Positions 1 to 45,028 of a stretch of 45,028 nucleotides of DNA are shown here, one piece after another. Where the stretch lies: positions 1-45,028 of the forward strand of contig CACYLY010000010.1 of NCBI GenBank assembly GCA_902775355.1, given 5' to 3'. Source of the stretch: Oscillospiraceae bacterium (GTDB taxonomy: Bacteria; Bacillota; Clostridia; Oscillospirales; Oscillospiraceae). The number at the start of each line of letters is the position of its first letter. Within the stretch, counting starts at the first letter, position 1. A program made the translations under genes and the position numbers. The notes under the pieces were generated by a model, which ran no database searches, was not told where the DNA came from, and saw only the letters and a program-made list of their open reading frames with translations.

Positions 1-738
1 GTCGCCGATCTTCACGCGGCCGCGCTCCACACGACCGGTAACGACAGTGCCGCGGCCGGAGATGGTGAAGACGTCCTCGATGGGCATCAGGAAGGGCAGG
101 TCGGACTTGCGGTCGGGAGTGGGGATCCAGGTGTCGACAGCGTCCATGAGTTCCTTGATGCAGGCGTAGTCAGGATCATTGGGGTCGTTGGACTCGCAAA
201 CCAGAGCGTTCAGAGCGGAACCGCGGATGATGGGGGTGTCGTCGCCAGGGAAGCCGTAGAAGTCGAGCAGCTCGCGAACTTCCATCTCGACCAGCTCCAG
301 CAGCTCCTCGTCGTCGACCTGGTCGCACTTGTTCAGGAAGACCAGCACGGAGGGCACGTTCACCTGACGGGCCAGCAGCAGGTGCTCACGGGTCTGAGCC
401 ATGGGGCCGTCGGAGGCGGCGATGACCAGGATAGCGCCGTCCATCTGAGCAGCGCCGGTGATCATGTTCTTGATATAGTCGGCGTGGCCCGGGCAGTCGA
501 CGTGAGCGTAGTGACGCTTCTCGGTCTCGTACTCAACGTGAGCGGTGTTGATGGTGATGCCGCGCTCGCGCTCTTCGGGAGCCTTGTCGATAGAGGCGTA
601 GTCGGTGTACTGAGCCTTGCCCTGCAGGGCCAGGTACTTGGTGATGGCGGCGGTCAGAGTGGTCTTGCCGTGGTCGATGTGGCCGATGGTGCCAATGTTG
701 ACATGGGGCTTGGAACGGTTGTACATCTGTTTAGCCAT
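1..738 (-). CDS. tuf: Elongation factor Tu, N-terminal part (cut by window edge)
   Basis: This is the GTPase that brings aminoacyl-tRNA to the ribosomal A site. The 246 visible codons begin [20 protein letters not shown]. They carry the G1 loop GHIDHGKT (residues 19-26), the switch II motif DCPGH, the NKCD base-recognition motif, and the start of the second domain ([13 protein letters not shown]). The start is the ATG at 738, with AGGAGG in the complement of 747-752. The 3' end lies beyond base 1, so this entry is partial. It is the last visible gene of the str operon, 47 bases after fusA. The canonical GHVDHGKT reads GHIDHGKT here, a conservative change. Confidence 0.98.
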
Positions 739-785
739 TTTAATATCCTCCTAAAAAATTTAGAAAACTGATTTGTTTGGGGTGC

Positions 786-2879
786 TTACCATCTAAAATT
801 TGAGAAACCCAAGCGACTGTTCACCAGGGATTCCTGCAAATTCTTGGGCAGCTCGACGAAGTGGCTGGGCTCCATCACATAGGTGGCCCGGCCCTGGGTC
901 TTGCTGCGAAGGTCGGTGGCGTAGCCGAACATGGTGGAGAGCGGGACCTTGCTCTCGATCATGGCGGCGCCGTTGCGGATCTCGGAGCCCTGGATCTGAC
1001 CGCGGCGGGCGTTGAGATCGCCCATCACGTCGCCCATGTACTCCTCCGGAGCGGTGACGACCACCTTCATAATCGGCTCCAGCAAGGTGGGCTCCGCCTT
1101 CTGGCAGGCCTCCTTGAAAGCCATGCTGCCGCAGATCCTGAAGGCCAGCTCGGAAGAGTCCACCTCGTGGAAGGACCCGTCCAGCAGCGTCGCCTTCACA
1201 TCCACAACCTGGTATCCCGCCAGGACGCCGGAGAGCATCGCTCCCTGGATGCCCTGATCCACGCAGGGGATGAATTCCTTGGGGATGGCCCCGCCGGTGA
1301 CCTTGTTGATGAACTCATAGCCCTTGCCGGGCTCGTTGGGTTCCACCATCAGCTTCACATGGGCGTACTGGCCCTTGCCGCCGGTCTGCCGGACATAGCG
1401 GGTATCCACCGTGGCGGAGCGCTTGATGGTCTCCTTATAGGAAACCTGAGGCTTGCCCACGTTGGCCTCCACCTTGAACTCCCGCAGGAGCCTGTCCACG
1501 ATGATCTCCAAATGGAGCTCACCCATGCCGGCGATGATGGTCTGCCCCGTCTCCTCGTCCGTATAGGTCTTGAAGGTGGGGTCCTCCTCCGCCAACTTCT
1601 GCAGAGCGATGGCCATTTTTTCCTGGCCAGCCTTCGTCTTGGGCTCGATGGCCACGCGGATGACCGGTTCGGGGAATTCCATGGATTCCAGGATGATGGG
1701 GTGCTTTTCATCACAGAGCGTGTCGCCGGTGGTGGTGTTCTTCAACCCCACCGCGGCGGCGATATCGCCGGACCAGACCTGGTCAATGTCTTCTCTGTGA
1801 TTGGCGTGCATCTGCAGGATGCGTCCCAGCCGCTCCCGGTGGCCCTTGGTGGAGTTCAGGACCGTCTTGCCGGTTTCCAGCGTGCCGGAATAGACACGGA
1901 AGAAACCAAGCTTGCCCACATAGGGGTCGGTCATGATCTTGAAGGCCAGGGCCGAGAAGGGGGCGTCATCGTCGGCCGCGCGGTGTTCGATCGCGTCGGT
2001 CCGGGGATGCTTGCCTTCCACCGGAGGAACATCCAGCGGGGAGGGCATATAATCCACGATGGCGTCAAGCAGCTTCTGCACGCCTTTGTTTTTGTAGGAA
2101 GTGCCGCAGGTCACAGGGACCATTTTCACCGTGACCGTGGCCTTCCGGATCGCCGCTCTGATCAGATCAGAGGGCACGTCTTCGCCGTCGAGATACAACT
2201 CCATGATCTCGTCGTCGAAGTCGGAAACGGCTTCCAGGAGTTTATCACGATATTCCTGGGCCAGGTCCATCATGTCCGCGGGGATCTCCTCCGTGGTCAT
2301 GACCTCGCCCAGATCATCGTGATAGATCCGCGCATTCATATCCACCAGATCGATGATCCCCACGAAGCTCTCCTCGCTGCCGATGGGGAGCTGAATGGGA
2401 ACGGCGTTGCACTTGAGACGGTCACGCACCATGTCCAGCACGTGATAGAAGTCCGCGCCGGTGATGTCCATCTTGTTGACGTAGATCATCCGGGGGACGT
2501 TGTAGTGGTCCGCCTGTCTCCAGACCGTTTCGGACTGAGGCTCGACGCCGCCCTTGGCGCACAGCACGGTCACACAGCCGTCCAGCACGCGCAGGGAGCG
2601 CTCGACCTCCACGGTGAAGTCCACATGGCCCGGGGTGTCGATGATGTTGATGCGGGTATCCCGCCAGAAACAGGTAGTAGCGGCGGAGGTGATGGTGATG
2701 CCTCTCTCCTGCTCCTGCTCCATCCAGTCCATGGTGGCGGTGCCCTCATGGGTCTCGCCGAGCTTGTAGTTGACGCCGGTGTAGAACAGGATCCTTTCGG
2801 TGGTCGTGGTCTTGCCCGCGTCAATGTGGGCCATAATGCCGATATTTCTGGTTCTTTCGAGTGAATATTTTCTGGGCAT
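786..2879 (-). CDS. fusA: Elongation factor G
   Basis: This translocation GTPase moves tRNAs and mRNA through the ribosome and works with RRF in recycling. At 697 residues it has normal length. It shows the G1 loop AHIDAGKT (17-24), [10 protein letters not shown] in switch [13 protein letters not shown], and the C-terminal domains IV and V ending near SNFRW. The ribosome binding site AGGAG lies nine bases before the ATG. It is 21 bases downstream of rpsG and 47 upstream of tuf, the classic str-operon order rpsL-rpsG-fusA-tuf. Residues typical of canonical EF-G rather than the EF-G2 or TetM paralogues are present. Nothing suggests damage. Confidence 0.98.
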
Positions 2880-2900
2880 GGGGAGTTACTCCTGTATGCC

Positions 2901-3383
2901 TTACCAGCGGAAGTGCGCGAAGGCCTTGTTGGCTTCGGCGTTCTTGTGCATATCCTCGCGCTTTTTAACGGCGTTGCCGAGGTTATTGCAGGCATCCATG
3001 ATCTCGCCGGCGAGGCGCTCTTTCATGGTCTTCTCGCTGCGCTTGCGGCTGTAGTCGACCAGCCAGCGCAGAGCCAGGGTCTGGCGGCGGGCAGGGCGAA
3101 CTTCGATAGGAACCTGATAGGTTGCGCCACCGACACGACGGGCCTTGACCTCCAGCGCGGGCATGATATTGTTCATAGCTTCGGTGAATGCATCAAGGGG
3201 CTCCTTGCCGGTCTTATCCTTGATGATCTCAAAAGCGTCGTAGACGACCTTCTGAGCAACACCCTTTTTGCCGTCGAGCATAACGCCGTTGATGAGCTTG
3301 GTCACCAGAACGCTGTTATACATAGGATCCGGCAAGATTTCTTGGGCACGTTGCTTCCCTCCTTCATTAAAAAATGGAATCAT
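2901..3383 (-). CDS. rpsG: 30S ribosomal protein S7; 5' end apparently disrupted
   Basis: S7 nucleates assembly of the 30S head and contacts the tRNA exit site. From LPDPMYNS (codon at 3335) to the C-terminal AFAHFRW the protein matches bacterial S7 throughout. The first 16 residues of the open frame ([16 protein letters not shown]) are not S7-like, and the ATG at 3383 has no ribosome binding site. Inside them, GGAGG is followed six bases later by GTG (3349-3347) and CCC, as expected for the normal start M-P. That GTG, however, is out of frame and meets a stop after 16 codons. Only 14 bases separate the GTG from the conserved LPDP, where the usual 12-residue lead needs 36. A 22-base deletion, in the genome or the assembly, would explain this. 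The listed start is therefore the open frame, not a trusted start. Confidence 0.9.
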
Positions 3384-3434
3384 CGGTACTCGAACGTATG
3401 CAATTAACGTCCGTTGCGCCCCGAGGCTTGGTAA

Positions 3435-3487
3435 GAGTGAACAGTGAACAGAGAACAGTGAAGAATTTCGGTATCGCTTCGCGATGA
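3435..3487. repeat. Short interspersed repeat between rpsL and rpsG
   Basis: Tandem AACAGTG-like units (3436-3452, AGTGAACAGTGAACAGA) are followed by a small hairpin GTATCGC-TTC-GCGATGA (3471-3487). The same 17-mer recurs exactly at 14008-14024 beside hairpins of the form GTATCCCC-TTC-GGGGATGA. It lengthens the rpsL-rpsG gap to 178 bases, unusually long for a str operon. Confidence 0.7.
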
Positions 3488-3561
3488 CGGGGATTCTTAA
3501 AAGTCAATGATCGGGTTTCACTTATATCAAACGACAGGGCAAAGTTTGCCGCGTCGGAAAA

Positions 3562-3987
3562 TTACTTCTTCTTCGCAGCTTTGGGTTTCTTGGTGCCGTA
3601 CCTGGAACGGGCCTGCTTACGACCATTGACACCCTGGGCGTCCAGTTTGCCGCGGATGATGTGGTAACGCACACCAGGCAGGTCCTTGACACGACCGCCG
3701 CGGATCATCACGACGGAGTGCTCCTGCAGGTTGTGGCCGATACCGGGAATGTAGGCAGTGACCTCGTAACCATTGGTCAGACGGACACGCGCGATCTTAC
3801 GCAGAGCGGAGTTGGGCTTCTTGGGAGTCGAGGTACGCACGGCGGTGCAGACGCCTCTCTTCTGGGGGGAGCTCAGGTTGGTCTCTCTGTTCTTGAGAGT
3901 GTTCATTCCCTTCTGCATGGCGGGAGAAGTGGACTTGTAGGTGACCTTCTCTCTGCCCTTTCTGACGAGCTGGTTAAAAGTGGGCAT
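3562..3987 (-). CDS. rpsL: 30S ribosomal protein S12
   Basis: S12 sits at the decoding centre and helps set accuracy. The 141 residues include the [11 protein letters not shown] start and the decoding loops [11 protein letters not shown] (K56) and [12 protein letters not shown] (K101, D102). K56 and K101 are the wild-type lysines whose substitution gives streptomycin resistance in Bacillus numbering. D102 corresponds to the aspartate that RimO methylthiolates in other bacteria. Numbering is shifted by 14 relative to E. coli because of the Firmicutes-type N-terminal insertion. The ribosome binding site AAAGGAGG is six bases before the ATG. It is the first gene of the str operon, with its own strong promoter upstream. 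Confidence 0.98.
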
Positions 3988-4018
3988 TGTGTTCCTCCTT
4001 TCTTCAAAGCTGTTTGGA

Positions 4019-4042
4019 AAAACCCCGAAAAACCGGAGTTTT
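4019..4042 (-). promoter_or_regulatory. Leader hairpin of the str operon
   Basis: In the roughly 105-base leader between the str promoter and rpsL, the minus strand can form a nine-pair stem (AAAACTCCG / CGGGGTTTT) around a GTTTTT loop. It resembles an attenuator but lacks a long U-run. A regulatory role is inference only. Confidence 0.35.
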
Positions 4043-4098
4043 CAGGATGGTTCGGGCATTTGGGCGCACTTCGGGCGTCTCAGGCCGCGAACTACTGT

Positions 4099-4127
4099 AT
4101 ATTAGCATAATGTACAAATTAAGTCAA
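4099..4127 (-). promoter_or_regulatory. Sigma-A promoter of the str operon
   Basis: Read on the minus strand: TTGACT (4122-4127), a 17-base spacer, then TAATAT (4099-4104) preceded by TGC, an extended -10. Transcription would start near 4092, giving a leader of about 105 bases before rpsL. Confidence 0.85.
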
Positions 4128-4284
4128 GAATTTTTGTAAAAAATTTTTTCAAAAAAAGTGTTCTACGTTGAGGCGCAAACGCCTTTTGCAAGGCCTTTCT
4201 CCGGCAGGGAGAGCTGTGGTATGTCTTCCTTCCGCGAGGGGAAGATGATACGGGCCAGGGAGGGCGGCGGCGCGGGACGGAGGA

Positions 4285-4337
4285 CCCCTTCCGTCGCCCG
4301 GCTTGCGTGAGACGCCGGGCAACACCTCCCCCAGTGG
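4285..4337 (+). repeat. Two-hairpin repeat element, copy 1
   Basis: CCTTCCGTC is followed by stem GCCCGGC (4296-4302), loop TTGCGTGAGAC and stem GCCGGGC (4314-4320). ACACCT and a second hairpin CTCCC-CCAGT-GGGAG come next. The loop is identical to copy 2 while the stem bases differ but still pair. Confidence 0.7.
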
Positions 4338-4352
4338 GAGAGGCAAGAACGC

Positions 4353-4376
4353 GGGCGACCAAAGGTCGCCCCTACG
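4353..4376 (+). repeat. CTACG-tailed hairpin unit 1
   Basis: Stem GGGCGACC (4353-4360), loop AAA, stem GGTCGCCC (4364-4371), tail CTACG (4372-4376). Confidence 0.75.
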
Positions 4377-4392
4377 ACGCGGGACGGGCGGC

Positions 4393-4417
4393 GGGAGGGG
4401 CAAGCCCCTCCCCTACG
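4393..4417 (+). repeat. CTACG-tailed hairpin unit 2
   Basis: Stem GGGAGGGGC (4393-4401), loop AA, stem GCCCCTCCC (4404-4412), tail CTACG (4413-4417). It is nearly the same as unit 5 at 4695-4720. Confidence 0.75.
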
Positions 4418-4455
4418 GGCGCAGACAGGCGGCGGCGCGGGACGGCAGGCGCCCC

Positions 4456-4479
4456 CGTAGCGCCGACCATTGGTCGGCG
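4456..4479 (-). repeat. CTACG-tailed hairpin unit 3 (reverse orientation)
   Basis: Stem CGCCGACC (4461-4468), loop ATT, stem GGTCGGCG (4472-4479). The CTACG tail is on the minus strand (complement of 4456-4460), so this unit is inverted relative to the others. Confidence 0.7.
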
Positions 4480-4564
4480 TTTCCTCGTTTCGTACAAACA
4501 TGCCGTTTTCGCCGGGCAATACCCGGTGCTGCGGGTCGACGGTGCGCATCGGCGTACCCGGCAC

Positions 4565-4632
4565 AACCCCTCCGTCACGGCGCTTGCGTGAGACGCGCCG
4601 CGACACACCCAAGACCCCTCGCAAAGGGGAGG
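4565..4632 (+). repeat. Two-hairpin repeat element, copy 2
   Basis: CCTCCGTCA is followed by stem CGGCGC (4578-4583), loop TTGCGTGAGAC and stem GCGCCG (4595-4600). CGACACACC and a second hairpin CCCCT-CGCAA-AGGGG follow. Same order and first loop as copy 1. The 13-mer GACGCGCCGCGAC (4592-4604) recurs at 43878-43890. Confidence 0.7.
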
Positions 4633-4637
4633 TTAAT

Positions 4638-4664
4638 GGGCCGCCGAGGGCGTCGGCCCCTACA
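4638..4664 (+). repeat. CTACA-tailed hairpin unit 4
   Basis: Stem GGGCCG (4638-4643), ten-base loop, stem CGGCCC (4654-4659), tail CTACA (4660-4664). It is the weakest member of the set. Confidence 0.55.
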
Positions 4665-4694
4665 GAGGAAGACGAGGCGTCGGTGAGGAGCGGC

Positions 4695-4720
4695 GGGAGG
4701 GGGCAAGCCCCTCCCCTACG
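4695..4720 (+). repeat. CTACG-tailed hairpin unit 5
   Basis: Stem GGGAGGGGGC, loop AA, stem GCCCCTCCC with one bulged G, tail CTACG (4716-4720). It is a near copy of unit 2. Confidence 0.75.
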
Positions 4721-4749
4721 GCTTTAGGATAAAGGCCGATACGAAACGA

Positions 4750-4773
4750 CGCCGAGCAATGCTCGGCGCTACG
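4750..4773 (+). repeat. CTACG-tailed hairpin unit 6
   Basis: Stem CGCCGAGC (4750-4757), loop AAT, stem GCTCGGCG (4761-4768), tail CTACG (4769-4773). Confidence 0.75.
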
Positions 4774-4810
4774 AGTGCGGGACAGGCGGCGGCGCAGATC
4801 GACAGGCGCG

Positions 4811-4843
4811 AAAAAACAGCAGGAGACTTATCATCTCCTGCTG
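4811..4843 (-). terminator. Intrinsic terminator of rpoBC
   Basis: On the minus strand, a ten-pair stem CAGCAGGAGA / TCTCCTGCTG (4817-4826 and 4834-4843) with a seven-base loop is followed by TTTTTT (complement of 4811-4816). It lies 17 bases past the rpoC stop. Confidence 0.9.
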
Positions 4844-4860
4844 TTTTTCAAATGAGGGGC

Positions 4861-8708
<3,848 letters not shown>

Positions 8709-8709
<1 letters not shown>

Positions 8710-11700
8710 CACAGATCCTCCTCTTCATCGCTGTCAAAATCCATGCCGAAGTCGCCGCCGAACTCCTCCTCGGGTACGTCTTCGATGGTAAAGCCGCCGG
8801 CCTCGATCTCGCCGTCGTCGGCAGCGTACATCTCATCCTTCATATCGGGGATGAAATCGTCGTCATCGTCGTCCTTCAGCTCGATCTCCTGGCCCTGCTC
8901 GTCCAGGACCGTCACGTTCAGGCACAGGCTCTGCAGCTCCTTGACCAGGACCTTAAAGCTTTCGGGCACGCCGGGCTGGGGAATGTTGTTGCCCTTGACG
9001 ATGGCCTCGTAGGTCTTCACACGACCGGTCACGTCGTCGGACTTGACGGTCAGAATCTCCTGCAGGGTGTAGGCCGCGCCGTAAGCCTCCAGGGCCCAGA
9101 CCTCCATTTCGCCGAAGCGCTGGCCGCCGAACTGGGCCTTGCCGCCCAGAGGCTGCTGGGTGACCAGGCTGTAGGGGCCGGTGGAACGGGCGTGGATCTT
9201 GTCGTCCACCAGGTGGTGGAGCTTGAGGAAGTACACCCAGCCAACGGTGACGTCGTTGTCAAACTTCTCGCCGGTGCGGCCGTCGTACATCTCGCTCTTG
9301 CCGTCCTCGCGGAGGCCGGCCAGCTTCAGGGTCTCGCGGATGGTGGTCTCGTTGGCGCCGTTGAAGGTCGGCGTGGCGACCTTCCAGCCCAGAGCCTGGG
9401 CCGCGTAGCCCAGGTGGACCTCCAGCACCTGACCGATGTTCATACGGGAGGGCACGCCCAGGGGGTTCAGCACGATGTCCAGCGGGGTGCCGTCGGGCAG
9501 GTAGGGCATATCCTCGCGGGGCAGGATGCGGGACACGACGCCCTTGTTGCCGTGGCGGCCGGCCATCTTGTCGCCCACGGAGATCTTGCGCTTCTGGGCG
9601 ATGTAGACGCGGACCACCTGGTTCACGCCGGGATTCATCTCATCCCCGGCGTCCCGGGTGAAGACCTTCACGTCCACGATGATGCCGCTCTCGCCGTGGG
9701 GCACCTTCAGGGAGGTGTCGCGGACTTCTCTCGCCTTCTCGCCGAAGATGGCGCGCAGCAGGCGCTCCTCGGCGGTCAGATCGGTCTCGCCCTTGGGGGT
9801 GACCTTGCCCACCAGGATGTCGCCGGCGGTGACCTCGGCGCCCACCATGATGATGCCGCGCTCGTCCAGATACTTCAGCGCGTCGTCGCCCACGCCGGGA
9901 ATGTCCCGGGTGATCTCCTCGGGTCCCAGCTTGGTGTCCCGGGCGTCGCACTCGTACTCTTCCACGTGGATGGAAGTGAACACGTCCTCCATGACCAGGC
10001 GCTCGTTGAGCAGGATGGCGTCCTCGTAGTTGTAGCCTTCCCAGTTCATGTAGCCCACCAGGATGTTCTTGCCCAGGGAGATCTCGCCGTTGGAGGTGCT
10101 GGGACCGTCAGCCAGAACGTCGCCCTTCTGGATCCGCTGCCCGGCGGAGACGATGGGACGCTGGTTGATGCAGGTGCCCTGGTTGGACCGGGCAAACTTG
10201 ATGAGCTTGTAGTCCTTCACTTCACCGGAGTCGTAGCGCACGGTGATGTAGTTGGCGTCCACCCGGGTGACGATACCGTCGCCCTCGGCCAGGACGCAGA
10301 CGCCGGAGTCCACCGCGCACTTGTGCTCGATGCCGGTGGCCACGATGGGGGCCTGGGTGGTCATCAGAGGCACGGCCTGGCGCTGCATGTTGGCGCCCAT
10401 CAGGGCGCGGTTGGCGTCGTCGTTCTCCAGGAAGGGGATCATGGCGGTGGCGATGGAGATCATCATCTTGGGGCTGACGTCCACATAGTCCACGTCTTCC
10501 CGGTTCACTTCCACGGTATCATTGCGGTGACGGGCGGTGACGCGCTTGTTGATGAGCACGCCGTTCTCGTCCACAGGCTCGCTGGCCTGGGCCACGATAT
10601 ACTGGTCCTCCTGGTCGGCGGTCATATACTCCACCTCGTCGGTGAGGCGGCAGGTGCCCTTCTCCACCTTCCGGTAGGGAGCGGCCAGGAAGCCGTACTC
10701 ATTGGCGCGGGCATAGGAGGCCAGGTAGTTGATCAGGCCGATGTTGGGACCCTCAGGGGTCTCGATGGGGCACAGACGGCCGTAGTGGCTGTAGTGCACG
10801 TCACGCACGTCGAAGCTGGCACGCTCGCGGCTCAAACCGCCGGGGCCCAGGGCCGACATACGGCGCTTGTGGGTCAGCTCGGCCAGAGGGTTGGTCTGGT
10901 CCATGAATTGGCTCAGGGGGGAGGAGCCGAAGAACTCCTTGATGGCCGCGGTGACGGGACGGATATTGATGAGGCTCTGGGGCGTGACATTCTCCAGATC
11001 CTGCAGGGTCATGCGCTCGCGGATCACACGCTCCATGCGGCTGAAGCCGATGCGGAACTGATTCTGCAGCAGCTCGCCCACGCAGCGGACCCGTCGGTTG
11101 CCCAGGTGGTCGATATCATCGGCCTCGCCGACGCCGTGGGCCAGGGCGTTCAGGTAGTTGACGGAAGAGAAAATATCGTCCGCCACGATGTGCTTGGGGA
11201 TCAGAACGTCGATATTCTCGCGGATGGCCTCCTTCAGGGCCTCGCCTTCGAACTGCTCGCAGAGCTTCTGCATGTAGCAGCCGTGGACCAGCTCCTTGAC
11301 GCCCACCTCGGCGGGATCGAAGTCGATGAAGCGGCGGATGTCCACCATGCCGTTGGAGAACACGCGGACCTTCCGGCCGTCGGCTTTCAGGGTCACGCCG
11401 TTGACGCCGGCGTCCGCGATCCTGCGGGCCATGTCCCGGGTGATGACGGTGCCGGGCTCAGCCAGCAGCTCGCCAGTGAAGGGATCCGCCACGGCCTCGG
11501 CCAGCTCGAAGCCGGCGATGCGGGGGTAGAGGGAGAGCTTCTTGTTGAACTTGTAGCGGCCGACATTGGAGATCTCATAGCGGCGGCGGTCATAGAAGAA
11601 GCTGTCCAGCAGGGTCTCCGCGGACTCCACCGTGGGAGGATCGCCGGGACGCAGCTTCTTGTAGATCTCGATCAGGCACTCTTCCCGGGAGGAAGTGGTG

Positions 11701-12428
11701 TCCTTGTCCAGGGTGGAGACGATGCGCTCGTCCTCGCCGAAGATCTCCTTCAAACGCTCATTGGTGATCGCGCCCGCCTCGGGAGCGCTGACACAGCTGA
11801 GCCAGGTGGCAGGCTTGGCCTCGTCGTAAGCGCCCATGGCCTTCAGGAACCAGGTGATGGGGAGCTTGCGGTTTTTGTCGATGCGGACGTTGAAGGTGTC
11901 GTTGGCGTCGGTCTCATACTCCAGCCAGGCGCCGTGATACGGGATCACCGTGGAGGCGTAGATGGCGATCATGGACTTGTCCAGCGTCTTGTCAAAATAC
12001 ACGCCGGGAGAACGGACGATCTGGGAGACGATGACACGCTCGGCGCCATTGATGATAAAGGTGCCGCCGTCGGTCATGATGGGGAAATCTCCCATGAAGA
12101 TCTCCTGCTCCTTCAGCTCGTCGGTCTCTCTGTTGTGAAGACGCACACGGACCTTCAGGGGCTTGGCATAGGTAGCGTCCCGGGCCTTGCACTCCTCTTC
12201 GTTGTACTTGGGCTTATCGTCCATGGAGTAGTCGATGAAGCTCAGTTCCAGATTGCCGGTATAGTCGGACACAGCGTCCACGTCCTTGAACACCTCGCGC
12301 AGGCCGGTCTCCAAAAACCATTTGTAGGAACTCTTCTGGATCTCCAGCAGATTGGGCATCTCCTGGATCTCCGGGGTGCGGGCAAAGCTCTTGCGAAGAG
12401 TTTTGCCGTAGAGAACATCTTTTGGCAT
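8709..12428 (-). CDS. rpoB: DNA-directed RNA polymerase subunit beta
   Basis: The beta subunit of RNA polymerase. It has 1239 residues from the ATG at 12428 ([15 protein letters not shown]), which has AAGGAGAG seven bases upstream. A longer in-frame start at 12494 would add 22 residues and lacks that site. The rifampicin region reads [17 protein letters not shown] and continues to [13 protein letters not shown], with wild-type residues at the usual resistance positions. Conserved blocks such as [11 protein letters not shown] and [19 protein letters not shown] are intact. The C-terminus is strongly acidic (DDDDDD, EEEDL). Transcription would start near 12571 from a consensus promoter. rplL, often upstream, is not here; a plus-strand gene lies divergent instead. 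Confidence 0.98.
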
Positions 12429-12493
12429 TGGTGCACTCTCCTTATCGTTTTTACGAACGCCCGGGGTTGTTGCCACTTTTCGCTCCCCCGGCA

Positions 12494-12522
12494 TTGATTT
12501 ACGTTGGGAATAATGCTATACT
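12494..12522 (+). promoter_or_regulatory. Plus-strand promoter facing the rpoB promoter
   Basis: TTGATT (12494-12499), 17-base spacer, TATACT (12517-12522) with extended TGC. It would start a transcript near 12529 that runs through a hairpin-rich leader to the terminator at 12639-12668 and on into the gene at 12680. It lies within the rpoB 5' leader, in the opposite direction. Confidence 0.65.
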
Positions 12523-12577
12523 ATCCACAGATGGAACATGGGGGAATGCCCCCTCTCCCCTGCACATAGAGCAAGAT

Positions 12578-12607
12578 ATTCTACCATCTCTCACTAATCT
12601 TTGTCAA
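12578..12607 (-). promoter_or_regulatory. Sigma-A promoter of rpoBC
   Basis: Read on the minus strand: TTGACA (12602-12607), 18-base spacer, TAGAAT (12578-12583) preceded by TGG. Start would be near 12571, giving a leader of about 140 bases. Confidence 0.85.
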
Positions 12608-12638
12608 GAAGAAATCGCAATCATTTTCAAAACTTTTT

Positions 12639-12668
12639 GCGGGAGGATCTCTCCCGCTTTGTTTTTTT
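12639..12668 (+). terminator. Intrinsic terminator 11 bases before the GT-C gene
   Basis: Stem GCGGGAG / CTCCCGC (12639-12645, 12651-12657), loop GATCT, then TTTGTTTTTTT. The polarity is plus. Its place between a plus promoter and a plus gene suggests attenuation. Confidence 0.75.
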
Positions 12669-12679
12669 GAGGTCAACCT

Positions 12680-13960
12680 ATGTTAGACGGTCTTTCTCTC
12701 TTTCTCCTGCTCCTGATCGCCGCCCTGGCTCTGGGCCTGCTCCTGCGGGAGGGCTGCTTCAAAAAGCCCTGGCTGGCCGCGCTCTGCGCCGTTCTGGTGT
12801 CTCTCGCCCTTGCGCTGCGCGCCTCCGTTTTTGACGTCGAGACCGGGGACTACACGATGTTTCTGTCTGCCTGGGTCTCCTTCTATCGGGAAAACGGCGG
12901 CTTCCTCGCTTTCGCAAGCAACCCGCCCTACTGCAACTATCATGTCCCCTACCTGTATTTTTTGGCGCTGTTCTCCTATCTGCCGGTGAAGGACCTGTAT
13001 CTCATCAAGCTGCTCAGCGTCTTTTTCGACGTGATTCTGGCCTGGGTCTCCATGAAGCTGGTGAGCCTTGCCACAAAAAACACGGCGCTGCGCCTGGGCT
13101 GCTTTTTTGCGGTCCTCTTCTGGCCCACCGTCTTTCTCAACGGGGCGCTCTGGGGGCAGTGTGACAGCATTTATGTGGCCCTGGCCCTGCTGGGGCTCTG
13201 GCTGGCGCTGAAAGATCGGCCCATCCTCTCCATGGCCATGTTTGCCTTCTCCTTCGGCTTCAAGCTCCAGGCGATCTTTGTCCTGCCGGTGATTGCGGTG
13301 CTCTGGTTTTATGGAAAGTACAACTGGAAGCACTTGTTTGTCTTCCCCCTCGCTTACCTGTTGCTGTTGCTGCCCGCAATTCTTCTGGGCAGGCCTCCGA
13401 TCAACACGATATTCTATTACTTCTGGACCACCGAATCGGCCGGGGCCAGCCTCAACTACAACTCCGCCTCCGTTTTTGCGATCTTCTGGGATCTTCCGGA
13501 AGAACAGCAGCAGAGCGCGGCGACCGTCGGCATTGTCGCGGCCTTTCTGTTCCTCCTGAATCTGCTGGGCATCTCCTTTGTCAAACGCAGAGAGCTGACG
13601 GATCGGAGCGTGATCTGTCTGGCGCTCCTCATGGCCATCGGCATTCCCTTCCTGCTGCCCCACATGCACGACCGATACTTTTTCCCGGCGGACCTCCTGT
13701 CTCTGGTGCTGGCCTTCTCCATGTGGCCCTTCTGCCTGACCGCGCCGCTGACGGCCTTTGCCTCTTTCCTGGGGTACTACGCCTATTTGAGCTTCTTCCT
13801 GTCCATACGGGGCGGGCATTTCCTCCTGCCGATGAAGTACGGCGCCTATGCGCTGATCGCCGCCCTGGCCCTCACCGGCCTGGCTCTGGCCGTCAGCTTC
13901 CGGCGAAAGGACCGTCCCTCCGGCGGAAAACACGCCAAACCAAAATCCGCAAAAACCTGA
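12680..13960 (+). CDS. GT-C fold glycosyltransferase-like membrane protein
   Basis: A polytopic membrane protein of 426 residues with about ten hydrophobic segments. It resembles the Gpi18-like/GT87-type GT-C transferases that move sugars from polyprenyl carriers on the outer face of the membrane. Supporting signs: an acidic first extracytoplasmic loop (VETGDYTMFLSAWVSFYREN, residues about 53-72), the family-typical ALWGQCDSIYV, and PHMHDRYFFPADLL near the C-terminus. The tail (RRKDRPSGGKHAKPKSAKT) is basic and cytoplasmic. The ribosome binding site GAGGT lies close to the ATG. It stands alone between a leader terminator and a bidirectional terminator. The substrate cannot be read from the sequence. 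Confidence 0.75.
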   Translation: MLDGLSLFLLLLIAALALGLLLREGCFKKPWLAALCAVLVSLALALRASVFDVETGDYTMFLSAWVSFYRENGGFLAFASNPPYCNYHVPYLYFLALFSYLPVKDLYLIKLLSVFFDVILAWVSMKLVSLATKNTALRLGCFFAVLFWPTVFLNGALWGQCDSIYVALALLGLWLALKDRPILSMAMFAFSFGFKLQAIFVLPVIAVLWFYGKYNWKHLFVFPLAYLLLLLPAILLGRPPINTIFYYFWTTESAGASLNYNSASVFAIFWDLPEEQQQSAATVGIVAAFLFLLNLLGISFVKRRELTDRSVICLALLMAIGIPFLLPHMHDRYFFPADLLSLVLAFSMWPFCLTAPLTAFASFLGYYAYLSFFLSIRGGHFLLPMKYGAYALIAALALTGLALAVSFRRKDRPSGGKHAKPKSAKT

Positions 13961-13967
13961 CCAATTG

Positions 13968-14048
13968 TTGTATCCCCTTCGGGGATGATAAAAAGATAAC
14001 AGATAACAGTGAACAGTGAACAGATATTGTATCCCCTTCGGGGATGAT
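13968..14048. repeat. Pair of 22-bp direct repeats with AACAGTG linker
   Basis: Identical 22-base copies at 13968-13989 and 14027-14048, each a hairpin ATCCCC-TTC-GGGGAT flanked by TTGT and GAT. Between them lie AACAGTGAACAG units, including the exact 17-mer found between rpsL and rpsG. Confidence 0.8.
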
Positions 14049-14092
14049 TCAATTTTAAACAATTATTCATTATTTACTATTATCTCATAAAG

Positions 14093-14123
14093 AAAAAGGA
14101 GCTTCCCCCGGAAGCTCCTTTTT
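14093..14123. terminator. Bidirectional terminator between the GT-C gene and htrA
   Basis: AAAAAGGAGCTTCC (14093-14106), loop CCC, GGAAGCTCCTTTTT (14110-14123). It has a U-run in both directions and serves the convergent genes on either side. Confidence 0.9.
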
Positions 14124-14135
14124 CTTATTATTCTG

Positions 14136-15551
14136 TTATCCTCCGTAGAGGTCGTTGGTGTCCATCAGCTCCACGTCCATTTCCAGGAGCTCGCCTTCCC
14201 GCCAGATGGTGCAGTGCAGACAGTCGCCCACGCCGAACTGGTTCTTGATCTCGGTGACTTCCCCGGTGGTCTTCACCGGGATGTGGTTGACCTCGGTCAG
14301 GATGTCGCCGGGCCGCATGCCCTTGGCCCAGGCGTCGGACTGGGGCAGCACGTCGGTGACATAGAGCCCCACGGGCAGGCCGTAATGCTCCTTCACATCG
14401 TCGGGAATGGCGCCAACAGTGATGCCGATGGAGGGCCGGCCGCGGACCTCGCCGTAGGTCACCATGCTGTTGACCACGTCCCGCACCGTGGCGGAGGGAA
14501 TGGCGAAGCCGATGCCCTCGATGCTGGAGTAGGAGGACATCATCTTCATGTTGGTGATGCCCACCACCTGGCCCTGCATGTTGAACAGCGCGCCGCCGGA
14601 GTTGCCCTCATTGAGCGCGGTGTTGGTCTGCAGCAGGGTCATGGTGCGGCCCTTGTAGCTGATGTCCCGGGAAATGGCGGAGATGATGCCGTCTGTCAGG
14701 GTGCTGCGGAAGGTGTCCCCCAGGGGATTGCCGATGGCGGCCACCCGGTCGCCCACCTTCAGCGTGGCGCTCTCGCCGAACTCCGCGGGGATCAGGTCCT
14801 TGGCCTCGACCTTCAGCACCGCCAGGTCGCTGATGGTATCCGCGCCGATGAGCTCCGCTTCCAGCTCCCGATCGTCCCAGAGGGTGACCACAGCCCGGTC
14901 GCAGGCGTCGATCACGTGGGTATTGGTCAGGATCAGCCCGTCGGAGGAGAGGACGACGCCGGTGCCCCAGTTGTAGCCGCTCACCCCGCTGGTATATCCG
15001 GAGATGGCCACAATAGAGGGAGAGCACTTCTCATAGAGCTGCTGCAGCGTCAGTTCCTTGCCGGCGGCGGACTTCAGCTGGAGATGAAAGCCGCCGGGCA
15101 GCTCGCCCTGCTGGATGTTCACCTCGGCGTTGGAGGTATCCGTCTCCTGATAGAAGCCGCTGAAGAAATCGTCCCAGTCCTCGGGATAATCTTCCTTCTC
15201 CTGGTCTTCCTCCTCTTTTCGGCCCTCGTCCGCGTCTTTGCCGAAGCCGAAATCCTTGCCCGGGTCTTTCTCCGGGTCCGGGACACGCGGCGTGGCGCTG
15301 GGCGGCGCCGTCTGGATCAGGGAGGGGAGCTGGATGCTCTCCGCCTGCTTTGCCAGGGCCGGCAGCACCAGCACGGCAATCAGGGCCGCGATCAGGGCCA
15401 GGGAGGTCAGGGCGATCATGGCCCCGCTGACGCCTTTTTTCTTCTTGGAGGGCTCCGGCTGCGCAGGCTGCGGGAAGGGCTGAACGGTTTCCTTCTCCTC
15501 CCGTTTCAGCGGCGCGTACCAGCTCTCCGTCTCATACCAGTTGTTGCTCAT
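14136..15551 (-). CDS. htrA: HtrA/DegP-type membrane-anchored serine protease
   Basis: A surface quality-control protease. The 471 residues comprise a cytoplasmic N-terminus, one membrane segment (about 43-66), a proline/acid-rich linker (75-145), a trypsin-like domain (about 165-345) and a C-terminal PDZ domain (about 370-460). The catalytic triad is H212 (NTHVIDA), D242 (ISDLAVLKV) and S318 (NEGNSGGALFN). It is the last gene of the regulator-kinase-protease operon, 39 bases after the kinase, and ends at a bidirectional terminator. HtrA genes sit next to two-component systems in other Firmicutes too (CssRS, WalRK). Control by the adjacent pair is inference. Confidence 0.93.
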   Translation of the reverse strand: MSNNWYETESWYAPLKREEKETVQPFPQPAQPEPSKKKKGVSGAMIALTSLALIAALIAVLVLPALAKQAESIQLPSLIQTAPPSATPRVPDPEKDPGKDFGFGKDADEGRKEEEDQEKEDYPEDWDDFFSGFYQETDTSNAEVNIQQGELPGGFHLQLKSAAGKELTLQQLYEKCSPSIVAISGYTSGVSGYNWGTGVVLSSDGLILTNTHVIDACDRAVVTLWDDRELEAELIGADTISDLAVLKVEAKDLIPAEFGESATLKVGDRVAAIGNPLGDTFRSTLTDGIISAISRDISYKGRTMTLLQTNTALNEGNSGGALFNMQGQVVGITNMKMMSSYSSIEGIGFAIPSATVRDVVNSMVTYGEVRGRPSIGITVGAIPDDVKEHYGLPVGLYVTDVLPQSDAWAKGMRPGDILTEVNHIPVKTTGEVTEIKNQFGVGDCLHCTIWREGELLEMDVELMDTNDLYGG

Positions 15552-15590
15552 AGCTATCCCCTGTTTCTTTCCTCGGTTCTGTTTACCGGA

Positions 15591-17012
15591 CTAATTTGCC
15601 AGCGGCAGGGTGAACACGAATTCCGTCTCGCCGTCCTGGCTTTTCACGGCGATGTCCTCGTCGTGGCTGTTAAGAATGGTTTTCACCAGATACAGGCCCA
15701 GGCCCACCCCGTCCTTATCCAGGCTGCGGGAGCGGTCGGACTTGTGAAAGCGGTCAAAAATGAAGGGCAGGTCTTCCGGCGGGATGGTCTCACCGCTGTC
15801 CTTCACGGAGACGTAGACCTTGCCGTCGTCCTTATAGAGCTTGATGACCAGGCAGCTGTCGGGCCTGGCGAATTTCACGGCGTTGTCCAGCAGGTTGTAG
15901 ATCACCTGGGTGATGGCGTCCTTGTCCGCCCGGACCATCAGGTGGTCGTCCGGCAGTTGGGGGTCCACGTCCAGGTTCTTTTTGGTGGCCCGGCTCTCGA
16001 AGCTCAGCAGGATCTGGAGCATCAGCTCCGTCAGATCGAAATTCGTGCGGGCGCTTGGATCGGCGGCCTTGGCCCGGGCCTGGGACACGCTGAGCATCTC
16101 CCGGACCAGGCGGGAAAGCCTCCTGGTCTCGTCCCGGATGGAACGGAGATACTTCTCCTCCTGCTCCGGGGGGATGGTGCCGTCCAGGATCCCGTCGGCA
16201 AAGCCGGCAATGGTGGTCATGGGCGTGCGCAGCTCGTGGGAGATGTTGGCGATAAATTCGCTGCGGCGCTTTTCCGCCTGCTCCAGGGAGTCCGCCATCT
16301 TGTTGAAGGATTCGATCAGCGCGCCCATCTCGTCGGTGGGATCCTCGGTCTGCTTCACGCGGACGGAGAAATCCCCCCGGGCAAACTTCCGGGAGGCCGC
16401 CGCCATCTCATCCAGTGGGCGGGCCATGTGCCGGGTGTAGGCCATGGTCACTGCCAGGGCGATGCCGAAGACCACCACGGCGATGCCGGCCGCCGCAGTC
16501 AGAAAGGTGGACCAGGCACCCAGCATGTTGCCGGCAAGATTGCTGACGAAAACATAGCCCAGAAGTTCCCCGTTGACGTCCGTGACGGCCCGGGCGGCCA
16601 CATAGCGGCGCCCCTTGAACACGCCTCCCAGATCGCCGCGCCGGGGCAGGGTCCCCTCTTCGGTCTGTCTCAGGATCTCCTCCGGGATCTGCATGCCGAT
16701 ATGCTCGCAGATCGCCTCCCGGTCGGAGCAGCACTGGACCTTGCCCTGGGGGTCCGCCACAAAGATCTGGTTTCCGCCGGCGTTGGCCACCGAGCAGACG
16801 TTCATGCGCAGCATCCAGCTGTCCAGCCCGTCGGACCGGGTGATGGCCGCGGCGCTGTGGGCCACCTCGGCGGCGCTGCGCTCCATGTTCTTGCTGAATT
16901 CCCCGATCACGTACTGCCGGCCGATGCCCACGAAGGACAGAGCGATCACCAGAAAGCAGATGGAGACCAGGGCCGCGATGGCGATGAAATTCCGCAGATA
17001 GATGCTTTTCAT
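15591..17012 (-). CDS. Membrane sensor histidine kinase with HAMP domain
   Basis: A 473-residue sensor. It has a membrane segment (about 8-30), an extracytoplasmic sensing region (about 31-165) with four cysteines, and a second membrane segment (about 167-190). A HAMP linker (about 191-245), the dimerization/phosphoacceptor helix FIANISHELRTP with H259, and a catalytic ATPase domain follow. The ATPase domain carries an N box (NLLDNAVKFA), a G1-like box in which the usual DxGxGI is reduced to VKDSGETIP, an F box (FIFDRFHKSD) and a G2 box (GVGLGLYLV). There is no PAS domain. The start codon overlaps the regulator stop by four bases. The sensed signal is unknown; the downstream HtrA suggests envelope stress. 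Confidence 0.93.
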   Translation of the reverse strand: MKSIYLRNFIAIAALVSICFLVIALSFVGIGRQYVIGEFSKNMERSAAEVAHSAAAITRSDGLDSWMLRMNVCSVANAGGNQIFVADPQGKVQCCSDREAICEHIGMQIPEEILRQTEEGTLPRRGDLGGVFKGRRYVAARAVTDVNGELLGYVFVSNLAGNMLGAWSTFLTAAAGIAVVVFGIALAVTMAYTRHMARPLDEMAAASRKFARGDFSVRVKQTEDPTDEMGALIESFNKMADSLEQAEKRRSEFIANISHELRTPMTTIAGFADGILDGTIPPEQEEKYLRSIRDETRRLSRLVREMLSVSQARAKAADPSARTNFDLTELMLQILLSFESRATKKNLDVDPQLPDDHLMVRADKDAITQVIYNLLDNAVKFARPDSCLVIKLYKDDGKVYVSVKDSGETIPPEDLPFIFDRFHKSDRSRSLDKDGVGLGLYLVKTILNSHDEDIAVKSQDGETEFVFTLPLAN

Positions 17013-17704
17013 CCCTGATCTTCCGTCAGCAGTTCAAACTTGTAGCCCACGCCCCACACGGTCTTCAGGCTCCATTTGTCCGACACGCCCTCCAGCTTCT
17101 CCCGCAGGCGCTTGATATGCACGTCCACGGTGCGGGAGTCGCCGAAATAGTCAAAACCCCAGACCTCGTCCAGCAGCTGATTGCGGGTAAAGACCCGGTT
17201 GGGAGAGGAGGCCAGGTGGAACAGCAGCTCCATCTCCTTGGGGGGCGTGTCCACCTTCTTCCCGTCCACGATCAGCTCGTAAGAGTCCAGATTGATGATA
17301 AGCTTGTCGAAGCTGAGCTTTTTCTCCATGGGACCTTCGCTGTCGGACCGGCGCATCACCGCGTGGATCCGCGCCAGCAGCTCCTTGATCTCGAAGGGCT
17401 TGGTCACATAGTCGTCCGCGCCCATCTCCAGGCCGATGACTTTGTCGGAAGTCTCGCCCTTGGCCGTCAGCATGATGATGGGGACGGAGGATTTCTTCCG
17501 CAGCTCCCGGCAGATCTGCCAGCCGTCTTTTCCGGGCAGCATGATGTCCAGCAGCACCAGGTCCGGCGTGAACAGGTCAAAGCTCTTGTCCGCCTTGGCT
17601 CCGTCGGAGACCAGCATGACCTCAAAGCCGTCCCGTCCCAGATACAGGCGCAGCAGCTCCGCGATATTGGCGTCGTCCTCCACGACCAGCGCTCTCTTGC
17701 TCAT
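17009..17704 (-). CDS. OmpR/PhoB-family response regulator
   Basis: 231 residues: a receiver domain (1-120) with acidic pocket E9/D10/D11, phosphoacceptor D53 in LVLLDIMLPG, T81 and K103 equivalents in MLTAKG and YVTKPF, then a winged-helix DNA-binding domain (about 130-228) with RTVDVHIKRLREKL. It is cotranscribed with the kinase through an ATGA overlap. The upstream region holds a TATAAT box and two TTNACN-like hexamers 11 bases apart, which would suit a tandem-binding OmpR-type regulator. It could equally be called PhoP- or WalR-like; the sequence alone does not decide. Confidence 0.93.
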   Translation of the reverse strand: MSKRALVVEDDANIAELLRLYLGRDGFEVMLVSDGAKADKSFDLFTPDLVLLDIMLPGKDGWQICRELRKKSSVPIIMLTAKGETSDKVIGLEMGADDYVTKPFEIKELLARIHAVMRRSDSEGPMEKKLSFDKLIINLDSYELIVDGKKVDTPPKEMELLFHLASSPNRVFTRNQLLDEVWGFDYFGDSRTVDVHIKRLREKLEGVSDKWSLKTVWGVGYKFELLTEDQG

Positions 17705-17745
17705 AGCGTTCCCTCCATGTATCTTATCTGATTTATTATATACTG

Positions 17746-17787
17746 ATTATAGCGCGCCGCAAGGAACAAAAGTTAAAAAAGTGTAAA
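17746..17787 (-). promoter_or_regulatory. Possible promoter and operator of the two-component operon
   Basis: On the minus strand, TATAAT (complement of 17746-17751) has no good -35. TTTACA (17782-17787) and TTAACT (17771-17776) lie 11 bases apart upstream, the spacing of Pho-box-like direct repeats. Autoregulation is inference. Confidence 0.3.
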
Positions 17788-17834
17788 AACGCTCCGTCCC
17801 CAGCCTGCGGCAAGGGCGTTTTCCGGCCTGACCG

Positions 17835-19382
17835 TCAGTCCTCCGGGTAGTCGCCGAAGAACCAGTCCTCCCGCCGGTAGCGCAGGACCTTGGACATTTC
17901 CAGATACCATTGGGCCTCGTGCTCACCGTCGTCAAAGCTCCAGCCAACCTTGTTGGAGATGGTCTGACGGAAGGTGATCCAGCAGTCCGGCAGGCGGCGC
18001 TCCAGCTCCTCCTGCTGCTCCTGGGGGATGTGCCGGTTCCCGATGCAGTGGAAGCGCTCCAGCTTCGTCAGGCCGTAGATCGGCGTCAGGTCCTCCACCC
18101 CGGTGTCGCTGACGTTCAGCAGGCGAAGCTCCCCGCAGGCGGCCAGGGGGCTCAGATCGCTGAGCTGGCGGCACTGGAAGAGCTCCAGCATCTCCAGCTC
18201 GCCGCAGTTTGCCAGCGGGCTCAGGTCGCTGACCGGGGAAAAGGACAATATGACATATTTCAAATGAGGCATATCGGCCATAAAACGGATGTCCGTGAGC
18301 CGGGTGTGGCCCAGGTCCAGATACTCCACCCGGTCGCACCAGCGAAGCACCTGGGCGTTCTCGTCCGTCAGCAGGAAGGTCAGGTGGATGATCTTCACGT
18401 CGGTAAGGCAGCTCAGATAGCCGAAATGCACCCGCCATACCAGGCCGGCTTCCGGAAATTCCGCCCGCAGGGCCGCCAGGACCTCATCGTCGATGCCGCA
18501 GTCGTCCAGCAGGAAGCTGCGGCAGCGGCTGAGACAGGCCAGGGCCTGCCGCAGTTCTTCCGCGCCCTCGTTGCCGATGGGGACGCGCACGAAGGCGATC
18601 GCATCATCCTCGGTGGAGAGCTCCTGCCCGAAGAGGGAGAAGCGATACTTGAACAGTACGCCCGGCAGGGCTTTCTGCAGCGCAGAAAGCTCCTGAAGGG
18701 AAAGGCGGTTCTCCCCCGCCTCGTCCGTCAGCCGGACCTCCTTGAGGACGGGCAGCAGACGCAGGGCCCGGATCGCCCGGTCCAGCTGCTCCGGCTCCAG
18801 GCTCGAGAGGTCCAGGCTCCGGGTATCAGAAGCCGCCGGCTGCCCGGGCAGGCGCACCGAATAATCGACACGCAGGGCGGGGTAAGCTTCCCGCAGGGCG
18901 GCCAGCTCCTCCGGGCTGCAGTCGAGCCCCTCTAGCTCCAGAGACCGCAGATGGGGCAGATAGCGCAGCCGCTCGAGCAGGACCGCGTGGCGATAGCTTC
19001 CCTCGGGCAGAAGCAGGCTTTCGCTGTCCGACGAGACCGCGATCCCGCCCAGATCCACGGTGTAGCGCAGTTTGACCTGCGGGTGCCGCTGGGCGTAGCG
19101 CCGAATGGCCTCGTAATCCTCCCAGCCGCTGAGATCCGCCTGTCGAAGCCAGGGATAGCGTTCCAGCTCGGCCAGGCTCTCCGGTACACCGCGATACGCC
19201 GTCACGATCCTTCGCTCCCGGCGCGTCGCCCTCTCCGGCTCCCCCGCCAGGTTCCGGGGCGCGGACAGGAGCTCCGTGACGCCGCCCCGCTCTTCCCCGC
19301 CGGCAAGAAACAGCCACAGGGCAAGCCCCAGCAGCAGGCAGAGGGCCGGCAGGAGCCAGATCCGCTTTTTTCTCTTTGCCAT
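17835..19382 (-). CDS. Membrane-anchored leucine-rich-repeat protein
   Basis: 515 residues from the ATG at 19382 (MAKRKKRIWLLPALC), which has AGGGAGG upstream; an earlier in-frame start lacks one. One membrane segment (about 8-27) with positive N-terminal residues predicts an extracytoplasmic body. Residues 350-450 hold classic 22-residue leucine-rich repeats (YLDLGHTRLTDI, LSPLANCGELEMLEL, LSPLAACGELRLLNV, LTPIYGLTKLERF). Residues about 100-335 hold about four looser modules of 65-75 residues, each pairing a beta strand (LRYTVDLGG, VDYSVRLPG, FKYRFSLFG, VWRVHFGYL) with an acidic/leucine strand and a helix. It lies upstream of the two-component operon with its own promoter. Ligand and function are unknown; binding of protein or glycan is typical of the fold. 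Confidence 0.75.
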   Translation of the reverse strand: MAKRKKRIWLLPALCLLLGLALWLFLAGGEERGGVTELLSAPRNLAGEPERATRRERRIVTAYRGVPESLAELERYPWLRQADLSGWEDYEAIRRYAQRHPQVKLRYTVDLGGIAVSSDSESLLLPEGSYRHAVLLERLRYLPHLRSLELEGLDCSPEELAALREAYPALRVDYSVRLPGQPAASDTRSLDLSSLEPEQLDRAIRALRLLPVLKEVRLTDEAGENRLSLQELSALQKALPGVLFKYRFSLFGQELSTEDDAIAFVRVPIGNEGAEELRQALACLSRCRSFLLDDCGIDDEVLAALRAEFPEAGLVWRVHFGYLSCLTDVKIIHLTFLLTDENAQVLRWCDRVEYLDLGHTRLTDIRFMADMPHLKYVILSFSPVSDLSPLANCGELEMLELFQCRQLSDLSPLAACGELRLLNVSDTGVEDLTPIYGLTKLERFHCIGNRHIPQEQQEELERRLPDCWITFRQTISNKVGWSFDDGEHEAQWYLEMSKVLRYRREDWFFGDYPED

Positions 19383-19416
19383 CGCGCCGCCGCACCTCCC
19401 TGTTTCTTCTGCCCGG

Positions 19417-19445
19417 ATTATATCCCTTTCTTCCCTTTCTGGCAA
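19417..19445 (-). promoter_or_regulatory. Promoter of the leucine-rich-repeat gene
   Basis: On the minus strand: TTGCCA (19440-19445), 17-base spacer, TATAAT (19417-19422). It is divergent from the truA promoter, whose -35 begins 15 bases away. Confidence 0.75.
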
Positions 19446-19459
19446 GCGGAGAAAAGCTC

Positions 19460-19488
19460 TTGCGGGGGTCCGCGGGGCTTGCTATAAT
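19460..19488 (+). promoter_or_regulatory. Promoter of truA
   Basis: TTGCGG (19460-19465), 17-base spacer, TATAAT (19483-19488). The start would be near 19495, 25 bases before the truA ATG. Confidence 0.75.
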
Positions 19489-19519
19489 GTTTGCAGACCC
19501 GGACGAGGAGGAAAACACC

Positions 19520-20257
19520 ATGCCAAACTACAAGCTGACGCTCTCCTATGAGGGGACGCGCTACAAGGGCTGGCAGCGCCAGGGCAACACCGCAGGCACA
19601 ATTCAAGAGAAGCTGGAGAACCTGCTGGGCCGGATCCTGGGGCAGCCGGTGGAACTGGCCGCCAGCGGCAGGACCGACGCGGGAGTCCACGCCCGGATGC
19701 AGATCTGCTCCTTCCGGGCGGAAACGGAGCTCTCCCCCGCCGCGCTGCTGCGGGAGCTGCGCCGCTATCTGCCGGAGGATATCGGCGCCGAGGCTCTGGA
19801 GGAGGCGCCGCCCCGCTTTCACGCAAGGCTCAACTGCCGGGAGAAAACCTACGTCTATCGGATCTGGAACAGCAGCGCGCCCAATGTCTTTACCCGGCGC
19901 TGGCAGTACCGGGTGGAGGAGCCTCTGGACCTGGCCGTCATGGAAAAGGCCGCGGCACTTTTGTGCGGCGAGCACGATTTTGCCGCCTTCTGCTCCCTGA
20001 AAAACAGCAGAAAGTCCACGGTGCGTCAGCTGCGCGCCGTCCGATTCCGGCGAGAGGGCGAGGAGCTGCAAATCTGCTTCACCGGGGACGGCTTTCTTTA
20101 TAACATGGTGCGCATCCTCACCGGGACCCTGCTGGAGGTGGGCCTGGGCCTTCGCACGCCGGAGGACATGCCCCGGATCCTGGAGAGCCGTGACCGGGCC
20201 CTGGCCGGGTCCACCGCCCCCGCCGCGGGTCTCACCCTCTGGGAGGTCCTGTACTGA
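19520..20257 (+). CDS. truA: tRNA pseudouridine(38-40) synthase
   Basis: Converts uridines 38-40 of the tRNA anticodon arm to pseudouridine. 245 residues from the ATG at 19520, with GAGGAGG upstream; an in-frame start 48 codons earlier has no such site and predates the promoter. The catalytic aspartate is D53 in the signature GRTDAGVHA (50-58). Further family blocks are YEGTRYKGWQRQ (10-21), RWQYRVEEPL and FLYNMVRILTGTLLEVG. Length matches the TruA family. No terminator is apparent before the next promoter at 20306. Confidence 0.96.
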   Translation: MPNYKLTLSYEGTRYKGWQRQGNTAGTIQEKLENLLGRILGQPVELAASGRTDAGVHARMQICSFRAETELSPAALLRELRRYLPEDIGAEALEEAPPRFHARLNCREKTYVYRIWNSSAPNVFTRRWQYRVEEPLDLAVMEKAAALLCGEHDFAAFCSLKNSRKSTVRQLRAVRFRREGEELQICFTGDGFLYNMVRILTGTLLEVGLGLRTPEDMPRILESRDRALAGSTAPAAGLTLWEVLY

Positions 20258-20305
20258 GCGTCTCCGGATCCTGCAGAATCTTTCCTTGTCGAGCCCGCTA
20301 TTCCC

Positions 20306-20334
20306 TTGACATTGCAGGGGAAACTTGTTACAAT
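20306..20334 (+). promoter_or_regulatory. Consensus sigma-A promoter of the structured RNA
   Basis: TTGACA (20306-20311), 17-base spacer, TACAAT (20329-20334). The start is predicted near 20341. The perfect -35 and ideal spacing suggest high expression. Confidence 0.88.
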
Positions 20335-20340
20335 AAGTCG

Positions 20341-20670
20341 TCTCAATTGGATAGGGTCTATCCGAAGCAAGATAGCGACCGCCCCTTCTCGGGGCCAAGG
20401 CCACACGGACAGCCGGGTCGAATGCCGAATTCCGCAGGTGCGGCGGCAACTTCTGTTGCCTTATTGATTGCGTTAGGAGCGCAAGTTTTATAAGTTGGTT
20501 ACTATAAACCGATGCTTCAGAAGAGCATACAACTTGTGAAATGGTCAATAAGAGTAGTAAAAGTGTTTTGCTATATAGACTCTCAAACCCATTGAGATCC
20601 CGGCGCCGCGAAGAGACAGGCGCCCATGGGGTCACATCATAAGGACGTATGCCTTTGGCATACGTTTTTT
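20341..20670 (+). ncRNA. Structured non-coding RNA or leader upstream of potABCD
   Basis: About 330 bases between a consensus promoter and an intrinsic terminator, without a credible open frame. Visible pairings: GGATAG/CTATCC (20349-20363); GCCCC-TTCTC-GGGGC; CCGCA-GG-TGCGG; GGCAAC-TTCT-GTTGCC. A long-range eight-pair stem CTTATTGA (20460-20467) / TCAATAAG (20545-20552) encloses TTGCG/CGCAA (20468-20484). It also encloses a three-way junction: AAGTTG (20492-20497) / CAACTT (20530-20535) with two inner hairpins. Downstream lie TAGTAAAA/TTTTGCTA, TCTCAA/TTGAGA, and GGCGCC/GGCGCC inside ATCCC/GGGGT. It lacks signatures I know for RNase P RNA, tmRNA, SRP RNA or common riboswitches. It may be a stand-alone RNA (the raiA-motif class is one candidate to test) or a long riboswitch or attenuator for the polyamine transporter. 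Confidence 0.75.
20645..20670 (+). terminator. Intrinsic terminator before potA
   Basis: ACGTATGCC (20645-20653), loop TTT, GGCATACGT (20657-20665), then a U-run to 20670. It ends six bases before the potA ribosome binding site, so any transcription of pot from 20306 must read through it. Confidence 0.9.
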
Positions 20671-20687
20671 CTTTTGGAGGGGCAGGC

Positions 20688-21866
20688 ATGAACAAGATCA
20701 TCGAGCTGAAAAACATCACCAAGGCCTTTGACGGGGAAGTCGTTCTGGACAACATCAATCTGGATATTTACGACAACGAGTTTCTGACCCTGCTGGGACC
20801 CTCCGGCTGCGGCAAGACCACCACCCTGCGCATCATCGGCGGCTTCGAGAGCGCCGACGAGGGGGACGTGATCTTCCTGGGCGAGCGCATCAACGACGTG
20901 CCCCCCTACAAGCGCAATGTGAACACCGTTTTTCAGCGCTATGCCCTGTTCCCCCACCTGAACGTGTTTGAGAACGTGGCCTTTCCCCTGCGGGAAAAGC
21001 GGGTGCCCAAGGCGGAGATCAACGAGCGGGTCACCGAGATGCTGAAGCTGGTGGCACTGAGCGGCTTTGAAAAGCGCAGCGTCAACTCGCTCTCCGGCGG
21101 GCAGCAGCAGCGGGTGGCCATCGCCCGGGCCCTGGTCTCCAAGCCCAAGGTGCTGCTGCTGGACGAGCCTCTGGCCGCCCTGGACCTGAAGCTGCGCAAG
21201 GACATGCAGCAGGAGCTGAAAAAGATCCAGAAGGCTACGGGGATCACCTTCGTCTTCGTCACCCACGACCAGGAGGAGGCCCTGTCCATGTCGGACACGG
21301 TGGTGGTCATGTCCGAGGGCCGCATCCAGCAGATCGGCACCCCCGTGGACATTTACAACGAACCGGAAAACGCCTTTGTGGCGGACTTCATCGGCGAGAG
21401 CAACATCCTGGACGGCGTCATGCTGCGGGACAGAAAGGTCAGCTTCGCCGGTCACCTGTTCGACTGCGTGGACGCCGGCTTCGCCCCCAAAGAGCCGGTG
21501 GACGTGGTGGTCCGGCCCGAGGACGTGGATATCGTACCGGAGGAAAAGGGCATGCTGCGGGGCGTTGTCACCTCGGTGACCTTCCTGGGCGTGCACTATG
21601 AGATCATCGCGGATATCGACGGCTTCAAGTGGATGATCCAGACCACAGACTTCTGGGATGTGGATGATCGCATCGGCCTGTATATCGAGCCCGACGCCAT
21701 TCATATCATGAAAAAGTCCCAGTACTCCGGCATGTTCGGCGACTATTCCAGCTTCTCCATGGAGCTGGACGAGATCGGCGAGCTGGAGGACGAGAAGCTG
21801 GAGGAGATGGGCGAGTTCGTGGAGCCGGATGAGGACGCCGCGCCGGAAAGCGGGGCCGAGACATGA
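20688..21866 (+). CDS. potA: Spermidine/putrescine ABC transporter, ATP-binding protein
   Basis: The ATPase of the polyamine importer. 392 residues from the ATG at 20688, with GGAGGGG eight bases upstream. Walker [10 protein letters not shown] (37-45), Q loop FQRYALFPH, signature [15 protein letters not shown] (134-148), Walker B VLLLDEP (154-160), and the switch histidine in [15 protein letters not shown]-terminal TOBE-type domain and an unusually acidic tail (many Glu/Asp after residue 365) follow. potB starts inside its stop codon (ATGA). The polyamine assignment rests on the A-B-C-D gene order and the binding protein; the exact substrate is inferred. Confidence 0.93.
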
Positions 21867-22726
21867 GGAACAAAAACGCCGTCTCCGCCCGGGGCAGTCT
21901 GATCCAGCGCATGCTGCTCACGCCCTACTCCATCTGGGCGGTGCTGTTCATCGTGGTGCCGCTGTTCTTCATCGCCTTCTACGCCTTTACCGACAGCCAG
22001 ATGCACTTCACCCTGGACAACATGCGCAAGGTCTTCACCTACCGGGTCAACGCCGAGCATACCACGCCCTACTATGTGATGGTCTTCGGCCGCTCCTTCA
22101 AGCTGGCCGTCATCTCCACCCTGATCTGCCTGCTGCTGGGCTATCCCTTCGCCTATCGGATCGCCCACGCCTCCCCCCGGGTCCAGGGCATCCTGATCAC
22201 CGTGATCATGATCCCCATGTGGATGAACTTTCTGATCCGGACCTACGCCTGGATGGTCATCCTGCAGGACAAGGGCATCCTGAACGGCGGGCTGGCCCTG
22301 CTGGGCCTGGGTCCCATCCATGTGATCGGCACCGAGACCGCCGTCATCATCGGCATGGTCTACGACTACCTGCCCTATATGATCCTGCCCATCTACTCCG
22401 TGATGGCCAAGATGGACAACAAGCTCCTGGAGGCCGCCCGGGACCTGGGCTGCAACAGTCTCGGCGTGATGCGCCGGGTCATCTGGCCCCTGAGCCTGCC
22501 CGGCGTCATCTCCGGCGTCAACATGGTGCTCATCCCCTCCGTCAGCACCTTCTATATCTCCCAGAAGCTGGGCGGCAAGATGAAGCTCATCGGCGACGAG
22601 ATCGAGGAAAAATACGCCAACTTCGACTTTAACGGCGCCGCGGCCATCGCCTTTATCATGATGGTCCTGCTGCTGGTGGTCATGGCGCTGCTGCAGCACC
22701 GGGCCACCAAGCGGTCCGTCGCGTAA
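21863..22726 (+). CDS. potB: Spermidine/putrescine ABC transporter, permease PotB
   Basis: First permease subunit, 287 residues with six predicted membrane segments. The EAA loop that docks on PotA reads [20 protein letters not shown] with LPGV following. Motifs such as [19 protein letters not shown] are typical of PotB. Translation is coupled to potA by a four-base overlap. potC follows after 12 bases with AGGAGG. Confidence 0.93.
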
Positions 22727-22738
22727 GGAGGTGCCGGG

Positions 22739-23578
22739 ATGAAAACACTTTCCAGAATCTACACCGGGCTGATCCTGCTCTTCCTCTTCGCCCCCATCGT
22801 CATCCTGATCGTCTTCTCCTTCAACGGGGAAAACAGCACCGCCGTCATGACCGGCTTCTCCTTCCGCTGGTACAAGGAGCTGTTTGACAACGCCAAGATC
22901 CTGGAGGCCGTGCGCAACACCCTGCTGCTGGCCGTCTCCTCCGCCCTCATCGCCACGGTGATGGGCACCGCCGCCGCCGTGGGCATTTACCGCCTGCGCA
23001 GCCGCTACCTGCGGGCCGCCCTGGACACGGTGACCAACATCCCCATGATCAACCCCGATATCATCACCGGTATCTCCCTGATGCTGATGTTCGTGTTCGC
23101 CGGCCGGCTCTTCGGGCTGAACAATTCCCTGAACTTCGGCACCATCCTCATCGCCCATGTCACCTTCTGCCTGCCCTATGTGATCCTGCAGGTGCTGCCC
23201 AAGCTCCAGCAGATGGACAAAGCCCTGCCCGAGGCCGCCATGGATCTGGGCTGCACACCTCTGCGGGCCTTCTTCAAGGTGGAGATCCCGGAGCTCTTTC
23301 CCGGCATCCTCACCGGCATGATCATGGCCTTCACCATGTCGCTGGACGACTTCGTCATCAGCTATTTCACTTCCGGCCCGGGCTTCCAGACCCTGCCGGT
23401 GCTGATCTACAGCATGACCAAAAAGGCCGTCAAGCCCACCATCTATTCTCTGGCGACCATCATCTTCTTCGTGATCCTGGCGCTGCTCACCGTCACCAAT
23501 CTCATCGACAGCGATACTGACAAGGCGGTCAAGGAAGCGCGTAAAAAGAAAAAAGCAAAAAAACAGGCTGCTGCCTGA
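22739..23578 (+). CDS. potC: Spermidine/putrescine ABC transporter, permease PotC
   Basis: Second permease subunit, 279 residues with six membrane segments. EAA loop: LPEAAMDLGCTPLRAFFKVE followed by IPELFPGI. PotC-typical SLDDFVISYFTSGPG is present. The tail is very lysine-rich (ARKKKKAKKQAAA). potD follows after 20 bases with AAGGAGG. Confidence 0.93.
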   Translation: MKTLSRIYTGLILLFLFAPIVILIVFSFNGENSTAVMTGFSFRWYKELFDNAKILEAVRNTLLLAVSSALIATVMGTAAAVGIYRLRSRYLRAALDTVTNIPMINPDIITGISLMLMFVFAGRLFGLNNSLNFGTILIAHVTFCLPYVILQVLPKLQQMDKALPEAAMDLGCTPLRAFFKVEIPELFPGILTGMIMAFTMSLDDFVISYFTSGPGFQTLPVLIYSMTKKAVKPTIYSLATIIFFVILALLTVTNLIDSDTDKAVKEARKKKKAKKQAAA

Positions 23579-23598
23579 TCTTACAAGGAGGAACCACC

Positions 23599-24708
23599 AT
23601 GAAAAAGCTGCTTTCCGTTCTGCTCTGCGCCGCCCTGCTGCTGAGCGCGGCCGCGATGCTCTCCGCCTGCGGCGGCAGCACCCTGACCCTGAACGTGTAC
23701 AACTGGGGCGAGTATATCTCCGACGGCTCCGAGGGCAGCCTTGACACCATCAAAGCCTTCGAGGCCTGGTATCAGGAGAATTACGGTCAGAAGGTCAAGG
23801 TCAATTACACCACCTTCGCCAGCAACGAGGACATGTACAACAAGCTCTCCAGCGGCGCCGTCAGCTACGATGTTGTCATCCCCTCCGACTATATGATCGC
23901 CAAGATGATCGAGGAGGGCATGCTCCTGCCCCTGAACTTTGACAACATCCCCAACTACGCCAACATCGACGAAAACTTCCGGGGCCTGAACTACGACCCG
24001 GAGAACAAGTTCACCGTCCCCTACTCCTACGGCGTCGTCGGCATCATCTATAACGCCAATGTTGTGGACGAGGCGGACGCGGTGGGCTGGGATCTGCTGT
24101 GGAACGAAAAATACACCGGTCAGATCCTGCAGTTCAACAACCCGAGAGACGCTTTCGGCACTGCCCAGTACAAGCTGGGCCTGGACGTGAACAGCACCGA
24201 CAAGGCCGAATGGGATAAGGCCTATGAGGAGCTGAAGAAGCAGGAACCGCTGGTCCAGAAGTACGTGATGGACGAGATCTACAACATGATGGAGATCGGC
24301 GAAGCCGCCATCGGCGTTTACTACGCGGGCGACTATTTCACCATGCTGGACGCCCAGGCTGAGGATGTGGATTTGCGCTTCTACCAGCCCGAGCGCACCA
24401 ACTACTTCGTGGACGCCATGTGCATCCCCAGCTGCTGCAAGAATCAGGAGCTGGCGGAGATCTTCATCAACTTCATGCTCTCCGAGGAACCGGCCATCGC
24501 CAACGCCGAGTATATCTACTACGCCTCCCCCAACTCCGTTGTCTACAACAGCCCGGAGTATCAGGAGGAGATGGGCGAGGACGTTATGGAGATCCTCTAC
24601 ATGGACGTGGACAACTTCAAGACCCTGTACAATCAGTACGGCTTCCTGAACCAGTCCAACGACATGCTCAGCTACATCTCCGAGCTCTGGCACAAGGTCC
24701 GCAACTGA
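23599..24708 (+). CDS. potD: Spermidine/putrescine-binding lipoprotein PotD
   Basis: Extracellular substrate-binding lipoprotein of the importer, 369 residues. The signal peptide ends in lipobox LSAC with the modified cysteine at C24. The mature part starts with a glycine/serine linker, then the PotD-type opening LNVYNWGEYISDG. Conserved blocks: YDVVIPSDYMIAKMI, YSYGVVGIIYN, GVYYAGDYFTMLD, and the late YFVDAMCIPSCCKN. Aromatic and acidic residues expected to hold polyamines (Trp/Tyr/Asp in NWGEY and PSDYM) are present. The operon ends at the hairpin 24729-24760. Confidence 0.94.
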   Translation: MKKLLSVLLCAALLLSAAAMLSACGGSTLTLNVYNWGEYISDGSEGSLDTIKAFEAWYQENYGQKVKVNYTTFASNEDMYNKLSSGAVSYDVVIPSDYMIAKMIEEGMLLPLNFDNIPNYANIDENFRGLNYDPENKFTVPYSYGVVGIIYNANVVDEADAVGWDLLWNEKYTGQILQFNNPRDAFGTAQYKLGLDVNSTDKAEWDKAYEELKKQEPLVQKYVMDEIYNMMEIGEAAIGVYYAGDYFTMLDAQAEDVDLRFYQPERTNYFVDAMCIPSCCKNQELAEIFINFMLSEEPAIANAEYIYYASPNSVVYNSPEYQEEMGEDVMEILYMDVDNFKTLYNQYGFLNQSNDMLSYISELWHKVRN

Positions 24709-24728
24709 AAAACCGCAATCATCCAATC

Positions 24729-24762
24729 ACGGGAGAACGCCGAAAGACGTTCTCCCGTTTCA
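24729..24762 (+). terminator. Terminator of potABCD (34-bp repeat, copy 1)
   Basis: Stem ACGGGAGAACG / CGTTCTCCCGT with loop CCGAAAGA, then TT. The whole 34 bases recur without change at 24915-24948. Confidence 0.8.
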
Positions 24763-24785
24763 ATGTGTAGACAAACCTAAAAGAT

Positions 24786-24889
24786 TGTCATCTTGAGCGG
24801 AGGCGAAGCCGGAGTCGAAAGATCTAAAGTCTTGAAAACACGGACTTTTTTAGATCCTTCGACTTCGCTGCGCTTCGCTCAGGATGACA
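24786..24889. mobile_element. Small inverted-repeat (MITE-like) element
   Basis: Imperfect inverted arms of about 38-40 bases: left arm TGTCATCTTGAGCGG... (24786-24825) and right arm ending ...CGCTCAGGATGACA (24852-24889), around a 26-base centre. No coding capacity. Sequences of the type TGTCATCCTGAGCG...AAGGATCT are dispersed widely in bacterial genomes. It lies between two identical terminators. Confidence 0.7.
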
Positions 24890-24914
24890 GCAACCCCACT
24901 TTATCTGCAGTCTG

Positions 24915-24948
24915 ACGGGAGAACGCCGAAAGACGTTCTCCCGTTTCA
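24915..24948 (+). terminator. 34-bp terminator-like repeat, copy 2
   Basis: Identical to 24729-24762. No gene lies between the two copies, only the inverted-repeat element. It now sits directly upstream of the spoVAD promoter region. Confidence 0.7.
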
Positions 24949-24974
24949 TATTTTTCGGTCTCCCGGGCAAACTA
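24946..24974 (+). promoter_or_regulatory. Possible sigma-G-like forespore promoter of spoVAD
   Basis: TCATA (24946-24950), 17-base spacer, CAAACTA (24968-24974), close to the GNATR and CATNNTA pattern of sigma-G promoters. spoVA operons are known forespore (sigma-G) genes. Match quality is modest. Confidence 0.3.
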
Positions 24975-25003
24975 TGCGCAGATCAAGCAAGGAGGCTGCG
25001 CTC

Positions 25004-26014
25004 GTGTCAAAACGCATCGGAAAACAGACGCTGTACCTGCCCTCCGCTCCGGCGGTGGAAGGTTTCGCCGCGGTGGTGGGCAAGAAGGAGGGCGAGGGCC
25101 CGCTGGCCAAGCGCTTCGACTTTATCTCCGAAGACAGCTACTTCGGCCAGGCCAGCTGGGAGAAGGCGGAGAGCCACATGCTGCGTCAGTGCTTCGAGCT
25201 GGCCTGCGACAAGGCCAAGGTCCCGCCCTCGGAGCTGGACTATATCCTGGCCGGGGACCTGCTGAACCAGTGCGTCAGCTCTGCCTTTGCCATGCGGCAG
25301 AGCGCCGTGCCCTATCTGGGGCTCTACGGCGCCTGCTCCACCATGGCGGAGGGCCTGAGCTTGGGGGCCCTGCTGGTGGACGGGGGCTTTGCCGAACAGA
25401 TCTGCGCCCTCACCGGCTCCCACTTCTGCACCGCCGAGAGGCAGTACCGCTTTCCTCTGGAATACGGCGGCCAGCGTACCCCCAGCTCCCAGTGGACCGT
25501 CACCGGCGCAGGAGCCGTAGTGCTGGGCCGTCGGGGCCGGATCCGGGTCACCCATGTGACCCACGGCAAAATCGTGGACGCGGGCATCAAGGACCCCAAC
25601 AACATGGGCAGCGCCATGGCCCCGGCGGCCTTTGACACGCTGCGGGCCCATTTTCGCGACACGGGCCGCAGCCCCGAGGACTACGGGGCCATTTTCACCG
25701 GGGACCTTGGCGCTCTGGGACACGACATCCTGCAGGCGCTGTTCAAAGCCGACGGCGTGGAGCTGGGCCCCCGGACCATGGACTGCGGGGTGCTGATCTA
25801 CGATCTGGCTACCCAGGAGGTCAACGCCGGCGGCTCCGGCTGCGGCTGCAGCGCCTCGGTGCTGGGCGGGCACATCCTGCAGGCCATGGAGGACGGGGTC
25901 TGGGAGCGGGTGCTCTTCGCCGCCACCGGCGCGCTGATGTCCCCCACCAGCGCGCAGCAGGGGGAGAGCATCCCTGGCATCTGCCACGCGCTGGCTCTGG
26001 AACGGGAGGGCTGA
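25004..26014 (+). CDS. spoVAD: Stage V sporulation protein AD
   Basis: SpoVAD is a dipicolinate-binding component of the SpoVA channel that loads Ca-DPA into the forespore. 336 residues from the GTG at 25004 (MSKRIGKQTLYLPSAP), with AAGGAGG eight bases before it. Longer in-frame starts run back into the repeat element and lack a ribosome binding site. The thiolase-like fold shows GACSTMAEGLSLGALLVDGG and TSAQQGESIPGICHA. spoVAE follows two bases after the stop. No spoVAC lies upstream, where it is usually found; the repeat pair is there instead. Confidence 0.94.
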   Translation: MSKRIGKQTLYLPSAPAVEGFAAVVGKKEGEGPLAKRFDFISEDSYFGQASWEKAESHMLRQCFELACDKAKVPPSELDYILAGDLLNQCVSSAFAMRQSAVPYLGLYGACSTMAEGLSLGALLVDGGFAEQICALTGSHFCTAERQYRFPLEYGGQRTPSSQWTVTGAGAVVLGRRGRIRVTHVTHGKIVDAGIKDPNNMGSAMAPAAFDTLRAHFRDTGRSPEDYGAIFTGDLGALGHDILQALFKADGVELGPRTMDCGVLIYDLATQEVNAGGSGCGCSASVLGGHILQAMEDGVWERVLFAATGALMSPTSAQQGESIPGICHALALEREG

Positions 26015-26016
26015 GA

Positions 26017-26388
26017 ATGGCCGTTTTCTGGGAATACGCGAAGGTTTTTCTCGTCGGCGGCGCCCTGTGCGTGCTGGGCCAGTTGCTGATCGACTACACC
26101 CGCCTGACCCCCGCACGGATCCTTACGGGCTATGTGGTGGCCGGGGTCGTTTTGGGGGCTCTGGGGCTCTACGGTCCCCTGGCGGACTGGGCCGGGGCCG
26201 GGGCCACCGTGCCGCTGACCGGCTTTGGCTGGAACCTGGCCAAGGGCGTGAAGAAGGCGGTGGAGGAGCAGGGGCTGCTGGGCGCCTTCACCGGAGGCTT
26301 CACCGCCGCGGCGGGCGGGCTCTGCGCCGCGGTCCTCTTCGGCCTGCTGGCCGCGCTGCTGGGAAGACCGAAGGACAAGAACAGATGA
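26017..26388 (+). CDS. spoVAE: Stage V sporulation protein AE
   Basis: Small integral membrane partner of SpoVAD in the DPA channel, 123 residues with about four membrane segments and the family block GGALCVLGQLLIDYTRLTPA. It also shows GFGWNLAKGVKKAVEEQGLLG. Length fits the SpoVAE (SpoVAEb) family. The start is two bases after spoVAD, so the two are one transcript, ending at the 16-pair hairpin 26391-26426. Confidence 0.9.
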   Translation: MAVFWEYAKVFLVGGALCVLGQLLIDYTRLTPARILTGYVVAGVVLGALGLYGPLADWAGAGATVPLTGFGWNLAKGVKKAVEEQGLLGAFTGGFTAAAGGLCAAVLFGLLAALLGRPKDKNR

Positions 26389-26390
26389 TC

Positions 26391-26426
26391 AAGGCGGATC
26401 CGCCGGAAAACCGGCGGATCCGCCTT
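26391..26426. terminator. Long hairpin between spoVAE and the hexokinase gene
   Basis: Perfect 16-pair stem AAGGCGGATCCGCCGG (26391-26406), loop AAAA, CCGGCGGATCCGCCTT (26411-26426). The T-tract on the plus side begins about 13 bases later, so termination may be imperfect. It separates convergent genes. Confidence 0.7.
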
Positions 26427-26445
26427 ATCAGATGTTGTATTTTTT

Positions 26446-27708
26446 TTACAGATTCAGCAGCGCCGCGGCAGCGGAGCCGGCCAGGGTGGTCTCATAGCCC
26501 ACGGAGAAGCTGAGCTTCCGGCCCATCTTCTCCCGAATCTCCGTCCGGATCAGCTGCTCCAGCAGCGGGCGGTAGACCCGTCCCTTCTGGACCAGGGAGC
26601 CCTCGGCGCAGATGCTCGCCGTCTCCTCCCCGCTGAGCAGGACGATGGCGGCCAGATTCGTGCACATGCAGCGGGCTGAGCGCTCGAACATAGCGGCGCA
26701 GAGGGTCTGGACGAAAGCCGCGTCCTCCGCGTCCTCGCCGATCTCCTCCAGCCGCTCGCCCATGGCCCAGGCGTCAATCACGGCGGAGTCGATCCAGCCC
26801 AGGGCGCGGGCCTTCTCCGCGGTCTCGGACCGCAGCAGGCCCTCATCCCCGGCTGCGATCAGCATCCGGTGGCAGAGCTCGCCCAGATAGACCCCGGCGG
26901 TCATCTTCTCGAAGTGCTTCAGGCCCGGGTTGTGGCTCTCCTCGTCCAGCACCCGGTCAAAATCTCCCCGGGGCATCCCGTCGTACATGCCGGACTCCAG
27001 ATTCACGATCATCCGCCGGTCTCCGCCGCGGCCAAGCTTGCCGATGCGCTTTTCCGGCAGAGAACAGCAGGTGTTGGTGCCGGTACCGCTGACCTGACCG
27101 ATGGCGCAGCCGGACTCCTTCCGCCCCTCCGCCAGACCGCCCAGCAGCACGGCCACGGTGTCGTTCAGGATCACGATCTTCTTGCCGGGATAGCCCCGGC
27201 GGGCCAGCTCCGCCAGCAGGGAGGCGCCTACCAGCTGGCCTTCGCAGCCAGTGATGACCACCTCTTTGTCGATCCGCTGGACCTTACCGTCCATCTCCGG
27301 GGTGATATCCGCGGAGTAGGAAAAACAGAAGCCGATTTTATCGGTAAAGGGCATCAGAGGCTCCACCGCGTCGGCAGTGAAGCGGATGAAGTCTTCCCAG
27401 GAGGCGGGTTTTTCGATGCCTGGCATCTTCCACTTCTGTATCCGCTCCGCCTGGCAGCCCTCCTCCGTAAAGCGGACCAGCCCGCAGCGGAAATTGGTGC
27501 CGCCGGCGTCAATGACCACCACCGGCTCCTCCCGGGGAATGGTCCCCGTATCGGAGATGTAGGTGGGGATCATGGGCAGCGAAGCGCTCTGCCCCGCCAG
27601 GCCCCGCTCCATCTCCTCAGCCATCCGGACCGCTTCCCTGGCGGGCTCGATCCTCTCCGGGCTCATGCCGTGCTCCTTCAAAAATTCCAGCGCCTTCTGG
27701 CTTCTCAT
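26446..27708 (-). CDS. Hexokinase of the eukaryotic-type family
   Basis: Phosphorylates hexoses, probably glucose, with ATP. 420 residues. Phosphate-1 motif VVVIDAGGTNFRCGLV (64-79), sugar-binding GFCFSYSADI (126-135), catalytic aspartate D183 in LNDTVAVLLGG, phosphate-2 GTGTNTCC, and NLESGMYDGMP in the place of the hexokinase N-x-E motif. LNDTV and the FSYS...EG blocks follow the yeast/animal hexokinase pattern rather than bacterial ROK or Glk glucokinases. It starts 12 bases after the coiled-coil protein gene, with GAGGAGG, so the two are one operon. The preferred sugar is not evident. Confidence 0.88.
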   Translation of the reverse strand: MRSQKALEFLKEHGMSPERIEPAREAVRMAEEMERGLAGQSASLPMIPTYISDTGTIPREEPVVVIDAGGTNFRCGLVRFTEEGCQAERIQKWKMPGIEKPASWEDFIRFTADAVEPLMPFTDKIGFCFSYSADITPEMDGKVQRIDKEVVITGCEGQLVGASLLAELARRGYPGKKIVILNDTVAVLLGGLAEGRKESGCAIGQVSGTGTNTCCSLPEKRIGKLGRGGDRRMIVNLESGMYDGMPRGDFDRVLDEESHNPGLKHFEKMTAGVYLGELCHRMLIAAGDEGLLRSETAEKARALGWIDSAVIDAWAMGERLEEIGEDAEDAAFVQTLCAAMFERSARCMCTNLAAIVLLSGEETASICAEGSLVQKGRVYRPLLEQLIRTEIREKMGRKLSFSVGYETTLAGSAAAALLNL

Positions 27709-27720
27709 CTGTTTTCCTCC

Positions 27721-29400
27721 TCAGGCTTTTTTCTTTTTCGGGATTACCAGCGCCAACTGGACCAGGGCGAAGATCGCCGCGGCCAGGGCGGAATAACTGT
27801 CTCCCCTGCCCTGTGTCCTGCAGAGCAGCTCCGCGGCGACAGCGCAGAGCAGGCAAAGCAGCACCGGGGCCAGGAGCCAGAAACGGCTCTTGTTCTTTTC
27901 AAACGCGGCGGGGATCCCGACAAAGCCGGCGATCCCGCCAAGGACCATCAGCCCGCCGATCCACAGCAGAGCGCTGAAGGTCCGATCCATCTCCCGCCGG
28001 AGAGAACCGGCATACTCGTCCGCGGCAGGGAGCAGCTCCATACCGCCGTCCACCAGGTCCTGAATGCCCTCACGCTCCAGCAGCATCAGGCGGACAGAGG
28101 TCTCTCTCCGCTCCAGATCCTGCCGCCGGGCCAGGTCTTCGGCCTTCTGCGCCAGCTCCGCAGCCTGCCGGTCCAGCTCCTCCTTCTCCCGGCGGAGCTG
28201 CTCTTCCTTTTCCTTCAGCTGGGCCAGCTGTTCCTCCAGCTGGCGGCGGCCCTCCGCCAGGGCCAGCTCGCCGGTCAGCATCTGGCCGCCCGCCATGTCC
28301 AGGTTGGCCCTCGCCTCCTCGATGGCGATCTTCCCCTGCTCCAGCAGAGGCTCCATGGCGTCGATCTGGGCCTGGGCGGCATCCAGCTGGACCCGGGTTT
28401 CCGCCAGTTCGCCCTCATACTCGCTGAGCTTGGCGTCCATGGCGCTGTCCACCTGCAGGATCAGGTCCCGGCTCTGGGCGTAGGCCTGCTGCATGGCGGC
28501 GAACTGCTCCTCGCTGATGGGACTGTTCGCGTCCATAGCGGCGGCCTCGTCCCGCCGCTGCTGGATCAGGGCGCGGATCTGCTCCACACTCATGCCGGTG
28601 GCGCCGGTCACCATGTTCTCCAACTCCCGCAGAGACTCACCGTCGATCCCCTGCCAGGTCACATTCTCCAGCAGCTCGCCCAGGTCCGCGTCGGTCTCCT
28701 GAGCCAGCATCTGGGCCAGCATCTGCATCTGTTCCGGGCTGATGCCGTCCTGAGACTCCAGCAGATCGTAGAGCTGGGTGGCCCCGTCCAGGGCCTGCAG
28801 CAGGCTGTCATAGGCCGCGACGGTGAGCTGCTGCCGGGCGTTGGGATCGTCGCTCTCCAGGATGGCGGCCAGGTTCCGGCTGGCGTTCAGCTGGCTCCGC
28901 AGGGCTTTCAGCGCGCTCTCGGCCAACTCCAGGGTCTTGCGCCCTTCCTCCAGCTGTTTTTTTCCTTCCTGAAACTGCTCATAGCCCTCCCAGAAGGCCT
29001 TCTCCTGCTCCTCGAACAAGGCGAGGCCCTCCTCATACTGGGCTCTGCCGGCCCAGAAGGCGCTCTCCGCCTGGTCCAGGGCCGCCGCGCCGGACTGGAG
29101 CCCGCTGCGGGTAGCCGTGTAGATGGCCAGATCGGTGCGATGCTGCGAAGCCTTCTCGTCGTGCTCCGCCTGCTCTTCCTCCAGGGCGGGATTGGCCTCC
29201 CGATAGGGGACGCCGCCCCGAAGGCCCTCGTCGATCTCCCGATATTCCTCGATCCTCTCCGTCAGGCGCTGCCAGTCCGCCAGGGATTTGGCCCGACCCT
29301 TGACGGCGGAACGGACAAGACCCAGGCCCGCCAGCAGCATGGTCAGGCAGAGCACAGCCAGAACCAGAGAGAAGATTCTTGTCAAAGCTGGATGCTTCAC
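27721..29400 (-). CDS. Membrane protein with long coiled coil, function unknown
   Basis: Not recognised. 559 residues from a GTG at 29400 (MKHPALTRIFSLVLAVLC), chosen because GGAGGAG lies six bases upstream; longer in-frame starts lack a site. One N-terminal membrane segment (about 8-29). Next come about 430 residues rich in Glu, Gln, Leu and Ala with long heptad-like helices (for example KEKEEQLRREKEELDRQAAE), then three hydrophobic segments (about 480-555) and a KKKKA tail. An extracytoplasmic or cytoplasmic helical stalk between membrane anchors is likely. It is cotranscribed with the hexokinase. Structural, secretion-related or envelope roles are all possible. Confidence 0.75.
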   Translation of the reverse strand: MKHPALTRIFSLVLAVLCLTMLLAGLGLVRSAVKGRAKSLADWQRLTERIEEYREIDEGLRGGVPYREANPALEEEQAEHDEKASQHRTDLAIYTATRSGLQSGAAALDQAESAFWAGRAQYEEGLALFEEQEKAFWEGYEQFQEGKKQLEEGRKTLELAESALKALRSQLNASRNLAAILESDDPNARQQLTVAAYDSLLQALDGATQLYDLLESQDGISPEQMQMLAQMLAQETDADLGELLENVTWQGIDGESLRELENMVTGATGMSVEQIRALIQQRRDEAAAMDANSPISEEQFAAMQQAYAQSRDLILQVDSAMDAKLSEYEGELAETRVQLDAAQAQIDAMEPLLEQGKIAIEEARANLDMAGGQMLTGELALAEGRRQLEEQLAQLKEKEEQLRREKEELDRQAAELAQKAEDLARRQDLERRETSVRLMLLEREGIQDLVDGGMELLPAADEYAGSLRREMDRTFSALLWIGGLMVLGGIAGFVGIPAAFEKNKSRFWLLAPVLLCLLCAVAAELLCRTQGRGDSYSALAAAIFALVQLALVIPKKKKA

Positions 29401-29455
29401 GCTCCACTCCTCCGGAATCATCCGCAAATACCTTTACATACTTCACTAAATATGT

Positions 29456-29485
29456 ATTATACTACAAGTCCTGGCCGTTTGTGAA
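29456..29485 (-). promoter_or_regulatory. Promoter of the coiled-coil/hexokinase operon
   Basis: On the minus strand: TTCACA (29480-29485), 18-base spacer, TATAAT (29456-29461). Divergent from the dus promoter. Confidence 0.7.
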
Positions 29486-29511
29486 GCCTTTTTCATGTCC
29501 GCACAAAAGTT

Positions 29512-29540
29512 TTGACCGCGACACGATTTTTTGTTATGCT
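29512..29540 (+). promoter_or_regulatory. Promoter of the dihydrouridine synthase gene
   Basis: TTGACC (29512-29517), 17-base spacer, TATGCT (29535-29540). The ATG is 18 bases downstream of the -10, so the leader is very short. Confidence 0.75.
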
Positions 29541-29558
29541 GTTGGAGAGGTGAAGCGC

Positions 29559-30527
29559 ATGTTCTATACCTTTGCCCCCATGGAGGGGATCACCAACAGC
29601 ATCTTTCGTCGGACCCACGCCCGTTATTTCCCGGGAACGGACCGCTATGCCGCCCCCTTCCTGGCGCCGGACGGTCAGGGCCGCATCAAGAGCGCCGCGC
29701 TGCTTGATCTGGATCCGGAGAGAAACGGCGGAATTCCGCTCCTGCCCCAGATCCTCTGCAACAGCGCCGGGGCCTTTCTGGCTTTGAGCCGGGAGCTGGC
29801 GGCCATGGGCTATACGGAGGTCAACCTGAACGCAGGCTGTCCCTCCGGCACGGTGGTGCCCAAGCACAAGGGCGCCGGAATGCTGCTGGATCTGCGGTCG
29901 CTGGACGCTTTTCTCAACGAGGTCTTCGCGCACAGCAGACTGCGCGTCTCGGTGAAGAGCCGCCTGGGTCTGGAGAGCACGGCGGAATTTCCCGCCATTC
30001 TGGAAATCTACAACCGCTATCCCCTTTCGGAGCTGATCCTGCACGCCCGGGGCCGGAATGGCCTCTATCAGAGCAGGCCGGACCTGAAGGCCTTCGCCGC
30101 CGCCTTTTTAAGCAGCCGCGCGCCCCTCTGCTACAACGGCAACATCCTCTCCCCCGCCCATCGGGACCGGGTTCTGGCTGCCGTGCCGGACCTGGAGCGG
30201 CTCATGCCAGGCCGGGGCGCTGTGGCCGATCCGGCGCTGATCCGTCAGCTCCGGGGCGGAGCGCCTCTGGAAGCGCAGGAACTCTCCGCCTTTCTGGAGG
30301 AGCTCTTCGCCGCGAACCTCGCCGCCGGGATCGGGGAGTATCACAGCTTGGGCCGGATGAAGGAGATCTGGTACTACTGCGGCCATCTTTTCCCCGGGGC
30401 CCAGCGGGAGCTGAAGCGGCTCAACAAGGCCCGCAGCGCCGGGGACTACCGCGCCGCCGCGGCTGCGCTCTTCGCCTCCGGGCGCTTCGATCCCCGGGCC
30501 CGCTTCCCCGGTGAGCTGCCGGAATGA
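29559..30527 (+). CDS. tRNA-dihydrouridine synthase
   Basis: FMN-dependent reductase that makes dihydrouridine in tRNA. 322 residues from the ATG at 29559 with GGAGAGG upstream. The TIM-barrel opening FAPMEGITNS is typical, and the catalytic cysteine is C94 in VNLNAGCPSGTV. SVKSRLG and LHARGRNGLYQ follow as FMN/tRNA-binding blocks, then YNGNI and the GRGAVADP block in place of the usual GRGA-GNPW. The C-terminal helical tRNA-binding domain is present. Dus subtype (DusA/B/C) is not assigned. It ends at a strong bidirectional terminator. Confidence 0.93.
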   Translation: MFYTFAPMEGITNSIFRRTHARYFPGTDRYAAPFLAPDGQGRIKSAALLDLDPERNGGIPLLPQILCNSAGAFLALSRELAAMGYTEVNLNAGCPSGTVVPKHKGAGMLLDLRSLDAFLNEVFAHSRLRVSVKSRLGLESTAEFPAILEIYNRYPLSELILHARGRNGLYQSRPDLKAFAAAFLSSRAPLCYNGNILSPAHRDRVLAAVPDLERLMPGRGAVADPALIRQLRGGAPLEAQELSAFLEELFAANLAAGIGEYHSLGRMKEIWYYCGHLFPGAQRELKRLNKARSAGDYRAAAAALFASGRFDPRARFPGELPE

Positions 30528-30536
30528 ATAAGCTCG

Positions 30537-30570
30537 AAAAACCCCTCCTGCCGCGGCAGGAGGGGTTTTT
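30537..30570. terminator. Bidirectional terminator between dus and the Na/Pi gene
   Basis: AAAAACCCCTCCTGCC (30537-30552), loop GC, GGCAGGAGGGGTTTTT (30555-30570). It serves both convergent genes. Confidence 0.92.
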
Positions 30571-30578
30571 CGTCCGGA

Positions 30579-32333
30579 TCAGATCTTGTACTTCTCGGCG
30601 TATTTCTGCACCATCTCCTGGAACTGCTGGCTGTGCAGCTCCTTGAGGTTGATGAGGTAGTCGTGGGTATCGAAGGAGTCCGCCTCCAGCTCGATCATGG
30701 CCACAGCCAGGTTGGAGCAGTGGTCGGCCACGCGCTCGTAGTTCGACAGGATGTCGTTGAACACGAAGCCCTGGCTGAGAGAGCAGGTGCCCTTCTGCAG
30801 GCGCTCCACATGCCGCAGCTTCATCTCTTCGCAGAGGTTGTCGATGGTCTCTTCCAGAGGCTCGACGCCCCGAGCCTTGGGGATATCCTCCTCCATGAAG
30901 GCGCTGAAGGACAGCTCCAGGATCTCCATCAGAGCGGCGGTCAGAGTCTTCAGCTCCTGCTTGGCCTGGTCGGAGAAGCGGACCTGCTTCTCCTTCATCT
31001 CCCGGGCCACCATGCCGATATTCATGGCGTGGTCGCTGATGCGCTCGAAATCGGTGAGGGTATGGAGGTATTTGGAGGCGGCTTCGTTCTGCTTGCGGTC
31101 CAGCTCGTTGGTGTTCAGCTTTACCAGATAGGTGCCCAGCTTGTCCTCATAGCGGTCGGCCAGTTCCTCAAGCTGTTCCACCTTGCGCAGGCCCGCGTCG
31201 CTGAACTCGTCCAGCAGGCCGATGGCAATCCGGATATTCTCCAGGGTGGAGCGGGCCATGGCGTTCACCGTCAGGCGGCTCTGCTCCAGAGCCAGGGCCG
31301 GGTGCTGGAGGAAGCGCTCGTCCAGCCGGTCCATCTCGCCCTCGGCGGCCTGCTCCTCCGGCTTGGGCCGGATGAAGGCGGACACCAGCTTGACCAGCAG
31401 CCGGTCCGCCGGGAGCAGCAGCGCGGCGGTGGCCACCCGGAAGAGGGTGTTCACCAGGGCGATGTTCACCGGATTCATGGTCATACTGTCGATCCCGAAG
31501 CGGAACACGGCGTTCAGCCCGTAGTACAGGCCGCCCACCACCAGGGCTCCCACGATCTCGATCACCAGGTAGGACAGGGCGGTGCGCCGGCCGTCCACCT
31601 TGGCGCCCAGGGCCGAGAGCAGCACCGGCAGCGAGGAGCCGATGGCGATGCCCAGGATCAGCGGAAAGGCGGCTTCAAACTGGATGGCGCCGGTCATGGA
31701 CAGGGCCTGCAGGATACCGACGGCAGCGGATGCGCTCTGCAGCACCGCCGTAAAGGCGGCGCCCACGATGACGCCCAGCAGCGGATTGGAGAAGGCGGTC
31801 ATCATGTCGATAAAAGCCTCGTCGTGCTTGAGAGGCTCCACCGCGCCGCTCATGTCCTGCATGCCGAACATCAGCACCGCGAAGCCCAGCAGGATATCCC
31901 CCACGTGGTGGTGCAGCTGCTTCTTGGAGAACATCCGCAGCAGGATGCCGACCACCGCCATCAGCGCGGCCAGCGTTGATGTGGAGAACAGCGTGGCCCA
32001 GCTGGAGCCGGACACGCTGGAGAGGGCAATGATCCAGCCGGTGATGCTGGTGCCGATCAGAGCGCCCTGGATCACCGGGATCGCCTGGGCCAGCTTCATC
32101 ATGCCGGAGTTCACAAAGCCCACCACCATCACCGAGGTGGCGGAGGAGGACTGGATCACGGCGGTAACGCCGGTGCCCAGCAGGGCCCCGCGCAGCGGCG
32201 TTCCGGTCAGGCGGAAGAGCACCATTTCCATCTTGTTGCCAGCCACGCGCTTCAGCCCGTCCCCCATCAGGCTCATGCCGAAGAGGAACAGGGCCACGCC
32301 GCCCAGCAGCGCCAGAACATTGGAGATACTCAA
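30579..32333 (-). CDS. Na+/phosphate cotransporter family protein with PhoU-like domain
   Basis: 584 residues. The N-terminal half (about 1-315) has two inverted Na/Pi cotransporter repeats with signature pairs QSSSATS (61-67) and QSASA (199-203) and about eight membrane segments. The C-terminal half (about 340-560) is a helical PhoU-like domain (IRIAIGLLDEFSD, FERISDHAMNIG, NYERVADHCSNLA). The start is a TTG at 32333 with AGGAG upstream; no ATG is available nearby. It probably carries out sodium-coupled phosphate movement at the plasma membrane, with the PhoU-like domain inside. Transport direction and regulation are not evident. It is a single-gene unit with its own promoter. Confidence 0.93.
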   Translation of the reverse strand: MSISNVLALLGGVALFLFGMSLMGDGLKRVAGNKMEMVLFRLTGTPLRGALLGTGVTAVIQSSSATSVMVVGFVNSGMMKLAQAIPVIQGALIGTSITGWIIALSSVSGSSWATLFSTSTLAALMAVVGILLRMFSKKQLHHHVGDILLGFAVLMFGMQDMSGAVEPLKHDEAFIDMMTAFSNPLLGVIVGAAFTAVLQSASAAVGILQALSMTGAIQFEAAFPLILGIAIGSSLPVLLSALGAKVDGRRTALSYLVIEIVGALVVGGLYYGLNAVFRFGIDSMTMNPVNIALVNTLFRVATAALLLPADRLLVKLVSAFIRPKPEEQAAEGEMDRLDERFLQHPALALEQSRLTVNAMARSTLENIRIAIGLLDEFSDAGLRKVEQLEELADRYEDKLGTYLVKLNTNELDRKQNEAASKYLHTLTDFERISDHAMNIGMVAREMKEKQVRFSDQAKQELKTLTAALMEILELSFSAFMEEDIPKARGVEPLEETIDNLCEEMKLRHVERLQKGTCSLSQGFVFNDILSNYERVADHCSNLAVAMIELEADSFDTHDYLINLKELHSQQFQEMVQKYAEKYKI

Positions 32334-32365
32334 GGCAAATCACTCCTTTGCCTATATTTTCCTAA

Positions 32366-32394
32366 TTTATAGTATAACACAGGGTTATCCGCAA
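32366..32394 (-). promoter_or_regulatory. Promoter of the Na/Pi cotransporter gene
   Basis: On the minus strand: TTGCGG (32389-32394), 17-base spacer, TATAAA (32366-32371). Confidence 0.65.
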
Positions 32395-32479
32395 AGCAAG
32401 CTTTCCTTTCCCGCCGGGCGCGAATAGAAAATGCTGGCTTTTTTCGTCGTTCTGCGCTACAATCCTCTCGGGTGATGCT

Positions 32480-33118
32480 ATGAACGTCGTCTATGAAGAC
32501 GCGGATCTCATCCTCTGTGAAAAGCCCGCCGGCGTCCTTTCCGAGGAGGGCGGCATGCCCGCGCTGCTGCGGGCGGAGCTGGGGGCGGAGGAGATCTACT
32601 GCGTCCACCGGCTGGATAAGGAAACCGGTGGGCTGATGGTCTACGCCAGGACCGGCAAGGCCGCGGCGGCCCTCTCCGCCTTGATCGCGGAGGGCCGGCT
32701 GCACAAGGAATACTGGACCGTCCTGGAGGGCGAGGCCCCGGAGGAGGGCGTCCTGCGGGATCTGCTGTACCGGGACGCGGCCAAAAACAAATCCTACGTG
32801 GTGCGGCGGATGCGCCGGGGCGTGCGGGAGGCGGAGCTCTCCTTCCGAAGGGAAGCCTGCCGGGAGGGACTGAGCCTGCTGCGGGTGACGCTGAAAACCG
32901 GCCGGAGCCACCAGATCCGGGTGCAGTTCGCCTCCCGGAAGCTGCCCGTGGTGGGCGACCGGAAGTACGGCAGCACGCACCGGGACTGCGGCCTGGCCCT
33001 CTGGTCCGCTGCCCTGCGCTTTCCCCACCCGAGAGACGGCAGGTCCGTTTCCCGGGAACTGAGGCCGCCCGGGACCTGGCCCTGGACGCTGTTTTCCGAT
33101 ATTCTCGAAGCAAACTGA
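32480..33118 (+). CDS. RluA-family pseudouridine synthase, short form
   Basis: 212 residues forming only the catalytic domain, with no S4 RNA-binding domain. Active-site motif HRLDKETGGLMVYA with catalytic D46; other RluA blocks are LCEKPAGVLS (12-21), HKEYW, and the late KTGRSHQIRVQFA with GDRKYG. Target RNA cannot be assigned. The ribosome binding site is weak. A TACAAT box (32458-32463) lies 16 bases upstream but without a good -35. prmA follows after 12 bases, so the two are probably cotranscribed. Confidence 0.9.
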   Translation: MNVVYEDADLILCEKPAGVLSEEGGMPALLRAELGAEEIYCVHRLDKETGGLMVYARTGKAAAALSALIAEGRLHKEYWTVLEGEAPEEGVLRDLLYRDAAKNKSYVVRRMRRGVREAELSFRREACREGLSLLRVTLKTGRSHQIRVQFASRKLPVVGDRKYGSTHRDCGLALWSAALRFPHPRDGRSVSRELRPPGTWPWTLFSDILEAN

Positions 33119-33130
33119 CAGGAGGACAAT

Positions 33131-34048
33131 ATGCGCTATATCGAAGTGATCGTGGACACCCCCGCCAAGGACATCGACCGCCGCTGCGAGGAGATGAGCG
33201 CCATGGGCGTGGGCGGCTTTGTCATCGAAAACGAGGAGGATTTCCGGAACTTTCTGGAGCACAACCACGCCTATTGGGACTATGTGGACGAGGAGCTGGA
33301 GCAGAAGTACGCCGGGCTCAGCCGCATCAAGTGCTACCTGACCGACGACGAGGCCGGACAGGACAGTCTGCGGCAGATCCGGGCGGCCTACGGGAAGGTC
33401 AGCGTCAGCTATGTGGAGGACAGCGACTGGGAAAACAACTGGCGGGAGTATTACAAGCCCATCGAGGTGGGCGAAAAGCTGGTGGTGGTCCCGGAGTGGG
33501 AGCCCATCCCCGAGGACGGGCGGATCCCTCTGCGGCTGGACCCGGGCCTGATCTTCGGCACCGGCAGTCACGCCACCACCCGCCTGTGCCTGGCGGCGCT
33601 TGAGCGTTATGTAAACCAAAACACCCGGGTGCTGGATCTGGGCTGCGGCAGCGGCATCCTGGGCATCGGCGCCCTGGTGCTGGGGGCGAAAAGCTGCCTG
33701 GGCTGCGACATCGACCCCAAGGCGCCGGACGTGGTCCGCGCCAACGCCGCGCTGAACGGCATCGGACCGGAGCGGCTGCAGGTCTGCGCCGGGGACATCC
33801 TCACAGACTCCTCCCTGCGCCGCAGCTTCGGCGGGGGCTACGATCTGGTGCTCTCCAACATCGTTTCCGACGTGATCATCCCCCTGGCCCGCTATGTCCG
33901 CTCCTTCCTGACCCCCGGCGGGCTCTGGATCAGCTCCGGGATCATCGAGGGGCGGCAGAACGAGGTCCGCGCCGCCATCGAGCAGGCAGGCTTCACGATC
34001 GTCGCCCACAGCAGCGAAGACGAGTGGCACAGCTTTACAGCGAAATAA
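33131..34048 (+). CDS. prmA: Ribosomal protein L11 methyltransferase
   Basis: SAM-dependent trimethylation of ribosomal protein L11. 305 residues. An N-terminal L11-recognition domain (1-95) is followed by a Rossmann methyltransferase domain. The PrmA signature is FGTGSHATTRLCL (142-154) and the SAM-binding loop is LDLGCGSGILGIGA (168-181). The acidic ribose-binding turn is GCDIDPKA, and SNIVSDVI takes the place of the usual SNILA-type motif. The ribosome binding site AGGAGG is six bases before the ATG. Its gene partner is the RluA-like synthase, and a terminator follows. The rsmE gene often found next to prmA is absent. Confidence 0.95.
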   Translation: MRYIEVIVDTPAKDIDRRCEEMSAMGVGGFVIENEEDFRNFLEHNHAYWDYVDEELEQKYAGLSRIKCYLTDDEAGQDSLRQIRAAYGKVSVSYVEDSDWENNWREYYKPIEVGEKLVVVPEWEPIPEDGRIPLRLDPGLIFGTGSHATTRLCLAALERYVNQNTRVLDLGCGSGILGIGALVLGAKSCLGCDIDPKAPDVVRANAALNGIGPERLQVCAGDILTDSSLRRSFGGGYDLVLSNIVSDVIIPLARYVRSFLTPGGLWISSGIIEGRQNEVRAAIEQAGFTIVAHSSEDEWHSFTAK

Positions 34049-34054
34049 TATTTC

Positions 34055-34084
34055 GGCGGAGAGGACGCTTCCTCTCCGCCTTTT
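34055..34084 (+). terminator. Intrinsic terminator of the rluA-like/prmA pair
   Basis: GGCGGAGAGGA (34055-34065), loop CGCT, TCCTCTCCGCC (34070-34080), then TTTT and further T-rich sequence. Confidence 0.88.
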
Positions 34085-34155
34085 CCGCCTTTTCCGTCTT
34101 TTCCCTCCCCGGAACAAATTCGGCGTTCTATCGTCAGATCAATCGAGCACAGCGC

Positions 34156-34776
34156 TCAGGCCCCCTGCCTATGCAGCCAATCCAGGGCATCGGAGAGGGT
34201 GCCCAGCCGGTCGATGAGGCCCAGGCGCACCGCGTCCTCCCCGCTGAGGATGCTGCCCACGTCGTTGGCCAGCTCGTCGGTGTTGGTCATGAGGCGCACA
34301 TAGTCCTCCCGGGAGATCCGGGAGTGCTCTGTGACGAAGCGGACGATCCGGTCCTGGATCCGGGCGAAGTAATTGTAGGTCTGAGGCACGCCGATGACCA
34401 CGCCGTTCAGGCGCACCGGGTGGATGGTCATGGCGGCGGAGGGCGCGATCATGCTGCAGCGGGCGGCCACGGCCAGGGGCACGCCGATGCTGTGTCCTCC
34501 GCCCAGCACCAGAGAGACCGTGGGCGTCTTCATGCCCGCGATCATCTCCGCGATGGCAAGGCCTGCCTCCACGTCCCCGCCCATGGTGTTCAGCAGGATC
34601 AGCACGCCCCGGATCTCCGGGCTCTCCTCCATGGCGGCCAGCAGGGGCAGGATGTGCTCGTACTTGGTGGCCTTGGCGTCCTCCGGCAGGACCTGATGCC
34701 CCTCGATCTGCCCCACGATGGTCAGGCAGTGGACGCCGCCCTGCCGCACCGCGCCCAGCTCTTTCAATTCTTCCAT
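34156..34776 (-). CDS. ClpP-fold protease, TepA-like
   Basis: 206 residues with the ClpP/crotonase-type fold. The active-site serine is S96 in LGGGHSIGVP and the histidine is H119 in MTIHPVRLNG, in the spacing of ClpP-like proteases. LLNTMGGDVEAGLAIAEMI is the conserved oxyanion-side helix. The family resembles Bacillus TepA/YmfB, linked there to export and spore-coat peptide turnover rather than to ClpX/ClpC. The start is the ATG at 34776 with GGTGATT upstream. It lies 42 bases after the radical-SAM gene; the gap holds a CCCGGG-based hairpin (34787-34808) without a U-run, so cotranscription is possible. Confidence 0.85.
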   Translation of the reverse strand: MEELKELGAVRQGGVHCLTIVGQIEGHQVLPEDAKATKYEHILPLLAAMEESPEIRGVLILLNTMGGDVEAGLAIAEMIAGMKTPTVSLVLGGGHSIGVPLAVAARCSMIAPSAAMTIHPVRLNGVVIGVPQTYNYFARIQDRIVRFVTEHSRISREDYVRLMTNTDELANDVGSILSGEDAVRLGLIDRLGTLSDALDWLHRQGA

Positions 34777-34818
34777 GCAATCACCGCCCGGGACTATTGT
34801 GCCCGGGTGGCGTGTTCT

Positions 34819-35838
34819 TTATGTCTGGTTTTCCAGCTGCCGGTTCAGCAGATAGATTCGGTAGTCTCCCTCATCAAAAACCCTCTCCGAATCGGGATCA
34901 CCCCAGCGCCGCACCAGCTCGCCCAGGCTGATCTCCCGAGCGGTCCTGAGCGCGGGGGTGTCCTGCTGCTCGATCCGGCGCAGCAGCTCCTCCACAGGCT
35001 CGGTCTTCAGATTGCCGACGGCCCATTCGGGCCGCATATGGGTGTAGTTGAAAAACAGCTCGTATCGATTGGACACGTAGAGCACCAGCTCCTCCCCCTG
35101 GGGAAAGCTTATGTGAGACGGATCGTCCTTCCATTTTTCGCAGAGCTCCGCCTCGGTTTGGAGCCTGTCCGCATCCAGGTAGAAGGGGAGCAGCGTCTCC
35201 GGAATGTGGTCCCGGGTGATCCGGATTGGATAGAGCTTGCGGTTTTCCCCGTCGCAGCTGCCCTCGTGGACGAAGAAGCGGAAGGTGCCGCCGATCTCCT
35301 GGCAGCGGCGGGAGAGCTCCAGCTCCCGGCTCAGGTGCAGCAGCTCTACCAGCTCCAGCCGGTTCTCCTCGTTGAGAAAGCCCTGCCAGCGGGGGCAGAT
35401 CCCGTTTTCCAGCAGGATCTCCGTGGCCCGCAGCAGCTCCCGAAAGGCGCCCCTGCGGCCCACATAGCGGTCTGTGGTCTGCTCCAGGCCGAAGAAACTC
35501 AGCTGGACGCATTTCACGTTCAGTTCCTTCAGAAAGCGCACATAGTCCGGATCCCGCACCAGATGCCAGAAGCTGGCCAGCTCGAAGCGCTCCGGGACGG
35601 CGTTTACAGACAGGGCCTTGTCCCGCTCCCAGCGGGCCCGGTAGTCCGGGCAGAAGTCCGGCTCCCGCAGCCAGCTGTAAAAGGCGATGCGGTCAAAGTA
35701 CGGCTGGAAGCGCTCCACGATCCAGGCGTCCGCCTCCGGCTCCATGGGCAAGTTCGGCATATGCCCCAGCCAGCAATGCAGGCAGCGGTTCGGGCAGCCG
35801 TACAGATCCACCGCCAGGCTCAGAAAGCGCGACTTCAT
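34819..35838 (-). CDS. Radical SAM protein of unknown substrate
   Basis: 339 residues from the ATG at 35838 (MKSRFLSLAVDLYGCPNRC). An earlier in-frame start would add 32 residues overlapping the preceding gene. The [4Fe-4S] cluster motif is CPNRCLHC, C-x3-C-x2-C with C15, C19 and C22. A TIM-barrel-like body follows with KCVQLSFFGLEQTTDRYVG (a radical-SAM beta strand and loop) and the LLRATEILLENGICPRWQGF helix. No second cluster (SPASM) cysteine array is seen. The start overlaps the stop of the small membrane protein by four bases (ATGA). Its role and partner are unknown. Confidence 0.85.
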   Translation of the reverse strand: MKSRFLSLAVDLYGCPNRCLHCWLGHMPNLPMEPEADAWIVERFQPYFDRIAFYSWLREPDFCPDYRARWERDKALSVNAVPERFELASFWHLVRDPDYVRFLKELNVKCVQLSFFGLEQTTDRYVGRRGAFRELLRATEILLENGICPRWQGFLNEENRLELVELLHLSRELELSRRCQEIGGTFRFFVHEGSCDGENRKLYPIRITRDHIPETLLPFYLDADRLQTEAELCEKWKDDPSHISFPQGEELVLYVSNRYELFFNYTHMRPEWAVGNLKTEPVEELLRRIEQQDTPALRTAREISLGELVRRWGDPDSERVFDEGDYRIYLLNRQLENQT

Positions 35839-36317
35839 TTCTCCTCTTCCTCTTCGTTTTCGTTCTCTTCCTTCTCCAGCTGCTCCTGCCTTTTTTTCAT
35901 CTGCTTGGCGGAGATGGAAAGGGCGCAGAAGCAAATCGCAAAGATGATGCCGCCGGAAATCAGAGCTCCGGCCGCCGCGCCCAGGGGCTTATCGGGAAAG
36001 TTCTTCCAGATGGAGAAAAACATCAGGACCCCGAAGGCCAGGCCGGCGACCAGAGAGGCCAGCAGATTGGTTTTCCTGTCGGGCTTCAGCTGCCGGTCCC
36101 AGATGCCCTGCTTCAGGCAGGAGCTCCAGATATACAGGCAGAGCGCCATGAAAACGATCCACTCCCCGGCCAGCAGCTTCATATCAAAGCCGTAAACGAT
36201 CAGCTGCACGGCCATGGCGATCAGCAGGCCCCAGAAGGCCAGCCAGCAGCCGTTATGCTCGATTTTCAGCAGCGCCTGCTCCTGGCGCTCGTCCAGATTG
36301 CTCTTTCTCTCTTTCAT
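35835..36317 (-). CDS. Small four-helix membrane protein following an HTH regulator
   Basis: 160 residues from the ATG at 36317. It opens with KERKSNLDERQEQALLKIE, a soluble N-terminus with a DERQ motif, then has four hydrophobic segments (about 24-43, 49-66, 85-104, 112-133) and a highly charged tail ending in EEEENEE-like glutamate runs. Similar HTH-plus-membrane-protein pairs (DUF6773/DUF2178-like) are common in Clostridia; that family name is a suggestion only. It overlaps the HTH gene by four bases and the radical-SAM gene by four bases. Confidence 0.8.
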   Translation of the reverse strand: MKERKSNLDERQEQALLKIEHNGCWLAFWGLLIAMAVQLIVYGFDMKLLAGEWIVFMALCLYIWSSCLKQGIWDRQLKPDRKTNLLASLVAGLAFGVLMFFSIWKNFPDKPLGAAAGALISGGIIFAICFCALSISAKQMKKRQEQLEKEENENEEEEEK

Positions 36318-36517
36318 TTCTCTTCCTCCTCCCAGAAGATGTCGTTCAAGGTCACGCCCAGGGCTCTGCAGATCGCAAGGCAGAGCTTGATGGAGGGATT
36401 GAACTCCCCCGCTTCGATCAGGCCGATGGTCTGCCGGGTCACGCCCACCATTTTCGCCAGCTCCGTTTGCGAAAGCTCCAGCTCGATCCGGCGGAATTTC
36501 ATTTTCAGATTGCGCAA
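36314..36517 (-). CDS. Xre-family HTH regulator
   Basis: 67-residue single-domain helix-turn-helix protein: LSQTELAKMVGVTRQTIGLIE is the HTH core, followed by the family tail SIKLCLAICRALGVTLNDIFW. The start is a TTG at 36517, supported by AGGGAGG eight bases upstream; the internal ATG five codons later is too far away. It overlaps the membrane protein gene by ATGA. Direct repeats around its promoter suggest autoregulation. Confidence 0.9.
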   Translation of the reverse strand: MRNLKMKFRRIELELSQTELAKMVGVTRQTIGLIEAGEFNPSIKLCLAICRALGVTLNDIFWEEEEK

Positions 36518-36541
36518 ACAAATCGCCTCCCTACGCTTGGG

Positions 36542-36584
36542 AGTGTATCACTTCGCCTTGCGTTTGTCAAGTATATTTTGCGTT
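36542..36584 (-). promoter_or_regulatory. Promoter and candidate operator of the HTH operon
   Basis: On the minus strand: TTGACA (36565-36570), 17-base spacer, TACACT (36542-36547). The heptamer AACGCAA occurs twice, complement of 36558-36564 and 36578-36584, 20 bases apart on either side of the -35, a spacing that suits binding on one DNA face. Confidence 0.65.
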
Positions 36585-36636
36585 ATATTTTTATATTTTC
36601 CTTCTGTTTGGAATTGTTGACCTCTGTATCGTCAAA

Positions 36637-36669
36637 GGAAGCTCCCGGACTTGCGTCCCGGGAGCTTCC
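36637..36669. terminator. Hairpin terminating the prfA operon
   Basis: Twelve-pair stem GGAAGCTCCCGG (36637-36648) / CCGGGAGCTTCC (36658-36669) with a nine-base loop and short T-tracts on both sides. It lies 33 bases after the aminopeptidase stop on the minus strand. Confidence 0.75.
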
Positions 36670-36701
36670 TTTGATTCTTTCTTCTTGTGGGGGAATGCGT
36701 C

Positions 36702-38084
36702 TTACTTGTCCGCGTAGGCGGCCAGGACGCCCTTGTAGGTCATGTAGCAGTCAAACTTGGCGACTACCTCGAAGGGCGCGTGCATGCTCAGAACGGGCAC
36801 GCCCGCGTCGATGGTGTCGATATTGCGGTTGGCCATGAACTTGGCGATGGTGCCGCCGCCGCCCTGGTCCACCTTGCCCAGCTCCGCCATCTGCCATACC
36901 ACGCCCTCCCGCTCAAAGAGGCGGCGCAGATAGGCAACGATCTCGGCGGAGGCGTCGCTGGTGCCGCCCTTGCCCCGGGCGCCGGTGAACTTGCAGATGG
37001 CCATGCCGTAGTTGATCTTGGAGTCGCTGCGCTTCTCGGAGACCTCGGGGTACAGGGGATCGAAGGCGTTGGAAACGTCGGCGGAGAGGCAGAAGCTCTT
37101 CTCATAGCAGCGGCGCAGCGCCACGTCCTGGCTCTCGCACAGGTCCTTCATGAACACATCGAAGCAGGCGGACTGCATGCCGGTGACGCCGTCGGACCCG
37201 GTCTCCTCCTTGTCGGCCAGGATGCACACGCAGGTGCGCTCCGGCTCCTCCACGTCGAACAGGGCCTTCAGCTCGGCGTAGGCGCAGACCCGGTCGTCGT
37301 GGCCGTAGCCGCCGATGAGGGAGCGGTCCAGGCCCACCTCGCACACGTCAAAGGCGGGGACCACGGCCAGCTCCGCGGAGAGGAAGTCCTCCTCGGTGAT
37401 GCCGTACATGTCGTTGAGGATGCTCATGACCGCCAGCTTCACCCGGTCCTTGCCGTCGTCGGCATAGGGGGTGGAGCCCAGGAGGATGTTGAGGCCCTCG
37501 CCGGTGAAGCCCTCGGCCAGGGTCTTCTTCATCTGATCGGCAGCCAGGTGGGGCAGCAGGTCGGTGATGACGAACTTGGGCTCGTCTTTCTCCCGGCCGA
37601 TGACCACGTTGACCACTTCCCCGCTCTTCAGCGCCACGGCGCCGTGGAGCTCCAGGGGGATGGTGACCCACTGGTACTTTTTGATGCCGCCGTAATAGTG
37701 AGTCTTGAAGTAAGCCAGCTCGTCCTGCTCATAGAGGGTGACCTGCTTGAGGTCGATCCGCGGAGCGTCCACATGGGCTCCGGCGATGACCGCGCCCTCG
37801 CTGAGGGGCTTCTTGCCGATGACCGCCAGGATCAGGGCCTTGCCGCGGTTGTTCTTGTAGATCTTGTCGCCGGGCTTGAGGCTCATGCCGGGCACGTACT
37901 CCACATAGCCCCGCTTCTCGGCCAGGGCGATGGCGTTGGCCACGGCCTCCCGCTCCATGCGGGAGGAGTCCAGATACTCCATGTAGCCCTTGCAGTAGTC
38001 CTCAACCTTCAGGCGCTCCTCGGTGTCGATCAGGTCATAGCCGTTCTTCTGCTCGTAGAAAAGCTTGCTTCTCAGTTCATCCAT
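36702..38084 (-). CDS. M18 family aminopeptidase
   Basis: Cytoplasmic metallo-aminopeptidase of the aspartyl aminopeptidase / aminopeptidase I family, 460 residues from the ATG at 38084 with AGGAG upstream. Metal and catalytic residues: H104 and D106 in AGAHVDAPR, the GHDDRVCA block (D263/D264), E293/E294 in DKEETGSDG, and a final SMHAPFE histidine. All are in the order expected for M18. The first codons overlap the last eight bases of the TsaC-CoaE gene in another frame, so translation is probably coupled. It is the last gene of the prfA operon. Confidence 0.93.
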   Translation of the reverse strand: MDELRSKLFYEQKNGYDLIDTEERLKVEDYCKGYMEYLDSSRMEREAVANAIALAEKRGYVEYVPGMSLKPGDKIYKNNRGKALILAVIGKKPLSEGAVIAGAHVDAPRIDLKQVTLYEQDELAYFKTHYYGGIKKYQWVTIPLELHGAVALKSGEVVNVVIGREKDEPKFVITDLLPHLAADQMKKTLAEGFTGEGLNILLGSTPYADDGKDRVKLAVMSILNDMYGITEEDFLSAELAVVPAFDVCEVGLDRSLIGGYGHDDRVCAYAELKALFDVEEPERTCVCILADKEETGSDGVTGMQSACFDVFMKDLCESQDVALRRCYEKSFCLSADVSNAFDPLYPEVSEKRSDSKINYGMAICKFTGARGKGGTSDASAEIVAYLRRLFEREGVVWQMAELGKVDQGGGGTIAKFMANRNIDTIDAGVPVLSMHAPFEVVAKFDCYMTYKGVLAAYADK

Positions 38085-39291
38085 GGTGCAGTTTCTCCTC
38101 CAGTATTGTGTTGATATTTGAAAGGAATGTTGCTTCGTCTTCATTGTTTTCCAGGACCAGATCACAGCGCTCCCGGAAATAGCTGTCCGGCCGCTGGGCC
38201 CGGATCCGCAGCAGCGCGTAGTCCCGGCTGAGGCCGTCCCGGGCCATGATGCGCGCCGCCCGGAGCTCCTCGTCGGCGATGACGCCCAGGGTGAAGTCAC
38301 AGCAGGCGGCCAGGGGGCTTTCCAGCAGCTCGCTGGCGTCCAGGGCGGCCAGGGTTCCCCCGGCCATGGCAAAGGCCCGCAGCCGCCGCCGGACCTCCCG
38401 GCTGATAAAGGCGTGGGTGATGGCGTTGAGCGTTTTCAGCGCCGCCTGGTCCCGGAAGACGATCTCTCCCAGCTTTTTCCGCTGCAGGACGCCGTTTTCC
38501 ACCGTGCCGGGGAAGGCCTCGCCCAGCTGCGCCAGCAGCTCCCGGTCCTCCCGCAGGAGCTCGTGATAGATCCCGTCGCAGTCCAGCACCAGGGCACCAC
38601 GGGCTTCCAGGGCCTTCAGCGCCGTGGTCTTACCGCTGCCGCTGCCGCCGGTGACGCCTACGATCTCCAGGCAGTCCACCAGAGCGTCGGCGATCTGCTC
38701 CTCCGGGAGAGCGCCCTGCCGCAGGATGCGATAGGGCCTCCGGCTCATGTCCAGAATGGTAGATTCCCGGCCCAGACCGCAGGGGCCCCCGTCCACCACC
38801 GCGGCGATCTTCCCGTCGAAATAATCCAGCACCCGGGCGGCCGTCCTGGGGCTCTCGGCCCCGCTGGGGTTGGCGGAGGGCGCGGCGAAGGGGATACCGG
38901 AAAGCCGCAGCAGCGCCAGGGTCAAAGGATGGTCCGGGCAGCGCAGGCCCAGGGTCTCTCCCCCGGCCCGCACGATCTCCGGCACCAGGTCCCGGGCTTT
39001 GAGCACGAGGGTCAGGGGCCCGGGCCAGAAGCGTTCCGCCAAGGCCTTCGCCTGGGGCGGGACCTCCTCGCAGTAGCGCTCCATGGCCGCAGCGTCCGGC
39101 ACCATGAGGGAGAGGGGCTTGACCGCCGGCCGGCCCTTGACCTCGTAGACAGCCTCCACCGCAGCGGGGTCCAGTCCGCTGCCCGCAAGACCGTAAACCG
39201 TCTCCGTGGGCACGGCAACCAATCCTCCCGCCTGCAGCAGCGCGGCCGCCTCCGGCAGTTCTTCGACTTTTGTGATGATCTTCGTTTTCAT
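38077..39291 (-). CDS. tsaC-coaE: Fusion of threonylcarbamoyl-AMP synthase (TsaC) and dephospho-CoA kinase (CoaE)
   Basis: 404 residues in one uninterrupted frame. Residues 1-205 are a YrdC/TsaC domain: VAVPTETVYGLAG (25-37), VKGRP...KPLSLM (51-63), APSANPSG (137-144) and ESTILD (176-181). It makes the threonylcarbamoyl-AMP used for t6A37 in tRNA. Residues 208-404 are a CoaE domain: P-loop GVTGGSGSGKTT (212-223), LDCDGIYHELL, LGEIVFRD, ARIMARDGLSRDYALLRIRAQ and DLVLENNEDE. It would phosphorylate dephospho-CoA, the last step of CoA synthesis. There is no linker longer than a few residues. The start overlaps the prfA stop by four bases. Whether both halves are active cannot be read, but the key motifs of both are present. 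Confidence 0.93.
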   Translation of the reverse strand: MKTKIITKVEELPEAAALLQAGGLVAVPTETVYGLAGSGLDPAAVEAVYEVKGRPAVKPLSLMVPDAAAMERYCEEVPPQAKALAERFWPGPLTLVLKARDLVPEIVRAGGETLGLRCPDHPLTLALLRLSGIPFAAPSANPSGAESPRTAARVLDYFDGKIAAVVDGGPCGLGRESTILDMSRRPYRILRQGALPEEQIADALVDCLEIVGVTGGSGSGKTTALKALEARGALVLDCDGIYHELLREDRELLAQLGEAFPGTVENGVLQRKKLGEIVFRDQAALKTLNAITHAFISREVRRRLRAFAMAGGTLAALDASELLESPLAACCDFTLGVIADEELRAARIMARDGLSRDYALLRIRAQRPDSYFRERCDLVLENNEDEATFLSNINTILEEKLHHG

Positions 39292-40358
39292 GCTTCCGAA
39301 TTGCCCGCCAGCTTCGCCGCCTGATCCGCAGTGACCAGCGCGTCGATCAGCTCGTCCAGCTCGCCGTTCATGATCCGGTCGATATTGAAATTCTTGCTGT
39401 CCCCGGAGAGTCGGTGATCCGTCACCCGGTTCTGGGGGAAGTTATAGGTCCGCACCCGCTCGCTCCGGTCCCCGGAGCCGATCTGGCTCTTCCGCTCGGC
39501 GGCCACGGCGGCGTTCTGCCTGGCCTGCTCCATCTCGTAGAGCTTGGAGCGGAGGATCTGCATGGCCCGGTCCTTGTTTTTGTACTGGCTGCGCTCGTCC
39601 TGGCACTCCACCACCACGCCGGTGGGCAGGTGGGTGATGCGGATGGCGCTCTCGGTCTTGTTCACGTGCTGGCCGCCGGCGCCGGAGGAGCGATAGGTGT
39701 CAATCTTCAGGTCGTTCAGGTCCAGCTTGAAGTCCACATCCTCGATCTCCGGCAGCACCGCCACGGTGGCCGCGGAGGTGTGGATCCGCCCGCCGGACTC
39801 CGTCACCGGCACCCGCTGGACCCGGTGGCCGCCGGCCTCGAATTTGAGGCGGGACCAGGCGCCGGCCCCCTCCACCACAAAGCTGATCTCCTTGATGCCG
39901 CCCAGCTCCGTCTCGCTAAGGTTGGCCACGTCGATCTTCCAGCCCCGGGACTCGGCGTAGAGGGTATACATGCGGTAGAGGTCCGCCGCGAAGAGCATGC
40001 CCTCTTCCCCGCCCACGCCGCCGCGGATCTCCATGATCACGTTCTTGCCGTCGTTGGGGCCTTTGGGCAGCAGTAGGATCCGGATCTCCCGCTCCAGCCG
40101 CTCCTTCTCGTCCCGGGCCAGCTGGTACTCCTCCTGGGCCAGCTCCCGCATCTCCGGGTCAGCCTGGAGCTCCAGGGCCGCGTCCATATCGGCGCAGGCG
40201 CGGGTATAGGCGGCGTAAGCCTCCGCCACCGGCTGCAGCTCCCGGCTCTCCCGCTCCACCTTGGCATACAGCGCCGGGTCGGAATAGGTCTCGGGCAGCT
40301 CCAGCCGCTGCCGCAGCTCTTCATATTGACGGGCGATGGATCTCAGTTGCTCAAACAT
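39288..40358 (-). CDS. prfA: Peptide chain release factor 1
   Basis: Class I release factor for UAA and UAG. 356 residues with the stop-codon reading motif PVT (184-186, the PxT of RF1, not the SPF of RF2) and the catalytic GGQ (228-230) in SSGAGGQHVNKTESAIR. The methylated glutamine is Q230, the normal target of PrmC. prmC/hemK, the usual next gene, is not here. The operon continues with TsaC-CoaE and an aminopeptidase. A TATGAT box with TGG lies upstream (40385-40390) but without a convincing -35. Confidence 0.97.
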   Translation of the reverse strand: MFEQLRSIARQYEELRQRLELPETYSDPALYAKVERESRELQPVAEAYAAYTRACADMDAALELQADPEMRELAQEEYQLARDEKERLEREIRILLLPKGPNDGKNVIMEIRGGVGGEEGMLFAADLYRMYTLYAESRGWKIDVANLSETELGGIKEISFVVEGAGAWSRLKFEAGGHRVQRVPVTESGGRIHTSAATVAVLPEIEDVDFKLDLNDLKIDTYRSSGAGGQHVNKTESAIRITHLPTGVVVECQDERSQYKNKDRAMQILRSKLYEMEQARQNAAVAAERKSQIGSGDRSERVRTYNFPQNRVTDHRLSGDSKNFNIDRIMNGELDELIDALVTADQAAKLAGNSEA

Positions 40359-40454
40359 GACAGGCTCCCATAATTGTTTTATTTATCATACCACATTCCG
40401 GGGAAAAAGAAAAGAGAGAATCCTCTCTTCGCTCCGGAAGTCTCCGCCTGGCCC

Positions 40455-40483
40455 TTGCGGGATTTCCCGGACTGTGGTATGCT
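40455..40483 (+). promoter_or_regulatory. Promoter of the small acidic protein gene
   Basis: TTGCGG (40455-40460), 17-base spacer, TATGCT (40478-40483) with extended TGG. Confidence 0.75.
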
Positions 40484-40513
40484 GTTTTCATCAGTCGACA
40501 AGGAGGCATCGCC

Positions 40514-40840
40514 ATGATCGATCCCCGGGAAGTGGACAAGGTCCCCGACGAGGAGTGGGAAGAATTCAAAAAGCGCGCGCTGAAGGACGAGCTGTTCTAC
40601 AACGGCCCCGGCGACCTGCTGGACACGCCGGAGGGCCGGGCCAGGTTCTGCCGTCTCAACGTCAGCGGCGCCTTCAACAAAGACGATCCCCAGTTCCCCG
40701 GCTTCAAGATCTGGGTCTTCAACAACCAGGGCCAGGGTATGGTCGTCAAAAAGCGCAGCCGGGTGGACCCGGCGCTGATGGAGAACGTGGAGTTCGACGC
40801 CGAGGGGAAGGAACTCAGCCGCAGCTATGAGCCGGCCTGA
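40514..40840 (+). CDS. Small acidic protein of unknown function
   Basis: Not recognised. 108 residues, soluble, acidic at both ends, without signal peptide or membrane segment. The centre is more ordered: GRARFCRLNVSGAFNKDDP then FPGFKIWVFNNQGQG and VVKKRSRV, compatible with a small beta-rich domain. It has one cysteine. It is clearly a gene: extended -10 promoter, AAGGAGG seven bases before the ATG, an 18-pair terminator, and no frame conflict. It is monocistronic between two minus-strand units. Confidence 0.8.
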   Translation: MIDPREVDKVPDEEWEEFKKRALKDELFYNGPGDLLDTPEGRARFCRLNVSGAFNKDDPQFPGFKIWVFNNQGQGMVVKKRSRVDPALMENVEFDAEGKELSRSYEPA

Positions 40841-40865
40841 GCGCCGCCGATCCCCTTTACGAATC

Positions 40866-40904
40866 ACAGAGAAGACCGCCTGCTCCGCAGGCGGTCTTCT
40901 CTGT
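40866..40904 (+). terminator. Intrinsic terminator of the small acidic protein gene
   Basis: Eighteen-pair stem ACAGAGAAGACCGCCTGC (40866-40883), loop TCC, complement 40887-40904, followed by TTTCTTTC. Confidence 0.88.
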
Positions 40905-40938
40905 TTTCTTTCAATAACTTATAGCGAACTATCCGGCT

Positions 40939-42666
40939 TTACTTCTTGTTGCCGAAGAGGCCGCGGAGGATGGAGCTGGAACCGGAGCGCAGCACAGAGC
41001 TGAGGGCGTTGGTGGCGGCCCGCTTGGCAATGGTGGCGGCGCTGGTGGTCTTGCCGCCGGTGACGGAGTTGACGATATTGTGGCTCACGGCGCCCATCAC
41101 ACTGGAGGCGGCGCTGGTGGCGGCCTTCTGGGCCACCTTCTTCTTGGCGGCAGCCTCTCTCTCCGCCGCTCTCTGGGCGGCCAGGGCTTCCTTCTCGGCG
41201 GCCTTCTTGGCAGCGGCGGCTTCCCGCTCCGCCTCTCTCTGGGCGGCGGCGGCTTCCTTTTCGGCGGCCTTCTGGGCGGCGGCCTCTTCTCTCTGCCGCT
41301 GCTTTTCAGCCTCGGCCTCCTCTTTCTGGCGCTGCTTCTCGGCCTCGGCCTCCTCGGCCTCTCTCCGGCGCTGCTCCTCCAGCTCGGCGGTAGCAGCCTG
41401 CAATACTTCAAAGGCGGACTCCCGGTCCTGATCCTCCCGGTACTTGAGATCGAACTCGTCGCTGACGATGACGCTTCTCACGGCGCCCTCGTCTGCAATG
41501 CCCATCATGCTCTGAGGCGGCAGGATCTTGGCGCGCTCCACGATGCTGGGAATGCCCTGCTCATCCAGGAAGCTGACCAGCGCCTCGCCCACACCCAGCT
41601 CGGTGAGAGCGGTCTCGGTGTCGAAGGCGGGATTGGCGCGGAAGGCCTTGGCGGCGGCCCGGATGGACTTCTGCTCGGAGGGGGTGTAGGCCCGCAGCGC
41701 GTGCTGCACCTTGTTGGACAGCTGGGCCAGCACGTCGTTGGGAATGTCCGACGGGCTCTGGCTGATGAAGTAGATGCCCACGCCCTTGGAGCGGATGAGC
41801 TTCACCACCTGGACGATCTTCTGCACCAGGGCCTTGGGCGCGTCGGTAAAGAGGAGATGGGCCTCGTCGAAGAAGAAGATCATGCGGGGCTTCTCCAGAT
41901 CGCCCACCTCGGGCAGACGCTCGAAGAGCTCGGTCATCATCCAGAGCAGGAAGGTGGCGTAGGTCTTGGGGCTCTGGATCAGGCGCTGGGAGGAGAGGAT
42001 GTTGATGTAGCCGCGGCCGTAGGGGCCGGTGCGCATCCAGTCCCGGATGTCCAGCTCCGGCTCGCCGAAGAACTGCTCGCCGCCCTCGTCCTCAAAGGCC
42101 AGCAGCGCGCGCTGGATGGCGCCCACGCTGGCGGCGGAGACGTTGCCGTACATGGTGGTGAACTCGGCCCGATTTTCGCCCACGAACTGCAGCATAGCCC
42201 GCAGGTCCTTCAGATCCAGCAGCAGCAGGCCGTGCTCGTCCGCCACGCGGAAGACGATGTTCAGCACGCCGGTCTGGATCTCGGTCAGGTTCAGGAGACG
42301 GCCCAGCAGGGTCGGGCCCATTTCGGACACGGTGACCCGCACGGGAATGCCCTTCTCGCCGAAGATATCCCAGAAGCGGGTGGGATAGGACTTGTACTCC
42401 CAGCCCTCGATGCCGAAGCGCTCGATGCGCCGCTGCATATCCTCCGTTTCCACGCCCGGACGGCACATGCCGCTGAGGTCGCCCTTCACGTCGGCCAGGA
42501 ACACGGGCACGCCCATGTCTGAGAAGGACTCCGCCATCACCTTCAGGGTGATGGTCTTGCCGGTGCCGGTGGCGCCGGCGATGAGGCCGTGGCGGTTGGC
42601 CATAGCGGGAAGCAGGAAAAGATTCTTGTCGGACTGAGCAAGCCAGATTTTGCCTTCGCTGTACAT
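40939..42666 (-). CDS. HerA/YjgR-like P-loop ATPase (DUF853 type)
   Basis: Hexameric HerA-FtsK superfamily ATPase, relative of E. coli YjgR, whose role is unsettled. 575 residues from the ATG at 42666 (MYSEGKIWLAQSDKN). Walker A GATGTGKT (31-38), FLADVKGDLSGM (56-67), Walker B MIFFFDEAHLLF (262-273), and GVGIYFISQSPSDIPNDVL as sensor/arginine region. Residues about 430-520 are a long Ala/Glu/Lys/Arg helix of repeated AEKEAAAAQREAEREA-type units. A Ser/Gly-rich tail ends RGLFGNKK. Longer in-frame starts precede the promoter and are rejected. It stands alone, divergent from cdsA. Confidence 0.88.
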   Translation of the reverse strand: MYSEGKIWLAQSDKNLFLLPAMANRHGLIAGATGTGKTITLKVMAESFSDMGVPVFLADVKGDLSGMCRPGVETEDMQRRIERFGIEGWEYKSYPTRFWDIFGEKGIPVRVTVSEMGPTLLGRLLNLTEIQTGVLNIVFRVADEHGLLLLDLKDLRAMLQFVGENRAEFTTMYGNVSAASVGAIQRALLAFEDEGGEQFFGEPELDIRDWMRTGPYGRGYINILSSQRLIQSPKTYATFLLWMMTELFERLPEVGDLEKPRMIFFFDEAHLLFTDAPKALVQKIVQVVKLIRSKGVGIYFISQSPSDIPNDVLAQLSNKVQHALRAYTPSEQKSIRAAAKAFRANPAFDTETALTELGVGEALVSFLDEQGIPSIVERAKILPPQSMMGIADEGAVRSVIVSDEFDLKYREDQDRESAFEVLQAATAELEEQRRREAEEAEAEKQRQKEEAEAEKQRQREEAAAQKAAEKEAAAAQREAEREAAAAKKAAEKEALAAQRAAEREAAAKKKVAQKAATSAASSVMGAVSHNIVNSVTGGKTTSAATIAKRAATNALSSVLRSGSSSILRGLFGNKK

Positions 42667-42720
42667 ACGGTTACCCCCTGTTGATCTAGTATTGTGTGAA
42701 TGTCCATGTTCGTTCACTTC

Positions 42721-42749
42721 ATCATAGCACAGTTTTTTCCCATACACAA
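42721..42749 (-). promoter_or_regulatory. Promoter of the HerA-like gene
   Basis: On the minus strand: TTGTGT (42744-42749), 17-base spacer, TATGAT (42721-42726) with extended TGC. Confidence 0.7.
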
Positions 42750-42823
42750 CAAAAATTTGTGTTTCTTTCCCTCTCCCGCCCCAATTTGTTGTGCGCGGGC
42801 CTCCTCGGGAGGAAGAAAAGGAC

Positions 42824-42852
42824 TTGTTGAAAAGCGAACTTTGTGTTATGCT
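42824..42852 (+). promoter_or_regulatory. Promoter of cdsA
   Basis: TTGTTG (42824-42829), 17-base spacer, TATGCT (42847-42852). Confidence 0.7.
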
Positions 42853-42902
42853 GTTTTTCGACAAGAACCTGTCCCCGAGGATAGTGGAAACGAGGGATCC
42901 AT

Positions 42903-43700
42903 TTGAAACAGCGCGTCATGTCCGCCATCGTTCTTCTGACCATCACCCTGAGCTGCATCCTGGCCCATGAGATCAGCCGGGTGCTGTTCTTTGCCGTCGC
43001 CGGCATCCTCTGCTGCTATGAATACAGCCGCGCCGTGGAAAAGCTGGAGGTCTACTGCGCCGCCTGGGTCATGTACACCTATATCGTCGCCCAGGCCCTG
43101 CTGACCCTCTTCCATCAGGGGCCGATCCTGTATTTGGGCTTTATGATGGTGGGCATCTACCTGGCCATGTTCTCCGGCATCCTCCACAAAAAGGTCAGCG
43201 GCAGGGGCGCCATCTTCACCGTGGCGGGCCTGGCCTATCCGGGCTTCCTCTTCGGCATCCTGATGATGATCTCCGTGGGCGAGATCTGGATGCAGGCGCT
43301 GCTGCTGGCCACCGCCGCCACCTTAGTGTGCGACAGCTTTGCGCTCTTCGGCGGCATGGCCTTCGGCAAGCACAAGCTGGCCCCCCTGGTAAGCCCGAAA
43401 AAGACCTGGGAGGGCGCGGTATGCGGCGCCCTGTCCTCGCTGGCGGTGGGCCTGGTGATCTACCTGCTGCCCATTTTCCCGGAGCTGAGTCTGCCGCTGT
43501 GCCTCGTCACCTGCTTCGTGGCCTCCTCCATGGGCCAGATCGGCGACCTGGCGGAGAGCCTGGTGAAGCGCATGATCGACATCAAGGATTTTTCCAACCT
43601 GATCCCCGGCCACGGCGGCATGTTCGACCGGGCGGACAGCCTGCTCTTCTCCATCCCCACGGCTTATATCGTCCTCCACATCGCCGGCATCGGCGTGTGA
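42903..43700 (+). CDS. cdsA: Phosphatidate cytidylyltransferase
   Basis: Makes CDP-diacylglycerol from phosphatidate and CTP, the branch point of phospholipid synthesis. 265 residues with about seven to eight membrane segments. The CdsA signature lies at residues 219-245 (SLVKRMIDIKDF through PGHGGMFDRAD). The start is a TTG at 42903 with GAGG seven bases upstream (MKQRVMSAIVLL), five codons before the internal ATG. It stands alone here; the usual neighbours uppS, dxr and frr are absent from the window. Confidence 0.95.
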   Translation: MKQRVMSAIVLLTITLSCILAHEISRVLFFAVAGILCCYEYSRAVEKLEVYCAAWVMYTYIVAQALLTLFHQGPILYLGFMMVGIYLAMFSGILHKKVSGRGAIFTVAGLAYPGFLFGILMMISVGEIWMQALLLATAATLVCDSFALFGGMAFGKHKLAPLVSPKKTWEGAVCGALSSLAVGLVIYLLPIFPELSLPLCLVTCFVASSMGQIGDLAESLVKRMIDIKDFSNLIPGHGGMFDRADSLLFSIPTAYIVLHIAGIGV

Positions 43701-43741
43701 GGAGCGGAAACAGAGCCGTAATAACAAAATCGTTTGAATCC

Positions 43742-43776
43742 CAGGGGGCGTGATGATCCACGCCCTCTGTATTTTT
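43742..43776 (+). terminator. Intrinsic terminator of cdsA
   Basis: CAGGGGGCGTG (43742-43752), loop ATGATC, CACGCCCTCTG (43759-43769) with one G-U pair, then TATTTTT. Confidence 0.85.
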
Positions 43777-43844
43777 CGCCGCCGTATCCGTTGTTTCGTG
43801 CTTCCGTAGAGGCCGACGTCCCCGGCGGCCCGCCGATCGTCACA

Positions 43845-43900
43845 ACCCCGACCTCACGGTGCCTGCTCTCGAAAGGGACGCGCCGCGACGCCTCCCCTAC
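43845..43900. repeat. Degenerate copy of the two-hairpin repeat
   Basis: Shares the exact 13-mer GACGCGCCGCGAC (43878-43890) with the island at 4592-4604, and the lead-in CCTCACGG resembles CCGTCACGG there. The first loop is not conserved, so this is a remnant. Confidence 0.5.
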
Positions 43901-43910
43901 TGCGCGAAAC

Positions 43911-43939
43911 CGCCGGGCGCTATTTCATCGCCCGGCGGT
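43911..43939. terminator. Hairpin after the surface protein gene
   Basis: CCGCCGGGCG (43911-43920), loop CTATTTCAT, CGCCCGGCGG (43930-43939). Pyrimidine-rich sequence follows on the plus side; the minus side, which would serve the surface protein, has only TTT. Function as a terminator is uncertain. Confidence 0.45.
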
Positions 43940-43981
43940 GTCTGTTCTTCCTTCTTCTTCCGTTTTCTTTCTTTCCGTATT

Positions 43982-45028
43982 TTACTTCGCTTCGTTGCTG
44001 CGCCGTCTGCGCCAGACCACCGCCGCGGCGGCGACGCCGCACAGGCCCAGGATCGAGCCGCCCAGGAGCGCGAACCAGATCCCCATGCTCACGTCGCCGG
44101 TGCGGACGGCGCTGCCGTTTCCGCTGCCGGAGCCCACCTTGACGATGATCCTGGTGTTCACGCTGCCGTCGTCGAAGACCAGGGTGATCGTGTGCCTGCC
44201 GCTGCTGAGCTTCTCCAGGGTCACGGCCTTGAGGGTCACCACCGTGCTGCCGGCCTTGGCCTCATAGTCCCCCGCGGCCAGATCCTTGCCGTCGATCTGT
44301 ACGCCGGTGAAGTGGCTGAAGCAGCTGCTGTCGTTGGGGCTGCGCTTGACGGTGACGCTGACGTTCTTGTTGCTGCCCTTGGTCCAGATCGTGCCGCCGC
44401 CATCGGTGACCTTGTAGGACACAGCCTGGAACACCGCCTTGACGACCACGTCCTCCCCGCCGATTTCGAAGCTGTTGCCCGAGACGCTCACGCCGCCGGA
44501 GATCACCTTCCACTCCTTGAACTCGTAGCCCTTCCTGGGCGTAGCCTTCAGCGTCACCCTGGTGCCCCTGGGGCCCTCGGTGGGTGTGGCCTCGCCGGAG
44601 CCGTGGCCGTCGTCCTTCACGGTGACGCTGTAGATCCGCGGCGTGGCCTCATAGACCGCGGTATACGTGGCGTCGCCCTCCACGGCGGGCAGGGGGTCGT
44701 CGGCCGCGTACTCCGAGCCGCCCTCGTCCTTCCAGCCCTTGAAGGTATAGGTATAGTCCGCGTCCATCTCCTTGGTGGGCGTCTCGCCGGTATAGCTCGG
44801 AGCCTGGCCGTAGTCCACCAGGCCGCTCAGCAGCACCGCGCCGCCCTCGTCCAGGAACGTGACCGTGTACTGCCGCAGGGTCTCGGTATAGACCGCCGTA
44901 TAAGTAACCTCGCCCTTCACAGCGGGCAGCGATTCATCCTTCCCGTATTCCTTTCCGTCCTCGTCCTTCCAGCCCTTGAAGGTATAGTCGTACTGCGCGG
45001 TGGAATCCTTTGCGGGCGTCTCGCCGGT
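43982..45028 (-). CDS. Repeat-containing surface protein, C-terminal part (cut by window edge)
   Basis: The frame is open through base 45028, giving 348 visible codons; the start lies outside. Two tandem modules of roughly 78 residues, each with YTFKGWKDE-G-EY, LPAV-G--TYTAVY and an YTVTF-type strand, resemble InlB B-repeat/Listeria-Bacteroides repeat domains. A beta-rich region with GYEFKEWKV follows, then a Gly/Ser linker, VRTGD, a membrane segment (GIWFALLGGSILGLCGVAAAA) and the basic tail RRRRSNEAK. The order linker - TGD - membrane helix - basic tail resembles a sortase sorting signal, but LPXTG itself is missing. It is probably an exported, wall- or membrane-anchored adhesin-like protein. 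Confidence 0.85.
   Translation of the reverse strand, partial: TGETPAKDSTAQYDYTFKGWKDEDGKEYGKDESLPAVKGEVTYTAVYTETLRQYTVTFLDEGGAVLLSGLVDYGQAPSYTGETPTKEMDADYTYTFKGWKDEGGSEYAADDPLPAVEGDATYTAVYEATPRIYSVTVKDDGHGSGEATPTEGPRGTRVTLKATPRKGYEFKEWKVISGGVSVSGNSFEIGGEDVVVKAVFQAVSYKVTDGGGTIWTKGSNKNVSVTVKRSPNDSSCFSHFTGVQIDGKDLAAGDYEAKAGSTVVTLKAVTLEKLSSGRHTITLVFDDGSVNTRIIVKVGSGSGNGSAVRTGDVSMGIWFALLGGSILGLCGVAAAAVVWRRRRSNEAK

Follow-up and report, generated by a model that had tools for sequence, protein, structure and literature searches.

Riboswitches for polyamines have long been expected. The sole established class found in our literature search is the spermidine riboswitch derived from SAM-I, described as rare SAM-I aptamer variants that act as transcription-termination OFF switches upstream of speE, speB, and ldcC (PMC10853860). 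That 2023 report judged the evidence for earlier polyamine-riboswitch claims unconvincing and stated that further classes seem certain to remain. Two candidate cis-regulators of polyamine genes are described in PMC8632094: the odc1 motif, an alpha-proteobacterial hairpin with an 11-residue upstream open reading frame (UUG start by the main start codon) that acts on translation, and the potE motif, which is listed for Veillonella only and whose expression platform is given as not clear. The raiA motif/ModT (RF03072), a large structured RNA of Bacillota, is reported to act in trans and to have comFC and raiA as neighbors (PMC11706538). The name of Rfam family RF02440, "SpF59 sRNA (ldcC RNA)," traces to a pneumococcal small RNA (sRNA) catalogued as F59, SN20, srn235, or Spd_sr49, whose transcript is given as 318 to 327 nt long, with its own promoter and a Rho-independent terminator, between SP0915 and SP0916 (PMC3395615, PMC12323649, PMC2887815). 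SP_0916 is described as a demonstrated arginine decarboxylase (PMC7531197). An earlier paper guessed from a common short motif that SN20 might be an FMN switch, and a review table of pneumococcal virulence sRNAs places F59 under "Lung" (PMC4387999).

We analyzed the RNA that precedes potABCD in the window, the whole 45,028-nt stretch of an Oscillospiraceae contig. We consider this RNA, the 5' leader of the potABCD transcript, likely to be a widespread polyamine riboswitch of the transcriptional OFF type. The ligand is probably spermidine, which would bind the RNA directly and lower expression of the operon. As in the SAM-I-derived spermidine riboswitch, control is predicted to be OFF by transcription termination ahead of polyamine genes, but the window RNA is larger, more widespread, and of different architecture. 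No SAM-family model matched in cmscan, either at the gathering cut-offs or with E values up to 10, a search under whose detection limit a variant could conceivably lie. Given this result and the different build, the RNA is a candidate new class within the known kind "riboswitch" rather than a categorically new kind. The "ldcC riboswitch" of Trichococcus (a SAM-I variant) has the gene name alone in common with the Rfam "ldcC RNA." Like the odc1 and potE motifs, the window RNA is a candidate cis-regulator of polyamine genes, and the descriptions of these two motifs set it apart from both. Its size and structure recall the raiA motif/ModT. That identity was rejected because the RF03072 model had no cmscan match in the leader to an E value of 10; there was none in the source genome either, where no positive control matched.

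The features of the locus are listed in Table 1. Direct reading confirmed the promoter pointed out in the earlier note, with the -35 hexamer TTGACA at 20306-20311, the -10 hexamer TACAAT at 20329-20334, and a TG ahead of the latter. Promoter-like sites numbered 2 in 2.5 kb, where 0.5 were expected, and the promoter is kept in place in 27 aligned loci, taken as same-genus. Transcription should start near 20341. The resulting transcript (20341-20670) folded at -126.4 kcal/mol, compared with -94.6 kcal/mol (standard deviation, 5.75) for 100 dinucleotide shuffles (z = -5.5), so that the proposed structured leader of about 330 bases holds. A terminator is indeed present before the potA ribosome binding site; the gap between them is five bases, not six as first given.

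Table 1. Features of the leader and the potABCD operon, with positions in the window
Feature	Position	Strand	Basis or remark
Promoter TTGACA-17-TACAAT, extended -10	20306..20334	+	Direct reading; promoter-like-site count; conservation in 27 loci
P0 5' strand (GGGUCUAU...GCAAGAUA), aptamer closing stem	20354..20374	+	Minimum-energy fold; own-versus-permuted duplexes
P1-P2-P3 domain, RF02440 part	20376..20428	+	Rfam match, covariation
P1	20376-20380/20416-20420	+	
P2	20381-20385/20391-20395	+	
P3	20399-20401/20412-20414	+	
P4 hairpin GGCAAC/GUUGCC	20445..20460	+	Seen in alignments, placed by window fold; pairs uncounted
P5 long-range stem, 20461-20467/20545-20551, enclosing P6-P9	20461..20551	+	Alignment pair counts (without P9), fold
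P6	20469-20472/20480-20483	+	Inside P5
P7	20490-20496/20531-20537	+	Inside P5
P8	20497-20500/20507-20510	+	Inside P5
P9	20512-20515/20525-20528	+	Inside P5; outside pair count
Antiterminator 5' strand, P9 3' arm and P7 3' arm (GCAUACAACUUGUG)	20525..20538	+	Duplex tests, window fold
GAGUAGUAAAAG segment, strongly conserved junction; alternative hairpin P10 with 20569-20582	20552..20563	+	Alignments
P0 3' strand (UGUUUUGCUAUAUAGACUCU)	20564..20583	+	Minimum-energy fold; own-versus-permuted duplexes
Antiterminator 3' strand CAUAAGGACGUAUGC, overlaps terminator 5' arm	20638..20652	+	Duplex tests, window fold
Intrinsic terminator, stem 20645-20653/20657-20665 and U-tract 20665-20670	20645..20670	+	Sequence scan, window fold
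potA ribosome binding site GGAGGGG	20676..20682	+	Direct reading
potA, spermidine/putrescine ABC transporter ATPase, ATG 20688	20688..21866	+	NF043075, 566.1 bits (cut-off 550)
potB	21863..22726	+	Best match PotB (NF007044), under model cut-off
potC	22739..23578	+	Best matches spermidine/putrescine permeases, under their cut-offs
potD	23599..24708	+	Best match PotD (NF007048), under model cut-off

An Rfam search of the leader returned RF02440 at 20376-20428 with 66.9 bits (gathering cut-off, 37.2), covering model positions 1 to 54 completely, and by sequence the window RNA is a member of this family. Since the RF02440 entry describes a fragment to which no function has been assigned, the match removes the sequence novelty expected in the earlier note and leaves the functional question standing. 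The family has the Rfam type "Gene; sRNA," and its 54 modeled positions represent one sixth of the RNA, whereas conservation among homologues extends far beyond them, over P0-P9: about 230 nt plus an expression platform, which in many families of Bacillota would make up a leader acting in cis. The alternative name "ldcC RNA" hints that others had already noticed the neighboring gene. In the openly licensed PMC literature we found no paper tying RF02440 or F59 to polyamine sensing (such a statement may be in print elsewhere), and structured-RNA discovery papers checked for polyamine terms gave nothing on an RNA of this type. Weak Rfam matches to SR6_antitoxin, sau-6072, and Ms_IGR-4 (E up to 10) were far under their gathering cut-offs; they were dropped as identities, and their positions echo the terminator or a hairpin.

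RF02440 matched 63 of the 99 genomes of a search among relatives (own genome included), once in each. It was found in 55 of 61 genomes of the genus and in 41 of 391 of the class, and Lactococcus lactis also has a match. A second model, R1, represents the P5-P10 half without the RF02440 segment; its seed loci were found via RF02440, and it matched 99 of the 100 loci supplied, seed sequences included. In a sample of 398 genomes of the phylum, R1 matched 25 and RF02440 matched 18, all of them among the 25. The matching genomes carry 40 family labels (counted by eye), and a pattern scan of named genomes gave at least 118 stretches; among the matches listed are Paenibacillus, Bacillus, Neobacillus, Faecalibacterium, Blautia, Acidaminococcus, and Phascolarctobacterium, besides others. 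A phage or mobile origin was rejected because two exact patterns from the RNA found nothing in viral contigs.

The gene context was examined in 220 fetched loci, in 218 of which the RNA was located (L098 and L102, missed by the anchor search, are unclassified). The downstream search asked for five proteins only, namely, PotA, PotB, SpeD, SpeA, and carboxynorspermidine synthase, and 210 loci were assessable, the contigs of eight ending too soon. A polyamine gene lay downstream on the same strand in all 210, the match not necessarily being the very next gene. The first match was PotA in 97 loci, PotB in 1, SpeD in 47, SpeA in 47, and carboxynorspermidine synthase in 18. Matched genes start 175 to 643 nt from the anchor, and the loci are not independent, with 202 distinct downstream sequences among 217. 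Since the lowest identity was 52.5%, the PotA matches are not arbitrary ABC ATPases. In a check against NCBIfam and Pfam, the SpeD representative scored above the cut-off as an adenosylmethionine decarboxylase; the SpeA representative was above the Pfam cut-off as an Orn/Lys/Arg decarboxylase and had no NCBIfam match. The carboxynorspermidine synthase representative showed saccharopine-dehydrogenase Pfam domains and its sole NCBIfam match under the cut-off (418 of 800 bits). All 25 R1 matches of the phylum sample were likewise followed by polyamine genes, three of these genomes having been in the first set already. Seven of the 25 genomes were matched by R1 and not by RF02440, a pattern that would be unexpected for a single compact aptamer; the same genes lay downstream in these seven. 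As the downstream genes encode unrelated proteins, the RNA behaves as a module. One locus (L171) has an open reading frame, P-II-like by eye, between the RNA and PotA.

Covariation among homologues, proposed as a test in the earlier note, was found for P0, P1-P3, P6, and the alternative hairpin P10; it should be noted that the permutation tests and covariation counts were made without phylogeny, on short, conserved alignments of chosen representatives. In the outer pair of P1, 203 of 212 loci were paired (C-G in 89, U-A in 61, G-C in 47, and U-G in 6), and 9 were unpaired. Among 38 chosen sequences, P1-P3 showed changes on both sides in 63 cells compared with 20.8 after shuffling (score, 0.320 compared with 0.117). 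For P5-P10 without P9, 96.7% of cells in such a set of 38 were paired, and 8 pairs showed double changes (three in P6, one in P8, and four in P10), compared with 1.8 after shuffling and 2 to 4 with slid partners. The same sequences gave no double changes in P5 or P7; these stems are either almost constant or variable on a single side. P5 itself was paired in 98.5% of cells of 38 diverse sequences, and it is so nearly invariant that covariation is no test of the stem in either direction; isolated variants carrying compensatory changes were noticed by eye (L189). Of the eight-pair long-range stem first proposed (20460-20467 with 20545-20552), the seven inner pairs thus stand, whereas the outermost pair, 20460/20552, is not conserved, its 5' base being variable and its G nearly fixed.

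The closing stem P0, which pairs the 5' end with the UGCUAUAUAGACUCU segment, first became apparent when the leader in the window was folded to minimum energy. With 96 distinct 5' strands from 192 loci, own duplexes had a mean energy of -14.4 kcal/mol, compared with -11.3 kcal/mol for permuted partners (standard deviation, 0.24), and 0 of 2,000 permutations were as good. This result also holds within the gene classes. Covariation is seen in both P0 and P10 although they use one common 3' strand, and one of them may be an alternative state or wrong. P10 may be an alternative fold to P0; it had served as the closing hairpin in the R1 model and was demoted below P0 after the duplex test. The 5' end at 20344-20363 (GGAUAGGGUCUAUCC) can also fold locally into a hairpin, in competition with P0, and the UUGGAU...AUCC pattern of this end recurs in aligned loci.

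The core strand 20525-20538 is complementary to 20638-20652, which overlaps the terminator 5' arm. Each of 124 distinct core strands, out of 202, was paired with the sequence directly preceding its gene (at most 140 nt); the mean energy of the own duplex was -17.25 kcal/mol, compared with -14.23 kcal/mol for permuted partners (standard deviation, 0.23), and 0 of 2,000 permutations reached the own mean. Permutation within the gene class gave -14.69 kcal/mol and again 0 of 2,000. It is the average that is shifted: 32 of the 124 strands had their own partner among the top 5%, the median rank was 16%, and L031, L039, L048, L100, and L238 are clear examples. An earlier ungapped-helix test had separated the partners less, with mean scores of 15.9 for own, 15.2 for swapped, and 14.0 for shuffled partners; it was replaced by the gapped test, since small interior loops occur in many of the pairings.

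A strict scan detected terminators in 93 of the 124 representatives (31 were missed), compared with 11 of 124 shuffled sequences. In 89 of the 93, the predicted antiterminator reached into the 5' arm of the terminator; random placement would give 24.1. Swapped core strands still overlapped the arm in 74% of tries because the CUUG is nearly fixed. The position of the overlap is therefore partly explained by CUUG alone, and it is the energy test that carries the locus-specific signal. The carboxynorspermidine class, in which 2 of 9 real and 2 of 9 shuffled sequences had a strict terminator, stands apart; elsewhere, these computations predict an expression platform of mutually exclusive structures that share strands. 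In the window, the nascent state with P5 and P7 enforced came to -112.3 kcal/mol and that with the antiterminator enforced to -110.0 kcal/mol. The two differ by 2.3 kcal/mol before the terminator 3' arm is made, and afterwards the terminated state is ahead by about 16 kcal/mol. A ligand-tuned attenuator would be expected to show a balance of this kind.

We propose that the RNA switches between two states. In the aptamer state, P0 would close the ends around P1-P3, P4, and P5-P9, P7 and P9 would occupy 20525-20538, and the terminator would form, so that transcription stops before potA. In the antiterminator state, 20525-20538 would instead pair with 20638-20652 and RNA polymerase would read through. 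A polyamine, most likely spermidine as the common product of the uptake and synthesis genes, would stabilize the aptamer state. Because this state frees the terminator, ligand binding should turn the operon off, a sensible feedback. The common denominator of Pot uptake, SpeA decarboxylation of arginine, ornithine, or lysine, SpeD, and carboxynorspermidine synthesis is the supply of spermidine-type polyamines. Gene association, conservation, covariation, and a predicted expression platform are what one expects of a polyamine riboswitch class, and the polyamine-responsive attenuator, one of two options in the earlier note, gains strong support from the gene context, the covariation, and the modeled antiterminator/terminator anatomy. 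If true, this RNA controls whichever polyamine route a Bacillota cell uses, be it uptake or one of three synthesis genes.

In principle, the ligand of an RNA with this anatomy could instead be arginine, agmatine, SAM, decarboxylated SAM, or some other related metabolite. Arginine, ornithine, or lysine is the substrate of SpeA-type enzymes and SAM is that of SpeD, and the genes of both are among those behind the RNA. We regard such a ligand as unlikely, since potABCD consumes neither arginine nor SAM and the polyamine product is what the regulated genes have in common; the lack of a match to SAM riboswitch models speaks further against SAM. In addition, the source genome keeps the RNA on potABCD and gave no match for SpeA or SpeD (the genome is 87.5% complete and the search was made without a positive control), so that uptake, whose operon carries the RNA, may be the main route there. 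The exclusive pairings would equally serve a polyamine-sensing RNA-binding protein that picks the terminator or the antiterminator. More than 200 nt of conserved sequence and fold exceed what known attenuator proteins are generally known to need, and a protein-dependent attenuator appears very improbable to us.

As annotated in Rfam and in pneumococcus, the RNA would be a stand-alone sRNA acting in trans whose place beside polyamine genes is a coincidence, and the earlier note had offered a stand-alone RNA of the raiA, 6S, or OLE type as its other option. The RNA does have its own promoter and terminator, its relative is catalogued as F59/SN20/srn235, and there is one match per genome wherever it is present. 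We give this reading almost no credence: the placement upstream of and codirectional with polyamine genes has no exception in the 210 assessable loci or the 25 R1 loci, a pattern that does not support the stand-alone label of RF02440, and the antiterminator strand tracks the terminator. Nor did cmscan return a raiA, 6S, or OLE type match to an E value of 10. Attenuation coupled to translation of a leader peptide fares as poorly and was rejected. Open frames do cross P7-P10 in 131 of 194 loci, but those of at least 15 codons across P7 lie in one frame in 88 loci and in another in 80 (some loci having both), and 63 have none. Between the P5 3' strand and GAGU, sequence that is otherwise conserved contains a run of 1, 2, 3, or 4 A residues (2 in 162 of 174 matched loci), a single-base length variation at odds with a conserved reading frame. 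The initial view that the leader holds no real open frame was therefore upheld.

Under the riboswitch model, the terminated leader of about 330 nt would accumulate, which would explain why its pneumococcal relative was catalogued as an sRNA. F59/SN20 is of equal length class and lies directly before a polyamine gene; compared by reported length and neighbor, it fits a terminated leader product of this RNA. Published pneumococcal data are suggestive and mixed. In a ΔpotABCD strain, quantitative reverse transcription-PCR showed speA up 16.9-fold and speE up 14.4-fold with lower polyamines, and RNA sequencing in the same study is reported without a change in speA or speE (PMC8540371). Arginine decarboxylase protein was higher in a ΔspeE strain, whereas genes for transport and spermidine synthesis were expressed less once putrescine synthesis had been deleted (PMC7990898; similarly PMC10887117). 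Polarity on a common operon is possible. If our reading is true, the catalogued pneumococcal sRNA becomes a question of arginine decarboxylase control.

On balance, and with more reserve than for the switch itself, we lean towards an ancient, widespread polyamine-sensing class with a two-part aptamer of about 230 nt, of which F59 would be the terminated leader and whose sensor core would lie in the 3' half. The location of the core is suggested by loss of P1-P4 where P0, GAGUAGUAAAAG, and the antiterminator strand are kept.

Several individual loci depart from the common form. L242 and L245, and also L241, L243, and L244, are short or divergent; their P1-P4 domain is missing or unrecognizable, and the anchor was not found. 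Before speD or speA they still have a terminator-like hairpin and, upstream of it, the stretch from ACUUGUGAA to GCUAUAUAGACUCU; L242 and L245 have a P0-like stem by eye. In L004, L005, L007, L008, L016, L029, and L067, the R1 match is displaced relative to the RF02440 part and/or low scoring, which suggests insertions or decay within the RNA in some genomes. The part from P7 to the P0 3' strand is apparently lost in L076, which appears to be a natural deletion or an assembly fault; a terminator-like hairpin before potA remains. Outside Bacillota, a copy before speD was seen in a metagenome-assembled genome labeled uncultured Spirochaetes (L154), a case of either transfer or mis-binning.
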